From assembly GCF_016595155.1 (NCBI RefSeq), contig NZ_JAENGP010000003.1, positions 124,001 through 188,000 of the forward strand: a stretch of 64,000 nucleotides of DNA. The letters are read 5' to 3'. Below the pieces are notes generated by a model that ran no database searches, was not told where the DNA came from, and saw nothing but the letters and a program-made list of their open reading frames with translations. This DNA comes from Advenella mandrilli (GTDB lineage: Bacteria > Pseudomonadota > Gammaproteobacteria > Burkholderiales > Burkholderiaceae_B). Positions 1 to 64,000 of the stretch are shown piece by piece. Position 1 is the stretch's first letter. Each line of letters begins with the position of its first letter. A program made the position numbers and the translations under genes.

Positions 1-629
1 GTATTATGAAAATGCGCGGTTAACTCAAGCTCGGAAAATTGCGACTTAACACGCTCAAACAACGCACTGACCTGCGTTGGATAGGCCATACCAGTGGTAT
101 CGCATAAAGTAATACCATGCACGCCCAACTCAGCAAAGCGATCTGCCCAGTGCAACACCTCATTTTGGGCCACCTCCCCTTCCATGGGGCAACCAAAAGA
201 ACAGGACAGGGAAATATTAATCGCTACTGGTGTGGATTTAACCTCTCCAATAATACCCGTCAGCTGTTCAAAAGAACGTTCACGCGTCATGCGCAAATTG
301 GACTGATTATGCGTTTCACTAACGGACATCACCAAGTTGATTTCATCCACCCCGCATGACATGGCCCTTTCCGCGCCACGCAAATTGGGCACCAGAACGG
401 TATACAACACATCGGGGTTGCGTCGAATACGGTGCATGACCTCTTCGGCATCACGCAATGCGGGAATGGCTTTGGGTGACGTAAATGACGTGACTTCTAT
501 TTTGGCATAGCCACATTCACTCAGTTGGTCCACTATGGCAATCTTTTCTTCGGTCGGGATAAACATGGCCTCGTTCTGAAACCCGTCACGACACGCCACT
601 TCCTGCATATAAATTTTATTGCTCGTCAT
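1..629 (-). CDS. Hydroxymethylglutaryl-CoA lyase family protein (3' end beyond window)
   Basis: The first 209 residues of a TIM-barrel acyl-CoA lyase can be read from ATG at 629; the C-terminus lies past the left edge. The N-terminal signature reads EVACRDGFQNE (residues 10-20), where R14-D15 correspond to the catalytic Arg-Asp of HMG-CoA lyase. The metal-binding HxH appears as AHFHN near residue 205. Classical family members read GPRDGLQNE, so the ACRDGF variant may mark a subgroup acting on another 3-hydroxyacyl-CoA, such as citramalyl-CoA. It starts 15 bases after the CoA-transferase stop, so the two are probably one operon: the transferase activates the acid and the lyase cleaves the CoA ester. 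The active-site loop cysteine lies outside the window. Confidence 0.9.
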   Translation of the reverse strand, partial: MTSNKIYMQEVACRDGFQNEAMFIPTEEKIAIVDQLSECGYAKIEVTSFTSPKAIPALRDAEEVMHRIRRNPDVLYTVLVPNLRGAERAMSCGVDEINLVMSVSETHNQSNLRMTRERSFEQLTGIIGEVKSTPVAINISLSCSFGCPMEGEVAQNEVLHWADRFAELGVHGITLCDTTGMAYPTQVSALFERVKSQFSELELTAHFHN

Positions 630-644
630 TGCTTTCGTCCCCAC

Positions 645-1835
645 CTAAATGATTCCTTGTTCGCGCCATTGCTGCTGCATTTGTTCATCTATCCCCAATG
701 CACTCAATACGCTTGCCGTATCCTGACCCAGCGTGGGTGCCCTGCGATGCACCTCGCCCGGTGTACCGCTTAATTTGGGCACAATACCCGGCAGGATAAC
801 TGGCGTGCCATCTTCAAGCTCACCTTGCAACAGCATTTCCCGCTCTTTATAATGCGGATCGTTAACAATATCAGCCACGTCATAAATTTTTCCGGCCGGG
901 ATACGTGACTCGTGCAGAGCCTGCAGCACGTCTTCCAAAGAATGCTGGGCCGCCCATTGTCCAATGACGCCATCAATATATTCAGCCTGTCTGGAACGCC
1001 CGTCGTTATGCGCAAATTCCGGGTCATTACTAATATCGTCACGCCCGATCAATGTCATGAGCCGTTTAAAAATACTGTCTCCGTTACCGGCAATCAAGGC
1101 ATACTTGCCATCCGCGCAGCGATACGCATTGCTGGGAGTGATCCCTGGCAAACTGCTTCCCGCGGGTTGCCGGATTTCATTAAACACAGAATACTCGGCG
1201 ACCATGCTTTCCATCATGTTGAACACGGACTCGTAAAGCGCCACGTCAATAACCTGCCCATCGCCCCCATTCTGGTCACGATGACGCAAAGCCAGCAAAA
1301 CACCAATCACGCCATGCAAGGCAGACAGGGAGTCACCAATGGAAATACCCACCCGCACCGGTGGACGACCCGGCTCGCCACTCAGGTGCCGTAATCCCCC
1401 CATGGCCTCACCCACGACACCAAAGCCGGGAAGATCTTTATAGGGGCCGGTTTGTCCATAACCCGAGACCCGGAGCATAATCAGGTTTGGATTGATGGCC
1501 TTCAATTCTTCCCAACCCAGCCCCCATTTCTCAAGGGTTCCAGGACGGAAGTTTTCCACCAGCACATCCACCTCTTTAATTAAAAGGCGAATGACATCCT
1601 GCCCTTCTTTCTGGCGCAAATCCAGGGTAACCGACTGTTTGTTCCTGGACTGCGAGGCCCACCAGACCGATGTGCCTTCATGCAGCAAACGCCATTTCCG
1701 TAAGGGGTCACCGGTTTCCGGAGGCTCTATCTTTATGACCTCGGCGCCAAACTCGGCCAGCATTTTGCAGGCAAAAGGCCCGGCGATGAGTTGTCCCAGT
1801 TCAAGTACCTTGATGCCATCCAATGGTTTTTTCAT
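645..1835 (-). CDS. CaiB/BaiF family (class III) CoA-transferase
   Basis: A 396-residue protein of normal family length. It opens with GIKVLELGQLIAGPFA, the usual N-terminal signature, and carries the RNKQSVTLDL segment. Asp168 in GISIGDSLSA matches the catalytic aspartate of formyl-CoA transferase (Asp169), which forms the acyl-anhydride intermediate. The family moves CoA between carboxylic acids in the cytoplasm. The lyase gene directly downstream suggests that the acceptor is a branched or hydroxylated dicarboxylate whose CoA ester is then cleaved. The LysR gene 94 bases upstream on the same strand is the likely regulator. The substrate cannot be told from sequence. Confidence 0.92.
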   Translation of the reverse strand: MKKPLDGIKVLELGQLIAGPFACKMLAEFGAEVIKIEPPETGDPLRKWRLLHEGTSVWWASQSRNKQSVTLDLRQKEGQDVIRLLIKEVDVLVENFRPGTLEKWGLGWEELKAINPNLIMLRVSGYGQTGPYKDLPGFGVVGEAMGGLRHLSGEPGRPPVRVGISIGDSLSALHGVIGVLLALRHRDQNGGDGQVIDVALYESVFNMMESMVAEYSVFNEIRQPAGSSLPGITPSNAYRCADGKYALIAGNGDSIFKRLMTLIGRDDISNDPEFAHNDGRSRQAEYIDGVIGQWAAQHSLEDVLQALHESRIPAGKIYDVADIVNDPHYKEREMLLQGELEDGTPVILPGIVPKLSGTPGEVHRRAPTLGQDTASVLSALGIDEQMQQQWREQGII

Positions 1836-1929
1836 TCTTGTTGCCTTTTATTGCTTTCAATATCCTCTATAATGAAAGCAAAATGGCACTTTGAAAATCA
1901 ATTTTTTCTAAACCACCCTTTCCTGAAAT

Positions 1930-2862
1930 TCAAGGCTCCGGCAAAGATTCATTATTTTGTCTTGCGTGCCGGGCTTGCTTCAGAAAAGCATACAAACGCT
2001 GGGTATCGGGGGTCAGGCTATGTTCATTACGTACCCCAATCCATAAAGTGCGCTCTGCCCAGCTGTCCAGCAGATCAACCGCATGCAGGCCGGTGCCCAG
2101 AATTTCGGGACGTACCGAGGCACGAGGCAAAAGCCCAATGCCCAAGCCGGCCTCTATCATGCGGCAAATGGCATCAAAACTGCTAACCTGCACCCGCAGG
2201 CGCAATGATTTTTCGGCTGCCAAGGCGGCTTCCTGCATGCGAACCAGTAAAGCGCTGCCATCAGACAAACCTACAAAACCCTCATGCAACACATCTTTGA
2301 AATAAACCGGTGACGAACCCCGCAACGCATGGGAAGAAGGTACCAGCAACACCAGCTGATCAAAGCGGTACAGGCTTTTCTGCACTTGTCCGCTGGGGAT
2401 ATTATCGGCAAAAATACCTATATCAATTTTTTCCTGGATTAATGCCGAAATAATCTCATGGCTCAACTTTTCTTCAAGGCTTAAGCGAATCGCCGGATTC
2501 TGGCTGGAAAACCGGGCCAAATCACCGGGTAAGAACTGAATCACCGCAGAGGTGTTGGCCCACATTCTGACCTGACCACGCAAGCCGGCGGCATAATCCC
2601 CCATATCGGCGGCCATGCGGTTAATCGTGCTAATAACCTGTTGCGCATGTTCCACTAGTGCCTGTCCGGCGGGCGTTAGCGCCACCCCTCTGGCTTGCCT
2701 GATGAAAAGTGTGCAGTTAAGCTGTTTCTCAAGCTCTGAAATACGCTTGCTGGCGGCCGATAAGGTAAGATGCGCCTCTTGGGCGGCCTTGGTCAGGCTT
2801 GAATGCTGGGCCGCCAGAAGAAAAACGCGTAAGGTATGCGGATCAAACCGGGATAAATTCAA
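1930..2862 (-). CDS. LysR-family transcriptional regulator
   Basis: A 310-residue protein with an N-terminal winged helix-turn-helix (about residues 5-65, FDPHTLRVFLLAAQHSSLTKAA) and a C-terminal effector-binding domain of two periplasmic-binding-like lobes. The start is a TTG only two bases after the GST stop, with no clear Shine-Dalgarno site, so translation is probably coupled to the GST gene. Unlike most LysR genes it is not divergent from its target but lies inside a co-directional GST, LysR, CoA-transferase, lyase group. It probably controls that group. The effector is unknown. Confidence 0.9.
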   Translation of the reverse strand: MNLSRFDPHTLRVFLLAAQHSSLTKAAQEAHLTLSAASKRISELEKQLNCTLFIRQARGVALTPAGQALVEHAQQVISTINRMAADMGDYAAGLRGQVRMWANTSAVIQFLPGDLARFSSQNPAIRLSLEEKLSHEIISALIQEKIDIGIFADNIPSGQVQKSLYRFDQLVLLVPSSHALRGSSPVYFKDVLHEGFVGLSDGSALLVRMQEAALAAEKSLRLRVQVSSFDAICRMIEAGLGIGLLPRASVRPEILGTGLHAVDLLDSWAERTLWIGVRNEHSLTPDTQRLYAFLKQARHARQNNESLPEP

Positions 2863-2864
2863 CG

Positions 2865-3467
2865 CTATACCGGTACTGTATTTTGAACGGATGGCCGTTG
2901 CGAGAACTGCGCATTCCAGGCATCAAGCTTGGGATAAAGTTTGCGCCAGTCAAAATGAGCAAAGCGAAAATCCAAATACCCCAACAAACAGGCCAGCCCA
3001 AACATGACAATATCCACGCGACCTTCCAGTGATTCGGCCTTGCCTTCAAAATAGTCCAACGTCGTACGGGATTTATCCATCTGGGCATCAACCCAAGCCA
3101 GCCATTGCAATTCAACAGGCCGGACACTTATTTCATAACGGGCAATCACCAAGGCACTTAAAGAGCTGTCCAGCGCGGTCAATTCAGACAAAATACCCCA
3201 ACGGCTATCCTGGTTACCAAACAAGCTTCCATTCCCCTTGTCATTAAGATATTCACAAATCACCCGGCTATCAAAAAGTGCTTGCCCATCATCAGTAATC
3301 AGGGTAGGAACCTGTCCCAATGGATTAGAGACAATAAGCGACTGCAGACGGTTCACCGGATGTACCTGGACAGGTTCCTTTTCCAGCTGATCAAGCAAAT
3401 CCAACTCTTGCGCCACCATCATCACTTTACGAACAAAAGGTGATGCTGCTGAATAATAAAGCTTCAT
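2865..3467 (-). CDS. Glutathione S-transferase family protein
   Basis: A 200-residue protein with the thioredoxin-fold N-terminal GST domain (YYSAASPFVRKV, then NPLGQVPTLITDDGQALFDS with the cis-proline and the glutathione-contacting DS) and an all-helical C-terminal domain (about residues 85-200). A serine in the SAASPF loop is the probable thiol-activating residue. It could act in glutathione conjugation, reduction or isomerisation in the cytoplasm. It is the first gene of a possible four-gene operon with LysR, a CoA-transferase and an HMG-CoA-lyase-like gene. Upstream lies the bidirectional terminator at 3644-3686. Confidence 0.9.
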   Translation of the reverse strand: MKLYYSAASPFVRKVMMVAQELDLLDQLEKEPVQVHPVNRLQSLIVSNPLGQVPTLITDDGQALFDSRVICEYLNDKGNGSLFGNQDSRWGILSELTALDSSLSALVIARYEISVRPVELQWLAWVDAQMDKSRTTLDYFEGKAESLEGRVDIVMFGLACLLGYLDFRFAHFDWRKLYPKLDAWNAQFSQRPSVQNTVPV

Positions 3468-3643
3468 TCATACTCTCCGAATAGATCTTGATAATTTCAA
3501 ATTGCATTAGCTGTGATTGTAAGTGAATATACTGGCAGAATGATTTTCTTGTCTTAAAAACAAAAAGCGGCTGTATCAAAACAGTCACAGCTGATGAGCC
3601 CCCCCCCAACAAAACCAGGACTTTTTAATACCACGATATTTCA

Positions 3644-3686
3644 TAAAAAAAACACCTGCTCACAAATGCGAAACAGGTGCTTTTTT
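3644..3686 (-). terminator. Rho-independent terminator after the cytochrome c peroxidase gene
   Basis: A six-base-pair stem CACCTG/CAGGTG (3653-3658 with 3674-3679) has an A-run on its left and a T-run on its right, so it can work on either strand. On the minus strand it follows the peroxidase stop at 3747 and separates that gene from the GST gene. Confidence 0.75.
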
Positions 3687-3746
3687 ATAACTGAGGCCTA
3701 TGACTGGCAGCCGTTTACCGTACTGCCATTGGCGCCCTGCTATGCC

Positions 3747-4799
3747 TTAGTCAAATGGCTTGGCACGAGGTGTCAAATCACTGGAAGGTGGCAAGATAGG
3801 CATTTCAAACCTGGGCTGGTCACCGGTCAGGGTTTTCAGGAAGGCAACAATGTCTTCAATTTCATTATCTGTAAATTTGCGGCCCAACTGCAGGCGTCCC
3901 ATGATATCCACTGCTTCAGTCAGCGTGTTGGCAGCACCATCGTGGAAGTACGGGTAGGTCAGTTCCACGTTACGCAAGGTAGGCACTTTAAACATCATAC
4001 GCTCAACGTCGTTACCGGTCACACCGGCACGGCCGGCAGCTTCGTTATCAGTTACGTACGGTTCTATCAGGCCCATTTTCTGGAATGATGCACCGCCTAA
4101 GTTGGCACCATTATGGCAGGCAACACAACCGCTGTTTTTAAAGGTCAGGTAACCGCGCAATTCTTGGTCATTAATCGCGTTTTCTTCACCTTTCAACCAA
4201 CGGTCAAAGGGTGCGTTGGGTGTCACCAGGGTTTCTTCAAATACGGCCAGTGCTTTGGTTACTTCATCAATAGTGATGGTATCTGAACCATATACCTGCT
4301 TGAACTCTTCTTTATATTGAGGAATGGATTCAAGGATATTCACCACCAAATCATGTGAAGAAGCCATTTCCATTGGGTTGGCAATCGGGCCACCGGCCTG
4401 TTCACGCAAGTCTGCCGCACGGCCGTCCCAGAACTGAACGAAGTTCAGGCTGGAGTTAAGCACGGTGGGCGAGTTGATAGGCCCTTCCTGCCAGTTGTGA
4501 CCAATTGAGGTTGGCAGATTATCGCTGCCGCCCATGCCCAGATTGTGACAGGAGTTACAGGAAATAAATCCTGAACGCGACAAACGAGGATCAAAGAACA
4601 GTTTTTTACCCAGCTCAACTTCTGCAGGGTTATGACCGTTTGCTGGCTCGATGGCAACAATTAATTCGTTATTTGGTTTGTAGCGTTCTGTTTGGGCAGC
4701 TTCAGCCCCCTTTTCCTGTGCCATGGCAGAGGCACTTCCGGCCAGACACAGTACTGATGCAAGCGCATAGCTGGCAATGGATTTTTTCATTTTCACCAT
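3747..4799 (-). CDS. Periplasmic di-haem cytochrome c peroxidase
   Basis: A 350-residue exported enzyme that reduces hydrogen peroxide to water with electrons from small c-type cytochromes. A signal peptide (MVKMKKSIASYALASVLCLA, cleavage near AMA-Q) leads into the mature domain. Two haem-binding motifs are visible: CNSCH at about 81-85 (low-potential peroxidatic haem) and CVACH at about 225-229 (high-potential haem), matching the MauG/CcpA family. The start was placed at 4799 because a GAGG Shine-Dalgarno lies eight bases upstream; an in-frame ATG 30 bases further upstream would put ten extra residues before the signal peptide. The gene is monocistronic, with an FNR-type promoter upstream and a strong terminator downstream. 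Confidence 0.95.
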   Translation of the reverse strand: MVKMKKSIASYALASVLCLAGSASAMAQEKGAEAAQTERYKPNNELIVAIEPANGHNPAEVELGKKLFFDPRLSRSGFISCNSCHNLGMGGSDNLPTSIGHNWQEGPINSPTVLNSSLNFVQFWDGRAADLREQAGGPIANPMEMASSHDLVVNILESIPQYKEEFKQVYGSDTITIDEVTKALAVFEETLVTPNAPFDRWLKGEENAINDQELRGYLTFKNSGCVACHNGANLGGASFQKMGLIEPYVTDNEAAGRAGVTGNDVERMMFKVPTLRNVELTYPYFHDGAANTLTEAVDIMGRLQLGRKFTDNEIEDIVAFLKTLTGDQPRFEMPILPPSSDLTPRAKPFD

Positions 4800-4901
4800 A
4801 TCAACAACCTCTTTTAAAAATATAAGCACCTTTTTAAAAAAATTTCTAAAAGATACTTACTAATTTTCCCGTAATGAGTTTTTATAAATTCATTCAAAGC
4901 T

Positions 4902-4950
4902 TAAGACTATGATAACTTTAGAGGTAATAGCCAACCTTGTTATATATCAA
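4902..4950 (-). promoter_or_regulatory. Class II FNR/Anr-type promoter of the cytochrome c peroxidase gene
   Basis: TTGTTATATATCAA (4937-4950) matches the FNR consensus TTGAT-N4-ATCAA at nine of ten defined positions. On the minus strand a TATCAT -10 hexamer lies at 4914-4909. Taking its first base as -12 puts the transcription start at about 4902 and centres the FNR site exactly at -41.5, the spacing of class II FNR-activated promoters. This implies induction of the peroxidase under low oxygen, as known for this enzyme in other proteobacteria. The rest of the 4800-5145 gap is AT-rich and holds no gene I can support. Confidence 0.7.
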
Positions 4951-5054
4951 ACTTAATCACAATTAACTATTAACTTAATGCTTTAATAAATTGCATAAAT
5001 TTGATTACATATTATACAAATAGCATTATTTATTAATATTTATAAAAGCTTTAA

Positions 5055-5091
5055 TAAAAAAAACCGCATGACCTTTTTAAAGTGATGCGGT
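5055..5091 (-). terminator. Rho-independent terminator after the OmpA-like gene
   Basis: A perfect seven-base-pair stem ACCGCAT/ATGCGGT (5063-5069 with 5085-5091) is followed on the minus strand by a run of about eight T residues (5062-5055). It lies 55 bases after the stop of the OmpA-like gene. Confidence 0.8.
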
Positions 5092-5145
5092 ACGGATGTA
5101 AAGATGACCCAGACTGTAATTTTTTTAAAACAACAGCCTGTTTTA

Positions 5146-5946
5146 TTATTGCTTGTCGACGCTAATGACCACACGGCGGTTAGGTGCCAGACAGTTGATA
5201 AGCTCTTGGCCACTGCCTGTACATTGCACAACAGGTTGTGTTTCACCCACACCATATGCCTGAATCAGGTTAGCCGGAATGCCCTGACTTACCAGGTAAT
5301 TGCCAACCGTTTCTGCACGGGCTTGTGACAGGCGCATGTTATAAGCACTATTACCCAGTAAATCGGTATGACCGACGATAGAGATCCCTGTCATTTCCTT
5401 GGCATTACTTAAGCTTTGGGCAAGGTTATCAAGTTCCTGACGACCGGTAGTAATGGCGCTTAAGGTAGATTTGTCAAATTCAAACAAAGCATCTGCGCTA
5501 AGTGTGTATGACTCTTTGGCGCTGCCTGGAGGGCAACCGGCACCTTCACCTACGCTACGCCAGTAAAAACTGCGGGCAACGCTTTCTGAATCGAAAAGAA
5601 TTTTGAACTGGCAAGTGGTTACATTGTTGACACCCACATCAGGGGTATGAAAATGGAACAGGTAATCCCATTCTTTTGCGCTAATGCCTTCACTAAAATG
5701 TGGCCGACCCAACAAATAATACAACTGGTCTTTTGTTACGCCAGAACGAACCTGCGTCAAATTATAAAAGTTGGGATAAGTACCCTGCTTGTTATTTAAC
5801 GTAACGCTTTCTGCATTTGGCCAAACGGGATCTTCGGTAACACCGTCTGAACTGACGTTGCTAATGGATGAGCATCCGGCAAATGTTAATGCCATTAACG
5901 CAACAAACCCAAATTTTAGGCGGCGGCCAGAATTTGGTTTCTTCAT
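5146..5946 (-). CDS. Lipoprotein with BamE/SmpA-like and OmpA-like peptidoglycan-binding domains
   Basis: A 266-residue outer-membrane lipoprotein candidate. The signal sequence ends in LTFAGC with the lipidated Cys at 25; Phe at -3 is tolerated but not ideal, and Ser at +2 fits outer-membrane sorting. Residues about 55-130 resemble the SmpA/OmlA (BamE-like) fold (LTQVRSGVTKDQLYYLLGRPHF, then EWDYLFHF). Residues about 150-266 form an OmpA C-terminal domain with ADALFEFDKSTL, GHTDLLGNSAYNMRLSQARA and the terminal NRRVVI. The start at 5946 has a GAGGAG Shine-Dalgarno seven bases upstream; the frame stays open further upstream, but that stretch does not look coding. The two-domain arrangement suggests a link between the outer membrane and peptidoglycan. 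Confidence 0.88.
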   Translation of the reverse strand: MKKPNSGRRLKFGFVALMALTFAGCSSISNVSSDGVTEDPVWPNAESVTLNNKQGTYPNFYNLTQVRSGVTKDQLYYLLGRPHFSEGISAKEWDYLFHFHTPDVGVNNVTTCQFKILFDSESVARSFYWRSVGEGAGCPPGSAKESYTLSADALFEFDKSTLSAITTGRQELDNLAQSLSNAKEMTGISIVGHTDLLGNSAYNMRLSQARAETVGNYLVSQGIPANLIQAYGVGETQPVVQCTGSGQELINCLAPNRRVVISVDKQ

Positions 5947-6213
5947 TTTAGACTCCTCGAAAGATAATATCAGGCTGAATGTTACACCTTTTACAGAAAC
6001 AGCACATTCATTTTGTGGCAATTTAATTCGGATAACAAGAAACAAACTAAAAATCCAAATTATTGTCTGTAAAATCAGATATTTATTGGAAAAAAAACCG
6101 CATATACCTGCACATTCAAGCATCGGTTTTAACACGAAACAGCAAATTATCGTCTTATTGTCCCCAGACAGGTAAACCAATAAGATCTTCTTGAAAAAAC
6201 GCCCACTCAGGAC

Positions 6214-6630
6214 TTAATCGGGAATCAGTCGTTTGCCCAGCATGACAACATCGCCTGTCTCATAACCCAGTTTTTCGTAAAAAACCAGTACCCGGCTATT
6301 ATTGCTACGCACCAGCAACTGGATCTTGGGGCAGCCCCTTGCCATTAACAAATGCTCGGCTTCCTGCATAAGCGCCTGACCAATGCCCTGACCCTGGCTG
6401 GCCGGATCAACCGCCAGATAATACACCCAGCCGCGGTGTCCCTCGTAACCGACCATGGCCGAACCAACAACAGCTCCGTCTTTCTCGCCCACCAAAAACA
6501 ACTCTGGCTGAGTGGTCAGTTTACGTTCAATGTCTTTTTGCGGATCATTCCATGGCCTGACCAAGCCGCATTCCTGCCATAAACGGATGACGGCATCGTT
6601 ATCTTTCTGTACAAATGACCTGATTTTCAT
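6214..6630 (-). CDS. GNAT family N-acetyltransferase (YpeA-like)
   Basis: A 138-residue single-domain acetyltransferase. The acetyl-CoA pyrophosphate loop is SQGQGIGQAL (78-87), preceded by beta-strand 4 WVYYLAVDP and followed by VLVFYEKLGYE near the C-terminus, as in YpeA/RimI-like proteins. Its start overlaps the queD stop by four bases (ATGA), so it is the last gene of the queE-queC-queD transcript. The substrate is unknown, and a role in queuosine synthesis is not established. Confidence 0.88.
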   Translation of the reverse strand: MKIRSFVQKDNDAVIRLWQECGLVRPWNDPQKDIERKLTTQPELFLVGEKDGAVVGSAMVGYEGHRGWVYYLAVDPASQGQGIGQALMQEAEHLLMARGCPKIQLLVRSNNSRVLVFYEKLGYETGDVVMLGKRLIPD

Positions 6631-7091
6631 GATTGATCGGACCTGCTCATCCGGATGGCATCAGCCCAGCAGTTGGGCGTTTCATACAGGCGCACCCGAT
6701 GCAGGACCAGCTCTTTGCCATAGCGTTGCTCAAATGCCGGGGCCAGCACATCAAAAGCCAGTTGCGCCAGGTTTTCTGCCGTTGGCACTTTACGGGTGAC
6801 AACCGTTTTATGACCGGGCATTGATTTAAGAAATTCCAGTACCGCGGTATCACTTTGGCAAACCAGAAAAGCATGGTCCCACGGCCCCACAATCTGTTCA
6901 TGGGCAATCGCCTTAATATCGGAAAAATCAAGCACCATCCCGTTATCAGACTGCCCGGGGGTATCATGCACTTCACCCTCAAGGGTAATTTCCAGCACAT
7001 AACGGTGCCCGTGCAAATTGCGGCACTGACTGCGATGGTCGGGAATACGGTGACCCGCGTCAAATTCCATTTTTCGTGTAATGCGTATCAT
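6627..7091 (-). CDS. queD: 6-carboxy-5,6,7,8-tetrahydropterin synthase QueD
   Basis: A 154-residue member of the 6-pyruvoyl-tetrahydropterin synthase fold that converts 7,8-dihydroneopterin triphosphate to 6-carboxytetrahydropterin, the second step of 7-deazaguanine synthesis. Zinc ligands His14 (FDAGHR) and His27/His29 (NLHGH) and the catalytic Cys23 (SQCRN) are visible. Downstream, DFSDIK and the PTAENLA segment (substrate pocket) are conserved, and the C-terminal YETPNCWADA carries the pterin-binding glutamate. The start overlaps the queC stop by one base (TAATG), which implies tight co-translation. Confidence 0.95.
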   Translation of the reverse strand: MIRITRKMEFDAGHRIPDHRSQCRNLHGHRYVLEITLEGEVHDTPGQSDNGMVLDFSDIKAIAHEQIVGPWDHAFLVCQSDTAVLEFLKSMPGHKTVVTRKVPTAENLAQLAFDVLAPAFEQRYGKELVLHRVRLYETPNCWADAIRMSRSDQS

Positions 7092-7804
7092 TAACCGGCC
7101 TCGCCCTGCTGTGTTTCCATGAATGTTTCGTATCCTTTTGCCCTAAGCTCACAGGCCGGGCAGGTGCCACAGCCATAACCCCAGTCAAAACGCCGGTTGC
7201 GCTCGCCCAAATAACAGGTGTGACTGTCTTCGCGGGTAATATCCAGCAAAGCGAGCCCCCCAAGATCGCTGGCTAGTTGCCAGGTTTGAGCCTTGTCCAG
7301 CCACATTAAGGGAGTTTCTATCCTGAATTGCTGCTCCATGCCCAGGTTAAGGGCCAGTTGAAGTGCCTGCATGGTATTGCTGCGACAATCCGGATAACCG
7401 GAATAATCGGTTTCACACACACCGGTAACCAATACGCCCAGGTTGCGACGATAGGCCAGGGTGGCGGCAAAGGTCAAAAAGAGCAGGTTGCGGCCGGGCA
7501 CAAAGGTATTAGGCAAGCCACTTTGCGCAAACTGTATTTCGGTTTCACTGGTTAAGGCGCAATCTGAAATTTGCCCCAGCAAACCCAAGTCCAGCAAATG
7601 GTCTTGCCCCAGTTTTTTATCCCATTGGGGAAACTGCTGGCGAATTTGCGCGATAACATTTTGCCGGCATTCCAGCTCGACATGATGACGCTGGCCATAA
7701 TCGAAGCCCAGTGTTTCTACCCGGTTGAATCGGTTTAATGCCCAGGCCAGGCATGCCGTTGAATCCTGGCCACCGGAAAAAAGTACCAGAGCATTGCTTA
7801 CCAC
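7091..7804 (-). CDS. queC: 7-cyano-7-deazaguanine synthase QueC
   Basis: A 237-residue ATP-dependent enzyme that makes preQ0 from 7-carboxy-7-deazaguanine and ammonia. The PP-loop SGGQDST lies at about residues 10-16. The four-cysteine zinc site near the C-terminus is CYLGERNR followed by YGCGTCPAC, the usual QueC arrangement. The start is a GTG sharing one base with the queE stop (TAGTG). Length and motifs are normal. The gene sits between queE and queD and feeds queuosine synthesis together with queA and tgt at 48.6-50.8 kb. Confidence 0.96.
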
Positions 7805-8436
7805 TATCGTATTCCTATCATTTTATGGGTTTGTGTACTTAGCCGCCAGCGGGGATGTTCAAGGCAATAAGCAATGGCCTGTTCCGTATTGGCGCGTTGC
7901 AACGGATTATCCATGGGCTGAAGCCAGAATTGCTGAAAATCAAGGTGCTCGAATTGAGAGGGATTAATACCCGCCTGCGGGTGCACCAGCTTGAGTTCGT
8001 TACCCCAGGTCTGGACCAGTGTTGTGCCTGCCTTGGGGCTGACGCAGATCCAGTCTATGCCTTCAGGGACCGGCAGGGTGCCGTTGGTTTCCAGTGCAAT
8101 GTCAAACCCCTGTTCGTGAACCGCTGCTATCAGGGCATCATCCACTTGCAACAGAGGCTCTCCCCCTGTAAAAACCACGAACCGGTTTTCGGTGCCCGGG
8201 CCCCAAACCCTGGCCAGCAATGCTGCCAATGCCTGGGCCGAGGCGTATTTACCGCCATCGGTGCCATTGGTACCAACAAAATCGGTATCACAGAAAGTGC
8301 ATTGCGCACTGGCACGATCCTGTTCACGGCCCGACCACAAATTACAACCGGAAAACCGGCAAAATACGGCAGTGCGTCCGGCCTGCGAGCCCTCACCCTG
8401 CAATGTCTTGAATATTTCCTTGACTGAATAAACCAC
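7804..8436 (-). CDS. queE: 7-carboxy-7-deazaguanine synthase QueE
   Basis: A 210-residue radical SAM enzyme that contracts 6-carboxytetrahydropterin to 7-carboxy-7-deazaguanine. The N-terminal [12 protein letters not shown] is diagnostic. The [4Fe-4S] cysteines occur as CRFSGCNLW followed by an insert and CTFCDTDF, the expanded CX14CX2C pattern of proteobacterial QueE. The SAM-contacting FTGGEPLLQ follows. It is the first gene of the queE-queC-queD-GNAT operon. I saw no preQ1 riboswitch in the 201-base gap shared with the divergent alcohol dehydrogenase gene. Confidence 0.96.
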
Positions 8437-8637
8437 GCCAGCATCTACTTGAATTGATAATACCGTATTCTAACTTGCCTGCGCTCTTGTATTGATTTTA
8501 ATCACCTCCTCTCTTACAACAAAACATTACAATTGTATAAAAATACTGTCATTTTCATATCGTATAGTTGTACAGTCATACGGTGAAACTAAACATCCTG
8601 CAATTCCCTTTACGTTATTTACCCCAGGAGGACTACC

Positions 8638-9732
8638 ATGTCTACCATGAAAGCTGCTGTTTTTGTTGCCCCCGGCCGTATCGAAATCCAGGAAAAGCCC
8701 ATCCCGTCTGTTGGCCCCAACGACGCACTGCTGCGTATTACCACCACCACCATTTGCGGTACCGACATTCATATCCTGAAAGGTGAATACCCGGTTGCTC
8801 CCGGCTTGACCGTTGGTCACGAACCGGTAGGCATCATTGAAAAACTGGGCAGTAACGTCACCGGCTACCAGGAAGGCCAGCGGGTCATTGCCGGCGCCAT
8901 TTGTCCCAGCTTTACCTCTTACGCCTGCCAGGATGGTTTTCCTTCCCAGGATGGCGGCTATCTCACTGCCAATGGCACTTGCGCCTGCCATGGTTACAAG
9001 GCAACCGGTGGCTGGCGTTTTGGCAACATTATTGATGGTACCCAGGCAGAATATGTGCTGGTTCCCGATGCCCAGGCCAACCTGGCGCCCGTCCCCGATG
9101 CGCTAACTGATGAACAGGTGCTCATGTGCCCCGACATCATGTCTACCGGCTTTGTGGGTGCCGAAAATGGCAATATCAAAATTGGTGACACCGTGGTTAT
9201 CTTCGCCCAGGGGCCCATTGGCCTGTGTGCCACAGCCGGCGCCAAACTGCGCGGTGCCGCCACCATTATTGCGGTAGATGGCGTAGACGAACGTCTGGAA
9301 ATTTCCCGCCAAATGGGTGCCGATGTGACCCTGAACTTCAAAAAAGTGGATGTGGTTGACGAAATCATGAAACTCACAGCCGGTCGCGGGGTAGATGTCA
9401 GCATAGAGGCCCTGGGTACCCAAACCACGTTTGAACAGGCCCTGCGCGTATTGAAACCGGGTGGCACCCTGTCCAGCCTGGGCGTCTACTCGGAAGACCT
9501 GACCATTCCGGTCAATGCTTTTGCAGCAGGCCTGGGCGATCACAAAATCGTTACCGCCCTGTGTCCCGGTGGCAAGGAAAGGATGCGTCGCCTGCTTAAA
9601 ATCGTTGAAACAGGCCGCGTCAACCTTGAAGCACTGGTTACCCACGAATACAAACTGGACGACATTGTCGAGGCTTACGATCTTTTTGCCAACCAGCTTG
9701 ATGGCGTACTCAAGATCGCCATCAAGCCATAA
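8638..9732 (+). CDS. Zinc-dependent alcohol dehydrogenase, secondary-alcohol type
   Basis: A 364-residue medium-chain dehydrogenase. Catalytic zinc ligands appear as Cys40 (TICGTD), His61-Glu62 (VGHEPVG) and Asp166 (CPDIMSTGF); Asp rather than Cys as the last ligand resembles bacterial isopropanol dehydrogenases. The Rossmann loop is QGPIGLCATAG (191-201), and Asp214 at the end of the second strand suggests NAD rather than NADP. The region after residue 85 holds unusual Cys residues (CPSFTSYACQDG, TCACHGY) in place of a classical structural-zinc lobe. A perfect AGGAGG Shine-Dalgarno precedes the ATG, which suggests high expression, and a strong terminator follows. It may act on short alcohols or aldehydes. 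Confidence 0.92.
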   Translation: MSTMKAAVFVAPGRIEIQEKPIPSVGPNDALLRITTTTICGTDIHILKGEYPVAPGLTVGHEPVGIIEKLGSNVTGYQEGQRVIAGAICPSFTSYACQDGFPSQDGGYLTANGTCACHGYKATGGWRFGNIIDGTQAEYVLVPDAQANLAPVPDALTDEQVLMCPDIMSTGFVGAENGNIKIGDTVVIFAQGPIGLCATAGAKLRGAATIIAVDGVDERLEISRQMGADVTLNFKKVDVVDEIMKLTAGRGVDVSIEALGTQTTFEQALRVLKPGGTLSSLGVYSEDLTIPVNAFAAGLGDHKIVTALCPGGKERMRRLLKIVETGRVNLEALVTHEYKLDDIVEAYDLFANQLDGVLKIAIKP

Positions 9733-9756
9733 TCATTTTTTTCTTTAAGGTAACAT

Positions 9757-9790
9757 AAAAGCAGCCGGACAATACCCGGCTGCTTTTATA
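9757..9790 (+). terminator. Rho-independent terminator after the alcohol dehydrogenase gene
   Basis: A perfect twelve-base-pair stem AAAAGCAGCCGG/CCGGCTGCTTTT (9757-9768 with 9776-9787), a seven-base loop and a T-tract on the right arm. It lies 24 bases after the stop codon. Confidence 0.9.
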
Positions 9791-9821
9791 CCTTTATAAT
9801 TGCTTGTATTTAAGGAAAAAA

Positions 9822-10172
9822 ATGGCTGCCGATCTTGACCATATCCAGCAAAAGCTCAGGCAATTTGCCCATGAGCGGCAATGGGACAACTATCACTCCC
9901 CCAAAAATATTGCCATGGCACTAACCGTAGAGGCTGCCGAATTGCAGGAAATTTTCCAATGGATGACAGAAGAAGAGTCCCTGCATCTTAATACCCATAA
10001 ATTGCAGGCGGTAAAGCACGAAATAGCCGATGTTTTCCTGTATTTATTAACAATTAGCCGTGTACTGGATATTGATATCCTAGAGGCTGCGGCAGAAAAG
10101 CTGGCGCTTAATGAGATTAAATACCCACTGGACAAAGCGCGGGGTAACGCAAAAAAATACACCGAACTTTAA
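9822..10172 (+). CDS. MazG-like nucleotide pyrophosphohydrolase
   Basis: A 116-residue all-helical protein of the MazG/RS21-C6 type, which hydrolyses non-canonical or excess nucleoside triphosphates to monophosphate and pyrophosphate. Magnesium-binding motifs are visible as EAAELQEIFQW (ExxE) and HEIADVFLYLL (ExxD). The ATG at 9822 was chosen because AAGGA lies six bases upstream; an in-frame TTG 18 bases earlier has no such site. It is followed 19 bases later by a gene of unknown function and may be co-transcribed with it. Likely a housekeeping nucleotide-cleaning enzyme of the dCTPase type. Confidence 0.88.
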   Translation: MAADLDHIQQKLRQFAHERQWDNYHSPKNIAMALTVEAAELQEIFQWMTEEESLHLNTHKLQAVKHEIADVFLYLLTISRVLDIDILEAAAEKLALNEIKYPLDKARGNAKKYTEL

Positions 10173-10191
10173 AAAGCAAAAGGAATCCAAC

Positions 10192-11040
10192 ATGCAGGGC
10201 GTTGTTTATCTGGCCAACCTGTTAAGCCAGGAATCCATTCCTGATGGCGATAATATTGAGTTGCACAATGTTTTCCGTCAAGATATCGTCCTTGAACTTC
10301 AGGCCCGCCATTGGCCTGCCCTGTTCTGGTGGGCCCTGTTTGACGATACCCATATTAGCACTGCCCGTACCGGCAATGACCCCGAAAAAGTTTATCCCTA
10401 TCTAAGCGCGCCAACCACCGAAGCACTCAGGCACTGGGCCCACCGACTGGAGGCGCTTGAAAAAATCCTGCCCGAACCGTGGCAACCCATCCTGAACGCC
10501 TTTGATGTTTTCCTGCAAGAAAAGATGAGCGGGGCTTTTATGATTTTGCGCACCACCTATTTGCCTGACATTGAAAGTGCCTCGGGCGATGACTGGCGTT
10601 TCATGCTACGAAGTCGTGCCCGCGACTGGCAAAAGCTCAAAGAAGGCATGCCGCTGGATAAACTGGGTGCCGACAGCGATCTGAAATTTGAAATTACCGG
10701 CCTTCTGGAAGAACTGCAGGCCCCCAATATTGACCCTTTCATGGTATTGAGCGGACGCGCTGAAAACATCTGGCCCTTGCCAGCGCTGGAATCCGCCATC
10801 AAGGCCCGTCAACAGCAGTTACTGGAAACACTAAGGTCCCAGGCCAACGAAACCCCCGCACCCGATGCCGCTTCGGCCAGCGCCCATGAAGCCCCGGCAG
10901 AAGAACTGGACAGCCCCGATCCTGTTAGCGACATTCCAGACCAGGTCCCCGACACAAGCGGCCCCAAAAACAATGTCTCGGTATTCCGGTTTATTGTTAT
11001 TTTGCTCATTATTTTTGCCGCCTATTTTGCGCTAACCTGA
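10192..11040 (+). CDS. Hypothetical tail-anchored membrane protein
   Basis: A 282-residue protein I do not recognise. The soluble part (about 1-210) is rich in Trp and acidic residues (HWPALFWWALFDD, WAHRLEALEK, GDDWRFMLRSRARDW). It is followed by a low-complexity Ala/Pro/Asp/Ser linker (about 215-262) and a single hydrophobic helix at the extreme C-terminus (FRFIVILLIIFAAYFALT), so it is probably anchored by its tail with the body in the cytoplasm. The start at 10192 is preceded by AAAAGGA. The only neighbour on the same strand is the MazG-like gene. Codon use resembles neighbouring genes, so it is probably a real vertically inherited gene. No function is assigned. Confidence 0.85.
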   Translation: MQGVVYLANLLSQESIPDGDNIELHNVFRQDIVLELQARHWPALFWWALFDDTHISTARTGNDPEKVYPYLSAPTTEALRHWAHRLEALEKILPEPWQPILNAFDVFLQEKMSGAFMILRTTYLPDIESASGDDWRFMLRSRARDWQKLKEGMPLDKLGADSDLKFEITGLLEELQAPNIDPFMVLSGRAENIWPLPALESAIKARQQQLLETLRSQANETPAPDAASASAHEAPAEELDSPDPVSDIPDQVPDTSGPKNNVSVFRFIVILLIIFAAYFALT

Positions 11041-11066
11041 TGGCATTTATGGTCAATGCGCAAGTC

Positions 11067-12005
11067 TTAGTATCCCGCTTCCCGTGACACAATGCCGCCA
11101 ATTTCCCGGCCATTTTCAAGATTGACTATTTTCTGGTTAATCTGTGCCAAAGCAAGCGGGTCATTGGTGGGACCTGAAACATGCGGTGTCACGATAATGT
11201 TGGGGTGCCCCCAGAAAGGATGTCCATGGGGCAAGGGTTCGGTACTGAAAACATCCAGGACCGCCTTGCCGATATGCCCCGATTTCATCAGTTCAAGCAG
11301 GTCTTCTTCATTCAGGTGCTCGCCACGGCCAATATTGATAAGACTGGCCGGTGCCCGTAATTGAGCCAGGGTTTGCCGGTTAAGGATTCCGTGGGTTTGC
11401 TGCGTTAGTGGCAAAACGTTAATTAAAACCTGCGTATTTTGCAAAAAAGCAGACAAACCTGTTTCACCCGCGTAAGTATGAACATCCTGCAGTTTTCGCT
11501 CGGTACGTGACCAGCCATGCACCGTATATCCCAGCCCGGCCAGGGCTTGCGCAATTTTTTGTCCAATCACCCCCAGCCCCATTACCCCAACGGCCACTTG
11601 GCTGGCTGCCAGCTCTGGCAAGGGTTTCCATTGCTGTTGTTGTTGAAAACGGGCATATTGATCAAACGGACGGGTTATTTTTGACAGGTAATGAATGACA
11701 TATTCCAGCATTTTATCGGCCAGGCCCGCGTCTTCAAGCCTGACAATCTGGATGTTTGCCGGCAAGCCGGCTTGCTGCAAAATGGCATCAACCCCCGCCC
11801 CCATATTGAACAGATACTTAAGGCCTGGATAACTGGCAAACAATGAAGCGGGCGGCCTCCAGACAATGGCCTTGCTAACGGCCACATCGGGTTGACGCAT
11901 GCCAGGCTCATACACAAAAGCATGCCAATGGGGGTAGTTTTCCTTGATGATTTTTAACCAGTTATTGGCATATTCACGGGATTCAGAAGCCAGAATAATG
12001 TTCAA
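11067..12005 (-). CDS. ghrA: Glyoxylate/hydroxypyruvate reductase A
   Basis: A 312-residue D-2-hydroxyacid dehydrogenase that reduces glyoxylate and hydroxypyruvate, probably with NADPH. The nucleotide-binding loop is GLGVIG (143-148), followed by WSRTERK with basic residues that favour the NADP phosphate. The catalytic triad is Arg227 (NIGRGEHL), Glu256 (DVFSTEPLP) and His275 (VTPHVSG). The N-terminal lid (PGLKYLFNMGAGVDAIL) is typical of GhrA rather than GhrB. It is the last gene of a minus-strand series starting at purC, 25 bases after the amidohydrolase stop. Confidence 0.92.
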   Translation of the reverse strand: MNIILASESREYANNWLKIIKENYPHWHAFVYEPGMRQPDVAVSKAIVWRPPASLFASYPGLKYLFNMGAGVDAILQQAGLPANIQIVRLEDAGLADKMLEYVIHYLSKITRPFDQYARFQQQQQWKPLPELAASQVAVGVMGLGVIGQKIAQALAGLGYTVHGWSRTERKLQDVHTYAGETGLSAFLQNTQVLINVLPLTQQTHGILNRQTLAQLRAPASLINIGRGEHLNEEDLLELMKSGHIGKAVLDVFSTEPLPHGHPFWGHPNIIVTPHVSGPTNDPLALAQINQKIVNLENGREIGGIVSREAGY

Positions 12006-12030
12006 TGCATGCCCTTTAAATTCGTGTTGA

Positions 12031-13218
12031 TTATTTACCCAGATATTTTTCTGTTAGTCTGACCCAAAATGAAGCCCCTATACCCAGCAAGTTGTCATTG
12101 AAGTCATAACTGGGGTTATGCAGCAGGCAAGGGCCCAGGCCGTGATCGGGTTGCCGGTGGGAGCCATCTCCGTTACCCAGGAATACATAACTGCCCGGCC
12201 TTTGCTGCAACATGAAGGAAAAATCCTCAGAGGGCATGACCGGCTCATGTTCAAACACATATTCAGCGCTTTTCTCTTCTCCATGCAAGGCACGCATTAC
12301 CTGGGCACACAATTCAGTTTCTGCCTCTGTGTTGACCAATGCCGGATAACGCCGCTCGAAGATGACTTCGCTGGTGCAGGAAAACGCACTGGCAATTTGT
12401 GCTGCCAGCTGGTTCATGCGAGCTTCGACCAGGTCGACCACTTCATCGGAAAAGGCACGCACGGCCCCGCCAATCCAGCCATGGTCGGGAATCACATTGC
12501 TTGCCGTACCGGCATGAATTTGGGTAATAGACAGCACGGCAGCATCAATGGGACGAATATTGCGTGATACCACCGTTTGCAATGCCTGCACCAGTTGGGC
12601 AATCACCGGAACCGGATCGGCGCTGTCTTGCGGTGCGGCGGCATGCCCGCCTTTACCCCGTATATTGATGCGAAAAATATTGCTGGACGCCATTAAAGGA
12701 CCGGTGCGATACGCAAAACTGCCTTCAGGCATGCCGGGCCAGTTATGCAGGCCAAACACGGCATCACAGGGAAAGCGCTCAAACAGACCGTCTTCTATCA
12801 TGGCTTTGGCGCCGGCACCGCCTTCTTCAGCGGGCTGGAAAATAAACCGTACCGTGCCGTCAAAGTTACGATTCTCGCTTAAATGTTTTGCGGCCGCCAG
12901 CAAAATGGCGGTATGCCCGTCATGACCACAGCCATGCATTTTTCCGTCATGGCGTGAACGGTGCTCAAAATTATTTTCTTCCTGCATGGGCAAGGCGTCC
13001 ATATCCGCCCGCAAACCGATGGTTTTGTTGGACGAGCCCGCCTTGATACTACCCACCACACCGGTTTTACCGATACCCGTTATACATTCTATGCCCCATT
13101 CTGTTAGTTTTTGTTCTACCAGAGCAGAGGTACGATGCTCTTCATAACACAGTTCGGGATGTGCATGGATGTCTCGCCGAATAGCGACTATTTCATCAAT
13201 GCCGGTAAACTTGATCAT
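12031..13218 (-). CDS. M20 family amidohydrolase (hippurate hydrolase-like)
   Basis: A 395-residue metallopeptidase of the hippuricase/IAA-amino-acid hydrolase group. Metal-site residues are visible as GCGHDGHTA (Cys97, His99, Asp100, His102), QPAEEGG (Glu131-Glu132) and the LHNWPG histidine (158), with a further His in the C-terminal lobe; Cys97 is typical of this subgroup. A dimerisation domain is inserted around residues 180-290. The ATG at 13218 was preferred over an in-frame TTG 30 bases upstream. The enzyme removes an acyl group from N-acyl amino acids in the cytoplasm; the natural substrate is unknown. It lies 54 bases after the Sua5-type gene. Confidence 0.92.
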   Translation of the reverse strand: MIKFTGIDEIVAIRRDIHAHPELCYEEHRTSALVEQKLTEWGIECITGIGKTGVVGSIKAGSSNKTIGLRADMDALPMQEENNFEHRSRHDGKMHGCGHDGHTAILLAAAKHLSENRNFDGTVRFIFQPAEEGGAGAKAMIEDGLFERFPCDAVFGLHNWPGMPEGSFAYRTGPLMASSNIFRINIRGKGGHAAAPQDSADPVPVIAQLVQALQTVVSRNIRPIDAAVLSITQIHAGTASNVIPDHGWIGGAVRAFSDEVVDLVEARMNQLAAQIASAFSCTSEVIFERRYPALVNTEAETELCAQVMRALHGEEKSAEYVFEHEPVMPSEDFSFMLQQRPGSYVFLGNGDGSHRQPDHGLGPCLLHNPSYDFNDNLLGIGASFWVRLTEKYLGK

Positions 13219-13272
13219 AAAAATTTCCGGTGATTTGTGACCGGACAATCATAATCGTGTTTGGTAAAAATG

Positions 13273-14295
13273 TCACCTAGGGAAAGCCGCAGCAGCCCTT
13301 TGCAAACGGTCATTCACCGCTTCCCAGCGCTGGTCTTCGGGCAAGGACTGAATACAGATACGCTGATACCCCAGCTGGTCTACCCGACGCAAAAAAGCGT
13401 ATAAATCATGAGCATATTGCACCGGTTCATTGGACACTTCGAACCAGTCTATCCCTTCGGTGTGAGGCTGCTGGCCGGCGTCAAACACACAAACCGCCCA
13501 TTTTTTCCCAGCGGGCACCCGGTGTTGCAGCTTGCCTGCTGCCAATTCCTGGGCGCTGACCAGCATTAAGGGCGTACGTGGCGCATAATGCGCTTTAAGC
13601 GTACCCGAGGCACGTGGTGCATGGCTGTCTGGCAGTTTTGGGGCATAACCCAGTACCTGGCCAATCTGGCTGGCACTGACATGGCCGGGACGCAGCAAAA
13701 CCGCCCCAACCCCCTGCCCAATACGGGACAGGTCAACAATGGTGGATTCAATACCGATATTGGCTGCCCCCCCTTCAAGGACCGGCATACCCTTGGCCAC
13801 TTCTTCGGGAAATTCGCTTATAACATGCTCTGCCAAGGTAGGTGATACCTGGCCAAACTTATTGGCCGAAGGCGCGGCAACGCCCCCTTGCCCGGAAGGC
13901 TTGAGCCGGGCAAACTGCCGCAGCAGGGCCTGGGCCACGGGATGGGACGGGCAACGAATGCCCACACTGCTCTGGCCACCACTGACCGTATCGGGAATAT
14001 GGCTGGCCCGTTGCAGGATAAGCGTTAGCGGACCGGGCCAGAATGCCTTGATCAACTGATGAGCTTCTTCGGGAATATCGGTAGCCCAGTAAGACAAATC
14101 GGCATCAGGGGCCACATGCACGATGACCGGATGATTGGAAGGCCGGCCCTTGGCCTGGTAAATTTTGGCGACCGCCTGCGGATTTTCGGCATCAGCCCCC
14201 AGACCGTAAACCGTTTCAGTAGGAAAGGCCACCAGCTCTCCATGTACCAGGCGAGTGGCTGCCCTGAGAATTTCCTGCTCCTGGTCTGCCTGCAT
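13273..14295 (-). CDS. tsaC: L-threonylcarbamoyladenylate synthase, Sua5 type
   Basis: A 340-residue enzyme that makes threonylcarbamoyl-AMP from threonine, bicarbonate and ATP for the t6A modification at position 37 of ANN-decoding tRNAs. The YrdC-like domain (1-200) contains FPTETVYGLGADA, KGRPSNHP (49-56) and APSAN (141-145). A C-terminal Sua5 domain (about 225-335) makes it the long Sua5 form, not the short TsaC form. Its ATG directly abuts the purK stop with no gap, so the two are co-translated. Confidence 0.94.
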   Translation of the reverse strand: MQADQEQEILRAATRLVHGELVAFPTETVYGLGADAENPQAVAKIYQAKGRPSNHPVIVHVAPDADLSYWATDIPEEAHQLIKAFWPGPLTLILQRASHIPDTVSGGQSSVGIRCPSHPVAQALLRQFARLKPSGQGGVAAPSANKFGQVSPTLAEHVISEFPEEVAKGMPVLEGGAANIGIESTIVDLSRIGQGVGAVLLRPGHVSASQIGQVLGYAPKLPDSHAPRASGTLKAHYAPRTPLMLVSAQELAAGKLQHRVPAGKKWAVCVFDAGQQPHTEGIDWFEVSNEPVQYAHDLYAFLRRVDQLGYQRICIQSLPEDQRWEAVNDRLQRAAAAFPR

Positions 14296-15480
14296 TTACA
14301 GTACCTGACTTAGATTAAGGATTTCACTGACCTTGCGGGCATGCGCAAGTGCGGTATCGAAATTTTCATGAACCACATTTACATGACCCATTTTACGGCC
14401 CTTGCGGGCATCGCTTTTGCCATACAGGTGCAAGGACACGCCCGGCAAAACCAGCACCTTGTCCCAGGCCGGTTCGGCAAAGGCCCCGGTTTCGGGGTGG
14501 AACCAGCTGTCGCCCAAAATGTTAAGCATGATCGCTGGCGCCCGTAATTGGGTAGAACCCAGTGGCATGCCTGCCATCACGCGCACCTGCTGCTCGAACT
14601 GGCTGCTGGCACAGGCATTCATGGTGTAATGACCACTGTTATGCGGGCGTGGCGCCACTTCATTGGCAATCAGGCGGTTATCGTCAAGAATAAAAAACTC
14701 AATGCACAACACGCCAAAATAATTCAGGCCTTCGGCAATTTTAATAGCCGCCTGTTTAGCCTGTTGCTGGATATTTTCAGGAATAAGGCCGGGATGCACC
14801 ACGGTGGTGGCCAGAATACCATTGACATGGGTATTTTGGCCAATCGGGAAAACCGCCACTTCGCCATTGAAACCACGCGCCATCACCACCGAAATCTCTT
14901 CTTTCAGGGGCAGCATGGCCTCTAGCACGCAAGGCACCTTGCCAAACGACTCAAAAGCGATCAGCGCTTCTTGTACATTGGCAACGCGCGCCTGTCCCTT
15001 ACCGTCATACCCCAGTCGTGCCGCCTTAAGGATGCCCGGAAACAGGTGTTGCCCGGCGTTTTCCAGATCGGCAGCCGAACGGACTTCGGCATAAGGCGCG
15101 ACCGGAATGCCCTGCGCCGCAATAAAGGCTTTTTCAGCAATACGGTCTTGTACCACTGCCACGGCCGCCGCACCGGGACTCACCCGGCAATTGGCCGATA
15201 ACTGTTTAAGGCTGGTAGCAGGCACGTTTTCGAACTCGGTTGTAACCACCCGCGTAAGGGCAGCCAATTCATCCAGCCCTTTTACATCATCATAGGCTGC
15301 GTATACCTGTTTTTCGGCAACCGTCCCGGCAGGACTGTCCTGGGCGGGATCAAGTACCACCACTTTATACCCCATGCTTTGCGCCGCATGGCAAAACATG
15401 CGGCCCAGTTGCCCACCACCCAGCATGCCAAGCCACTGGCCGGGATAAACAACAGCAGAAGTCAATACAGTATTATTCAT
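14296..15480 (-). CDS. purK: 5-(carboxyamino)imidazole ribonucleotide synthase
   Basis: A 394-residue ATP-grasp enzyme that carboxylates AIR with bicarbonate and ATP to N5-CAIR in purine synthesis. The N-terminal pre-ATP-grasp Rossmann motif WLGMLGGGQLGRMF (16-29) is diagnostic. The ATP-grasp core includes KAARLGYDGKGQ and the metal-binding NEVAPRPHNSGHYT. It lies 30 bases after purE and abuts the Sua5-type gene. The purE-purK pairing shows the two-step bacterial AIR to CAIR route. Confidence 0.96.
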   Translation of the reverse strand: MNNTVLTSAVVYPGQWLGMLGGGQLGRMFCHAAQSMGYKVVVLDPAQDSPAGTVAEKQVYAAYDDVKGLDELAALTRVVTTEFENVPATSLKQLSANCRVSPGAAAVAVVQDRIAEKAFIAAQGIPVAPYAEVRSAADLENAGQHLFPGILKAARLGYDGKGQARVANVQEALIAFESFGKVPCVLEAMLPLKEEISVVMARGFNGEVAVFPIGQNTHVNGILATTVVHPGLIPENIQQQAKQAAIKIAEGLNYFGVLCIEFFILDDNRLIANEVAPRPHNSGHYTMNACASSQFEQQVRVMAGMPLGSTQLRAPAIMLNILGDSWFHPETGAFAEPAWDKVLVLPGVSLHLYGKSDARKGRKMGHVNVVHENFDTALAHARKVSEILNLSQVL

Positions 15481-15510
15481 AAGAGATAAAAATTTTGATT
15501 TACAAAAACA

Positions 15511-16014
15511 CTAAGCCGAAGGTGGCAAGGTCATGGCACGCGCGGCTGCCGTTTGTTTTTCACGAAAGGCCAGCAATTTCTCACGCAACGCGGGGTTGGT
15601 CATGGCCAGTGTTGCAATGGCATGCAGGGCCGCATTGGCTGCCCCCGCCTCGCCAATGGCAAACGTGGCCACCGGCACGCCTTTGGGCATTTGTACAATG
15701 GAAAGCAAAGAGTCTTCACCCTTCAGGTAACGGGAAGGTACCGGCACACCAAACACTGGCACTTCGGTTAAGGCGGCCATCATGCCAGGCAGGTGGGCAG
15801 CGCCCCCGGCACCGGCAATAATGGCGCGAATGCCGTCATTGTAAGCGCGGGCACCGTAAGCCACCATATCGTGCGGCATGCGATGGGCTGAAATGACCTG
15901 CGCCTGGAAGGGCACACCAAACTCTTCAAGTATCCGGGTTGCGTTTTGCATGACATCCCAGTCACTGGAAGAGCCCATAATAACGCCCACAACCGGTTTG
16001 ATATTGTCGCTCAT
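15511..16014 (-). CDS. purE: N5-carboxyaminoimidazole ribonucleotide mutase
   Basis: A 167-residue enzyme that rearranges N5-CAIR to CAIR. Conserved elements are [12 protein letters not shown] (11-22, phosphate loop) and [11 protein letters not shown] with the catalytic His44, followed by [17 protein letters not shown] lies six bases before the ATG. It starts 13 bases after purC, which makes the next enzyme of the pathway, so purC-purE-purK form one operon. Confidence 0.97.
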
Positions 16015-16027
16015 GATATTCCTTTTC

Positions 16028-16909
16028 TTATGCCAGCAGGCGGTCTACCGCCTCACGGTATTTGGCGGCTGTTTTTTCAAGTACGTCTTGTGGCAGGCGG
16101 GGAGCCGGCGCGGTTTTATCCCAAGGCTGGGTTTCAAGCCAGTCTCGCACAAACTGCTTGTCGAATGAAGGAGGGTTGACCCCTTCCTGGTAGCTGTCTG
16201 CTGGCCAGAAGCGGGAAGAATCCGGTGTAAGCACTTCATCCATTAAATACAACTGGTTATTTTCATCCAAACCAAACTCAAATTTGGTGTCGGCAATAAT
16301 AATACCTTTTTTCGCAGCAAAACTGGCCGCTTCCGCATACAGTTTCAAGGTGATGTCACGAATTCTCTCGGCCATTTCCTGACCCACTTCCTTCACCACA
16401 TGGGAAAAATCCACGTTCTCGTCGTGTGAACCGAACTCGGCCTTGGCAGCTGGCGTAAAAAGAGGTTCTGGCAGTTTACTGGCCAGTTTCAGGCCTGCCG
16501 GCAACTTCACACCGCAAACCGTACCGGTTTCCTGATAATCCTTCCAGCCGGAACCAATAAGATAACCACGGGCAACCGCTTCAACCAACACCGGCTTAAG
16601 ACGTTTGACAACGACAGCACGGCCTGTGATTTGCTCAATCTCATCGGGGGCCACCACCGCTTCGGGCTTCACATGGGTAGAGTGATTGGGAATAATGTGC
16701 GCCAGTTTTTTCAGCCAGAACTCGGTAAGTTCGGTAAGCACCTTACCTTTGCCGGGAATCGGGTCGTCAAGGATGACGTCGAAAGCAGAGATGCGGTCGC
16801 TGGCAATAATAAGCAGCTTGTCATCACCCACGGCATACATGTCGCGTACTTTACCGCGTGCCAGCAAGGGTAATGATTGGATGGTTGATTGATGAAGTGC
16901 GGTAGCCAC
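16028..16909 (-). CDS. purC: Phosphoribosylaminoimidazole-succinocarboxamide synthase
   Basis: A 293-residue SAICAR synthase that joins aspartate to CAIR using ATP. The glycine-rich segment [19 protein letters not shown], the [10 protein letters not shown] signature and [11 protein letters not shown] are all present. The length fits the form common in betaproteobacteria and yeast rather than the short 237-residue enterobacterial form. It is the first gene of the purC-purE-purK-tsaC series, possibly extending to the amidohydrolase and ghrA. I saw no clear operator in the upstream gap. Confidence 0.97.
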
Positions 16910-17003
16910 TTGTAACCCTTAAGTTTTCGGTTGGAATGGGATATTTGCGCCATGGTGAAAACCATAACGGATCAAACCCCATATTTTAACGCGTTACATT
17001 AAT

Positions 17004-17038
17004 AATCCCGCCCCAAATGAATGCAAGGCGGGATTTTT
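17004..17038 (-). terminator. Probable terminator between the aldolase gene and purC
   Basis: A perfect nine-base-pair stem AATCCCGCC/GGCGGGATT (17004-17012 with 17027-17035) lies 38 bases after the fba stop. The T-run is good on the plus strand (17034-17038) but interrupted on the minus strand, where it would be needed, so termination may be partial. Confidence 0.55.
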
Positions 17039-17072
17039 AATACCGGTATTTTCTTTTTATGCAAACCCGGGT

Positions 17073-18137
17073 TTATTTAACCTGCTGGTTAAGCTTACCG
17101 GCCGCATACAAAGAGGCCATTTCAGATAAGCTGACCGGCTTGATCTTGCTGGCATTACCCGCCGTACCAAACGCTTCATAACGGGCAATACATACTTGTT
17201 TCGCTGCTTCGCGGGCAGGTTTATTGTATTCACGCGGGTCGAATTTTGAAGGGTTTTCGGCCAAAAATCGACGAATCGCACCCGTCATGGCAAGACGGAT
17301 ATCGGTATCGATATTGATTTTACGAACGCCATATTTAATGGCTTCCTGAATTTCTTCAACCGGCACGCCATAGGTTTCTTTCATGTCGCCACCGAACTCG
17401 CGGATTTCAGCCAGCAGTTCTTGCGGTACGCTTGAACTGCCGTGCATGACCAGATGGGTATTGGGCAGGCGGGCGTGGATGTCCTTGATACGCTGGATAG
17501 ACAGGATATCTCCGGTAGGCTTACGAGTAAATTTATACGCACCATGGCTGGTACCAATGGCAATCGCCAAGGCGTCCAACTGGGTTTTGCGTACAAAATC
17601 AGCAGCCTGTTCTGGGTCGGTCAGCAACTGGTCGATGGTTAACTTACCATCTGCACCGTGGCCGTCTTCCTTGTCACCTTCCATGGTTTCCAGTGAACCC
17701 AGGCAGCCCAGCTCGCCTTCTACGGTAACACCCAGTTTATGGGCCATGTCCACCACTTTTTTAGTGACATCCACGTTGTATTCGTAGTCGGCAATAGTTT
17801 TGCCGTCTGACATTAAGGAGCCATCCATCATGACGCTGGAAAAACCCAGATCAATCGCACCCTGACAAATCTCAGGAGACTGGCCGTGATCCTGGTGCAT
17901 AACGACAGGGATGTCAGGGTAGCTTTCAACCGCAGCCTGGATAAGGTATTTCAGGAAGCCTTCGCCAGCATACTTGCGGGCACCTGCCGAGGCTTGCATG
18001 ATAACGGGACTATTGGTTTCTTTGGCCGCTTCCATGATGGCCTGAACTTGCTCAAGGTTATTAACGTTGAAAGCAGGAATACCATAACCGTTTTCGGCCG
18101 CATGGTCGAGCAACTGACGCATTGAAACTAATGCCAT
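17073..18137 (-). CDS. fba: Class II fructose-1,6-bisphosphate aldolase
   Basis: A 354-residue zinc-dependent aldolase that interconverts fructose 1,6-bisphosphate with glyceraldehyde 3-phosphate and dihydroxyacetone phosphate. [10 protein letters not shown] (80-89) carries the catalytic Asp83 and zinc ligand His84. HGSSSVPQE and the [11 protein letters not shown] phosphate/zinc segment follow. Length and the long C-terminal arm match the CbbA-type aldolases of betaproteobacteria. A strong AGGAG lies upstream. The other glycolytic genes, pgk, gap and tkt, are at 32-36.5 kb, so the usual cluster is split here. Confidence 0.97.
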
Positions 18138-18390
18138 GTGAGATTCTCCTAGTGGATATATGTCAAATTTCCGAATTGCCCATATTTTACGTGGGTTTGT
18201 GTTTTTTTACCCAAGTTTCCCCCTGCCCCGCAAATTTTGCAATACGGACGGGATAATCAGGCATCTGCACTACCCAAGAAAAATACTCAATAAAAAAATT
18301 AATCTGAATCAAGAAACTTTTGAGATTTCACAAAGTAATTTTTCTTCATCACACTTACAATTTGTTTAACTTGTCCTATTATTCAATATT

Positions 18391-18798
18391 GTGAACCGCT
18401 GCAAAAACCGCTCTCTCCACTATGCCTTATGGGTTGTCCTCATCGCGATGACCCTGGCAGCGGTTTCACCTTCGGTTTCAGCCCTTTTACGCACAGAATC
18501 CAGCCTGCCATTTACCATCGAAATCTGCGATTCGTCAGGTAATGGCAAAACCCTGCTTGTTGACAGCACTTCCCCCAATCAGGATTCATCAATACACGAC
18601 ACAGACATTCACTGCCTGTTCTGCATTCTCTCCGAATTCCAGGCCGCCATTGTCTCGCTGGCCTGTATCCTGCTCCTCGGTTTTATCGTTCGGCAAACCA
18701 TTGCCATTGTTTACCACGAATGGCGTCTGATCATTCGCACTATCCGCTGGCGGCCCAACCGCAGCCAGGCTCCTCCTCAGTTTCCCCTGTTTTCCTGA
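18391..18798 (+). CDS. DUF2946-like small membrane protein
   Basis: A 135-residue protein with an N-terminal hydrophobic segment (about 12-32), an extracytoplasmic stretch and a second hydrophobic segment (about 84-104). Between them lies the motif HCLFC, typical of DUF2946 proteins, whose paired Cys and His suggest metal or haem contact. The assigned start is GTG; a TATTAT -10-like box at 18377-18382 would place the transcript start almost at that codon, so the real start may instead be ATG 18448. It lies 98 bases upstream of cydA on the same strand. A role in delivering a metal to, or assembling, the bd oxidase is possible but is inference only. Confidence 0.72.
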   Translation: MNRCKNRSLHYALWVVLIAMTLAAVSPSVSALLRTESSLPFTIEICDSSGNGKTLLVDSTSPNQDSSIHDTDIHCLFCILSEFQAAIVSLACILLLGFIVRQTIAIVYHEWRLIIRTIRWRPNRSQAPPQFPLFS

Positions 18799-18896
18799 CC
18801 AGAAAATTTTTCATTGCATTTATCAAGGTGAATGTCACGTCTGCTGACATACGCCCCCCCTTTCATTCCAGAAAAAGTTTCAAGGAGTAAATCCGC

Positions 18897-20444
18897 ATGG
18901 ATGAATTAGTTGACATATCCCGGCTGCAATTTGCATTGACAGCCATGTACCACTTCCTGTTCGTACCACTCACCATCGGCCTGGTATGGATTCTTGTTAT
19001 TATGGAATCCGCCTATGTCATGACCGGCAAGGTTATTTACAAGGACATGACCCAATTCTGGGGCAAACTTTTTGGCATCAACTTCGCCATTGGTGTCACT
19101 ACCGGCCTTACACTGGAATTCCAGTTTGGCACCAACTGGGCTTACTATTCCCATTACATGGGGGATATCTTCGGTGCCCCACTGGCCATTGAAGGCCTTA
19201 TGGCTTTCTTTTTAGAATCCACCTTTGTCGGCCTGTTCTTCTTTGGCTGGGAGCGCATGTCACGCAAGCAGCACCTGATGGTAACCATTTTAATGGCAGT
19301 CGGCAGTAACCTGTCCGCCCTGTGGATCCTGGTTGCCAATGGCTGGATGCAAAATCCTATCGGGGCCGAATTCAATTTTGAAAGCATGCGCATGGAAATG
19401 ACCAATTTCTGGACCGTTGTTCTCAACCCCGAAGCCCAGAACAAATTTGTGCATACGGTTTCGGCCGGTTATGTAACGGCATCCATGTTTGTGCTTGCCA
19501 TTTCCAGCTGGTATCTGCTAAGAAAACAAGACGTTGAATTTGCCAAGCGCAGTTTTCGTGTTGCCGCGGCTTTTGGCGTTGCCTCTATCCTGTCAGTCAT
19601 CGTACTTGGCGACGAATCAGGCTACTCTATTGGCAAAGCGCAAACAACCAAAATGGCCGCCATTGAAGCCATGTGGGAAACCGAACCGGCTCCCGCCCCC
19701 TTTTCCATTATTGCCTCTGTCAATGATGAGGAAATGAAAAACAACTGGGCAGTCAAAATCCCATGGGCCATGGGCCTGATTGGCACCCGCTCCACCACCG
19801 AAGTCATGCCCGGCATTCACGATATCCTCAAGGAAAATCACGCCCGCATCGAGTCCGGCCAACATGCAGTCGTTGCCCTGGACAAACTGCGTATCAACCG
19901 TGATGACCCTGAAGCTATGGAAATTTTCCTGAAACACCAGGACGATCTTGGTTTTGGCCTGCTGCTTAAACGCTACACCGACGATGTCTCGCTGGCCACC
20001 CCGGAAATGATTACCCTGGCAGCCAAAGACACCATTCCTGCCGTCAAACCCCTGTTCTGGACATTCCGCATTATGGTCGGCCTGGGCTTTTTCCTGCTCT
20101 TCGTATTTGCCGTTACTTTCTGGGCCACCCTCAAAGGCAATTTTGCCGAGAAAAAATGGTTGCTGAAATTGCTTATATTTTCCCTGCCATTACCCTGGAT
20201 CGCCTGCGAAATGGGCTGGTTCGTGGCCGAGTTCGGACGCCAGCCATGGACCGTGTATGGGGTCCTGCCCACCACCATCTCGGTTTCTTCGCTCAGTCCC
20301 GGCTCCGTGTATGGTTCTCTCATCGGATTCATCACTTTCTACACCATTTTTCTCATTGTTGAAATGTATCTTATGATCCGCTTCTCTAAACAAGGCCCCG
20401 GTAGCCTGGGCACCGGTCGCTATGTCCATGAGCCTAAACACTAA
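18897..20444 (+). CDS. cydA: Cytochrome bd ubiquinol oxidase subunit I
   Basis: A 515-residue integral membrane protein and the haem-bearing subunit of the high-affinity quinol oxidase. His19 in the first helix (ALTAMYHFLF) is the haem ligand for b595, and the His in KFVHTVSAGY is an axial ligand of b558. The GRQPW signature lies in EFGRQPWTVYGVLPT. The quinol loop between helices 6 and 7 is long (about residues 255-390), as in the E. coli L-type enzyme and unlike the short cyanide-insensitive type. AAGGAG precedes the ATG. cydB and cydX follow. Confidence 0.97.
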   Translation: MDELVDISRLQFALTAMYHFLFVPLTIGLVWILVIMESAYVMTGKVIYKDMTQFWGKLFGINFAIGVTTGLTLEFQFGTNWAYYSHYMGDIFGAPLAIEGLMAFFLESTFVGLFFFGWERMSRKQHLMVTILMAVGSNLSALWILVANGWMQNPIGAEFNFESMRMEMTNFWTVVLNPEAQNKFVHTVSAGYVTASMFVLAISSWYLLRKQDVEFAKRSFRVAAAFGVASILSVIVLGDESGYSIGKAQTTKMAAIEAMWETEPAPAPFSIIASVNDEEMKNNWAVKIPWAMGLIGTRSTTEVMPGIHDILKENHARIESGQHAVVALDKLRINRDDPEAMEIFLKHQDDLGFGLLLKRYTDDVSLATPEMITLAAKDTIPAVKPLFWTFRIMVGLGFFLLFVFAVTFWATLKGNFAEKKWLLKLLIFSLPLPWIACEMGWFVAEFGRQPWTVYGVLPTTISVSSLSPGSVYGSLIGFITFYTIFLIVEMYLMIRFSKQGPGSLGTGRYVHEPKH

Positions 20445-20455
20445 GGAGCCACACT

Positions 20456-21604
20456 ATGGAAAACCTCATTGATTATGAAATTCTAAAATTCATCTGGTGG
20501 CTGTTGATTGGTGTCCTGCTTGTCGGGTTTGCCATCATGGACGGCCATGACATGGGCGTAGGCACACTGCTTCCTTTTGTAGGTAAAACCGATGAAGAAC
20601 GCCGTGCCATCATTAACACGGTCGCTCCTCACTGGGATGGCAACCAGGTCTGGTTCATTACAGCCGGCGGTGCCATTTTTGCGGCCTGGCCCATGATTTA
20701 CGCTTCCGCATTCTCGGGCTTTTACTGGGCCATGATGGCGGTGTTATGGGCCATGTTTTTCCGCCCGGTCGGTTTTGACTATCGCAGTAAATTAAGCAAT
20801 CCCACCTGGCGCAAAACCTGGGATTGGGGGATTTTTGTAGGTAGTTTCATTCCTCCGGTCATTTTTGGAGTGGCCTTTGGCAACCTGTTGCTTGGCGTGC
20901 CCTTTGAATACACCCAATCCCTTAACCCTGTTTATTCAGGTAGTTTCTGGGCCCTGCTTAACCCCTTCGCCCTGCTTTGCGGTGTTGTTGCCAGTGCCAT
21001 GGTCACTTTCCACGGTGCCATTTACCTGATGCACCGCACCAAAGACCCGATCTATTCCCGCGCGCAATCATGGATGACCATCAGTGGCCTGGTTACGGTA
21101 GTTTGTTTTACCCTGGCCGGAATCTGGGTGGCCTTCGGCATTGACGGCTATCGCATTACCTCTGTCGTCAATCTGGCGGCCAGCCCCGACCCCTTAACCA
21201 AGGAAGTGGTGCGTGAAACCGGTGCTTGGCTGGCCAACTACCAACGCTGGCCCTTAATCATTCTGGTTCCAGTCCTGGGCTATGTTGGCATTCTGGGTGC
21301 CCTGTGGCTGGCCAAAAAAGGCAAAACCTTTGCAGCGTTCTTTGTATCCGCGCTAGGCATTACAGGTGTTATTGGTACTGCTGGTGTTTCCATGTTCCCG
21401 TTCATGATGCCTTCATCAAGCCATCTGGCATCCAGCCTGACCGTCTGGGACAGTTCTTCCAGCCATTTCACCCTGTTTGTCATGCTGATTGCAGTCGTTA
21501 TCTTCATGCCACTCATTGTGTTATATACCCGCTGGGCTTACAGCATCATGAGAGGAAAAGTAACCACGGCCTATATCCGTGAAAATAAACATTCCGTTTA
21601 CTAA
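20456..21604 (+). CDS. cydB: Cytochrome bd ubiquinol oxidase subunit II
   Basis: A 382-residue membrane protein with about nine hydrophobic helices that pairs with CydA. The N-terminal YEILKFIWWLLIGVLLVGFA and DGHDMGVGTLLPFV (quinol/proton channel region) followed by APHWDGNQVW are family signatures. It starts 11 bases after cydA and is followed by cydX after 24 bases. All three share the transcript that ends at 21782-21811. Confidence 0.97.
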   Translation: MENLIDYEILKFIWWLLIGVLLVGFAIMDGHDMGVGTLLPFVGKTDEERRAIINTVAPHWDGNQVWFITAGGAIFAAWPMIYASAFSGFYWAMMAVLWAMFFRPVGFDYRSKLSNPTWRKTWDWGIFVGSFIPPVIFGVAFGNLLLGVPFEYTQSLNPVYSGSFWALLNPFALLCGVVASAMVTFHGAIYLMHRTKDPIYSRAQSWMTISGLVTVVCFTLAGIWVAFGIDGYRITSVVNLAASPDPLTKEVVRETGAWLANYQRWPLIILVPVLGYVGILGALWLAKKGKTFAAFFVSALGITGVIGTAGVSMFPFMMPSSSHLASSLTVWDSSSSHFTLFVMLIAVVIFMPLIVLYTRWAYSIMRGKVTTAYIRENKHSVY

Positions 21605-21628
21605 ACCATATTTTTACTGGAGTTTACT

Positions 21629-21742
21629 ATGTGGTATTTTGCCTGGACATTGGGCCTTGGGTTTGCCGTTGCCCTGGCCATCCTGAATGTACTTTGGGGT
21701 GAATACGAACCCGATCGCCTGAAAAGCAAACAGGAAGGTTAA
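21629..21742 (+). CDS. cydX: Cytochrome bd oxidase small subunit CydX
   Basis: A 37-residue single-helix protein read directly from the sequence: it starts MWYFAWTLGLGFAVALAILN and ends with a charged tail including EYEPDRLK. The MWYFAW start, the WGE motif after the helix and the location directly after cydB match CydX/YbgT, which stabilises the haems of the bd oxidase. A CTGGAG Shine-Dalgarno lies eight bases upstream of the ATG. A strong terminator follows at 21782. Confidence 0.95.
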   Translation: MWYFAWTLGLGFAVALAILNVLWGEYEPDRLKSKQEG

Positions 21743-21781
21743 ACAAACCGTGGCAGGCCAGGCCGAAATGGCCGCTGCCAG

Positions 21782-21811
21782 AAAAAGGCCGGTCTTGCAC
21801 CGGCCTTTTTC
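21782..21811 (+). terminator. Bidirectional Rho-independent terminator after cydX
   Basis: A perfect eleven-base-pair stem AAAAAGGCCGG/CCGGCCTTTTT (21782-21792 with 21800-21810) with a seven-base loop. The flanking A- and T-runs let it also serve the convergent amidase gene ending at 21910. Confidence 0.92.
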
Positions 21812-21909
21812 AATTACATTTAAAATTAAAGATATTTTTTTAAATAAAGTTAAATTTATTATTACACCAAAACCCAACATTTGGGCTTACTGTAAAAATT
21901 ACGTTTACC

Positions 21910-22734
21910 TTAAAACCGTCTATTTTCAAGGCAAGGCAGAATACTTCTGACCTGTTGTAGCCTGCCTTTTTCCAATACATGTACCGCCAGCCCCGGCTGG
22001 TCGGCACAACCGGCAAGCACACTGCCCATCGGGTCTATGATCATGCTGTTGCCAGTGCAACGGGTGGCTGTCTGCCCCGAAGCCAATACATAACTGGTGT
22101 TTTCAATGGCCCGCGCCCTAAGCAGGATTTCCCAATGATTTTCCTTGTAAGGCCCGGCAATCCAGGCGGCACTAACCGAAATAACATCGGCCCCCTTGAC
22201 CGCCAGGGCACGGGACAGTTCGGGAAAGCGAAGATCATAGCAATTAACCAGGCCAATCGTAAAATCTTTAATCTTGAACAAACCAAGTTCTGAACCGTCT
22301 GACTTGATATCACCCGGTTTGACCTTGTCAGATTCCTTGAAATTGAAAGCATCATAAACATGCAGTTTGGTATAGCGGACAATCACCTCACCCTGGGCAT
22401 TAATCACCAGCAACTGGTTAGTAACCCGCTCTTCAGCCGGATCATCGCTTAAGCTAAGCACGCCCACGATAATATTCATTTGGTGGCTGCGTGCCAGGCT
22501 CTGCATGAACTCAATAAAACCCGGAGAGTGCAGTTGGGCAACATTCCTTAAGGTTGGCAAGTCAGAACCAAACGAACACATGGCCGCCTCGGGAAAAACC
22601 AGTAGCTCGGTACCATGGGCAACGGCCTGTTCCGTCAGGTCCTGGATGTATTTTTTATTTGCCGTAATATCATTCACGGCAGGAAATTGTGCCACAGCCA
22701 CTTTCAGGCGGGAAAAATCAGCAGTCAAAGTCAT
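21910..22734 (-). CDS. Nitrilase-superfamily carbon-nitrogen hydrolase
   Basis: A 274-residue amidase. The catalytic triad is visible: Glu49 (FPEAAMCS), Lys123 (YTKLHVYDAF) and Cys165 (NCYDLRFPEL). The sequence around them resembles omega-amidase/deaminated glutathione amidase types acting on small omega-amides in the cytoplasm. The start at 22734 has GAGGA very close upstream; the frame stays open about 100 bases further, but that stretch runs through an IS200/IS605-like hairpin and is unlikely to be coding. It is monocistronic. Confidence 0.9.
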   Translation of the reverse strand: MTLTADFSRLKVAVAQFPAVNDITANKKYIQDLTEQAVAHGTELLVFPEAAMCSFGSDLPTLRNVAQLHSPGFIEFMQSLARSHQMNIIVGVLSLSDDPAEERVTNQLLVINAQGEVIVRYTKLHVYDAFNFKESDKVKPGDIKSDGSELGLFKIKDFTIGLVNCYDLRFPELSRALAVKGADVISVSAAWIAGPYKENHWEILLRARAIENTSYVLASGQTATRCTGNSMIIDPMGSVLAGCADQPGLAVHVLEKGRLQQVRSILPCLENRRF

Positions 22735-22760
22735 ATTCCTCACAAAATTTCTGGGATTAA

Positions 22761-22801
22761 CGCATTTATATCCCCGCCCGAGTGGGCGAGGGTTTACGCG
22801 G
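22761..22801 (-). mobile_element. Orphan IS200/IS605-like end hairpin, copy 1
   Basis: A hairpin with an eight-base-pair stem, a four-base loop and a single bulged A (22772-22792; loop 22780-22783, bulge 22789). On the minus strand it is preceded by CCGCGTAAACC and followed by GATATAAATGCG. Such bulged GC-rich hairpins mark the ends of IS200/IS605-family transposons and the 3' part of TnpB guide RNAs. No tnpA or tnpB reading frame is nearby. It lies 27 bases upstream of the amidase start codon. Confidence 0.5.
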
Positions 22802-22929
22802 TTTTTGCTCATTATGCACCAGATTACCTGCATTGAAAAAAACGGGCACTCGCGTCAAAAAAACGGCACCCGCTTCGTATTAATCCATGAGCGGCATGAC
22901 AAGCCTGTTTCACCGTGTACACTATCCCG

Positions 22930-22967
22930 TTGACTTCCTCCCCTCCCTAACGGAAGGGGTCTTACGG
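22930..22967 (-). mobile_element. Orphan IS200/IS605-like right-end hairpin, copy 2
   Basis: A second hairpin with a seven-base-pair stem and a bulged A (22940-22959, bulge 22954). On the minus strand it is preceded by CCGTAAGA and followed by AGGAAGTCAA (22939-22930), the kind of sequence found at right ends of IS200/IS605-family elements ending in TCAA. The two hairpins share the left-flank pattern CCG..TAA and lie about 150 bases apart without a transposase gene. They may be decayed ends, a tiny non-autonomous element, or an exapted RNA structure. Confidence 0.5.
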
Positions 22968-23011
22968 CAAATTTATGATAAACAAACCAGCCTCTTAACG
23001 GAATCCCTGCA

Positions 23012-23893
23012 TTGAATACCACCAAACATATTTTAATTGCCGGATGCGGAGATCTTGGTCTGCGTACCGCGCAATTGCTGCTGCAGCAAGGCCATGTGGT
23101 TTATGGATTAAGAAGAAGCCCACCCGGCCCGCTCACTCCCCAGAAAAAAACGGCGTCGCCAATAACATGGATACAGGCTGACTTATGCCAGACAGGCATC
23201 CACACACCCTTACCTGAAAAAATCAGCACTATTATCTATTGCCCCACCCCAGCGCAAAGAACCGAAACCGCCTATCGGGCCATTTTCATCCAGGGGCTGA
23301 ATAACTTGCTGGGCACCTTGGACACCACCTGGCTTGAACGCCTTGTTTTCATTTCTTCCAGTGCGGTTTATGGCGAGCATCATGGGAATTGGGTAAATGA
23401 AAAAACACCCCTGTTGCCGCTGGGGGTAAATGGCCGGGTTTTGCAAGAAGCAGAACAACAATTGCATACACTGCCTTATGAAACCGTTGTATTGCGGCTG
23501 TCCGGTCTTTATGGCCCCGAAAAGCAACAACTTCTTGAACGGATTCGCGCTGGCCAGACCCGCGTACCCCGCCATGAAACGTATTACGCCAATCGCATTC
23601 ATCTTGAAGACGCGGCCGCTGCGATTGTGCATTGCCTGACTTTACCCCAACCGGCACCCTGTTATCTGGTTAACGACAACACCCCCTTGCCGATAGACGA
23701 ACTGTACGATTGGCTGGCAAGCGCCATGCAGGTTCCCTGCCCGCCAGAGGGCGCACCACCGGCCGGCATTGGCAACAAAAGACTGAGTAATACATTACTG
23801 CTGGAAAGCGGTTTTCGCCTGCGCTGGCCCAATACCAAACAGGGGTACACGGCCTTGTTAAATGAACAACGATCAAATGAACAGCAAGTATAA
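23012..23893 (+). CDS. NAD-dependent epimerase/dehydratase family protein (YeeZ-like)
   Basis: A 293-residue extended short-chain dehydrogenase. The nucleotide-binding glycines are in IAGCGDLGLRTAQLL (8-22), followed by YGLRRSP, whose basic residues suggest NADP. The active-site region shows VFISSSAVYGEHHGNWVNE (SSSAVYG), although the usual YxxxK is not clear. The start is TTG, since no ATG fits, with GGA ten bases upstream. The family includes sugar-nucleotide epimerases and proteins of unknown function; the substrate cannot be inferred from the neighbours. Confidence 0.85.
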   Translation: MNTTKHILIAGCGDLGLRTAQLLLQQGHVVYGLRRSPPGPLTPQKKTASPITWIQADLCQTGIHTPLPEKISTIIYCPTPAQRTETAYRAIFIQGLNNLLGTLDTTWLERLVFISSSAVYGEHHGNWVNEKTPLLPLGVNGRVLQEAEQQLHTLPYETVVLRLSGLYGPEKQQLLERIRAGQTRVPRHETYYANRIHLEDAAAAIVHCLTLPQPAPCYLVNDNTPLPIDELYDWLASAMQVPCPPEGAPPAGIGNKRLSNTLLLESGFRLRWPNTKQGYTALLNEQRSNEQQV

Positions 23894-23894
23894 A

Positions 23895-23940
23895 TTTTAA
23901 ATTTAAATTAAATTTAAAACAAGTATTACTTTAAAGTAAT
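23895..23940. terminator. AT-only inverted repeats between convergent genes
   Basis: TTTTAAATTT and AAATTTAAAA (23895-23904 and 23910-23919) form a ten-base-pair stem around a five-base loop. A perfect 16-base palindrome ATTACTTTAAAGTAAT follows at 23925-23940. They fill the gap between the convergent epimerase-like gene and pbpC. The stems contain almost no G or C, so they would be weak terminators. Confidence 0.4.
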
Positions 23941-23958
23941 TCAGCCAGGCCGGGTTTC

Positions 23959-26187
23959 TTATTTGGCAAGACGGGCACCACGAACCTGAATGACCACCGC
24001 ATCAATCACCTGGTTTTTTTCGTCCCTGATTTCCACCCGGTGGCGGCCCGGCAAGGGTAACCAGGCATAAGGATTGGCACTGCCCAAATACTGGCCGTTC
24101 ACATACCAGCTCACCGTTTGCGTTACCCGCCCGGCCGTATTGCCGGCACGCAACATCAGGCGCTGGTTATCGGCCGGAATGTCAGGATCAAGGGCAATAA
24201 TGGTGGCATGGGCCGGATGACTGATAAACAGCGGCTGGACTTGCCCCGACTGCAATGAAGTGGCCAGGGCAACCCGCGAAAACTCGGTCCCTGCCAAAAA
24301 ATATTCGGTGCGTGAAGGCTCCAGCCCCTGTTCAAACACCACCTGTTGGGCCACCACGCCCACCGGCATGGCAGGCGCCTTGCTTGGCCGGTGCTGGTGC
24401 AAATACCCCATCACATCATGCCAAATCGGCCCGGCCCCTGAAACACCGGTAATGTCATGCATGCTGGCACCACTGCTGTTGCCCACCCAAACGCCAACGG
24501 TATAATCCTGCGACCAACCAACCGTCCAGTTATCACGCATGTCTTTGCTGGTCCCTGTTTTCACGGCACTCCAGAAGGGGGTGCTTAGGGAACTGTCCAG
24601 CCCAAACGTGCGCGCACGTGCCTGGCGGTCTGACAACATATGAGCAATGATCCAGGCGGCTGGGGCAGAAACCAGCGGTTTGCCAGACACGGGTGCCGCA
24701 TTTTCCACCCCCGGAATAGCCCAATTTACCTCGCTGTACCGCCCACCGTTGGCCAGCGCCCGAAACGCATTACTCAGGCTTAGCAGGGATACCTCGGCAC
24801 TGCCCAGCGCAAGGCTGTATCCGTAGTAATCGCCTGATTGTTCCAGCGGCAGGCCAAAACTGCTTAACAAATGCTGGAAGGCATCGGGCGTTACCATGGT
24901 TAAGGTGCGAACCGCCGGAATATTCAGGGAAGAAGCCAGTGCTACCCTGACACTAACCCAACCAGAATACTGCCGGTCATAATTTTGCGGTACATACAGG
25001 CCCGAGCCAGTGGCCAGATTAACCGGGCTGTCATCCAGCAAGGAGGCACCGGTCAGGCGCTGCTGGTCGATAGCCTGTGCATACAGAAACGGTTTCAGGG
25101 TTGAACCCGCCTGACGCAGGGCCCGCGCATGATCCACATGAACCGCGCTGGCCAAATCGGCCGAAGAGCCAATATAGGCCAGGATGTTGCCCGTACGGTT
25201 GTCCAGCACGACAACGGCGGCATCATTGGCATTATGCTTTTGCAAAGGCTTAAGATTACGCTGGATGCTTTGCAAGGCATAAACCTGCAAATCACGATTT
25301 AGCGTACTGCTAATGGTGGCAGGCATGGCTTGCCCGCTTTCTTTATACAGGCTAAGCAACTGGCTGGCATAATGCGGGGCCAGCACCGGCTCATCCAGGC
25401 TGACATGGTGTTGATTGGCCAGGTAATGCCCGACAAAACGATCCAGATAATCACAATCCTGCGTGAATGCCTGCCGCCGCAAAATGCCACAGGCACGCTG
25501 GGTAACCGTTTGCGCCGAAGCATTGGGGGCTCGCAAAAGCGCTGCCAGCATGGCACCTTCACGGTGGTCGATACCGGCAGGATATTTCTGCAACAAGGCA
25601 CGGGACGCGCTGTCAATACCCGTTAATTCTCCGCGAAACGACACCAGATTCAGATAAGCTTCAAGTATCTGGGCTTTGCTCCAGAGTTGTTCCAGTGCCT
25701 GGGCCATGATGATCTGCCGGGCTTTTTGCCGATAAGTGCGGGTTCGTTTTTGCCGGAAAAGGCGCTCATCCAGAAGACCCACCAGCTGCATGCTTAACGT
25801 TGAAGCCCCACCACTATGACCTTCAAACAGGCGTTTATAGGCCGCCCCCAGCAAGGCCTGGGAGTCTACCCCGTGATGGGCATAAAACCGCTTATCTTCA
25901 GAAACCATCAAGGCATCCAGCATGGCTGGAGAAATATCCTCAATCGCAGTCCATTCACCCCGCCGTTCCCGGAAATCCTGCCGCTGCTGCTGCAGCAGAT
26001 GACCCTGCGCATCCAGCAGCGCCACATACGACGAGCGATAACCTGCCTTGAGCGTCTCAAAAGAGGGTACTTCCTGCTGCGCCACCATTAGGCGCATCAG
26101 GAAAAAGGCCAGCGCCATCACCGCCACTGCGGTCATGGCGCACCAGCCCAGGATACGCCAGCCAGGCCGCCTCGATTGCAACCCCAT
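23959..26187 (-). CDS. pbpC: Penicillin-binding protein 1C
   Basis: A 742-residue bifunctional peptidoglycan synthase with an N-terminal membrane anchor (about 12-33), a glycosyltransferase domain with catalytic Glu97 in SEDKRFYAHHGVD, and a transpeptidase domain with nucleophile Ser362 in AGSTLKPF and a later VKTGTSKD. The C-terminus (about 640-742) is the BiPBP_C beta domain specific to PBP1C. It lies three bases after the alpha-2-macroglobulin stop; this pairing is conserved in many proteobacteria, where PBP1C is thought to repair walls breached by proteases trapped by its partner. Confidence 0.96.
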   Translation of the reverse strand: MGLQSRRPGWRILGWCAMTAVAVMALAFFLMRLMVAQQEVPSFETLKAGYRSSYVALLDAQGHLLQQQRQDFRERRGEWTAIEDISPAMLDALMVSEDKRFYAHHGVDSQALLGAAYKRLFEGHSGGASTLSMQLVGLLDERLFRQKRTRTYRQKARQIIMAQALEQLWSKAQILEAYLNLVSFRGELTGIDSASRALLQKYPAGIDHREGAMLAALLRAPNASAQTVTQRACGILRRQAFTQDCDYLDRFVGHYLANQHHVSLDEPVLAPHYASQLLSLYKESGQAMPATISSTLNRDLQVYALQSIQRNLKPLQKHNANDAAVVVLDNRTGNILAYIGSSADLASAVHVDHARALRQAGSTLKPFLYAQAIDQQRLTGASLLDDSPVNLATGSGLYVPQNYDRQYSGWVSVRVALASSLNIPAVRTLTMVTPDAFQHLLSSFGLPLEQSGDYYGYSLALGSAEVSLLSLSNAFRALANGGRYSEVNWAIPGVENAAPVSGKPLVSAPAAWIIAHMLSDRQARARTFGLDSSLSTPFWSAVKTGTSKDMRDNWTVGWSQDYTVGVWVGNSSGASMHDITGVSGAGPIWHDVMGYLHQHRPSKAPAMPVGVVAQQVVFEQGLEPSRTEYFLAGTEFSRVALATSLQSGQVQPLFISHPAHATIIALDPDIPADNQRLMLRAGNTAGRVTQTVSWYVNGQYLGSANPYAWLPLPGRHRVEIRDEKNQVIDAVVIQVRGARLAK

Positions 26188-26190
26188 ACT

Positions 26191-29100
26191 TTATGGCCCT
26201 TTCACCTCAAAGCCAGCCATATTCGGCAATTCCCCATAAACATTGGGCGCATACATGGCTTCCACACGCGTGGGTGGCAACACGTACTGGCCAGGGGTAT
26301 TCAGACGCACGGTATATTCCACCACCGATTCTCCGGCTGGCAGATATTGGTAGTAAGCACGGTAAACATCGGGGTAGCGTTCAACAAAACTGGGGCCATT
26401 CCAGCCGTCATTTTGTTCACCAACCGTGCTGATTAGTGAATCACGACCCAAACCACTGCCAAGAATCGTGGCACCGGCAGGCACCGGGTCAGAAACAATC
26501 ACCCAGTTCATGGCCGACTTGGCCTTGACCAGCAGCCTGACCCGATACACATCCCCCTGGGTCCATTGTGTGGCCAAAGCCCGGCTGACCGGTTCTATGG
26601 TTTTTTCTATCACGTAACCCGCATAAGCCGGCTGGGTAACCGGCACGGCTGCCAGCGCACTAACGGTTGCCCATACCCGGCCCTGCCCCTGTTTATCCAA
26701 AGACAGGGACTCCATACCGGTACCCACCCACGGTGACAACACTTTCTGGTTTAGGCTCATGTTCTCCCAGGTTTGGGTTTCTCCGGTTTGCGGCACCAAC
26801 GTCATGGTGACGCTGCCCTGAGCTGGTGTTTTTTCAAACTGCCGAGCAAACTGCCCCACGGCCAGGGTCCCCCACAAGTTAGCGGTGGTAGTTGACCATG
26901 CGCCTTTTTGCTGCATTTGCAGCAGGCCCTGCAACATATGGGGAATATCGTTTTCCCACGCCTTGTGACTCATGGCAGCCAGTAGCAGCTTGCCCATATT
27001 CGCCTCGGGGTTCAGCATCAGCCACCAGGAGGAATTGCGATCGGTATCGGCAAACACCATGGCAGTTCCCTGGCGATCCATGCGCGCGACCAATGCATGA
27101 CGAATCCGCTCCAGCATCTGGCTGCGATTGGGAATACCCTTGACACGGGTAACAATATTCATCCAGTCGATGAGCGCAGCGGTTGACCAATTCTGGGTAT
27201 CCAGTTTGACCGATGCCAACAGGGAAGGCGTTACCCGACCGTATCGGGAAAGCGCTTCAAGCGCAAGCAACCGGCGCTCTACATTATCATTGGCGGGTGC
27301 CCAGGAATGGCGGCGCAATTTGCCCAATACATAATTGTGCAAGCCGTCAAGCATGCGTTCCCGGTAGGCCTCGGGAATGCCATTTACAATACCCTGTTTT
27401 TGAGCTTCATCAGCCATGGAAACCAGGTACGCGGTTAACACCGCATCACCACTCAGGACAGCGCTGGGGAAATACATGGCCAGGCCATCCTGATCCAGAT
27501 AAGACGGCAATTGCTCCATAATGGCATTCCATTTCTCGGGACTGCTCAAGCCAACGGCAATGGAAGAAACCTGTTCAAGGCAAGTGTAAGGATAGTTGTT
27601 GAACCATTTGCGCACATTCTGCAGCCCGCCAGCCAGCGTGGGCTGCAGCTGAACCTGCACGCCACCTATCAAGCGGCCCGCTTTTTGCAGCGACTCGGGT
27701 GGCACTTGCAACGACAAGTCATTAAGCGGCACTTCAGGCGTCACCGATAACAATGCTGCCTGGCGCACGGTGACAGGCGTTGCCGGCGATACCTCCTGCG
27801 TAAAACGCAATTGGTCCAGCGCATCACCGGTGCCGGTTTCGGCTACCCGCAAGGTCCAGCTTAGTTTTTGCCGGTCAAGAATAGAGCCTGAGGTAGGCAC
27901 CTGTACTTCCCAGCTTAATTGCCCTGAGCGACCCGCCGCCAGTTCGATATCTTGTGCCGGCAATGACTGGGGTGCCACCGCCGTACCGGTAAAACTGGCC
28001 TGTACTCTGGTTTTCATATCCCGGGCACTGGAATTGCGTACCGTTACCATAGCCTGATAACGATCCCCCTCTCGCACCACCTGTGGCAAGCCTGAAATAA
28101 TTTGCAAATCCTGCGTCGTATTAATGAAAACGGCCTCGTCACCAAACCGTTGCACGCCATGATCAGCGACCACCACCACTTTAAAACGGGAGATCACATC
28201 GTTTAGTGGAATATCAACCGTGGCCTGCCCCTGTTCATCCAGCAGCACATTGGGTTTCCAGAGCAACAGGGTATCAAGTAACTCGCGGGTAGGGGCGCCA
28301 ATACCCCCACCACCGCCCGGTGGCAGGGCTTTACGGCCATAATGCCGTCTCCCGATAATCTCCAGTTGGGCCGTCGCTGTTTCAACGCTGTAAGGCCGGA
28401 TGCCCATCATGCCCTGTAGCAATTTCCAGCTGGGGTTATCGGCCAGCTCAAGCAGGGCCTGATCCACCACGGCAACCGCCACGGTGGCTCCTGCCGCTGG
28501 ACGGCCATCGGGCAGAACGGCCTTAATGCTAGCCTGGGCAGTTTCACGGATTTTGTACTGCTCTTTGTTGGACGTTAGCTGGATATTAATCTTGTGTGCC
28601 GGGCTTTGGACCCGGATATCGGTCAAGCCAAAGCGGAAGGCCGGCTTGGCCAGGTCAATCATGGCCGTAGGCGCGGCCACTTCTTCGGTATCTTTACCCC
28701 AGTTGAACAGGGACAACCCAGGTGAATGCCTGACACGCCCGCGCACAGCCAGTACGGATACATAAACATTGGGCCCCCATTCGGGTTTGATATCCAGCGT
28801 AACAGTTGGATCTTTGCCATCAATTTCCACCACCCTGGCTTCCAGCACCCCTTCGCGCTCGACGGCCAGCAGTGCGGTTGCCTGCCGAAATGGCATTCTT
28901 ACCTGGAACCGCGCCTGCTCACCGGCCGCGTATTCTTTGCGCTCGGGGATAATATCAATGCGGTCATTATTCTCACCGGCAAACCAGAGTTCTTCCTGCC
29001 CAACAACCCACACCGAGGATTCTGCCTGGGACAGGTTCCCCTGTTCATCCCGGACTTGGGCAACCAGGCTGACACGCCCGGTTTCCGTCAGGGCAATATC

Positions 29101-32052
29101 GCATTCAAGCCGGCCTTCATGATTGGTGCGGCCTTCACAAACCGTCCCCATATCCTGGCTTACGCGCTGCGTGTCGTAACTGTAGAACCCGCCCACCAAA
29201 CGTTTGCGTACGGTATGGGAGGTATATTTAACGGCCTGGACCTGAACAGGGGTTTGCCCAAGCGGTTTGCCAGCCGGCGTCAAGGCCAGCGCGGTAATTT
29301 TGGCATTTTTGCCCTTTTCAAGATAGTAGCCGGTACGAATACCCGCCACGATATTAGCTGGCCATGCCGACACTTGCTGGCTCAGGGTTTGGATTTCACC
29401 ATTCGGATCCATGAAGCTGGCTTCAAAGGTAAAGGTTTTGGCTTGTTTTACCTCTGGCACAGGCTCAATCTTTATGCGTGCCCCACCTTTGCCATCCAGC
29501 ACCAACTGTTTTTTATCTACAAACAGCCTCACCGCAGAATCAGGCTGCCCATATTCCTCTTCATCCTGTTCACTGTATGGCGGTTCAAAAGAAAAATCGC
29601 TGTAATCGGCAAAATGAACCGAGCGATCCCGTGCCATGGCGGAAATCGCAACAGGTAACTGTCCCGCTGCCCCCCCGGCAATGTAATTAAGCTGCAGGTC
29701 CAGATCTAGCTCATGCGGCGCAACAATAGCGGCACCCTCTTGGCCAGGCTGGATAATTTTCAGGCTGCCTGTGAGTAGTGGCAGTTTAAAACTCTCCACC
29801 CGGAAATTTTCCCCTGCAAAATAATCGCTTCCCACACTGTCAAACCGGGCTTCGTATTCTCCCAGTTTGGCCGATTTTGGAATGGCCCAGCTGATGGTGG
29901 CACTTAAACCACCACTGGGGCTTGGCTGCCACTCAACCGGGATTTCATAACTGTCGGATGAACCTATATGCGAAATAGTCAGCTGTTTGGGCTGGCGTTC
30001 GGCCGCGGGCAAGCCAAAACCATCACGGGTTTCGGTACGGATAAAATGCTTCATGGACACGGTTTCACCGGCCCGGAACAGGCTGCGGTCAAATACTGTG
30101 TGAGTTTTAAGGTCTGCCAGATCGCTGCTATAGCCCATTGGCACATTAAAACGCCAGGGCTCAATGCCCCGGTCCCAGCTGGTGAAGGCAAAGGAGTAAT
30201 CAGATGTCCCATTAGCCATGGGGTGGGTGTCAGGAATACGGACCGACACGAAATAACCGCTCATGCCATTGCTTTCACAGTAATCCTTGCCTTTAATGGC
30301 CTTGCGCAAATGCCAAATGCCGTTTTCAGCGGTTTGGCCACCCGCCACCACCTGCCCGTCGCAGGCCAGCACATTTACCTGTGCATTGGGCACCGGTTTG
30401 GCATCATCCAGCGTGGTAACCCAAACCAGGAAGTCATCTTTGCCCTTTTTAACGTGTACCCCCAGGTTGGTGAGCAATACAGAGGTTCGCACATACATGG
30501 GATTGCGGTCTTTCAGTAAAGACTGCCCCAAATGGCCGGACTTGACTTCAAGCACATGAAAGCCGGTTTGCTGCAAAGGTAAGCCGATTACTTCAAAATC
30601 ACGCTCGTTATTGTTACCAGAAGCTGGCAAATTAATTGTGGTGACATTTTCATGATTGGAAAGCATGGAAACCGAACGGGTGTCCACCTCTGTTTTTGGA
30701 TCTTCCCGGTTCCAGTCAATGGCCTGGTCATTCATGATGGCCCGGATATTGGCAGGACTGTAACGGACGTCTTCCAGACGGCGCACGCGATGAAACCAGT
30801 TAAGCACATCCTGGTCAGTTTGCGGTACAAAATCACTAACCTGTCCCGGAGAAATGAAGTGATCACCTGCCTGCAAATGGCTTTCTACATTGCGCACCGT
30901 CAAGGGGACCAGGGCGGGTTGCTCTTTCAGTGATTGGCCGGGTTCGGTTTCGGCATGCTTTTCTATAATACCAAAGGTGGATGAGGCAAATTTCACCAGC
31001 GGTGGCGTGCGCCCAAAAGCGCTTTTCAGGGGAAACTGACTGGCATTGCCCAGCTCCCTACCCGCATCATCCCGAAAATCCGCAGGCAATACGATACGCA
31101 TTGCCGCATTTTCCGGGAACGGAGGTGCAAACCGGACGCTTTCCACCAGATTATCGGGCGTTTCATCTTGCCAGGCAGGAGAATGAATGTGGCCATCCAC
31201 CTCAAGTTTAATCGCCTTGGCCTGCTCAAGCGGAACCGGTGCACTAAAGCTTAGGGTAACCGGTTTGACGGGCATGCAGCCCGCATTCTGGTTTTCGCGC
31301 AGGCAGCTGAAACTGATTTTAAATGGTTCCCTAACCTCGTAATTGCGCGTATAAGGCAGCTCGGATAACAGGCCTCCCACGCCTTCAAGACCTTTATCAA
31401 TAAACAACTGCATTTTGCCACTGGCGGGCAAGCGCCGGCTGCATTGCACCACCTCAACCTGCCCCGCACGGTCTGACAGATAATCCATGGATTGCTTTAG
31501 CAAATCCTGTTTTTCTTGTTGGCCAAATACCCGCACCGGAATTTGCTCACCATAACCGGTTACCGTGCAAACGGCTTTCTGGGCCAGGGACTGGGGATTG
31601 ACCGGTGCCGTGAAATTAATCACAAAGGCCTGGTCTTCGTCGACCTGGTCACCGTAGGGAACGGCATAATCCACCCGGGGACCGCCCGTATTGAAAGTAT
31701 ATTGGGGGTTTGACTGTACGGCCTTGCCTTGCAGGTCGCGAAAACCGGCATTAGGGGTGATGGTGCAGGTAACACCGGAAGGCACCCTGCCTTCGAAATC
31801 ATAAGACCAATTGGAAGGATCGCTCCATTTGCCATGGCCTGTCAGGGTGGGATGATCGCAGTCAACCAACAGGGGATTGGGGCTGTCTGCACGTCCAAGA
31901 CGAATAACCGGCTCACTGAAACGTGCCTTGACACTGCTGACTTCATTAATTCGCCCGGTGGGTATTAATGACTCTATTTGTGCCGCCTGCACCGCGCAAG
32001 CCGTGCCGGCCAGCAAGGCAAGCCCCAAGGACAAAAAATGCCTTTTATACAT
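26191..32052 (-). CDS. Bacterial alpha-2-macroglobulin family protease trap (YfhM type)
   Basis: A very large protein of 1953 residues when read from the ATG at 32052, where a signal peptide begins (MYKRHFLSLGLALLAGTAC, cleavage probably near VQA-A). It contains repeated MG domains, a bait region and a thioester domain with TCLEQ; Cys1491 would form the internal thioester with the Gln that traps proteases covalently. E. coli YfhM is an inner-membrane lipoprotein, but here the residue at -3 of the candidate Cys is Gly, so no good lipobox is seen and the protein may be soluble in the periplasm. A GGCATC/GATGCC hairpin lies in the leader (32075-32090). Operon with pbpC. Confidence 0.94.
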   Translation of the reverse strand: MYKRHFLSLGLALLAGTACAVQAAQIESLIPTGRINEVSSVKARFSEPVIRLGRADSPNPLLVDCDHPTLTGHGKWSDPSNWSYDFEGRVPSGVTCTITPNAGFRDLQGKAVQSNPQYTFNTGGPRVDYAVPYGDQVDEDQAFVINFTAPVNPQSLAQKAVCTVTGYGEQIPVRVFGQQEKQDLLKQSMDYLSDRAGQVEVVQCSRRLPASGKMQLFIDKGLEGVGGLLSELPYTRNYEVREPFKISFSCLRENQNAGCMPVKPVTLSFSAPVPLEQAKAIKLEVDGHIHSPAWQDETPDNLVESVRFAPPFPENAAMRIVLPADFRDDAGRELGNASQFPLKSAFGRTPPLVKFASSTFGIIEKHAETEPGQSLKEQPALVPLTVRNVESHLQAGDHFISPGQVSDFVPQTDQDVLNWFHRVRRLEDVRYSPANIRAIMNDQAIDWNREDPKTEVDTRSVSMLSNHENVTTINLPASGNNNERDFEVIGLPLQQTGFHVLEVKSGHLGQSLLKDRNPMYVRTSVLLTNLGVHVKKGKDDFLVWVTTLDDAKPVPNAQVNVLACDGQVVAGGQTAENGIWHLRKAIKGKDYCESNGMSGYFVSVRIPDTHPMANGTSDYSFAFTSWDRGIEPWRFNVPMGYSSDLADLKTHTVFDRSLFRAGETVSMKHFIRTETRDGFGLPAAERQPKQLTISHIGSSDSYEIPVEWQPSPSGGLSATISWAIPKSAKLGEYEARFDSVGSDYFAGENFRVESFKLPLLTGSLKIIQPGQEGAAIVAPHELDLDLQLNYIAGGAAGQLPVAISAMARDRSVHFADYSDFSFEPPYSEQDEEEYGQPDSAVRLFVDKKQLVLDGKGGARIKIEPVPEVKQAKTFTFEASFMDPNGEIQTLSQQVSAWPANIVAGIRTGYYLEKGKNAKITALALTPAGKPLGQTPVQVQAVKYTSHTVRKRLVGGFYSYDTQRVSQDMGTVCEGRTNHEGRLECDIALTETGRVSLVAQVRDEQGNLSQAESSVWVVGQEELWFAGENNDRIDIIPERKEYAAGEQARFQVRMPFRQATALLAVEREGVLEARVVEIDGKDPTVTLDIKPEWGPNVYVSVLAVRGRVRHSPGLSLFNWGKDTEEVAAPTAMIDLAKPAFRFGLTDIRVQSPAHKINIQLTSNKEQYKIRETAQASIKAVLPDGRPAAGATVAVAVVDQALLELADNPSWKLLQGMMGIRPYSVETATAQLEIIGRRHYGRKALPPGGGGGIGAPTRELLDTLLLWKPNVLLDEQGQATVDIPLNDVISRFKVVVVADHGVQRFGDEAVFINTTQDLQIISGLPQVVREGDRYQAMVTVRNSSARDMKTRVQASFTGTAVAPQSLPAQDIELAAGRSGQLSWEVQVPTSGSILDRQKLSWTLRVAETGTGDALDQLRFTQEVSPATPVTVRQAALLSVTPEVPLNDLSLQVPPESLQKAGRLIGGVQVQLQPTLAGGLQNVRKWFNNYPYTCLEQVSSIAVGLSSPEKWNAIMEQLPSYLDQDGLAMYFPSAVLSGDAVLTAYLVSMADEAQKQGIVNGIPEAYRERMLDGLHNYVLGKLRRHSWAPANDNVERRLLALEALSRYGRVTPSLLASVKLDTQNWSTAALIDWMNIVTRVKGIPNRSQMLERIRHALVARMDRQGTAMVFADTDRNSSWWLMLNPEANMGKLLLAAMSHKAWENDIPHMLQGLLQMQQKGAWSTTTANLWGTLAVGQFARQFEKTPAQGSVTMTLVPQTGETQTWENMSLNQKVLSPWVGTGMESLSLDKQGQGRVWATVSALAAVPVTQPAYAGYVIEKTIEPVSRALATQWTQGDVYRVRLLVKAKSAMNWVIVSDPVPAGATILGSGLGRDSLISTVGEQNDGWNGPSFVERYPDVYRAYYQYLPAGESVVEYTVRLNTPGQYVLPPTRVEAMYAPNVYGELPNMAGFEVKGP

Positions 32053-32169
32053 TTCCCCTACCCCTATCTTTAAGGGCATCTGCTGATGCCATATTTTTAC
32101 GTTCTATTCTGAACCGTTATTATGGCACCAGTTTGAAATGTAATAAAGTTTTACCTGGTTGGTAAAAAA

Positions 32170-33369
32170 TTATTGGGCAAAGCGTTGTTGCAGGATATCA
32201 ACGGCAGGCAATGTCTTGCCTTCTAAAAACTCAAGGAAGGCACCGCCACCGGTAGAGATATAGCCCACCTTGTCAGCAATGCCAAACTTGGCAATCGCGG
32301 CCAGGGTGTCGCCACCACCGGCAATCGAAAAGCCTTCCGACTCGGCAATCGCCTGGGCAATTTTTTTCGTACCATTGGCAAAAGCGTCAAACTCAAACAC
32401 ACCCACCGGACCGTTCCAGACGATGGTACCGGCATTTTTCAGGATGTCAGCCAGGGTATCGGCAGTTTGCTCGCCAATATCAAAAATCATGTCGTCATCG
32501 GCAACCTGGGTAGCGGCCTTTTCAGTGGCGGGCGTATCGGCAGAAAAAGATTTGCCACAAACCACATCAACCGGAATGGGGACATCGGCACCGCGCTTGG
32601 CCATGATATCAATCACGGTTTTGGCCTGGTCGGCCTGATCGGGTTCGGCCAGGGACTTGCCAATATTCAGGCCACTGGCCAACATGAAGGTATTGGCAAT
32701 ACCGCCACCTACCACCAGCTGGTCTACACGCTCGGCCAGGGCTTGCAAGATAGACAATTTGCTGGATACCTTGGAGCCACCCACAATGGCAACCATTGGG
32801 CGCTTGGGGTTTTGCAATACACGTCCCAAAGCGGCCAGTTCAGCCTCTAGAAGTGGGCCGGCACACACCACCGGTGCAAACCGGGCCATGCCGTGCGTAG
32901 TGGCTTCGGCACGGTGAGCCGTACCAAATGCATCATTAACATAAACATCACAAAGCGCGGCCATTTTGCGGGACAGTGCTTCGTCATTTTTTTTCTCGCC
33001 CACATTAACGCGGCAATTTTCCAGCAACACAACTTGGCCGGGTGCTACTTCAAAGCCGCCATCCACCCAGTTTTGAACCAGCTCAACCGGCTGGCCCAGT
33101 AATTCTGACAAACGGGCGGCCACTGGTGCCAGGCTGTCTTTATCGGTCAGGGTGCCTTCAACGGGACGCCCCAGATGGGAAGTGACCAATACGGCAGCAC
33201 CGGCTTCCAGCGCCAATTTAATGGCAGGAACCGAAGCCCGGATACGGGTGTCTTCGGTAATCGTACCTTGATCATTAAGGGGGACATTTAAATCGGAACG
33301 GATAAACACACGTTTACCCTTGAGTTGATCCGACTTGGCCAGTGCAGAAAGCGTTTGAACGTTTAGCAT
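32170..33369 (-). CDS. pgk: Phosphoglycerate kinase
   Basis: A 399-residue glycolytic kinase that transfers phosphate between 1,3-bisphosphoglycerate and ADP. The family signature [15 protein letters not shown] lies at 19-33. SHLGRPVEG carries substrate-binding residues, and the C-terminal nucleotide site has GGGDTLAAI and [13 protein letters not shown]. The gene lies after gap but is separated from it by a strong terminator at 33400-33434, so it may have its own promoter. Confidence 0.98.
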
Positions 33370-33399
33370 TATGATTTAAGAAAATTGATGGTGATAAGG

Positions 33400-33434
33400 A
33401 AAAACGGCATCTTAAGGAACCGGATGCCGTTTTT
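33400..33434 (-). terminator. Strong bidirectional terminator between gap and pgk
   Basis: A perfect twelve-base-pair stem AAAAACGGCATC/GATGCCGTTTTT (33400-33411 with 33423-33434) with an eleven-base loop and T-runs in both directions. It lies 22 bases after the gap stop. Confidence 0.92.
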
Positions 33435-33456
33435 CGTGAATTGCTGAATGAACTGA

Positions 33457-34467
33457 TTATTTGGCGTTCATTAAGGCAACCGTGGTATCAAGCATACGAT
33501 TGGAGAAACCCCACTCGTTGTCGTACCAGGAGGCCACTTTAACCAGTTTGCCAGAAACTTTGGTTAAGGTCGCATCAAATGAGCTGGATGCCGGATTATG
33601 GTTGAAGTCGATGGAAACCAACGGTGCTTCGTTGTAATCCAGAATGCCTTTCAGGGCACCTTCGGAGGCGGTTTTCAGGATAGCGTTGACTTCTTCAACC
33701 GTGGTTTCACGGCTGGCGATGAAAGACAGGTCTACCATGGAAACGTTGATGGTGGGAACGCGAATGGCATAGCCATCCAGTTTGCCATTCAGTTCGGGCA
33801 ATACCAGACCAACGGCAGCCGCAGCACCGGTTTTGGTGGGGATCATACTCATGGTGGCAGAACGGGCACGACGCAAGTCTTCGTGGTAAACGTCGGTTAA
33901 AACCTGGTCATTGGTGTAAGCATGAACGGTGGTCATCAAACCGGTTTCAAGACCCAGGGCAGCATGCAGTGGCTGAACCAGCGGAGCCAGGCAGTTGGTA
34001 GTGCAGGATGCGTTTGAAATAACGGTATCGGTCGCTTTCAGGACCTGGTGGTTAACACCATATACGATGGTTGCGTCAACATCTTTACCGCCAGGCGCTG
34101 AAATGATAACTTTTTTGGCACCACCTTGCAGGTGGGCATTGGCTTTTTCTTTGCTGGTGAAAAAACCGGTACATTCCAGCACCACGTCAACGTTAAGCTC
34201 GCCCCATGGCAATTCTGCCGGGTTGCGGTTTGCCAGCACACGGATTTTATCGCCGTTAACCACCATGTAATCGCCATCAACCGTAACCGTACCAGGGAAC
34301 TTGCCGTGGGCGGTGTCATACTGGGTTAAATGGGCGTTGGTTTTAGGGTCACCCAAGTCATTGATGGCGACGATTTCAATATCATGTGATTTGCCACTTT
34401 CGTAGTGGGCACGTAATACGTTGCGGCCGATACGACCGTATCCATTGATTGCAACACGAATGGTCAT
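33457..34467 (-). CDS. gap: Glyceraldehyde-3-phosphate dehydrogenase, type I
   Basis: A 336-residue dehydrogenase. The N-terminal [14 protein letters not shown] is the NAD-binding loop, and AINDLGD at the end of strand 2 fits NAD use. The active site is [13 protein letters not shown] with nucleophile Cys155, and the partner His lies in the conserved HAYTNDQ segment. It starts 16 bases after tkt and is co-transcribed with it, ending at the terminator at 33434. The catalytic domain includes the expected [11 protein letters not shown] and [12 protein letters not shown] motifs. Confidence 0.98.
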
Positions 34468-34483
34468 TACATTCTCTCCTGGT

Positions 34484-36538
34484 TTATAAAACTTGTTTGA
34501 CAGCGTCGGCCACTTTTTCGGAAGTCAGGCCAAAATACTTGAATAAAACGCCAGCAGGGGCCGACTCTCCGTAGGTATCAATACCCACTACAGCGCCGTC
34601 ACGTCCGGTATATTTATACCAGATGGAAGACACGCCTGCCTCTACGGCCACACATGGCAACGCTTTTGGCAACACGGTATCTTTCCACTCTTTTGACTGG
34701 CGGTCAAAGACATTGGTACTGGGCATGGAAACCACACGCACCGGAATATTTTCACTGGCCAGGGCTTCCTGGGCTTTTAGCGCAATTTCAATTTCAGAGC
34801 CGGTGGCAATAATGACCGCCTTTGCCTGATCTGCATCGCGCAATATATAACCACCTTTTTCAATATTGGCCAGTACTTCTGGTGTACGCGCCACAAAAGG
34901 CAGGTTTTGGCGCGACAACAGCAAGGCACTGGGGCCGCCATTTTGCACGTTGCTACCCAGGCTGGCTGGGCGGCTGACCGCAGATTTCCAGGCAATAGCG
35001 GTTTCCACCGTATCGCAAGGACGCCAGACATCCAGATTGGGAATCAGGCGCAGGCTGGCGGCATGCTCGACAGACTGGTGGGTGGGGCCATCTTCACCCA
35101 GACCAATAGAGTCATGCGTGAAAACATGCACCACACGCTGCTTCATGAGCGCGGCCATGCGAATCGCATTGCGGGAGTAATCGGAAAAAGTCAGGAAAGT
35201 ACCGCCAAATGGCAGGTAACCACCATGCAGGGCAATACCGTTCATGATACCGGCCATGCCAAATTCACGTACACCATAATTGATATGGCGGCCAAACTGC
35301 AGGCCATTGCCAGTGGCACGAACCGGTGCAACCCCTTTCCAGTCGGTAAAGTTGGAACCGGTCAGGTCGGCCGAGCCACCCAGAAATTCGGGCAGGATTT
35401 CTGCCAGGGCGGCAATGGCAAACTGGGACGCTTTGCGTGAGGCAACCGTTTCTGCTTTATTTACTGTCTCTTGCAAGTAAGCATTGAATTGATCGGCGAA
35501 ACCAGCCGGCAGTTCGCCATTCATGCGGCGCGCCAGTTCTTTGGCTTGCTCTGGGTATTCTTGTGTGTAGCGGTCAAAACGTGTTTGCCATTCGTCTTGC
35601 AACTGAATGCCACGCTCTACCTGGCTCCAGCCTTGGTAAACCGCATCAGAGATTTCAAAGGCAGGCAGATCCCAGCCAATCGCGGCACGGGTTGCCTCGA
35701 TCTCGGTGGCGCCCAGGGGTGAGCCATGCACCTTTTCAGAGCCGGCCATATTGGGTGCCCCTTTACCAATGACCGTCTTGCAGCAGATAAGGGTGGGGCC
35801 GGCATTGCCGCCCAACGCGGCTTCTTTAGCCTGTGCAATGGCACGGTCAACGGCGTCTACATCGTGGCCGTCAACATCACGAATCACATTCCAGCCATAG
35901 GCTTCAAAGCGTTTGGGGGTGTCATCGGCAAACCAGTTTTGTACCTGACCATCGATAGAAATGCCATTGTCATCGTACAGGACGATTAAACGGGAAAGCT
36001 TGAGTGTGCCGGCCAATGAAGCCACTTCGTGGGAAATGCCTTCCATCAGACAGCCATCACCTACAAACGTATAGGTGAAGTGGTCAATAACAGGCAGCCC
36101 GGGCTTATTAAATTCCCCGGCCAGCAGACGCTCTGCAAGGGCAAAACCAACCGCGTTGGCAATGCCTTGTCCAAGGGGACCGGTGGTGGTTTCGACACCA
36201 GCGGTAATACCCACTTCGGGGTGTCCCGGTGTTTGGGAGTGCAGCTGGCGGAAGTTTTTGAGCTCTTCTATGGAAAGGTCATAGCCGGTAAGGTGCAACA
36301 AGGCATATAACAGCATGGAACCATGACCATTGGACAGCACGAAGCGGTCACGGTCAAACCAGGCCGGATTTTGCGGATTATGACGCAAATGACGTGTCCA
36401 TAAAGCCTGTGCAATTTCCGCCATCCCCATGGGGGCACCGGGGTGACCGGAATTTGCCTTTTGAACGGCATCCATGGCAAGTGCACGGATTGCATTTGAA
36501 AGAAGTGGCGGATTATTGCTTGTGGCAGTATTCTTCAT
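34484..36538 (-). CDS. tkt: Transketolase
   Basis: A 684-residue thiamine-diphosphate enzyme of the pentose-phosphate pathway that moves two-carbon ketol units between sugar phosphates. The N-terminal domain has [11 protein letters not shown] and the TPP/magnesium motif [14 protein letters not shown]. The pyrimidine-binding domain contains [17 protein letters not shown] (catalytic Glu and His region). The length is normal. It is the first gene of tkt-gap and diverges from rsmE across a 197-base gap that probably holds both promoters. Confidence 0.98.
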
Positions 36539-36735
36539 GAGTGTCCTATCTCGCGAACAAATTTTTTCAATAACCTATAATTTTAGCACTCTAAACCTTG
36601 CACTTTGCCGACTGCCTGTATAAAGTAAAATTTATCCATGCAATTGCCTTGCCTGCAGGGAAAAATTTACGCTCAGGCTTGTGGCCTGCCTCTGTCAATC
36701 AGGATTAACCTGTTTATTCATACTGTTTATTTTCA

Positions 36736-37473
36736 ATGGCTACTCCCCGGTTTTATTGTCCCATCCCCTTACCCGTTAACCAAACCATCGCACTGCCCGA
36801 CAATGTCGCCCATCATGCCTCGCGAGCGCTACGCCTGCGAGAAGGCGACGACATCATCCTGTTTGACGGCAAACAGGGGCAATACCATGCTGAACTGTTA
36901 TTCACAAACGGCAAGGCCATGGCCCATATCAAGCACTTCAATGCGCAAGAACATGAGCTCAAAGGCAAAATCACCCTGGTTCAGGGCTTGCCATCGGGCG
37001 ATAAAATGGACTGGATTATTGAAAAAGCCAGCGAATTGGGTGTACCGCATCTGATTCCTGTCCAGGCTGAACGCAGTGTGCTGAACTTAACCGGCAATCG
37101 TCTTGAGAAACGCCAGGATCACTGGAAAAAAGTGGCCATTTCAGCTGGTGAACAATGCGGCAGGAACCGGATATTGCAAATAGAACCCCTGCAAACACTG
37201 GCCCGGTTTGTAGCCGACCATGCCCACCTGGATCACAAACTGCTGTGTCACCCGGAAGGTGGAACAGACTTTGCCTCTTACCTAAAAGCACACGCGGATG
37301 CTAGGGAAATCTGCCTGATTGTGGGCCCCGAAGGAGGTTGGTCTGACAGGGAGCTTGATTTACTCATAAAAAATGGCGCCCGCCAGATTACTTATGGATC
37401 AAGGATCTTGCGTACAGAAACGGCTGGCCTCGCGCTAACGGCAGCCTGCACGGCATTAATGGACTGGGTGTGA
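36736..37473 (+). CDS. rsmE: 16S rRNA (uracil(1498)-N3)-methyltransferase
   Basis: A 245-residue SPOUT-class enzyme that methylates U1498 in helix 44 of 16S rRNA. The N-terminal PUA-like domain ends near residue 70. The knotted SAM-binding region has KASELGVPHLIPVQ, the LIVGPEGGWSDRE signature and the final RILRTETAGL. The ATG at 36736 has no obvious Shine-Dalgarno site, so translation may start weakly. It is convergent with the barstar-like gene. Confidence 0.95.
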   Translation: MATPRFYCPIPLPVNQTIALPDNVAHHASRALRLREGDDIILFDGKQGQYHAELLFTNGKAMAHIKHFNAQEHELKGKITLVQGLPSGDKMDWIIEKASELGVPHLIPVQAERSVLNLTGNRLEKRQDHWKKVAISAGEQCGRNRILQIEPLQTLARFVADHAHLDHKLLCHPEGGTDFASYLKAHADAREICLIVGPEGGWSDRELDLLIKNGARQITYGSRILRTETAGLALTAACTALMDWV

Positions 37474-37491
37474 GCGCAGCCCGACAAACCC

Positions 37492-37518
37492 AACCGGCGG
37501 AGCCGTTTCCTGCCGGTT
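37492..37518. terminator. Possible hairpin terminator between rsmE and the barstar-like gene
   Basis: A seven-base-pair stem AACCGGC/GCCGGTT (37492-37498 with 37512-37518) lies between the two convergent stops. The T-tract is poor on either strand, so the call is tentative. Confidence 0.4.
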
Positions 37519-37528
37519 TGCCTGGCTT

Positions 37529-38002
37529 TTACTTGCTCTGGCTTTCGGCATAAGGGGCAGGCGCCACACCGGGCTCCGGATCGGAATGCTTGCCAACATG
37601 TTCTATGGCATACACAAAAACCCGTTCTTTATCGGTGGCATACTCAAGCGTATCATTCAGGATACCCAGGATATCTTGCGTATCGGCGACCAGAGATGGA
37701 TCTCCCGAATGCAGATTTTCAATCCAGAGCACCATACCTTTTTTCTGTTCAAGCAGGGTTTCTCCCAGACAGTCCAGCAAGGCATCCATATTATTGCCAA
37801 AGAAAACCGGGTAATCAACGGCCTTTGACAATGCCCTTAAAATGGCGGATCGATTTCTGGCCTTGTCACAATCGGCGGCATAAAATGTCAGGCCCATTTC
37901 CTCAGCCAAGGCCGCAACCTCTTCCAGCTTGTGTGCGTCAGCCTTGATTTCTCCGCCAGAAGACAGGATCGTCTTTAACGTACTTTCTGATTTTTTACTC
38001 AT
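37529..38002 (-). CDS. Barstar family protein
   Basis: A 157-residue acidic protein. The central region (about 38-115) matches the barstar fold: FYAADCDKARNRSAILRAL, then PVFFGNNMDALLDCLGE, then a strand MVLWIENL. Classical barstar binds and blocks the ribonuclease barnase, but no barnase-like gene is visible in this window. Residues 1-30 and a Pro-rich tail (DPEPGVAPAPYAES) extend it beyond the 90-residue core. The start overlaps the patatin-like stop by four bases (ATGA), so translation is coupled. It may be a solitary inhibitor of an RNase encoded elsewhere or have a different partner. Confidence 0.85.
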   Translation of the reverse strand: MSKKSESTLKTILSSGGEIKADAHKLEEVAALAEEMGLTFYAADCDKARNRSAILRALSKAVDYPVFFGNNMDALLDCLGETLLEQKKGMVLWIENLHSGDPSLVADTQDILGILNDTLEYATDKERVFVYAIEHVGKHSDPEPGVAPAPYAESQSK

Positions 38003-39243
38003 GATGCGCCCTCATTAAAAAACGCCTTAATTTCGTCTATTCGCTGCATCGTATCTACATAAGCGAGATTTATCAACTCTGTTGTGAAATCCGCCTCAAA
38101 TAATAAGTGAGAAGCAACAATACTTCCCGTATGAACGCCACCTTTGGAAGAGACGCCAAGGACGCGCAAAAATGCTCGTACGGTCTGCGGCATGCAATTT
38201 AAATACATCATGGCGATTTCGTCAATAGATTTGCTTGGACTTAATGTAAGCACATTAATGGTTTTCAAGGCCGGCCTGAAATCACTTTCTTTGGGAATCA
38301 CCTTTAACAGGGAGTTAATACGGTGAATACGTTCCAGATCAATAGAAAGGCCATCGACAAAAATATCAGACAGGGCATGCCCACCCAGCTGGGCCAGGGT
38401 TGGATAATTATCTGAACAGTGGTCTAAAGAGACCTGTTCCTGAGTGTTGTGATCGGTCGTGCTGATCACCACCACTTTTTCCGCGCCCAAGTGAATGGCC
38501 GGACTAATAGGCGCCAACTGCCGCATGGAACCATCGCCACACCACTCGGTATGCGTCTGGACAGGCAGGCATTGCGCGGGGAAAACAAACGGAATAGCGC
38601 TGGATGCCATTAAATGATTCAGGTTAATATCACAGGACACTGATTTTCGCCTGACCCCCTGCCATTCCTGCATGGTATGTTTAGACTGGTAAAACGTTAA
38701 ATGAGAGCCCGTTGTGTAACTGGTTGCTGTAATAGCCAAGGCAGACAGGTCATGATTGTCAAGATTATGGGCAAGGTTGTTAAAATGCATGAACCGGTTC
38801 AGCAAATGCGCCAAAGGCCGATTATCAAGTAAAGACTTGGGGCTTTGTGCCCTGATAAACGGGCTGGCCCAACCAAACATGAGCAGGGACAGCCAGCGGG
38901 TTGCGCTGCCAAAAACCCCTGCCGGATCGGAACGATACACCTGACTGGTTTTGATATTGCTCCAGATATGACGCAGGCGCCTGACCGAGGCATGTGGAAA
39001 GGCTGCCCGGCAGGCATATCCTGTGGCATTGATTGCCCCGGCAGAAGAGCCGCAAATAATCTGAAACGGATTACGAAAGCGGGGGCTGCGGTTGGGGTCA
39101 AGGATGTCAAGCAAAGCCCAAAGCACCCCAACCTGGTAAGCAGCCTTGGCTCCGCCACCGGTAAACACCAATCCAACAGGTGCTTCCCGGCGCGAGGCGG
39201 CATGATCAGAGGCCGGTGAATTTCTTTCTGGGTGTATTGGCAT
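37999..39243 (-). CDS. Patatin-like phospholipase
   Basis: A 414-residue acyl hydrolase of the patatin/RssA group. The oxyanion hole is VFTGGGAKAAYQ (27-38), the nucleophile Ser67 sits in GSSAG (65-69), and the catalytic Asp is in CGDGSMRQL near 240, so both members of the Ser-Asp dyad are present. No signal peptide is seen, so it probably acts on phospholipids or acyl esters from the cytoplasmic side. Its start lies inside the end of maeB (38-base overlap), and its stop overlaps the barstar-like gene by four bases, so the three genes appear co-translated. Confidence 0.92.
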   Translation of the reverse strand: MPIHPERNSPASDHAASRREAPVGLVFTGGGAKAAYQVGVLWALLDILDPNRSPRFRNPFQIICGSSAGAINATGYACRAAFPHASVRRLRHIWSNIKTSQVYRSDPAGVFGSATRWLSLLMFGWASPFIRAQSPKSLLDNRPLAHLLNRFMHFNNLAHNLDNHDLSALAITATSYTTGSHLTFYQSKHTMQEWQGVRRKSVSCDINLNHLMASSAIPFVFPAQCLPVQTHTEWCGDGSMRQLAPISPAIHLGAEKVVVISTTDHNTQEQVSLDHCSDNYPTLAQLGGHALSDIFVDGLSIDLERIHRINSLLKVIPKESDFRPALKTINVLTLSPSKSIDEIAMMYLNCMPQTVRAFLRVLGVSSKGGVHTGSIVASHLLFEADFTTELINLAYVDTMQRIDEIKAFFNEGAS

Positions 39244-41512
39244 CTACCACCGTCAATGCCGCCATATTGACAATGCGACGCACTGTCGAGCTGGCTGTAA
39301 GGATATGAACGGGCGCATTGACCCCGAGCAGGAATGGCCCAACCGCCACGTTACCCCCGGCACATGTTTTAAGCAGGTTATAAGCAATATTACCCGCATC
39401 CACATTGGGACAAATCAACAGATTGGCACTGCCTGTCAGGGTGCTTGATGGCAGGATCCGCTTGCGGACATCTTCATCAAGCGCCGCATCTGCGTGCATT
39501 TCACCGTCAATTTCCAGGTTGGTTTCGTGCTCACGAATGATGCCCAGGGCTTCACGCATCTTGGCGCCGGACATTGGGTTATCGGTGCCAAAGTTGGAAC
39601 TGGACAACAAGGCAACCTTGGGCTCAATTTGCAAATGACGCATCTCTTCGGCGGCCATCCGTGTAATTTCAGCAATTTCAGCCGCAGTGGGATCGGCATT
39701 CACATGGGTATCGGCCACGGCTACCGTGCGCTCTGACATGAGCAGGATATTCATGGCACCGTAAGTCGTGACACCCGGTGCCTTGCCAATGACCTGATCA
39801 ACCAGGCGCAGGTGATTGGCGTAGGTACCCACCGTACCGCAAATCATGCCATCGGCATCACCCAGCTTGATCATCATGGCGCCAATCAGGGTTAAACGAC
39901 GGCGCATTTCAACCCGGGCAAACTCCTGGGTTACCCCTTTGCGACTCATCATTTCCCAATAGTTCATCCAGTAATGTTTGAAACGGGGGTCATTTTCAGA
40001 GTTGGTGACATCGACATCTTCGCCAAGACGAATCCGCAGGCCAAATTTGCGAATGCGGTTTTCAAGAATGGCAGGACGACCAACCAGGATGGGCCGGCAG
40101 ATTTTTTCGTCGATCAGAACCTGTGCCGCACGCAACACACGTTCATCTTCACCCTCGGTAAACACGATGCGGGTTTTGCCACCGTCACGAACATATGAAC
40201 GAGCCAGCGAGAACATGGGCTTCATGAAAGAGCCGGAATGATAGACAAACTGCTGCAACTGCTCGGCATAGACACCCAGGTCTTCAATGGGACGGGTGGC
40301 CACCCCGTCTTCCATGGCCGCCTTGGCCACGGCAGGGGCAATCCTGACAATCAGGCGAGGATCAAAAGGCTTGGGAATAAGATATCCGGGGCCAAAATCA
40401 AGCTGGTTACCACCATAGGCGGCAGCCACGATATCGTTGGGTTCTTCTTCAGCCAGCTTGCAAATGGCATGCACCACCGCTTTTTCCATGCCACGGGTAA
40501 TCGTGGTGGCGCCCACATCAAGCGCCCCCCTGAAAATATAGGGGAAGCAAAGTACGTTGTTAACCTGGTTAGGATAGTCGGAGCGACCGGTTGCCATCAC
40601 CACATCATCACGGACCGCATGCGCGTCTTCGGGCAGGATTTCGGGACTTGGGTTGGCCAGCGCAAGAATAAGCGGGTTATGCTTCATTTTCAGCAGCATT
40701 TCGGGTTTCAGCACACCGCCAGCGGACAGACCCAGAAAAGCATCCGCACCTTCCATGATTTCGCCCAGTTTGCGCAACGGGGTTTCTTGTGCGAAACGCT
40801 CTTTGGCCGGATCCATTAATTCTTTGCGGCCTTTGTAAACCACGCCTTCAATGTCGGAAACCCAGATATTTTCAACCGGCAGGCCCAGGTCAACCAATAA
40901 ATCAAGGCAGGCAAGTGCTGCGGCCCCGGCACCGGACGTGACCAGTTTAATGGCTTTGATATCTTTGCCAACCACCTTCAACCCGTTCAGGAAGGCCGAG
41001 GCAACAGTAATGGCAGTACCATGCTGATCATCATGAAAAACCGGGATTTTCATGCGTTCGCGCAGTTTTCTCTCGACCAGAAAGCATTCGGGCGCCTTGA
41101 TATCCTCAAGGTTGATGCCGCCAAAAGTGGGTTCAAGGCCGGCAATAATCTCTACCAGCTTATCGGGATCGTTCTCGTTGATTTCAATATCAAAAACATC
41201 AATACCGGCAAATTTCTTGAACAGGACCGCCTTGCCTTCCATGACGGGCTTAGAGGCCAGGGGGCCAATATTACCCAACCCCAGCACGGCAGTACCATTG
41301 GTAATCACGCCAACCAGGTTGCCACGGGCGGTATATTGAATCGCATTGGCAGGGTTGCTGACAATTTCATCACAGGCAGCCGCCACGCCAGGTGAATAAG
41401 CCAGCGCCAGATCTCGCTGGTTTGATAATTGTTTGGTCGGCGTTACGGAGATTTTGCCCGGACGGCCTTTTTTATGATATTCCAAAGCGGCGGCGCGTAA
41501 ACTTTCATCCAT
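39206..41512 (-). CDS. maeB: NADP-dependent malic enzyme with C-terminal phosphotransacetylase-like domain
   Basis: A 768-residue MaeB-type enzyme that decarboxylates malate to pyruvate with reduction of NADP. The N-terminal half (about 1-430) has [20 protein letters not shown], the catalytic [18 protein letters not shown] and [10 protein letters not shown] metal site, and the [11 protein letters not shown] Rossmann loop. The C-terminal half (about 440-768) resembles phosphate acetyltransferase, which in MaeB is regulatory and binds acetyl-CoA. AGGA lies eight bases before the ATG at 41512; an in-frame start 72 bases earlier is unsupported. Confidence 0.96.
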
Positions 41513-41683
41513 TTTTGAATCCTGTACTGACGAGTGTATGAGTATTAAGTGCTCTATGATACGAAAAATACAACGGAAATGCACGATGATTCATTTATTT
41601 TCTGTGCCTATTTCATAAAGATGATGCACCTGTGCTGTAAAGACACCTTGGCAGCCCTTTCGGGCACGTTCAAAGACACCCCC

Positions 41684-42595
41684 TCAAAGGCACTCGTCCA
41701 AATACAGAAACACGCCGGAGGGATCAAACAATCCCTTGACCCTGCCTTCCACATGCGTAATCGAATGGACCAGCCGCTCCCGCTCTTGCTCGCTAGGCAT
41801 GACCATGCCCGGCGTGACTGCCGGTGCCTCGGGCATTTTACGAATAACCATTTCCTGGGCCCAGACCAGTGTTGCCTGGTGTCCCAAAAACAGGCGGGCC
41901 AAATTGATATCCGCATGAAGCGCCTTGAGGGCGTCCAGCCGGTACGAAAAAGGCCAGCATGCCAGGCCAAGGCTCCACTCGACATCATCTTCACGCAAAA
42001 GCTCAAACAGATTGGGAATGATTCTTTGCAAAGTTGGAATGGCAAGCGGAGATTCATCATTAACGCCAAAACCACCCAGGACTGCGGTTTTGCCATCGGC
42101 AAACATGACATGAATCCGCTCCAGGCCCGATGTATGGGTATAGCCGGGTCTGACATCATGGTATTGTGGGCTGGCCAACCAATGGGCCAGTGTCACATCG
42201 GCCGGCACCTGTTCGAATTGCCGGTAGCCCAGCGCCAGCAGTTGCCCGGCGGTAGCCGCCGGCTGGGCCAGACAAGCATTCTCTCCCATTGGCTCCACCT
42301 GCGACAGGGATGACTCAAGCCTGACGTTTAAACATGAACGGCCAATGACATTATCCCGCACGGAAACACCCTCCAGCACCATTGCCGTATCATATTCCGC
42401 ACACAACGCCTGTAAATGCAGTGCATCGGCAAGCCGGCTGATCGTTACCGAAGCGGCGCCATAGCCTTCAAGCTCACCCTCATCCCGGATTTTTCCCTTG
42501 ACAGAGCGGGCCACCCGCTGACAGAAATTTTGCCATGGGCTCTGGCTAACCGCTTTTTTGCCAAAACTCAAAAACGCACGACGATTCATAGTCAT
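41684..42595 (-). CDS. Unknown protein with twin-arginine-like N-terminus; weak FAD-linked-oxidase resemblance
   Basis: A 303-residue protein I cannot place firmly. The N-terminus MTMNRRAFLSFGKK resembles a Tat motif, but the hydrophobic core that should follow is missing, so export is doubtful. The middle (about 155-200) contains DVRPGYTHTSGLERI followed by FADGKTAVLGGFG, which recalls FAD-linked oxidases of the glycolate/lactate oxidase type. The canonical FAD PGG motif is not seen, so the resemblance may be to a degenerate or partial domain. The start has GGTGG ten bases upstream. It lies upstream of maeB on the same strand, separated by 171 bases. Other ends of the frame are possible at 42589. 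Confidence 0.62.
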   Translation of the reverse strand: MTMNRRAFLSFGKKAVSQSPWQNFCQRVARSVKGKIRDEGELEGYGAASVTISRLADALHLQALCAEYDTAMVLEGVSVRDNVIGRSCLNVRLESSLSQVEPMGENACLAQPAATAGQLLALGYRQFEQVPADVTLAHWLASPQYHDVRPGYTHTSGLERIHVMFADGKTAVLGGFGVNDESPLAIPTLQRIIPNLFELLREDDVEWSLGLACWPFSYRLDALKALHADINLARLFLGHQATLVWAQEMVIRKMPEAPAVTPGMVMPSEQERERLVHSITHVEGRVKGLFDPSGVFLYLDECL

Positions 42596-42765
42596 AATGA
42601 CATTGCCACCTGAAAACAATTAAACAAACTTGCACATTTTAAGTGCTTTAGCACGGATGTGAATGACGGAACGCCGTCCACAAACTACAATCCATTATTA
42701 TATTCAGCCGAATCCCCTTTTTTCGGCTTGTGTCTGCTGTTTTATTTTTTGCTGCCGAGCTTACA

Positions 42766-43968
42766 ATGTCACGTATTGCCAACCGAATTGAAGAAGCCCT
42801 GACTTTTCAGGCTGTGGAAGTTACCAAAACAGCCCAAAAACTGAAAGAGCAGGGACAGGATATTATCAGTCTTGGAATTGGTGAGCCCGATTTTACCGCA
42901 CCCGCCATTGTTGTTGAAACCCTTAACCATGCGGCAGAGGCCGGCTTGAGCGGTTACAGCCCGGCGCTGGGCATTGCGCCACTACGGGCGGAAATCGCCA
43001 ATTATTACAAAAAAAGGTTTGGCGCCAGCGTCAACCCCGAACAGGTCATTATCACCTCGGGCGCTTCAGGCGCCCTGTCCCTAGCCTGTTTAAGCACGCT
43101 TAATCCCGGCGATGAAATCCTCATGCCAGACCCGGCCTATCCGGCCAACAGCAACTTTATTATTTGTGCCGGTGCCAAGCCCCGCCTGATTCCCTGCACC
43201 GCAGAAGAACGGTTTCAGCTATCGGCAGAAAAAATCATTGCCAACTGGAACAGCAACACCCGTGGCATCCTGATTGCCTCACCCAGCAACCCCACCGGCA
43301 CCTCTGTGGACAATGAAGAACTGAAAAAAATTCTTAAGGTGGTTAAAGAGCGCAAGGGCCTGGTGATCATGGATGAAATTTATCTTGGCCTGAGCTATGA
43401 CCACGATCCGGTTTCAGCCCTGGCTATCGACCCCGACATTATCGTGATTAACAGCTTTTCAAAATATTTTCATATGACAGGCTGGCGTCTGGGCTGGATG
43501 ATCGTTCCTGAAGACATTGTGCCGGCCGTAGAAAAACTGGCCAGCAGCCTGTGCATTTGCCCTCCGACCCTGGCCCAGCATGCCGCTATTACCTGCTTTA
43601 CCGACGAAGCCATGGCGATTTACGAAAAACGCCGGCTGGCCTTTAAGGAACGCCGAGATTACCTGCTGCCAGAACTTGAACGGCTGAAACTGAACGTACC
43701 GGTGGCACCCGATGGCGCTTTCTACATTTATGCCGATATCAGTTATTACGCTGATGACAGCGAGAAATTTGCCCAGGATCTGCTGAACGAAGCCGGTGTC
43801 GTGGTAATTCCAGGGCTTGATTTTGGGCCAGAGCATGCCAGCCGCATGATTCGCATTTCTTATGCCACCGGCCTGGACCGGTTAAAAGAGGCGATTGCCC
43901 GTCTGGAACCTTTCCTGCAAAAACAGGCCAACAAAAAATCAATAGAACTGCCCCAGGTTCTTTCCTAA
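42766..43968 (+). CDS. Class I/II pyridoxal-phosphate aminotransferase
   Basis: A 400-residue aminotransferase. The N-terminal IISLGIGEPDFTAP, the SNPTGTSVDNEEL segment and the Schiff-base lysine in NSFSKYFHMTGWRLGW (near 240) are diagnostic, and the C-terminal FGPEHASRMIRISYA carries the substrate-carboxylate Arg. It resembles aspartate/alanine-type aminotransferases of subgroup I-gamma, but the amino acid specificity is not visible. The start at 42766 has only a weak upstream GAG. Its 3' end overlaps the convergent lytic transglycosylase gene by 30 bases. Confidence 0.93.
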   Translation: MSRIANRIEEALTFQAVEVTKTAQKLKEQGQDIISLGIGEPDFTAPAIVVETLNHAAEAGLSGYSPALGIAPLRAEIANYYKKRFGASVNPEQVIITSGASGALSLACLSTLNPGDEILMPDPAYPANSNFIICAGAKPRLIPCTAEERFQLSAEKIIANWNSNTRGILIASPSNPTGTSVDNEELKKILKVVKERKGLVIMDEIYLGLSYDHDPVSALAIDPDIIVINSFSKYFHMTGWRLGWMIVPEDIVPAVEKLASSLCICPPTLAQHAAITCFTDEAMAIYEKRRLAFKERRDYLLPELERLKLNVPVAPDGAFYIYADISYYADDSEKFAQDLLNEAGVVVIPGLDFGPEHASRMIRISYATGLDRLKEAIARLEPFLQKQANKKSIELPQVLS

Positions 43969-44793
43969 TGGGATCCCCGATTCAAGCGCAATACGTTTGC
44001 GCTCGGCCTGAACCCTTGCGGCATAACCGCTTCCCCCATTGGGGCCGGTTGCCCCAACGTAACAGGCCAGCCCACCATCTACCGAGCCCCTACGTTTGAT
44101 ACAGTCACGCAAAATCCGGGTTCCTACCCGGACATTGGCCACCGGATTCAGGGCTGACAATTTGCCGCCATAAAACTCGTCAAATTTTTCGGCATGCACC
44201 CGGGTCAGCACCTGCATCAGCCCCTGTGCGCCGACATGACTCTCGGCAAAAGGGTTATAACGTGACTCAATCGCAATAACGCCCAATACCAGCAAGGGAT
44301 CAAGGTCTTTTTCTCGGGCCGTTTCATAAACAGTCAGAATCAGCGAGCCGGTCACATTGCGGGCCACCTTGAATTTACGCGCAATGTAATCCCTCAATAA
44401 CTGCGCCTGGTGTGCCGACACGCCCGGTAGACTGAACTGCGGCTGGTCAATCGTCAGGTTGGCAAAAAACCCCTTTTCAGTCGCTGCTTCTTCCCCGCTT
44501 ATGACAGACGCTGAAACCGCCTCCCGGGAGCGCCCATATTGATCATTCACCGCGAACAAACTCAGGAAGTCCTGCTCGGACACCATGGAGTTATCGGGTT
44601 CAAGCGCATCCAGCACGGCCAGCCGCACCTGCAGGAAACGGTCTTGCGCTGCCGGCAAAATGAATATGGCCGCCACCAGCACCATCGCGACAATCCCCAG
44701 ATACATGAGCATTAAACGAATAAATTCATGCGCAAAAGAAACCACGCCCTGACGAAGCTGTCGGGTTTCCGGACCAATATCAAATAAAGCCAT
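43939..44793 (-). CDS. Membrane-anchored lytic transglycosylase (SLT domain)
   Basis: A 284-residue protein with a hydrophobic segment at about 28-48 (MLMYLGIVAMVLVAAIFIL) acting as an N-terminal anchor. The C-terminal SLT fold (about 150-270) has the catalytic Glu in VIAIESRYNPFAES, GAQGLMQVL and the conserved NVRVGTRIL. It would cleave peptidoglycan glycan strands to 1,6-anhydro products in the periplasm. The last 30 bases overlap the end of the aminotransferase gene on the opposite strand. Confidence 0.93.
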   Translation of the reverse strand: MALFDIGPETRQLRQGVVSFAHEFIRLMLMYLGIVAMVLVAAIFILPAAQDRFLQVRLAVLDALEPDNSMVSEQDFLSLFAVNDQYGRSREAVSASVISGEEAATEKGFFANLTIDQPQFSLPGVSAHQAQLLRDYIARKFKVARNVTGSLILTVYETAREKDLDPLLVLGVIAIESRYNPFAESHVGAQGLMQVLTRVHAEKFDEFYGGKLSALNPVANVRVGTRILRDCIKRRGSVDGGLACYVGATGPNGGSGYAARVQAERKRIALESGIPLGKNLGQFY

Positions 44794-44883
44794 CTTTTAT
44801 TGCCAACAAAAGGGTAAACCCTGAATATAACCCGAAAATTCATACATGCATAAAATATCAGGCCTACCAGGTTGCCAAACCCG

Positions 44884-46503
44884 ATGAACAGCCACACCGA
44901 CAGCCACCAGATACCCTATAATGAAGCTTCTTTATCCAATCTTGATAGGTCGAATAAATTGAAATACCGTGACCTGCGCGACTTCCTCAGTCAGCTCGAC
45001 AAACTGAACAACCTGAAATCCATTCAAACGCCGGTTTCCACCCATCTTGAAATGACGGAAATCAGCGACCGCGTCTTACGCAAGGAAGGGCCTGCCCTGC
45101 TTTTTAAAAATGCCATGCACAATGGCCAGACGTCTGATATCCCGGTTCTTGCCAACCTGTTTGGCACGCCCCAGCGGGTTGCCTGGGGCATGGGGGCAGA
45201 CAGCACCAGTGCCCTTAAGGAAATAGGTGAATTACTGGCTACCCTGCGTGAACCCGAGGCACCCAAAAGCCTGAAAGACGCTTTTGGCAAGGTTTCCATG
45301 CTCAAATCCGCACTTTGGGACATGGCACCCAAAATGCATCGCCACGCCCCCTGCCAGGAAATTATTTTTGAAGGCGATGATGTTGACCTTAACCGGCTGC
45401 CTATCCAGACCTGCTGGCCGGGCGATATTGCCCCCCTGATTACCTGGGGCCTGGTCATTACCAAAGGCCCGCTTGCCAAGCGCCAGAACCTGGGCATTTA
45501 CCGCCAGCAACTCCTTGGCCGCAATAAACTTATCATGCGCTGGCTGTCACATCGTGGCGGCGCCCTTGATTTTCGTGATTTTGCCCTGGCCAATCCCGGC
45601 AAGCCGTTTCCCATTGCCGTGGCGCTAGGGGCAGACCCCGCCACCATCCTGGGCGCCGTCACGCCTGTTCCCGACAGCCTGTCCGAATACCAGTTTGCTG
45701 GCCTGCTGCGAGGTTCCCGCACCGAGCTGGTCAAGGCCATTGGCAGTGATTTATCCATTCCGGCCTCGGCCGAAATCGTGCTTGAAGGGCATATCCTTCC
45801 CTCATCCGATCCACGGGCCCTGGCTCCCTCGGTTCCCGAGGGCATGACGCCCCCTAAACAGTCTGCTTATGAAATGGCGCTGGAAGGTCCCTATGGCGAC
45901 CATACCGGCTATTACAACGAGCAGGACTGGTTCCCGGTCTTTACGGTTGAACGCATTACCATGCGCAAAAACCCCATTTATCACTCCACCTATACCGGTA
46001 AACCCCCCGATGAACCCGCTGTGCTGGGAGTTGCCCTGAACGAGGTATTTGTTCCCCTTCTCAAGAAGCAACTGCCTGAAATCGTCGATTTTTACCTGCC
46101 CCCGGAAGGCTGCAGTTATCGACTGGCGGTGGTTTCCATTCGCAAACAATACGCTGGCCATGCCAAACGCGTCATGTTTGGCGTCTGGAGCATTTTGCGC
46201 CAGTTCATGTATACCAAGTTTATTATTGTGGTAGATGACGATATTGACACCCGCGACTGGAAAGAAGTCATTTGGGCCATGACCACCCGGATGGACCCGG
46301 TACGGGATACGCTACTGGTGGAAAACACCCCCATTGATTACCTGGACTTTGCCTCTCCGGTTTCTGGTCTGGGCGGCAAGATGGGGCTGGATGCCACCAA
46401 CAAATGGCCCGGCGAAACCCAGCGTGAATGGGGCACCCCCATTAAAATGGATGCCAGCGTTAAAACCCGGGTGGATTCTCTGTGGAAGGATCTGGGTTTG
46501 TAG
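44884..46503 (+). CDS. ubiD: 3-octaprenyl-4-hydroxybenzoate carboxy-lyase
   Basis: A decarboxylase of ubiquinone synthesis that uses prenylated flavin made by UbiX. The protein is 539 residues from the ATG at 44884. Family homology begins at [12 protein letters not shown], so a TTG at 44959 is another possible start. Conserved segments include [19 protein letters not shown] (prenyl-FMN and metal site) and [19 protein letters not shown], and the catalytic Glu lies in the EIVLEGHI segment. The 3' end overlaps the convergent YqjK-like gene by 44 bases. ubiX is not in the window. Confidence 0.96.
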
Positions 46504-46864
46504 TAACCGGCTGACGGGAAGGCACTTCGCTTTCCCGGCCCTGAAATTTATTGTAAACAAACCAAGAAACCGCCGCCAGCACCACGGGCTTAAGCACCTT
46601 TGAACGGGTTTTGCTGGAGCGCAGCAAGAACCGGCCAACCAGCAGGCTAAGGCGGGGGTGCTTTTGAAGATAATCAAATACGGTAGAAGGGATACCCGTA
46701 AAACGGGACAGGCCCAAGGTGCCACTTTGCAAGAATTGCTGTTTAAGTGCCCGCGGCGACGCCGACAGGCCCAGCTTTCTGAAACTCAGGCTGGCAATTT
46801 CCCGCTCAACCTCTATGCGGGCAACCAGCAACTGTTTATGCAGCTCACGCTCTTTCCGGTTCAT
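46460..46864 (-). CDS. YqjK-like family protein
   Basis: A 134-residue protein with a basic N-terminal helix ([20 protein letters not shown]), a middle region with [14 protein letters not shown] and a hydrophobic stretch [14 protein letters not shown] (about 98-111), then a Pro-rich tail. It is the third gene of the DUF883, YqjE, YqjK series; the first four bases overlap the YqjE stop (ATGA). The last 44 bases overlap ubiD on the other strand. The function is unknown; the set is widespread in proteobacteria. Confidence 0.8.
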
Positions 46865-47253
46865 GGGCGATCCTTTTTGACAGCAGGTGTTTGCCGGTTC
46901 ATAAAGCTCGCATCTTCTTGCAAGGCGTTAACGGTAGCGGCAAACGGCAGCTGTTTCCTGATGAGGCGGGAGCGGACATAGAAAAAGCAGGCCAATGCAG
47001 CCAGGGCATGAAACAACACCAACCCCAGCAACACAACAAAACGGTATTCGGTACCCCAAAAATACAGGCCAACCAATACCGTTGCGCTCATGAGGGCCAA
47101 CAGAAAAAAAACAAAGCCAAACATGCTCAACCACAGCATGCCCAGCATACGTTCTTTTTCTTCGGCCAGTTCAAGTCCGAACAACTCCATACGGGTGGCA
47201 GCAACTTTAAAAAGGCTACCAACCGCATTCTTCAGATCATGCCTGACGGTCAT
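46861..47253 (-). CDS. YqjE/DUF1469 (phage-holin-III-like) membrane protein
   Basis: A 130-residue protein with an amphipathic N-terminal helix containing MELFGLELAEEKERMLGMLW and two membrane helices (about 38-60 and 72-92). This is the YqjE fold, named phage-holin-III after sequence similarity only. It overlaps the next gene by four bases and follows the DUF883 gene by 21 bases. A role in membrane or stress physiology is likely but unproven. Confidence 0.88.
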   Translation of the reverse strand: MTVRHDLKNAVGSLFKVAATRMELFGLELAEEKERMLGMLWLSMFGFVFFLLALMSATVLVGLYFWGTEYRFVVLLGLVLFHALAALACFFYVRSRLIRKQLPFAATVNALQEDASFMNRQTPAVKKDRP

Positions 47254-47274
47254 AAAAGCGGTACCCTTTAAACC

Positions 47275-47592
47275 TTAACGACGGCCAATAATAACGCCCA
47301 GCAACAAACCAGCCAGGCCCACCATGCCAATAGAGCGCCATGGGTTTTCGTGAACGTATTCATCGGTAACCCGTGCTGCTTCCTTGCTTTGGACAATGGC
47401 TTTTTCCTGGGTTTCCTTGAAGGTATCGGTCGCCCGGTGAATCGCCCCCATCGCCCTGGCCCTTAATTCATGCGCTTTTTCTTCTCCCACACCCGCGGCT
47501 TCCTTCAGCAAAGCTTCTGCATCTTCAATACTTTTGCGCAGGGTTTCCAACAACTGCTCTTCGGTTTGCTCCAGACTTTTTCGTGTCGCCAT
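47275..47592 (-). CDS. DUF883 (ElaB/YqjD) ribosome-tethering-type membrane protein
   Basis: A 105-residue protein with a long amphipathic helix (about 5-75) and a C-terminal membrane helix after NPWRSIGMVGLAGLLLGVII, ending in RR. E. coli YqjD and ElaB of this family bind stationary-phase ribosomes and hold them at the inner membrane through this tail. It is the first gene of the three-gene membrane-protein operon. Confidence 0.9.
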   Translation of the reverse strand: MATRKSLEQTEEQLLETLRKSIEDAEALLKEAAGVGEEKAHELRARAMGAIHRATDTFKETQEKAIVQSKEAARVTDEYVHENPWRSIGMVGLAGLLLGVIIGRR

Positions 47593-47757
47593 TTGCTTTC
47601 TCCAAAAATTAAGGGGATTCAGAACATCATATATGATTTTAGGAAACCACCCTATAATAAAACATAAAAAAACATGACAGCCAATTACATCATTGTATGA
47701 ATATAACGCAACAGTGTAATCGCTGCGTCACAAAAACCGGGGCTGGCAAACTATGTC

Positions 47758-48393
47758 TTAATCTTTCTGCCGGGTGCCAAAAATCCGGTCGCCGGCATCA
47801 CCCAGCCCGGGAATGATATAACCGTTTTCATTCAGGCCCTCATCAACCGAAGCCGTGTAAATATCCACATCAGGATGCAGGCTGAGCACCTTTTCAATCC
47901 CCACAGGGGCCGCCACCAATACCAAGGCACGTATTTCACGGCAACCAGCCGCCTTCAGCATGTCGATGGTTGCCACCATAGAACCGCCAGTGGCCAACAT
48001 GGGGTCGATAATCAGGGCAATTCGCTGATCCAGGTCATCCACCAGTTTTTTCAGATAGGTCGCGGCTTCAAGAGTTTCTTCATTGCGGGCAATCCCAACC
48101 GCACTCACCTTGGCGCCAGGCACCAGTGTCAGTACCCCTTCGAGCATGCCAATACCGGCACGCAAAATGGGCACCACGGTTACTTTCTTGCCGGCGATTT
48201 TTTCTACCACAACATTACCGCACCACCCCTTGATGGTGGTATTTTCAAGCGGAAAGTCTTTAGTGGCCTCATAGGTGAGCAATGCTGAAATTTCCTGGGC
48301 CAGTTCGCGAAAACTTTTTGTACTCAGCTCTACACTGCGCATAATGCCCAATTTATGTCTGATAAGGGGGTGCCGGATCTCGTGGATGGCCAT
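47758..48393 (-). CDS. upp: Uracil phosphoribosyltransferase
   Basis: A 211-residue pyrimidine salvage enzyme that makes UMP from uracil and PRPP. The PRPP loop is [11 protein letters not shown], and the uracil-binding end reads [20 protein letters not shown], both diagnostic. The start at 48393 is chosen because GGAG lies seven bases upstream; the frame extends 60 bases earlier without support. The length equals the family norm. Confidence 0.97.
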
Positions 48394-48583
48394 AATTTCT
48401 CCGATGGATTCACAATACAATATAGTCAGTTTGCCAGCATTGGGAATGGGCATAACTTACCTGATCCATTCATTTCAATGGCACAGGATTAAACTGGCTT
48501 TATAATAACCCTTTCCCCGGCAACAACCATGCCGAAATGATAATACGCCCTCCGATATTTTTCCAATTACCTTTGCTGTTTTC

Positions 48584-49642
48584 ATGTATCAGACCAACAA
48601 TACGCTCACTGTTGCCGACTTCAATTATGAGTTGCCACAAGCGCTTATCGCCCAGACACCCCCAGCCTCTCGCGGGCAAAGCCGCCTGTTGCATATCGAC
48701 CCGCAGGACCAGTTACACGACCTTGCCTTTGCCGATATCGTAAATTTGCTAAAACCCAACGACCTGCTTGTTTTTAACAACACCAAGGTCATCAAGGCAC
48801 GCCTGCACGGACAAAAACAAAGCGGGGGCAAAATAGAAGCCTTAATCGAGCGCATTACCGAGCCCACCCGTGCCCTGGCCCATATCAAATCCAGCAAATC
48901 ACCCAAGGCAGGTACCCGTCTGGTGTTTGAAAATGCCTTCGAGGCGGAAGTGCTGGGCCGCGAGGGTGAGTTGTTTGATCTTCGCTTCCCCAGCCATGTG
49001 CTGGACTTGCTGGATCAATACGGCGCCACACCCTTGCCACCGTATATCCAGCACGATGCCGATGCCTCCGATGACCAGCGATACCAAACGGTATACGCCC
49101 AGGAGCCCGGCGCGGTAGCCGCCCCGACCGCGGGCCTGCATTTTGATGATGCGCTGCTACAGCAAATAAAAGCAGCAGGCATTAACACTGCTTTTGTGAC
49201 CCTGCACGTGGGCGCGGGCACCTTTCAGCCGGTGCGGGCAGAACAACTCAAAGACCACATTATGCATGCCGAATGGTATACCGTTGGACAGGAAACCGTA
49301 AATGCCATTTTACAAACCCGCGCCAAAGGCGGACGCGTCATTGCCGTAGGCACCACCAGCGTGCGGGCACTGGAATCGGCCGCCCGTCAAGGCGGCCTTG
49401 CCGGACCAAAATGTCCGCTTGCCCATTCTGACGATACCCGCCTGTTCATTACCCCAGGCTACGAATTCCAGGTCATCGACGGGCTCCTGACCAACTTTCA
49501 TTTGCCCCAGTCCACCCTGCTCATGCTGGTTTCGGCACTGTGCGGCCTTGACACCATGCGCAAAGCCTATCAACATGCCATCGGTCAACAATACCGTTTT
49601 TTCAGCTATGGCGACGCCATGTTCATCGCGCCCCGCGCCTGA
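48584..49642 (+). CDS. queA: S-adenosylmethionine:tRNA ribosyltransferase-isomerase
   Basis: A 352-residue enzyme that adds the epoxycyclopentane ring from SAM to preQ1 at position 34 of tRNA. The N-terminal DFNYELPQALIAQTPPASRG and the LLVFNNTKVIKARL segment are diagnostic, followed by PTAGLHFDDALL, THVGAGTFQPV-type FVTLHVGAGTFQPV and SYGDAMFI at the end. tgt follows 49 bases downstream. Together with queC, queD and queE at 6.6-8.4 kb, the window covers much of queuosine synthesis; queF and queG are not here. Confidence 0.97.
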   Translation: MYQTNNTLTVADFNYELPQALIAQTPPASRGQSRLLHIDPQDQLHDLAFADIVNLLKPNDLLVFNNTKVIKARLHGQKQSGGKIEALIERITEPTRALAHIKSSKSPKAGTRLVFENAFEAEVLGREGELFDLRFPSHVLDLLDQYGATPLPPYIQHDADASDDQRYQTVYAQEPGAVAAPTAGLHFDDALLQQIKAAGINTAFVTLHVGAGTFQPVRAEQLKDHIMHAEWYTVGQETVNAILQTRAKGGRVIAVGTTSVRALESAARQGGLAGPKCPLAHSDDTRLFITPGYEFQVIDGLLTNFHLPQSTLLMLVSALCGLDTMRKAYQHAIGQQYRFFSYGDAMFIAPRA

Positions 49643-49685
49643 ACGCGGCACAGCCCGCTACCCCGATCAAAATTATTTATATTGA

Positions 49686-50831
<1,146 letters not shown>

Positions 50832-50883
50832 TCAAGTTCCGCTACAATATCCCGTTAATATAATTATTTTTTGGAGTTCCCCT

Positions 50884-51231
50884 ATGTTGGTAACAGATTT
50901 ATCACACGTTATTATTGCTCAAGCCGCCCCCGAGGGTGCCGCTGGCGGATTGGTTAGCTTCCTGCCAATCATCCTCATGTTTGTGGTGCTGTATTTCATG
51001 ATGATCCGCCCACAAATGAAACGTCAGAAAGAACACAAAGCCATGGTCGAAGCGCTGGCCAAAGGCGACGAAATCATTACTTCAGGCGGCATGCTGGGTA
51101 AAGTCAGCAAAGTAACCGATAACTACATTACCATTGAAGTGTCTGATCTGGCTGAAAAACCGGTAGAAGTCCTGTTGCAGCGCGGTGCCGTTACCAACAT
51201 CCTGCCCAAAGGCACCATCAAATCACTGTAA
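50884..51231 (+). CDS. yajC: Preprotein translocase accessory subunit YajC
   Basis: A 115-residue protein with one N-terminal membrane helix (about 22-42, LVSFLPIILMFVVLYFMMI) followed by RPQMKRQKEHKAMVEALAKGDEI and the ITSGGMLGKV beta domain. It associates with SecDF-YidC at the inner membrane. The start at 50884 follows TTTGGAG seven bases upstream. A terminator-like hairpin follows before secD. Confidence 0.96.
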   Translation: MLVTDLSHVIIAQAAPEGAAGGLVSFLPIILMFVVLYFMMIRPQMKRQKEHKAMVEALAKGDEIITSGGMLGKVSKVTDNYITIEVSDLAEKPVEVLLQRGAVTNILPKGTIKSL

Positions 51232-51240
51232 GGTTGCCCT

Positions 51241-51270
51241 GCCCTTAAGTTTTAAGGGCTTTCTTTTTTT
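51241..51270 (+). terminator. Terminator or attenuator between yajC and secD
   Basis: An eight-base-pair stem GCCCTTAA/TTAAGGGC (51241-51248 with 51252-51259) closes on a three-base loop and is followed by a T-rich tract (51260-51270). It lies ten bases after the yajC stop and 27 bases before secD, so it probably lowers read-through into secD unless relieved. Confidence 0.75.
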
Positions 51271-51296
51271 AATTAACACATTTTTACGGCTACGGC

Positions 51297-53171
51297 ATGA
51301 ACCGCTATCCTCTCTGGAAATACCTAATGGTACTGGTTGCGTTGGTAATCGGTATTGTTTACACCATCCCGAACTTTTTCGGGGAATCGCCTGCTGTTCA
51401 GGTTTCTAGCGCAAACGTTACACTCAAGGTCGATCAACAGCTGTTAAGCCGCGTTGACAACATCCTTAAACAAAATAACATTCCCTACACTGGCTCTTAT
51501 TTTCAGCAAAATGGTCCAGTTGGCACTATCCGCATCCGCTTCGAGTCCACCGACAACCAGCTCAAGGCCAAAGACATCCTTGAGCGTAGCCTGAATACCA
51601 ATACACAAGAGGCCGATTATACGGTTGCCCTGAACCTGCTGTCCGGGTCGCCCGACTGGCTAACCCGTTTGGGGGCAAATCCGATGTACCTGGGTCTTGA
51701 CTTGCGTGGTGGCGTCCACTTCCTGCTGCAGGTTGACATGAAAGGCGCACTGGAATCCCGCTATGACACCCTGACCACCGATATTCGCAGCATTCTTCGC
51801 GACCAGAAAATAAACGTCGAGTCCGTCAACAAGGTCGGATCCACCATTGTATCCACCTTTGCCTCTGATGCCGACCGCAGCAAAGCCATTGGCGCTTTCC
51901 GCAACCGCATCAACGAACTGACCTTTACCGAATCTGGCGAAAACGGCAAATTCATCCTGACCGGACAAATCAGCCCTAACGAAATCATCCGGGTAGAACA
52001 AACCGCCCTCAAACAAAACATTCTTACCCTGCATAACCGCATCAATGAATTGGGCGTTGCCGAGCCGGTTATCCAGCAGCAGGGCAATGACCGTATCGTT
52101 GTTCAGTTGCCCGGCATTCAGGATGTCGCCAAAGCCAAGGAAATTCTTGGCCGAACCGCCACCCTGCAATTGCGCATGGTCGACGACTCCCCCGCAGCCA
52201 TGTCTGCCCTGGCCAGTGGCACGGTGCCATTCGGGCTGGAGTCTTTCAAGGACAGCGATGGACGTCCCATTCTGGTGCGCCGCCAGGTCCTGCTGACCGG
52301 TGAAAACCTGGAAAACGCACAAGCCGGCCGTAACCAGCAAACCCAGGAACCCACCGTCAACCTGACCCTGGACAATAAGGGTGCCCGCATTTTCCGCGAC
52401 ACCACCCGCGACAATATTGGCAAACGACTGGCTATTATCCTGTTTGAAAACAACCGTGGCCAAGTGGTGACCGCACCGGTGATTCGCAGTGAAATCCCCA
52501 ACGGACAGGTTGAAATTTCAGGCAGCATGACCGCCCAGCAGGCAGCCGACGTATCCCTGTTGCTGCGTGCCGGTTCACTGGCCGCGCCCATGAGCATTAT
52601 CGAGGAACGCACGATTGGCCCAAGCCTGGGTGCGGAAAACATCAAGAAAGGGTTTGACTCCACCCTGTACGGCTTCATTATGATTGCCGTGTTCATGATT
52701 ATTTACTACCACCTGTTTGGCGTTTTCTCCTCCCTGGGTCTGATATTCAACGTCTTGCTGCTGCTGGCCCTGCTTTCCATGCTGCAGGCAACCCTTACCC
52801 TGCCGGGTATTGCGGCACTGGCCCTGACCCTGGGTATGGCGATTGACGCGAACGTGCTGATCAACGAACGGATCCGCGAGGAACTGCGTGGCGGTGCCTC
52901 ACCGCAACAGGCCATCAATATCGGCTTTGACAAGGCATGGGGAACCATTCTTGACTCGAACCTGACCTCCCTGATTGTTGGCCTGACATTACTGGCTTTT
53001 GGCAGCGGTCCCATCCGTGGTTTTGCCGTGGTACATACCCTTGGCATCCTGACCTCCATGTTCTCTTCCGTGGTGGGTGTCCGTGCCCTGGTCAACCTTT
53101 GGTATGGCGGTCGTAAAAAGCTCAAGACACTGGCCATCGGTACTGTCTGGAAACCGGATGCAAAGAAATAA
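51297..53171 (+). CDS. secD: Protein translocase subunit SecD
   Basis: A 624-residue RND-type membrane protein that uses the proton gradient to pull preproteins out at the periplasmic side. The first helix (about 8-27) is followed by a large periplasmic P1 domain (about 30-450, with LGLDLRGGVHFLLQVD). Five further helices lie at about 460-610, with the family motif LTLGMAIDANVLINERIREE, whose Asp is part of the proton path. The start at 51297 has no strong Shine-Dalgarno site. secF follows. Confidence 0.97.
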   Translation: MNRYPLWKYLMVLVALVIGIVYTIPNFFGESPAVQVSSANVTLKVDQQLLSRVDNILKQNNIPYTGSYFQQNGPVGTIRIRFESTDNQLKAKDILERSLNTNTQEADYTVALNLLSGSPDWLTRLGANPMYLGLDLRGGVHFLLQVDMKGALESRYDTLTTDIRSILRDQKINVESVNKVGSTIVSTFASDADRSKAIGAFRNRINELTFTESGENGKFILTGQISPNEIIRVEQTALKQNILTLHNRINELGVAEPVIQQQGNDRIVVQLPGIQDVAKAKEILGRTATLQLRMVDDSPAAMSALASGTVPFGLESFKDSDGRPILVRRQVLLTGENLENAQAGRNQQTQEPTVNLTLDNKGARIFRDTTRDNIGKRLAIILFENNRGQVVTAPVIRSEIPNGQVEISGSMTAQQAADVSLLLRAGSLAAPMSIIEERTIGPSLGAENIKKGFDSTLYGFIMIAVFMIIYYHLFGVFSSLGLIFNVLLLLALLSMLQATLTLPGIAALALTLGMAIDANVLINERIREELRGGASPQQAINIGFDKAWGTILDSNLTSLIVGLTLLAFGSGPIRGFAVVHTLGILTSMFSSVVGVRALVNLWYGGRKKLKTLAIGTVWKPDAKK

Positions 53172-53212
53172 ACCGCTTTCATCCACAAGCAAGGCTTAAC
53201 ACGAAAACAATG

Positions 53213-53237
53213 TACCTGAACCCTGGCGGTTCGGGTA
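53213..53237 (+). promoter_or_regulatory. Intercistronic hairpin before the secF ribosome site
   Basis: A ten-base-pair hairpin with a T-G wobble, TACCTGAACC/GGTTCGGGTA (53213-53222 with 53228-53237) around a five-base loop. It ends two bases before the AGGA of secF and has no T-run, so it is not a typical terminator. It could tune secF translation or stabilise the transcript. Confidence 0.45.
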
Positions 53238-53249
53238 TCAGGAATTAAA

Positions 53250-54191
53250 ATGGAATTATTCAGAATCCGTAAAACCATACCGTTCATGAAGTATGCGCCG
53301 ATCCTTAACGCGATCAGTGCCATTACGTTCATACTGGCGGTATTTTTCATCGTTACCCGCGGTTTTCACCTATCTATTGAATTTACCGGTGGTACGGTGA
53401 TGGAAGTCAATTACCAACAGCCAGCCGAACTGGACTCCATCCGCAATTCGGTAACTTCTTTGGGCTATACCGACTACCAGGTACAAAATTTTGGCACCTC
53501 GCAAGACGTCATGATTCGCCTTCCCATCCAGGAGGGCGTCTCGTCGGCCGAGCAAAGTGAAAAAGTCATGCAGGTTCTGCAACAGGCAGACCCCAATGCC
53601 GAACTGCGCCGGGTTGAGTTTGTTGGCCCACAGGTGGGTAGCGAACTGTTCAGCAACGGCCTGAAGGCATTTTTCTTTGTGATCCTGGGCATTATTGTGT
53701 ACCTGGGTTTCCGCTTTGAATGGAAGTTCGCCATTGCCGGCATGATTGCCAACCTGCACGATGTGGTCATTATCCTGGGCTTTTTTGCCTTTTTCCAATG
53801 GGAGTTCTCTTTACCCGTACTGGCCGGTGTGCTGGCAGTACTTGGCTACTCTGTCAACGAATCGGTGGTTATCATGGACCGGATCCGTGAAAACTTCCGT
53901 AAACAGCGCAAAACCACGGTTCGTGAAGTCATTGACAGCTCCATTACCCAAACCATCTCCCGAACCATTATTACTCACGGTTCTACCCAGATGATGGTGT
54001 TGTCCATGTTCTTTTTTGGTGGCCCAACCCTGCATTATTTTTCGCTGGCCTTAACCATCGGGATCTGGTTTGGCATTTATTCCTCGGTTTTCGTGGCCGC
54101 TTCCCTTGCCATGTGGCTGGGTGTCAAGCGTGAAGACATGATCAAAGCGCCCAAAAAAGAAGACCCTGCCACCGAAATCATCGAAGGTTAA
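53250..54191 (+). CDS. secF: Protein translocase subunit SecF
   Basis: A 313-residue partner of SecD with six membrane helices. The first helix at about 18-38 is followed by the short periplasmic domain (IEFTGGTVMEVNYQQPAEL) and the VFVGPQVG-like EFVGPQVGSELFSNG. The later segment YSVNESVVIMDRIREN matches the SecF proton-path motif. AGGA lies about six bases before the ATG. The long hairpin at 54231 follows the stop by 39 bases. Confidence 0.97.
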   Translation: MELFRIRKTIPFMKYAPILNAISAITFILAVFFIVTRGFHLSIEFTGGTVMEVNYQQPAELDSIRNSVTSLGYTDYQVQNFGTSQDVMIRLPIQEGVSSAEQSEKVMQVLQQADPNAELRRVEFVGPQVGSELFSNGLKAFFFVILGIIVYLGFRFEWKFAIAGMIANLHDVVIILGFFAFFQWEFSLPVLAGVLAVLGYSVNESVVIMDRIRENFRKQRKTTVREVIDSSITQTISRTIITHGSTQMMVLSMFFFGGPTLHYFSLALTIGIWFGIYSSVFVAASLAMWLGVKREDMIKAPKKEDPATEIIEG

Positions 54192-54230
54192 TTCGCACGT
54201 TAAATTAAACGGGTTTAAAAAACATGACCG

Positions 54231-54281
54231 TTAAACTGCCCCCAACAGCCGGACACCACCGGTTTTTTGGGGGCAGTTTAA
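54231..54281 (+). terminator. Long hairpin after secF, possible terminator
   Basis: A perfect fifteen-base-pair stem TTAAACTGCCCCCAA/TTGGGGGCAGTTTAA (54231-54245 with 54267-54281), with a 21-base loop that contains its own small CCGG/CCGG stem followed by six T residues. The outer stem has only a poor T-tract after it, so the inner stem with its T-run may be the actual terminator. Confidence 0.6.
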
Positions 54282-54396
54282 TTTGGACTCATTTTTCAAT
54301 GTAAAAACAAACAGATAGAAAAAAGAGCGACAATAAGAGTACAATCTGCTTTTTCCTTTTTTGCCCCCGGGTTCAAACCCGCACCGGTATTCAATT

Positions 54397-55833
54397 ATGC
54401 AAGAAACAAACCTCAAACGTCCCGGCTTTAACCCCGAAGCGGTTAAACCTGCTGAATCTCCCCTATCTTCCCTGGCCGCCCCCGATGGCAGCCCCCGCAA
54501 GCTTTACATCAAGACTTTCGGCTGCCAGATGAATGAATATGACTCTGACAAAATGGCCGATGTCCTGCGTGAAAACCAGGGTCTTGAACTCACCAACGAT
54601 CCGGAAGATGCTGACGTCATCCTGTTCAACACCTGTTCAATCCGTGAAAAAGCCCAGGAAAAGGTCTTTTCAGACCTGGGGCGTGCCAATCAGCTCAAAC
54701 AGAAAAAACCAAACCTGCTCATTGGCGTAGGCGGTTGCGTGGCCAGCCAGGAAGGGGCCACCATCATTCGCCGGGCCCCCTATGTAGACGTTGTTTTCGG
54801 TCCCCAAACCCTGCACCGCCTGCCAGACCTGATTAGCAAGCGGCACGAAACCGGTCGCTCGCAGGTAGACATCAGCTTCCCCGAAATTGAAAAGTTCGAC
54901 GCCCTGCCACCGGCTCGCGTTGACGGCCCGTCGGCCTTCGTTTCCATCATGGAAGGCTGTAGCAAATACTGCAGTTTTTGCGTCGTTCCCTATACCCGTG
55001 GCGAAGAAATTTCCCGTCCGTTTGAAGACGTTTTACAAGAAGTGGCCGACCTGGCAGACCAAGGGGTAAAAGAAGTCAACCTGCTGGGCCAGAACGTCAA
55101 TGCCTATCGCGGTACCATGGGTGACAGTGGTGAAATTGCCGACTTTGCCATGCTGCTTGAGTATGTTCATGAAATCCCGGGCATTGAACGCATTCGCTAT
55201 ACCACTTCCCACCCCAAGGAAATGACCAACCGCTTAATTGAAGCGCACGGCGCCCTGCCCAAGCTGGTGCCTTTCCTGCACCTGCCCATCCAGACTGGCA
55301 GCGACCGCATCCTGGCCGCCATGAAACGAGGCTATACCGGGCTTGAGTTCAAGGCACTGGCACGCAAACTGTATGCGGCTCGCCCAGGCCTGACCCTGTC
55401 TTCCGATTTCATCGTGGGCTTTCCCGGTGAAACCGATGCCGACTTTGAAACCACCATGAAACTGATCGAAGACGTCAATTTTGATACGTCGTTTTCCTTC
55501 ATCTACTCACGCCGCCCAGGTACCCCGGCCGCCGACCTGCATGATGACACTCCCTACGACGTCAAGCTCAAGCGCCTGCAACGCCTGCAGGCCCAAATCA
55601 CCAAACAGGCCAAGGCCATCAGCCACGCCATGCTGAACACGGTTCAGCCGGTGCTGGTCGAGGGCGAATCACGCCGCGATAAAAATGAACTAACCGGACG
55701 CACCGAAAACAACCGGATCGTCAATTTTTCTGCGCCTAAACGCCTCATCGGTCAAATCGTCAATGTCCGCATTACCGATGTCTACACCAACTCGCTACGC
55801 GGCAATGTGGTCACCAGCGAGCAGGTAGACTAA
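54397..55833 (+). CDS. miaB: tRNA-2-methylthio-N6-dimethylallyladenosine synthase MiaB
   Basis: A 478-residue radical SAM methylthiotransferase acting on i6A37 of tRNAs that read codons starting with U. The N-terminal domain holds the auxiliary cluster cysteines: Cys43 ([12 protein letters not shown]), Cys80 (FNTCSIRE) and Cys114 (GVGGCVASQ). The radical SAM cluster is Cys188, Cys192 and Cys195 ([17 protein letters not shown]). A C-terminal TRAM domain ends the protein. The start at 54397 has no clear ribosome site. The stop overlaps the PhoH-like start (TAATG), so the genes are coupled. Confidence 0.97.
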
Positions 55834-56858
55834 TGGCAACCAAACGCAATCAGCCGCTCATCGTCACGCTTGATGGTGACAACATGCAATTGGCCAACCT
55901 GTGCGGCCCCCTTGATGAAAACCTGCGGCAAATCGCCCAGGCCTGGGGGGTCAAACTGGGCCGTAACGGCAACCGCATTACCCTTGAAGGCGAACAGGCA
56001 CTGAAAGCGGGCAACAGCATTGAGATTTTTCACCGCCGTGCCCGCCATAAAGACCTGACCATTGACGATATCCAGCTGGGCCTGGTGGAACAGAAAGCCT
56101 CTCCGCACAAAGTGCCCCCGACCTTGTCTGCCCAACCTGAAGAACAGGACGACTTACCGCCACTGGACGATGAAAGCGACACCATTGTTTTGCGTACAAG
56201 ACGCAGCGACCTGCGACCCAGAACACCCAGTCAGCGCCAGTACCTGAATAATGTTCTGCGCAATGACATTACCTTTGGTACCGGCCCGGCCGGTACTGGC
56301 AAAACCTGGCTGGCCGTCGCCTGCGCGATTGATGCCCTGGAACGGGAAAACGTACAGCGTATTATTTTAACCCGCCCTGCCGTAGAGGCTGGCGAACGCC
56401 TGGGGTTTCTGCCCGGCGACCTGGCCCAGAAAGTAGACCCATACCTGCGCCCCTTATATGACGCGCTTTACGACCTGATGGGCTTTGAAAAAGTACAGCG
56501 TCTGTTTGAAAAGCAAACCATTGAAATCGCACCGCTGGCCTATATGCGCGGACGTACCCTGAATCATGCCTTTGTCATTCTTGACGAAGCCCAGAACACC
56601 ACGCCGGAACAAATGAAAATGTTCCTGACCCGGATTGGTTTTGGCAGCAAGGCCATTATTACGGGTGACCCGTCACAAATTGACCTGCCCAAAGGACAAA
56701 AAAGCGGCCTGTCCCATGCCCTGCAAGTTTTACAGTTGGTCGAAGGCATTGCTTTTTCCCGCTTCTCCAGCAAAGACGTGGTTCGTCACCCGCTGGTGGC
56801 GCGCATCATCGATGCCTATGATGAATCAGAGACGGCATCCAGCCTCCCTTCCCGTTAA
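55833..56858 (+). CDS. ybeZ: PhoH-like P-loop ATPase (YbeZ)
   Basis: A 341-residue protein with an N-terminal KH-like region (about 1-110) and a C-terminal P-loop domain. The Walker A is FGTGPAGTGKTWLAV, the Walker B is FVILDEAQNTT, and the sensor region GDPSQIDLPKGQKSGL follows. It is coupled to miaB by a TAATG overlap and followed by ybeY after 20 bases; YbeZ and YbeY work together in rRNA maturation and RNA decay in other bacteria. Confidence 0.95.
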   Translation: MATKRNQPLIVTLDGDNMQLANLCGPLDENLRQIAQAWGVKLGRNGNRITLEGEQALKAGNSIEIFHRRARHKDLTIDDIQLGLVEQKASPHKVPPTLSAQPEEQDDLPPLDDESDTIVLRTRRSDLRPRTPSQRQYLNNVLRNDITFGTGPAGTGKTWLAVACAIDALERENVQRIILTRPAVEAGERLGFLPGDLAQKVDPYLRPLYDALYDLMGFEKVQRLFEKQTIEIAPLAYMRGRTLNHAFVILDEAQNTTPEQMKMFLTRIGFGSKAIITGDPSQIDLPKGQKSGLSHALQVLQLVEGIAFSRFSSKDVVRHPLVARIIDAYDESETASSLPSR

Positions 56859-56878
56859 TCCCCTTACCGTTAACCATC

Positions 56879-57355
56879 ATGCCAGAACCCGTTCTTAGCT
56901 TTACCGTTCAATACGCCGTTGATGTGCCGGAACTGTCCCGCCAGCAACTGCGTGCCTGGGCTCTGAAAGCGGTTCAGGCGGCCTGCCAGGACTGTCCCGA
57001 TGCGTTCCAGCGTGCTGAACTGACCCTGCGCCTGGTAGACACCGATGAAGGCCGGTCACTCAATGCCAGTTACCGCAACAAAGATTACGCCACCAACGTC
57101 CTGACCTTTGAATATGGGGTTGACCCGGAAGGCACGGCCCACGGAGATATCATCCTGTGCCTGGATGTCCTGAAAAAAGAAGCCACCGAACAGGGCAAGC
57201 CATTCAAAAACCATGCCGCCCACCTGGTCATTCACGGCACCCTCCATGCGCTGGGCTACGACCATATCAGCAACGATGAAGCCGAACACATGGAGGCCAT
57301 GGAAATTGCCATCCTGACGCGCCTACATATCGAAAACCCTTATCTGGAACGTTAA
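56879..57355 (+). CDS. ybeY: Endoribonuclease YbeY
   Basis: A 158-residue zinc-dependent RNase needed for 16S rRNA 3'-end maturation. The zinc-binding motif HGTLHALGYDH is intact with all three His residues, and LNASYRNKDYATNVLTFEY precedes it. The length is normal. It sits between the PhoH-like gene and corC, the conserved ybeZYX order of proteobacteria. Confidence 0.97.
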   Translation: MPEPVLSFTVQYAVDVPELSRQQLRAWALKAVQAACQDCPDAFQRAELTLRLVDTDEGRSLNASYRNKDYATNVLTFEYGVDPEGTAHGDIILCLDVLKKEATEQGKPFKNHAAHLVIHGTLHALGYDHISNDEAEHMEAMEIAILTRLHIENPYLER

Positions 57356-57479
57356 TCATCCACGAAAAAAAGCACATTTAAGGGGGAAATTCAGGCATTT
57401 TCAATGAACAAGCCGATATTTCATCAAAACAGAATAATTTTGAGTTATGCTTGAATTTCCATTAACTAGACGTCCAGAG

Positions 57480-58376
57480 ATGTCAACAGACCCATACCCT
57501 CCCAGCGAGCCTGACCCAGAATCAAAGTCAGCCAAAAAATCCGCCACACGCTCTTTATTGCAGCGTTTTAAAACCCTTATAGGCCAAAGCGAGCCCGAAG
57601 ACCGTGAGGACATCCAGGAAATCCTGTGTGCCGCGCATGACAGGGAAATCCTCGATGACGACTCCTACACAATGATCCTGGGCTCCATTTCGGTGACTGA
57701 AAAAAATGTCAGTGACATCATGGTGCCCCGCTCACGCATCGACATGCTTGATGCCTCGCAATCCCTGCAAGATCTCCTGCCCATCATTATTGATACGGCA
57801 CACTCGCGCTTTCCCGTCTATGAAAACGAGCGCGACAACATTATCGGCATTTTGCTGGCCAAAGATTTACTGCGTTTTTTCAGCGACCCAAACCTGGGTA
57901 TCCGCGACCTGATCCGGCCTGCCTATTTTGTGCCCGAAACCAAAAAACTCAACCAACTATTGCGTGACTTCAAGGAAACCCGCAATCACATCGCCATCGC
58001 CATCGATGAATACGGCAGTATTACCGGCCTGATCACGATGGAAGATGTGCTTGAGCAAATTGTGGGCGACATTGAAGACGAATACGATGAAGAAGCCGAA
58101 CAAACCATTTTCCCCGAATCGGAAAACGCCTGGCGGGTCATGGCCATCACCGATATCAGCGACTTCAATCAAACCATCAACAGCCATATTCCCGAAGAGG
58201 ACTATGACACCATTGGTGGCTGGCTGGCCGCTGAACTGGATCACATCCCCCAACGTGGAGACACGCATGACCATGAAAACCTCCGGTTCCGGGTCTTGCG
58301 CGCCGATGCGCGGCGTGCCTTGTGGCTGCACGTCAAACGTTCTACGCCATCTGCAGTTTCCAACAAAGACCATTAA
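57480..58376 (+). CDS. corC: HlyC/CorC family CBS-domain protein
   Basis: A 298-residue cytoplasmic protein from ATG 57480; an in-frame ATG 33 bases upstream is equally open. After an acidic N-terminus come two CBS domains (about 58-180; IMVPRSRIDMLDA and HSRFPVYENERDNIIGILLAKDL). A CorC_HlyC transporter-associated domain forms the C-terminus (about 200-285, with DTIGGWLAAELDHIPQRGD). The family is linked to magnesium and cobalt efflux, but here the lnt neighbour points to the envelope. lnt starts three bases after the stop. Confidence 0.94.
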   Translation: MSTDPYPPSEPDPESKSAKKSATRSLLQRFKTLIGQSEPEDREDIQEILCAAHDREILDDDSYTMILGSISVTEKNVSDIMVPRSRIDMLDASQSLQDLLPIIIDTAHSRFPVYENERDNIIGILLAKDLLRFFSDPNLGIRDLIRPAYFVPETKKLNQLLRDFKETRNHIAIAIDEYGSITGLITMEDVLEQIVGDIEDEYDEEAEQTIFPESENAWRVMAITDISDFNQTINSHIPEEDYDTIGGWLAAELDHIPQRGDTHDHENLRFRVLRADARRALWLHVKRSTPSAVSNKDH

Positions 58377-58379
58377 ACC

Positions 58380-59948
58380 ATGATGCACCGGCTTTTACTG
58401 CTTGCAGCGGGCGCCTTGCACGCCCTGAGTTTTTCTGTTTCCCCGCTTCCTGCATGGAGCCTGCCGTTAACGCAAATCCTTACCCTAGCCATATTGGCCT
58501 GGTATGTGCTTAGAGCGGGCAACGTACGCCAGGCCGCCTGGCATGCTGCCTGGTTCAGCATCAGCAATTTCTGCACGGGCATCTATTGGCTGTTCATTAG
58601 CATGAATACTTACGGGGCACTGGCTGCCCCGCTGGCGGCCGCCGCTGTCTTCCTGCTGTCGGCCTACCTAAGCCTTTATCCCATCCTCGCGGCCAGCGTA
58701 ACCCGCTACCTGTCGCGCAGCTCAATAGCCAGTTTTGTGCTGGTCTGGGCCAGCAGCATGGCGCTGTCAGAATGGCTGCGCAGCTTCATCTTTACCGGTT
58801 TCCCCTGGAACAGTACGGGCTATGCCCACACAGGCAGCATCCTGTCCGCCTGGGCGCCCGTGCTGGGCGTTTACGGTGTGGGTTTCATGGCAGCACTGGT
58901 ATCCGCATTGCTTGCAGCCTATTTTGCTTTCCTGCAAAAACAGCAGCGTAAAGCCGCCACCCTTTGCCTGGCATCCATGGCCGGCCTGCTTGTCATTAGT
59001 TTTGGCCTGAAACAAATTACCTGGCACCAGCCCCATGGCAACCCTATCTCCATCAGACTTATTCAGGGCAATATTTCACAAGACCGAAAATTCCACCCAG
59101 ATACTATGCTGGAAAGCATCCACGAGAATCTTGACCTTGCCTTACTAGCACCCGCCAATCCCGATGCCCCCGCAAAAGTCATCATTTTTCCGGAAACCAT
59201 TATTCCCGGTTTCCAGGACAGGATGAGCCCGCAATTCTGGCAATCAGTCACCCAATTGGCCGAAAACACCCAAAGTGTTTTTTTCATGGGCGTACCCCTG
59301 CGCACCCTGGATCATCGTGGCCAGCGCTACACCAATAGCGTGATCGCCCTTGATGGCAAGACAAGCGTTGAAGCATTAATGTCCGGCCTTGGGCTGCCGG
59401 TTTATGACAAACAGCACCTGGTTCCCTTTGGCGAATTTATTCCCTACGGTTTTCGCTGGTTTGTGCACGCCATTGGCATCCCCCTTGGTGATTTTGACCG
59501 TGGCACCGCTTTACAACAAAACTTCGTGGTGCAAGACCAAGTTTTTGCCCCTAACATTTGCTATGAAGATGTCTTTGGCGAAGAGCTGTTGCCTGCCCTA
59601 TTTACCCGCCCGGACGGCTCACCCGGTGCCAGTATTATGTTTAACGTGAGTAACCTGGCCTGGTTTGGCGATACTTTTGCCCTGGGGCAGCATTTGCAAA
59701 TTGCCCGCATGCGCAGCATGGAAACCGCCCGCCCAATGGTACGTGCCACCAATACCGGTACAACCGCCGCCATAGACGCCAATGGCAACTTAATTGCCGC
59801 CCTGCCTACCACCATTCCGGGTGTATTGGATGTACAGGTACAGGGAACGCAAGGCCATACCCTTTATGCACGCACCGGAAACAGCCTGATCATTATATTG
59901 TCATTGCTTTGCATTGGCCTGGGCATGTTTTTCAGAAAAAAACCTTAA
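58380..59948 (+). CDS. lnt: Apolipoprotein N-acyltransferase
   Basis: A 522-residue inner-membrane enzyme that adds the third acyl chain to the N-terminal Cys of lipoproteins. Several helices occupy about 1-200, with SEWLRSFIFTGFPWNSTGYA. The nitrilase-like periplasmic domain has the catalytic Glu in FPETIIPGF and the nucleophile Cys in ICYEDVFGEE, with the Lys in the VPFGEFIPYG region. A terminal helix (about 497-516) precedes the charged end. It follows corC by three bases. The OmpA-like lipoprotein at 5146 would be a substrate. Confidence 0.97.
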   Translation: MMHRLLLLAAGALHALSFSVSPLPAWSLPLTQILTLAILAWYVLRAGNVRQAAWHAAWFSISNFCTGIYWLFISMNTYGALAAPLAAAAVFLLSAYLSLYPILAASVTRYLSRSSIASFVLVWASSMALSEWLRSFIFTGFPWNSTGYAHTGSILSAWAPVLGVYGVGFMAALVSALLAAYFAFLQKQQRKAATLCLASMAGLLVISFGLKQITWHQPHGNPISIRLIQGNISQDRKFHPDTMLESIHENLDLALLAPANPDAPAKVIIFPETIIPGFQDRMSPQFWQSVTQLAENTQSVFFMGVPLRTLDHRGQRYTNSVIALDGKTSVEALMSGLGLPVYDKQHLVPFGEFIPYGFRWFVHAIGIPLGDFDRGTALQQNFVVQDQVFAPNICYEDVFGEELLPALFTRPDGSPGASIMFNVSNLAWFGDTFALGQHLQIARMRSMETARPMVRATNTGTTAAIDANGNLIAALPTTIPGVLDVQVQGTQGHTLYARTGNSLIIILSLLCIGLGMFFRKKP

Positions 59949-60068
59949 TTATTTTTCAATTAAAAAATCCCAGGCAAGCTTAAGTATCTTTTAATTGGCA
60001 AAAAAACATCACTTTTAAGATCATACAACTAAAATGTGGCTTTTTTGTACACAAGAAGCAAAAAGGTA

Positions 60069-60097
60069 TTGCGCAAAGGTTTAAATACATGCATAAT
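60069..60097 (+). promoter_or_regulatory. Likely sigma-70 promoter of the tRNA cluster
   Basis: TTGCGC (60069-60074) and CATAAT (60092-60097) are separated by 17 bases and resemble a -35/-10 pair. The predicted start near 60104 lies 20 bases before the first tRNA. An AT-rich upstream stretch could act as an UP element. Confidence 0.55.
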
Positions 60098-60123
60098 TCT
60101 AATTCTTCGCTAGTCACTCAATT

Positions 60124-60199
<76 letters not shown>

Positions 60200-60287
60200 A
60201 CTTTCTTTGGAAAGGTTTAGCGAAGTAAGTTGTGATACAGTTTTATCGTTCACAATTAAAATGTAGTACGTTAACAGTTAAAGTCCT

Positions 60288-60363
60288 GTCCCCTTCGTCT
60301 AGAGGCCTAGGACACCACCCTTTCACGGTGGGTACAGGGGTTCGAATCCCCTAGGGGACGCCA
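60288..60363 (+). tRNA. tRNA-Glu (anticodon TTC), copy 1
   Basis: A 76-base cloverleaf beginning GTCCCCTTCGTCTAGAGG. The anticodon stem CCACC/GGTGG closes the loop CTTTCAC with anticodon TTC. The T-arm has GGTTCGAATC and the 3' end carries encoded GCCA. Identical to copy 2 at 60563. Confidence 0.97.
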
Positions 60364-60401
60364 AACTTTTTGTTTGATGTCAGACTTTAACATACCGCTG
60401 C

Positions 60402-60478
60402 GGAGCGGTAGTTCAGTTGGTTAGAATACCGGCCTGTCACGCCGGGGGTCGCGGGTTCGAGTCCCGTCCGCTCCGCCA
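60402..60478 (+). tRNA. tRNA-Asp (anticodon GTC), copy 1
   Basis: A 77-base cloverleaf beginning GGAGCGGTAGTTCAGTTGG. The anticodon loop reads CTGTCAC with anticodon GTC, and the T-arm is GGTTCGAGTC. It ends with encoded GCCA. G34 is the target of the Tgt enzyme encoded at 49692. Identical to copy 2 at 60677. Confidence 0.97.
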
Positions 60479-60486
60479 CAAGATTC

Positions 60487-60517
60487 AAAAGCCCTGACAC
60501 TTTTTCAGGGCCTTTTT
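60487..60517 (+). terminator. Terminator between the two Glu-Asp tRNA units
   Basis: A seven-base-pair stem GCCCTGA/TCAGGGC (60491-60497 with 60505-60511) flanked by A residues and followed by a T-tract (60513-60517). It separates the first tRNA unit from the duplicate. Confidence 0.85.
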
Positions 60518-60562
60518 AATGCTACACCATATGCAGCATTAAAATCAGTTAAACAAAGTCCT

Positions 60563-60638
60563 GTCCCCTTCGTCTAGAGGCCTAGGACACCACCCTTTCA
60601 CGGTGGGTACAGGGGTTCGAATCCCCTAGGGGACGCCA
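60563..60638 (+). tRNA. tRNA-Glu (anticodon TTC), copy 2
   Basis: Identical in sequence to the copy at 60288-60363, including the encoded GCCA end and the anticodon TTC. Confidence 0.97.
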
Positions 60639-60676
60639 AACTTTTTGTTTGATGCTAGACTTTAACATACCGCTGC

Positions 60677-60753
60677 GGAGCGGTAGTTCAGTTGGTTAGA
60701 ATACCGGCCTGTCACGCCGGGGGTCGCGGGTTCGAGTCCCGTCCGCTCCGCCA
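60677..60753 (+). tRNA. tRNA-Asp (anticodon GTC), copy 2
   Basis: Identical in sequence to the copy at 60402-60478, with anticodon GTC and encoded GCCA. Confidence 0.97.
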
Positions 60754-60762
60754 CAAAATTTC

Positions 60763-60800
60763 AAAAAGCCCTTAGCTTGAATAAAGTTAAGGGCTTTTTT
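60763..60800 (+). terminator. Terminator at the end of the tRNA cluster
   Basis: AAAAAGCCCTTA pairs with TAAGGGCTTTTT (60763-60774 with 60788-60799) around a loop with a small inner CTT/AAG stem, then a T-run. The following 163 bases to the next gene hold nothing else I can identify. Confidence 0.9.
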
Positions 60801-60963
60801 CATTTCTGGCAGTAACTCTTCGCTATCTCAGTAGCACGCTCAGTTCAGTGGAGACCGAATCCGCAATAAGGCATAAGCAAATTACTACTTATTGTTTTTC
60901 ATGCATAACAGCGGTCGTTATACTTGTAAGTAATATAAACCCATTTACTTAGAGTTTAAAATA

Positions 60964-61506
60964 ATGAGCCGTTTAACTATTCATACCCTGGACACGGTAC
61001 CTGCTGAAGCCAGCGAACGTCTGCAAAATGTCAAAAAAAACAATGGATTCATTCCTAACCTGATTGGCGTTCTGGCCAATGCGCCAACCGCCCTGGAAAC
61101 TTATCAGGTTGTTGGCGGCATTAATGCCCGCAACGGCTTTAGCGATGCCGAGCGTGAAGTTGTTCAAATTACGGCGGCCACCCTGAATGGCTGCGGTTTC
61201 TGTGTTGCCGGTCACACCGCGATTACCCGCAAAAAAAACCTGATGCCCGAAGAGTTGATCCAGGCTTTACGTAATACCCAGGCGCTTAGCGATCCAAAAC
61301 TGAATGCACTGGCACAATTCACCATTGCCATTATGGAAAGCAAAGGTCAGGTTTCCAACGAACAGCTTAATGATTTCCTGGCTGCCGGTTATACACAAAG
61401 CAATGCACTTGATGCCGTTCTGGGTGTTAGCCTGGCAACCTTATGCAACTATGCCAACAACCTGGCCCAAACCCCCATCAATCCCGAACTGCAGCCTTTT
61501 GCCTAA
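60964..61506 (+). CDS. Carboxymuconolactone decarboxylase/AhpD-family protein
   Basis: A 180-residue all-helical protein of the AhpD/CMD fold. It has the redox motif CGFCVAGH (Cys77, Cys80, His84), which in AhpD forms a reducible disulfide used in peroxide reduction; EREVVQIT supplies the conserved Glu of the AhpD relay, and TAITRKKN follows the motif. It is the first of a same-strand series: an acyl-CoA-dehydrogenase-like protein 35 bases later, then rubredoxin and an ABC transporter. It could be a peroxidase or thiol redox partner for the flavoprotein. No signal peptide is seen. Confidence 0.9.
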   Translation: MSRLTIHTLDTVPAEASERLQNVKKNNGFIPNLIGVLANAPTALETYQVVGGINARNGFSDAEREVVQITAATLNGCGFCVAGHTAITRKKNLMPEELIQALRNTQALSDPKLNALAQFTIAIMESKGQVSNEQLNDFLAAGYTQSNALDAVLGVSLATLCNYANNLAQTPINPELQPFA

Positions 61507-61541
61507 GCCTTTATTTATACCCGCCAGTAAGGAATACCGTT

Positions 61542-62669
61542 GTGAGTCAAACCACCCGCACCACCACCCTGATTGAGTCAGTTGCCGCCCTGGTAAAAAC
61601 TGAATTAGCCCCATTAACCAATGCCATTGACCAGGAAGGGTTATATCCCGCCGATTTCCTGCACAAACTGGGCGCGCTGGGCGGCTTTGCTTCCGCCATT
61701 CCCAAAGCGTATGGTGGTCTGGAGCTGGGCCTGGATAGTCAAATTGACATCACAAGCCTGGTGGGCCGTGAATGCGGCTCCACCGCTTTCCTTACCTGGT
61801 GCCAGTCCACCTGCGCCTGGTATTTATTGCACGCCCCCAACGAAACCGTCAGGGCGCGCTATCTGCCACAGGTGGCACAAGGCAAACTGCTGGCAGGCAC
61901 CGGCATGTCCAATACGGTCAAGCATCTTGCCGGTATTGAAAAAATTCATCTGTCCGCCGTACGTGAAGGTGACGGTTATATTGTCAGTGGTTCATTGCCC
62001 TGGGTTTCCAATATTGGCAAAGATCACCTGGCCATTGTCGCTGCATCGGTGGGCGAAGAAGGCTATATCATGTTTGCCGTACGTGGCGATACCGAGGGCC
62101 TGAGCCTGAACCCCTGCCCCGAATTTTCTGGATTGGAAGGCACCCAAACCCTTAATATGCGCTTCAGAAACGTGCGCATCCAGGCCGATGACGTACTGGC
62201 CCAGCCCGATCAATTCAAATCATTCATTGCCCGCATCAAGGCCGGTTTTGTACTGGGCCAGCTTGGCATGGGTTTTGGCATTATTGAAGGCAGCCTGAAA
62301 ACCATCCGTGAAAGCAATGTCACTACTTCACACGTGAACGTTTACCTGGATGAACAGGGTGAAGACATTGCCACCAAATTTGAAGCGTTAAGAAACCAGG
62401 TAAGCAGCTTGGCACCCCAGGCTGAAAACGGCACCGCCCTTATTCTGGATATTTTACGTGCCCGCGCCAATGGCTCTGAAGCCACCCTGGCCGCAGCGCA
62501 ATCTGCCCTGCTGCATGCCGGTGCCAAAGGCTATCTAATGCGCCACCCAGCACAGCGTCGCCTGCGTGAGGCCATTTTTGTGGCCATTGTCACCCCGGCC
62601 CTGAAGCACTTGCGTAAAGAAATTCACGATATTGAACAGGCCCAACAAGCCAAAGCAGAGGCAGCATAA
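61542..62669 (+). CDS. Acyl-CoA-dehydrogenase-fold flavoprotein lacking the usual catalytic Glu
   Basis: A 375-residue protein starting at a GTG with AAGGA ten bases upstream. The three-domain acyl-CoA dehydrogenase layout is recognisable: helical domain 1-115, beta domain 116-225 (AGTGMSNTVKHLAG, then SGSLPWVSNIGK) and C-terminal helices 226-375. By motif alignment with LREAIFVAIVTPALKHLR the catalytic Glu of medium-chain dehydrogenases (MRDAKIYQIYEGT) falls at Thr351. Such changes occur in flavin monooxygenases of this fold, such as DszC-like enzymes, so oxygenase or other chemistry is more likely than beta-oxidation. The stop overlaps the rubredoxin start (TAATG), which suggests electron transfer from rubredoxin. 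Confidence 0.85.
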   Translation: MSQTTRTTTLIESVAALVKTELAPLTNAIDQEGLYPADFLHKLGALGGFASAIPKAYGGLELGLDSQIDITSLVGRECGSTAFLTWCQSTCAWYLLHAPNETVRARYLPQVAQGKLLAGTGMSNTVKHLAGIEKIHLSAVREGDGYIVSGSLPWVSNIGKDHLAIVAASVGEEGYIMFAVRGDTEGLSLNPCPEFSGLEGTQTLNMRFRNVRIQADDVLAQPDQFKSFIARIKAGFVLGQLGMGFGIIEGSLKTIRESNVTTSHVNVYLDEQGEDIATKFEALRNQVSSLAPQAENGTALILDILRARANGSEATLAAAQSALLHAGAKGYLMRHPAQRRLREAIFVAIVTPALKHLRKEIHDIEQAQQAKAEAA

Positions 62670-62833
62670 TGAAACAATGGATGTGTGGCCCCTGCGGTCT
62701 GGTTTATGACGAAGCCCTGGGCATGCCCGAACATGGCCTTGCCCCCGGCACCAAATTCGAGGATATTCCCGATGACTGGGAGTGCCCCGATTGCGGCGTA
62801 ACCAAAGCCGACTTCTACCTTATTCCCGATTAA
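62669..62833 (+). CDS. Rubredoxin
   Basis: A 54-residue one-iron electron carrier read directly from the sequence. MKQWMCGPCGLVYDEALGMP provides the first CxxCG pair and DWECPDCGVTKADF the second, with the conserved PEHGLAPGTKFEDIPDDW between. The TAATG overlap with the flavoprotein stop implies coupled translation and points to that protein as its partner, or to a shared reductase elsewhere. The ABC ATPase gene starts 13 bases later. Confidence 0.96.
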   Translation: MKQWMCGPCGLVYDEALGMPEHGLAPGTKFEDIPDDWECPDCGVTKADFYLIPD

Positions 62834-62846
62834 GCAAGGACCCGTT

Positions 62847-63671
62847 ATGGTGAACCCGACACCGTTGGCCAGGCAGACCGTTCTGGATGCCCAACAAATC
62901 CAACTTAGTTACAGCAGACCCAAACAGTCGCCCACCGTTGTATTGCGCGACTTCTCGCTACAGCTGTCCAAGGGCGAGATTGTTGCCATCCTGGGGCCCA
63001 GCGGTGTGGGCAAGTCTTCCTTGCTGCGTGTGCTGGCCGGCCTGCAAAATGCCGACAAGGGCACCGTAAAGGTCAACAATGAACCCCTGCAAGGTCCACA
63101 TCCGCGCCTGAGCTTTGTTTTTCAGGACCCCAGCCTGCTGCCCTGGCTGAATCTGGAAGAGAACGTCCGGTTTGGCCTGGACTTCAAGCATCAGCCCCAC
63201 ATTTCCCAGGAACAAATCAATGCCCGCGTGCAAGCAGCCATTGAAGAAGTCAATCTGACTGCCGCCCGATTGCGCCACCCGTCCGAGCTGTCAGGCGGCA
63301 TGGCCCAGCGAGCGGCATTGGCACGCAGCCTGGCCCGCCATCCGGAAATCCTGTTGCTTGACGAGCCTTTCAGCGCCCTGGATGAAATCACCCGCAGTGA
63401 AATGCAGGAACTCCTGTTGCAAATCACGAAAAAACACAAATCGGCCGCCATTTTGGTGACCCACGACATTGATGAGGCCCTGATTGTGGCTGACCGCATC
63501 ATCCTGATCGGCGACCTGCCCGGCCGCCAGATTGGCCAGTGGCAAATCAACCACCCTCACCCAAGAGACACCATTTCTCCTGAACTGACCCGGATCAGGG
63601 TAGAAATTATCCAATTACTCAGGCAGGCTCGTCATAAAACTGTTGCTGTCAACGCCAGCATGGCGGCCTGA
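62847..63671 (+). CDS. ABC transporter ATP-binding protein (nitrate/sulfonate/taurine type)
   Basis: A 274-residue ATPase subunit. Walker A GPSGVGKS (50-57), the Q-loop in FVFQDPSLLPWLN, the signature LSGGMAQRAALARSLA, Walker B ILLLDEPFSALDE and the switch His in LVTHDIDEALIVADRI are all intact. The last part resembles SsuB/TauB/NrtD-type ATPases. The next gene encodes a substrate-binding protein of the matching type. The permease is presumably beyond the window. Confidence 0.95.
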   Translation: MVNPTPLARQTVLDAQQIQLSYSRPKQSPTVVLRDFSLQLSKGEIVAILGPSGVGKSSLLRVLAGLQNADKGTVKVNNEPLQGPHPRLSFVFQDPSLLPWLNLEENVRFGLDFKHQPHISQEQINARVQAAIEEVNLTAARLRHPSELSGGMAQRAALARSLARHPEILLLDEPFSALDEITRSEMQELLLQITKKHKSAAILVTHDIDEALIVADRIILIGDLPGRQIGQWQINHPHPRDTISPELTRIRVEIIQLLRQARHKTVAVNASMAA

Positions 63672-63722
63672 ACACTTTATAAAAAAACAGTTCCTCGCCA
63701 CCTACCGGCCAAGAGAAGACAT

Positions 63723-64000
63723 ATGAAAGACGCTAACAATACTACTTCGGATGCCCGCCGCCAGTTTTTGAAACTGTCAGGCCTGTTTACCGCCATGGGC
63801 GCCCTGCCCTTATTGCAAATGCATAACCTGGCCCGTGCTGCCGACCCCAATGCACCGGTAAAAATTGGTTATTTGCCCATTACCGATGCCACGCCGTTAC
63901 TGGTGGCCGATCATCTGCAATACTACCAGGAGCAGGGGCTTGAGGTAGAAAAGCCCCGCATGTTCCGCAGCTGGGCGCAACTGGTAGAGGCCTTTCTGGC
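63723..64000 (+). CDS. Tat-exported ABC substrate-binding protein, NrtA/SsuA type (3' end beyond window)
   Basis: The first 92 residues of a periplasmic binding protein. The Tat signal ARRQFLKLSGLFTAMGA with the RRxFLK motif is followed by a hydrophobic core and a likely AxA cleavage (ARA-A). The mature part begins VKIGYLPITDATPLLVADH, the typical start of CmpA/NrtA and taurine-type binding proteins, continuing to SWAQLVEAFL. Export in the folded state suggests a bound cofactor or metal, or simply that this family uses Tat. Confidence 0.9.
   Translation, partial: MKDANNTTSDARRQFLKLSGLFTAMGALPLLQMHNLARAADPNAPVKIGYLPITDATPLLVADHLQYYQEQGLEVEKPRMFRSWAQLVEAFL

Follow-up and report, generated by a model that had tools for sequence, protein, structure and literature searches.

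The right-hand end of the window, by which we mean the whole 64,000-nucleotide stretch of DNA analysed here, raises the question of whether a thiol protein, a flavoprotein, a rubredoxin and an ABC importer encoded side by side serve one pathway and, if so, on which substrate. The initial annotation had inferred a single unit from gene order, had matched it to no named pathway and had suggested an organosulfur, organonitrogen or related small anion as the substrate. Our full-text search, which covered open-licence papers, likewise found no description of such a pathway.

Operon organization

The locus comprises six same-strand genes encoding a CMD (AhpD-like) protein, a flavoprotein of the acyl-CoA dehydrogenase (ACAD) fold, a rubredoxin, and the ATPase, binding protein and permease of an ABC importer, the last lying beyond the window edge (Table 1). 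The five reading frames initially reported at 60964-64000 were verified in position, short gaps and TAATG overlap, and inspection of the DNA to the right of 64000 completed the binding protein gene (L009:3723-4916) and then revealed the permease gene (L009:4980-5765; window coordinates are obtained there by adding 60000). ORFs were derived by script, without a gene caller, and orthologues were labelled by their best BLAST match to reference proteins. The CMD stop codon and the GTG start of the flavoprotein are separated by 35 nt, with AAGGA at 61529-61533; the rubredoxin start overlaps the flavoprotein stop (TAATG), and gaps of 13 nt and 51 nt precede the ATPase and binding protein genes, respectively. 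A convergent gene follows the permease and is presumably adenosine-deaminase-like, as named from its sequence. The six genes are arranged as one operon, and we propose, with slightly less than even credence, that it scavenges a small anion, for which thiocyanate (SCN-) is the leading candidate.

Table 1. Features of the locus in window coordinates.
Feature	Position	Strand	Remarks
Conserved upstream box ATAAGCAAATTACTACTTATTGTTT	60873..60897	+	Directly upstream of the promoter match; candidate site for a LysR-type activator
Sigma-70-like promoter match TTTTCA-17-TATACT	60896..60924	+	9/12 matches
CMD / AhpD-like protein, 180 aa	60964..61506	+	CxxCxxxH motif; PF02627 46.8 bits; ahpD_dom 41.9 bits
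ACAD-fold flavoprotein, 375 aa	61542..62669	+	Likely GTG start; Thr351 in T-P motif instead of catalytic Glu
Rubredoxin, 54 aa	62669..62833	+	PF00301 74.7 bits; RubredRD 71.2 bits (cut-off 90, not reached)
ABC importer ATPase, 274 aa	62847..63671	+	PF00005 (ABC_tran) 118.6 bits
Periplasmic binding protein, 5' part in window	63723..64000	+	Whole protein 397 aa, ends at 64916; Tat-like RRQFLK leader
Permease, 261 aa	64980-65765 (outside window)	+	PF00528 76.2 bits

Conservation of the gene set

The gene set recurs across many genera with different flanking genes, so the grouping is not due to chance. Among 398 sampled Pseudomonadota genomes, the module was found in 16 when searched by flavoprotein and in 17 by binding protein. 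A thiol protein, either CMD or the OsmC that stands in for it at some relatives, adjoined the flavoprotein in all 16 flavoprotein genomes, and an importer binding protein lay within 10.5 kb in 13 of the 16; at 16 of 18 places the flavoprotein had a binding protein of the window type as its neighbour. Scattering of the genes in relatives, the observation initially named as speaking against a unit, was not what we found: thiol protein, flavoprotein and importer remain together, and it is nearly certain that these three form a real module. The conserved module supports the unit proposed from gene order, with rubredoxin as an optional member. Two duplicates (L091, the same place as L039, and L138, the same as L033) and the partial L051 were left out of the tree and motif counts; for the phylum sample, L091 and L138 were counted as representing their genomes. 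The ORFs taken as outgroup from L003-L006 were in wrong frames and were left out of the comparison.

A cyanobacterial version, with flavoproteins about 25-28% identical to that of the window, is located on plasmid pANL near the cysteine synthase gene cysK. In Synechococcus elongatus PCC 7942, a laboratory strain able to use SCN-, the pANL flavoprotein is SYNPCC7942_RS13440 and the binding protein RS13450. The title of a reference listed in PMC8049743 connects pANL genes with sulfur regulation.

The flavoprotein and its redox partners

The flavoprotein has the ACAD fold (Acyl-CoA_dh_N 66.7 bits; Acyl-CoA_dh_M 25 bits, below the cut-off of 33.3), and its family forms a separate clade in the tree. 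At the ACAD IYEGT motif the family has lost the catalytic Glu, with Thr351-Pro352 in 65 of the 66 aligned family rows and an S-N-x-x-K motif also in 65/66; Glu is present in two of three ordinary ACADs of the window's genome in the same alignment. The label of a plain acyl-CoA dehydrogenase was rejected because this residue is missing, and, if the reading given below is true, the "acyl-CoA dehydrogenase family protein" labels at such loci could be corrected.

Group-D flavin monooxygenases such as DszC and SfnB share the ACAD fold with the window family and are not known to carry the ACAD catalytic Glu either; DszC, SfnB and their kin use a flavin reductase. The pairing of group D with MsuE is described in PMC13352529. 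Window-type loci, in contrast, encode rubredoxin or ferredoxin, and comparison with the DszC and SfnB models gave NCBIfam scores far below both cut-offs (28.7 bits against 850 and 37.6 bits against 430.9), so membership in either family was rejected; DszC was not among the 50 matches listed for the flavoprotein, which excludes nothing. These scores also speak against a less likely alternative in which the operon would scavenge sulfur from a sulfonate, sulfone or thio-acid, the flavoprotein would be a group-D monooxygenase like DszC/SfnB, and the cyanase association described below would belong to a derived branch.

The CxxC redox protein noticed initially has the CMD domain and the CxxCxxxH motif, the latter in 36/36 CMD sequences of the compared loci; like the rubredoxin domain, the CMD domain passes its Pfam cut-off (23 bits in each case). 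The "dedicated rubredoxin" joined to the flavoprotein was borne out in part: it is present here and common (11/13 order-sample loci), and it is accessory, being found at 6/16 phylum-sample loci and missing from the cluster in 6 of the 15 close relatives whose flavoprotein gene is complete (L041, L042, L043, L046, L047 and L050). The carriers seen at relatives are always one-electron: rubredoxin, a rubredoxin-reductase fusion (L054) or a 2Fe-2S ferredoxin encoded along with its reductase (L105). Electrons could conceivably flow outward, the flavoprotein oxidising its substrate and handing electrons to rubredoxin as ACADs do to ETF, with no oxygen chemistry. We consider this quite improbable given the loss of the catalytic Glu in all but one of the aligned family members and the pyridine-nucleotide reductase that relatives encode with rubredoxin or ferredoxin, which suggests NAD(P)H-driven reduction. 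If the reading given below is right, rubredoxin with an ACAD-fold flavoenzyme would be a new pairing.

The ABC importer

The NrtA/SsuA/TauA class initially assigned to the importer agrees with the nearest family models, since Ssu/Tau/Nrt-type models are the best for the ATPase, permease and binding protein, although all scores stay under the curated cut-offs. The nearest NCBIfam models of the ATPase, each below its cut-off, are ntrCD (201.6 bits), SaoA (194.8 bits) and TauB (192.6 bits). The binding protein matches NMT1_2 (PF13379) with 37.1 bits for the window fragment and 163.6 bits for the whole protein, while SsuA_fam (TIGR01728; 104.8 bits, cut-off 163.5) and SaoX (73.2 bits, cut-off 300) fall short. 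The copy of Advenella faeciporci (L036) shares 93% identity with it. Its structure model was poor (pLDDT 62.2) and was left out of the analysis; its nearest PDB relative is 3un6, which we take to be the binding protein of the TauABC-like operon of S. aureus.

At the aligned positions of the NrtA nitrate contacts, which we take to be W102, Q155, H196, G240 and K269, the binding protein has W, S, H, A and C, thus keeping the pocket Trp and His with Cys at the Lys269 position; a nitrate importer was rejected on these differences. A Cys-Cys pair is common to window-type (45/45) and cynS-linked CynA-like binding proteins (22/22), the pocket pattern being W-S-H-A-C-C in the former versus mostly W-Q-H-P-C-C in the latter; these rows include the L091/L039 duplicate and the flavoprotein-less L106 and L107, while L025 and L129 each contribute two.

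The invariant Cys-Cys pair could also fit a role in handling organometals like that of the Sao system (SaoA, SaoP, SaoX); a paper by Haft reportedly deals with selenoprotein and organometal genes. The best NCBIfam matches of the transporter include SaoA, SaoP (160.1 bits) and SaoX, and the CynA-linked OsmC of L026 scores 53.5 bits (cut-off 95) against a model of an OsmC-related (seleno)protein; the SaoA, SaoP and SaoX scores are nevertheless far below the curated cut-offs (360, 295 and 300, respectively), no gene resembling an organomercurial lyase was encountered in passing, and the cynS link would be unaccounted for, which makes this explanation very improbable.

Cyanase and rhodanese neighbours and the proposed substrate

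The cyanase gene cynS occurs in 12/16 flavoprotein genomes versus 57/382 others (Fisher p 3.2e-7, not corrected for phylogeny). It lies within 10.5 kb of the flavoprotein in 9/16 phylum-sample loci, covering five genera and four families with five of the nine in one genus, and was not found within that distance in the other 7/16; in the order sample it is present at 5/13 loci. A rhodanese-type sulfurtransferase (PF00581) is likewise found within 10.5 kb in 9/16 phylum-sample loci. L054 and L105 each combine the flavoprotein and cynS with a binding protein of the window type, and the window's flavoprotein clade is sister (99/99) to six loci combining OsmC, rubredoxin and a CynABD-like importer, four of them with cynS. 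No locus of the window's close clade shows cynS, and no rhodanese was found in the window's operon.

Relatives of the window flavoprotein have a CynABD-like importer next to them, together with cynS and a sigma-54 regulator, which is the arrangement of the CynFABDS cyanate assimilation cluster of Pseudomonas pseudoalcaligenes CECT5344 (PMC6627978). The flavoprotein, OsmC and rubredoxin are not mentioned in the available part of that paper, and the window operon differs in having another binding protein and no cynS, which is in or near the operon of 9/16 relatives. Cyanase beside a gene is considered weak proof of a cyanate pathway in PMC5328954, which also places cyanase directly before the thiocyanate hydrolase genes in Thiobacillus thioparus.

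The organosulfur alternative introduced above leaves these cynS and rhodanese neighbours unexplained. Besides the importer class and the cysK context on pANL, it draws on L096, which adjoins ssuA (502 bits) and an NtaA/DmoA monooxygenase (588 bits), both over cut-off, and on L092, where the neighbours are a protein similar to SsuA (114.6 bits, below cut-off) and another NtaA/DmoA monooxygenase (531.8 bits); these sulfonate neighbours are two hand-inspected loci rather than a count. A TauABC-like ABC operon of S. aureus in the CymR cysteine regulon (PMC5480029) also fits it.

The same neighbours would also fit cyanide, with the flavoprotein as a cyanide monooxygenase (CN- + O2 -> cyanate), rhodanese and cyanase detoxifying, and the importer carrying cyanate or a cyanide-derived anion. 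Oxidation of cyanide to cyanate is chemically simple, and cioA (cyanide-insensitive oxidase) is annotated about 4 kb away at a Roseomonas plasmid locus (L061), a single case. We nonetheless regard cyanide as improbable: HCN crosses membranes, which makes the importer coupling (16/18) hard to account for, and both pANL and the sulfonate-type neighbours indicate sulfur.

Thiocyanate is the common metabolite that gives both sulfane sulfur and cyanate. The initial range of organosulfur, organonitrogen or related small anions would narrow to this substrate because relatives have cyanase and rhodanese neighbours. Its oxidative splitting into cyanate and sulfane sulfur, for which rubredoxin or ferredoxin would supply the electrons, is a plausible reading that we hold at not quite an even chance. 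SCN- would enter the cell through the ABC importer, and rubredoxin would reduce the flavoprotein one electron at a time, its role at relatives being taken by the rubredoxin-reductase fusion or by 2Fe-2S ferredoxin with a reductase; the reduced flavoprotein would activate oxygen and cleave SCN- to cyanate and sulfane sulfur, and the CxxC protein, which is CMD in the window and OsmC at other loci, may reduce or accept the reactive sulfur product. We infer that the window's operon has the same substrate as its cyanase-linked relatives. The benefit to its host would be sulfur rather than nitrogen, since a profile search for cyanase (PF02560) gave zero matches in the window's genome.

The proposed substrate is shared with the thiocyanate dehydrogenase and thiocyanate hydrolase routes, of which the cyanate route yields cyanate (PMC5328954). 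The dehydrogenase is a copper enzyme and the other a hydrolase, and the available part of that source mentions no flavoprotein or rubredoxin. More tentatively, the importer-coupled ACAD-fold enzyme, driven by rubredoxin or ferredoxin and producing cyanate and sulfane sulfur, may represent a third, oxygen-dependent thiocyanate route, present in Pseudomonadota, Cyanobacteriota, Deinococcota and Thermomicrobiota. If so, these would be the genes for a missing step in which ordinary aerobic bacteria import and open thiocyanate to obtain sulfur, and also nitrogen where cyanase is present, and they would provide a first gene pair with which the uptake of thiocyanate as a bacterial sulfur source could be examined; with another anion as substrate, the locus would still be a conserved, so far undescribed uptake-and-redox module.

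In our weighing, the 16/16 coupling, cynS, rhodanese, the sister clade, the Glu loss, the one-electron carriers, the Cys-Cys pair and cysK on pANL were counted for thiocyanate; the lack of a cyanase match in the window's genome and of cynS in its close clade, the weakness of cyanase proximity as proof, the rhodanese-free operon, the often missing rubredoxin, the 7/16 loci without cynS, the divergence of pANL and the lack of a shared sulfur-starvation box were counted against it.

The upstream region

A box similar to that in Table 1 was recognized, by eye and by script, in 12/18 upstream regions, all 12 in the window's clade or near kin. The promoter match beside it is weak, because 8 sigma-70-like sites were observed in the region versus 4.6 expected by chance. 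An idea involving Neisseria and Fur was dropped, the matching literature concerning Fusobacterium.

Regulon tests of the box gave no tie to a known regulon. The first pattern had no site in the window's genome, the operon's own included; the second retrieved only the operon's own site there, its backward control giving two matches, and a search of 200 genomes of the order gave one match, within an unrelated ORF. A shared sulfur-starvation promoter was not supported by the pattern and matrix searches. The cysI place was obtained in 6 of 12 relative genomes; five of these scored at most 6.3 bits with the matrix, not just upstream of cysI and with one cut by a contig end, and the sixth, from the near-identical Advenella, reached 11.8 bits. 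In the window's genome, the matrix built from ten relatives gave its best site upstream of cysI at 10.1 bits, a score reached by 65 of 1000 shuffles, and one of the 91 upstream regions scored above it, namely that of the operon itself.

Organization and conservation of the operon

All five genes that the initial annotation had proposed at the right end of the window, which spans positions 124001-188000 of its contig, were present as described, and the sequence to the right of 64000 supplied the rest of the binding protein and a permease. The gene order is an AhpD-like CxxC protein (CMD), a flavoprotein of the acyl-CoA-dehydrogenase (ACAD) fold, rubredoxin, ATPase, binding protein, and permease, with successive spacings of 35 nt, an overlap, 13, 51, and 63 nt. 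The tRNA genes and the stem-loop followed by T located upstream suggest that the operon begins its own transcription, the start probably lying at the promoter-like site. An AT-rich conserved box was also noted, which occurs in 12 of the 18 upstream regions compared, a set that covers the window and the comparison loci L036-L051.

Features of the operon, its upstream region, and selected comparison loci
Feature	Locus	Position
tRNA-Ala, then tRNA-Glu and tRNA-Asp as two tandem copies ~275 bp apart, just 5' of the operon	Window	60124-60753
Stem-loop then T	Window	60763-60799
AT-rich box, ~70-90 nt 5' of the CMD start	Window	60873-60897
Promoter-like site	Window	60896-60924
Operon (+), continuing past the right edge	Window	60964-64000
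Flavoprotein gene	Window	61542..62669
Gene set in two parts	L050	8001-15985
OsmC-family partner	L026	5290-5877
Annotated DUF1852 and methionine synthase	L055 (Acetobacter)	1-1999
Methionine-synthase-type ORF	L044 (Rhodanobacter)	4663-6981

The six-gene unit is almost certainly a conserved module. GTDB contigs yielded 16 named relatives, with Advenella, Pollutimonas, Polaromonas, Pusillimonas, Neopusillimonas, and Rhodanobacter among them. Fifteen of these have a complete flavoprotein gene, and in each the ATPase lies 3' of it, with rubredoxin in between in nine and without it in six. In L050, the flavoprotein and ATPase are separated from CMD, the binding protein, and the permease by genes that, by sequence, we take to resemble miaB, phoH, and ybeY. 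Among 200 genomes of the order (E <= 1e-60), 13 carried the flavoprotein, adjoined by a thiol protein (CMD or OsmC) in every case; a rubredoxin domain was present in 11, and an importer binding protein and the cyanase gene cynS lay within 10.5 kb in 10 and five, respectively. Across 398 genomes of the phylum (E <= 1e-45), the flavoprotein occurred in 16, accompanied by the thiol protein in 16/16, the importer binding protein in 13/16, and a rubredoxin domain in 6/16; a rhodanese-type protein and cynS were each found at nine of these loci. When the binding protein served as bait over the same 398 genomes (E <= 1e-70), it matched 18 places in 17 genomes, 16 of them adjoined by the flavoprotein and CMD or OsmC. 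At the two exceptions (L106 and L107), a window-type binding protein stands alone between very long ORFs, with neither permease nor flavoprotein beside it, and is possibly part of a sensory system.

Flavoprotein and importer binding protein

Phylogenetic analysis of 66 family members together with three ordinary ACADs from the same genome set the flavoprotein family apart from the latter with 100/100 support, subject to a long-branch warning. The sister of the window's clade (99/99) comprises six loci with OsmC, rubredoxin, and a CynABD-like importer. The AlphaFold2 model (pLDDT 84.8) has the ACAD fold, while the dehydrogenase base is replaced by T351-P352 in 65/66 members (numbering of the window's copy); S123-N124-x-x-K127 is found in 65/66 and Trp86 in all 66. 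The flavoprotein therefore shares the ACAD fold without the enzyme's defining residue, which makes an oxygenase or another flavin reaction likelier, and it is likely to be a flavin oxygenase fed by rubredoxin or ferredoxin.

The binding protein is closest in sequence to 3un6, followed by NrtA and CmpC. Aligned to NrtA, it retains Trp and His and bears Cys at Lys269, positions that contact nitrate in NrtA. The W-S-H-A-C-C pattern is identical in 45/45 window-type binding proteins; the Cys-Cys is common to the CynA-like proteins (22/22), which differ at two other places (Gln or Asn in 20/22, Pro in 17/22). The structure model of the binding protein was poor and contributes nothing to the importer analysis.

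Candidate substrate

The coupling to an importer, together with a stretch of the Synechococcus plasmid pANL containing cysK, favours an anion that would supply sulfur. A sulfane-sulfur transferase and cyanase adjoining one oxidoreductase point to thiocyanate, to which we give somewhat less than an even chance, with cyanide as its rival. Cyanase was present in 69/398 phylum genomes: in 12/16 with the flavoprotein versus 57/382 without (p 3.2e-7), and in 8/17 with the binding protein versus 61/381 without (p 0.0036), both comparisons ignoring shared ancestry; five of the nine close cynS-flavoprotein pairs belong to one genus. Against thiocyanate count the lack of a rhodanese in the window's operon and the lack of a cyanase match in its genome, in a search with 14 control genomes of which only Synechococcus matched. 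A nearby cyanase has also misled before as pathway evidence, according to PMC5328954.

In its way of working, the module would resemble known importer-plus-flavoenzyme sulfur-scavenging systems, but it qualifies for membership in none of the families. CynFABDS is described in PMC6627978. The earlier view was that the arrangement matches no named pathway; in the open-licence literature no publication on the gene set was found, and our claim of novelty extends only that far.

Variants of the module

Plasmid-borne versions combining flavoprotein and transporter occur in Agrobacterium, Roseomonas, Bartonella, Variovorax, Synechococcus, Deinococcus, and Thermomicrobium; their flavoproteins share just ~25-28% identity with the window's, and rubredoxin does not adjoin them. 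The thiol-protein position is filled by CMD, OsmC, or, at two loci (Synechococcus and Thermomicrobium), a DUF4242 protein. The electron carrier is rubredoxin, a rubredoxin-pyridine-nucleotide reductase fusion (L054), or a 2Fe-2S ferredoxin adjoining a reductase (L105), and at many loci no carrier is seen. Two kinds of importer occur, the window's type and a CynABD-like one with cynS; L054 and L105 each join a window-type binding protein, OsmC, flavoprotein, and cynS.

CMD, flavoprotein, and rubredoxin are present, but no importer was seen in the 17 kb examined, in a 2.17-Mb Neisseria gonorrhoeae record that is filed as a plasmid and in a closely related genome (L024, L052). The OsmC-family partner in L026 scored 53.5 bits against the OsmC-related (seleno)protein model (cut-off 95). 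At nine loci (L063, L095-L102), an AraC-type regulator with Cupin_6 adjoins CMD, the one in L096 scoring 90.9 bits against the RclR model (cut-off 400). Finally, the tabulated genes of L055 and L044 lie close to the module, the L044 ORF being presumably MetE-like.
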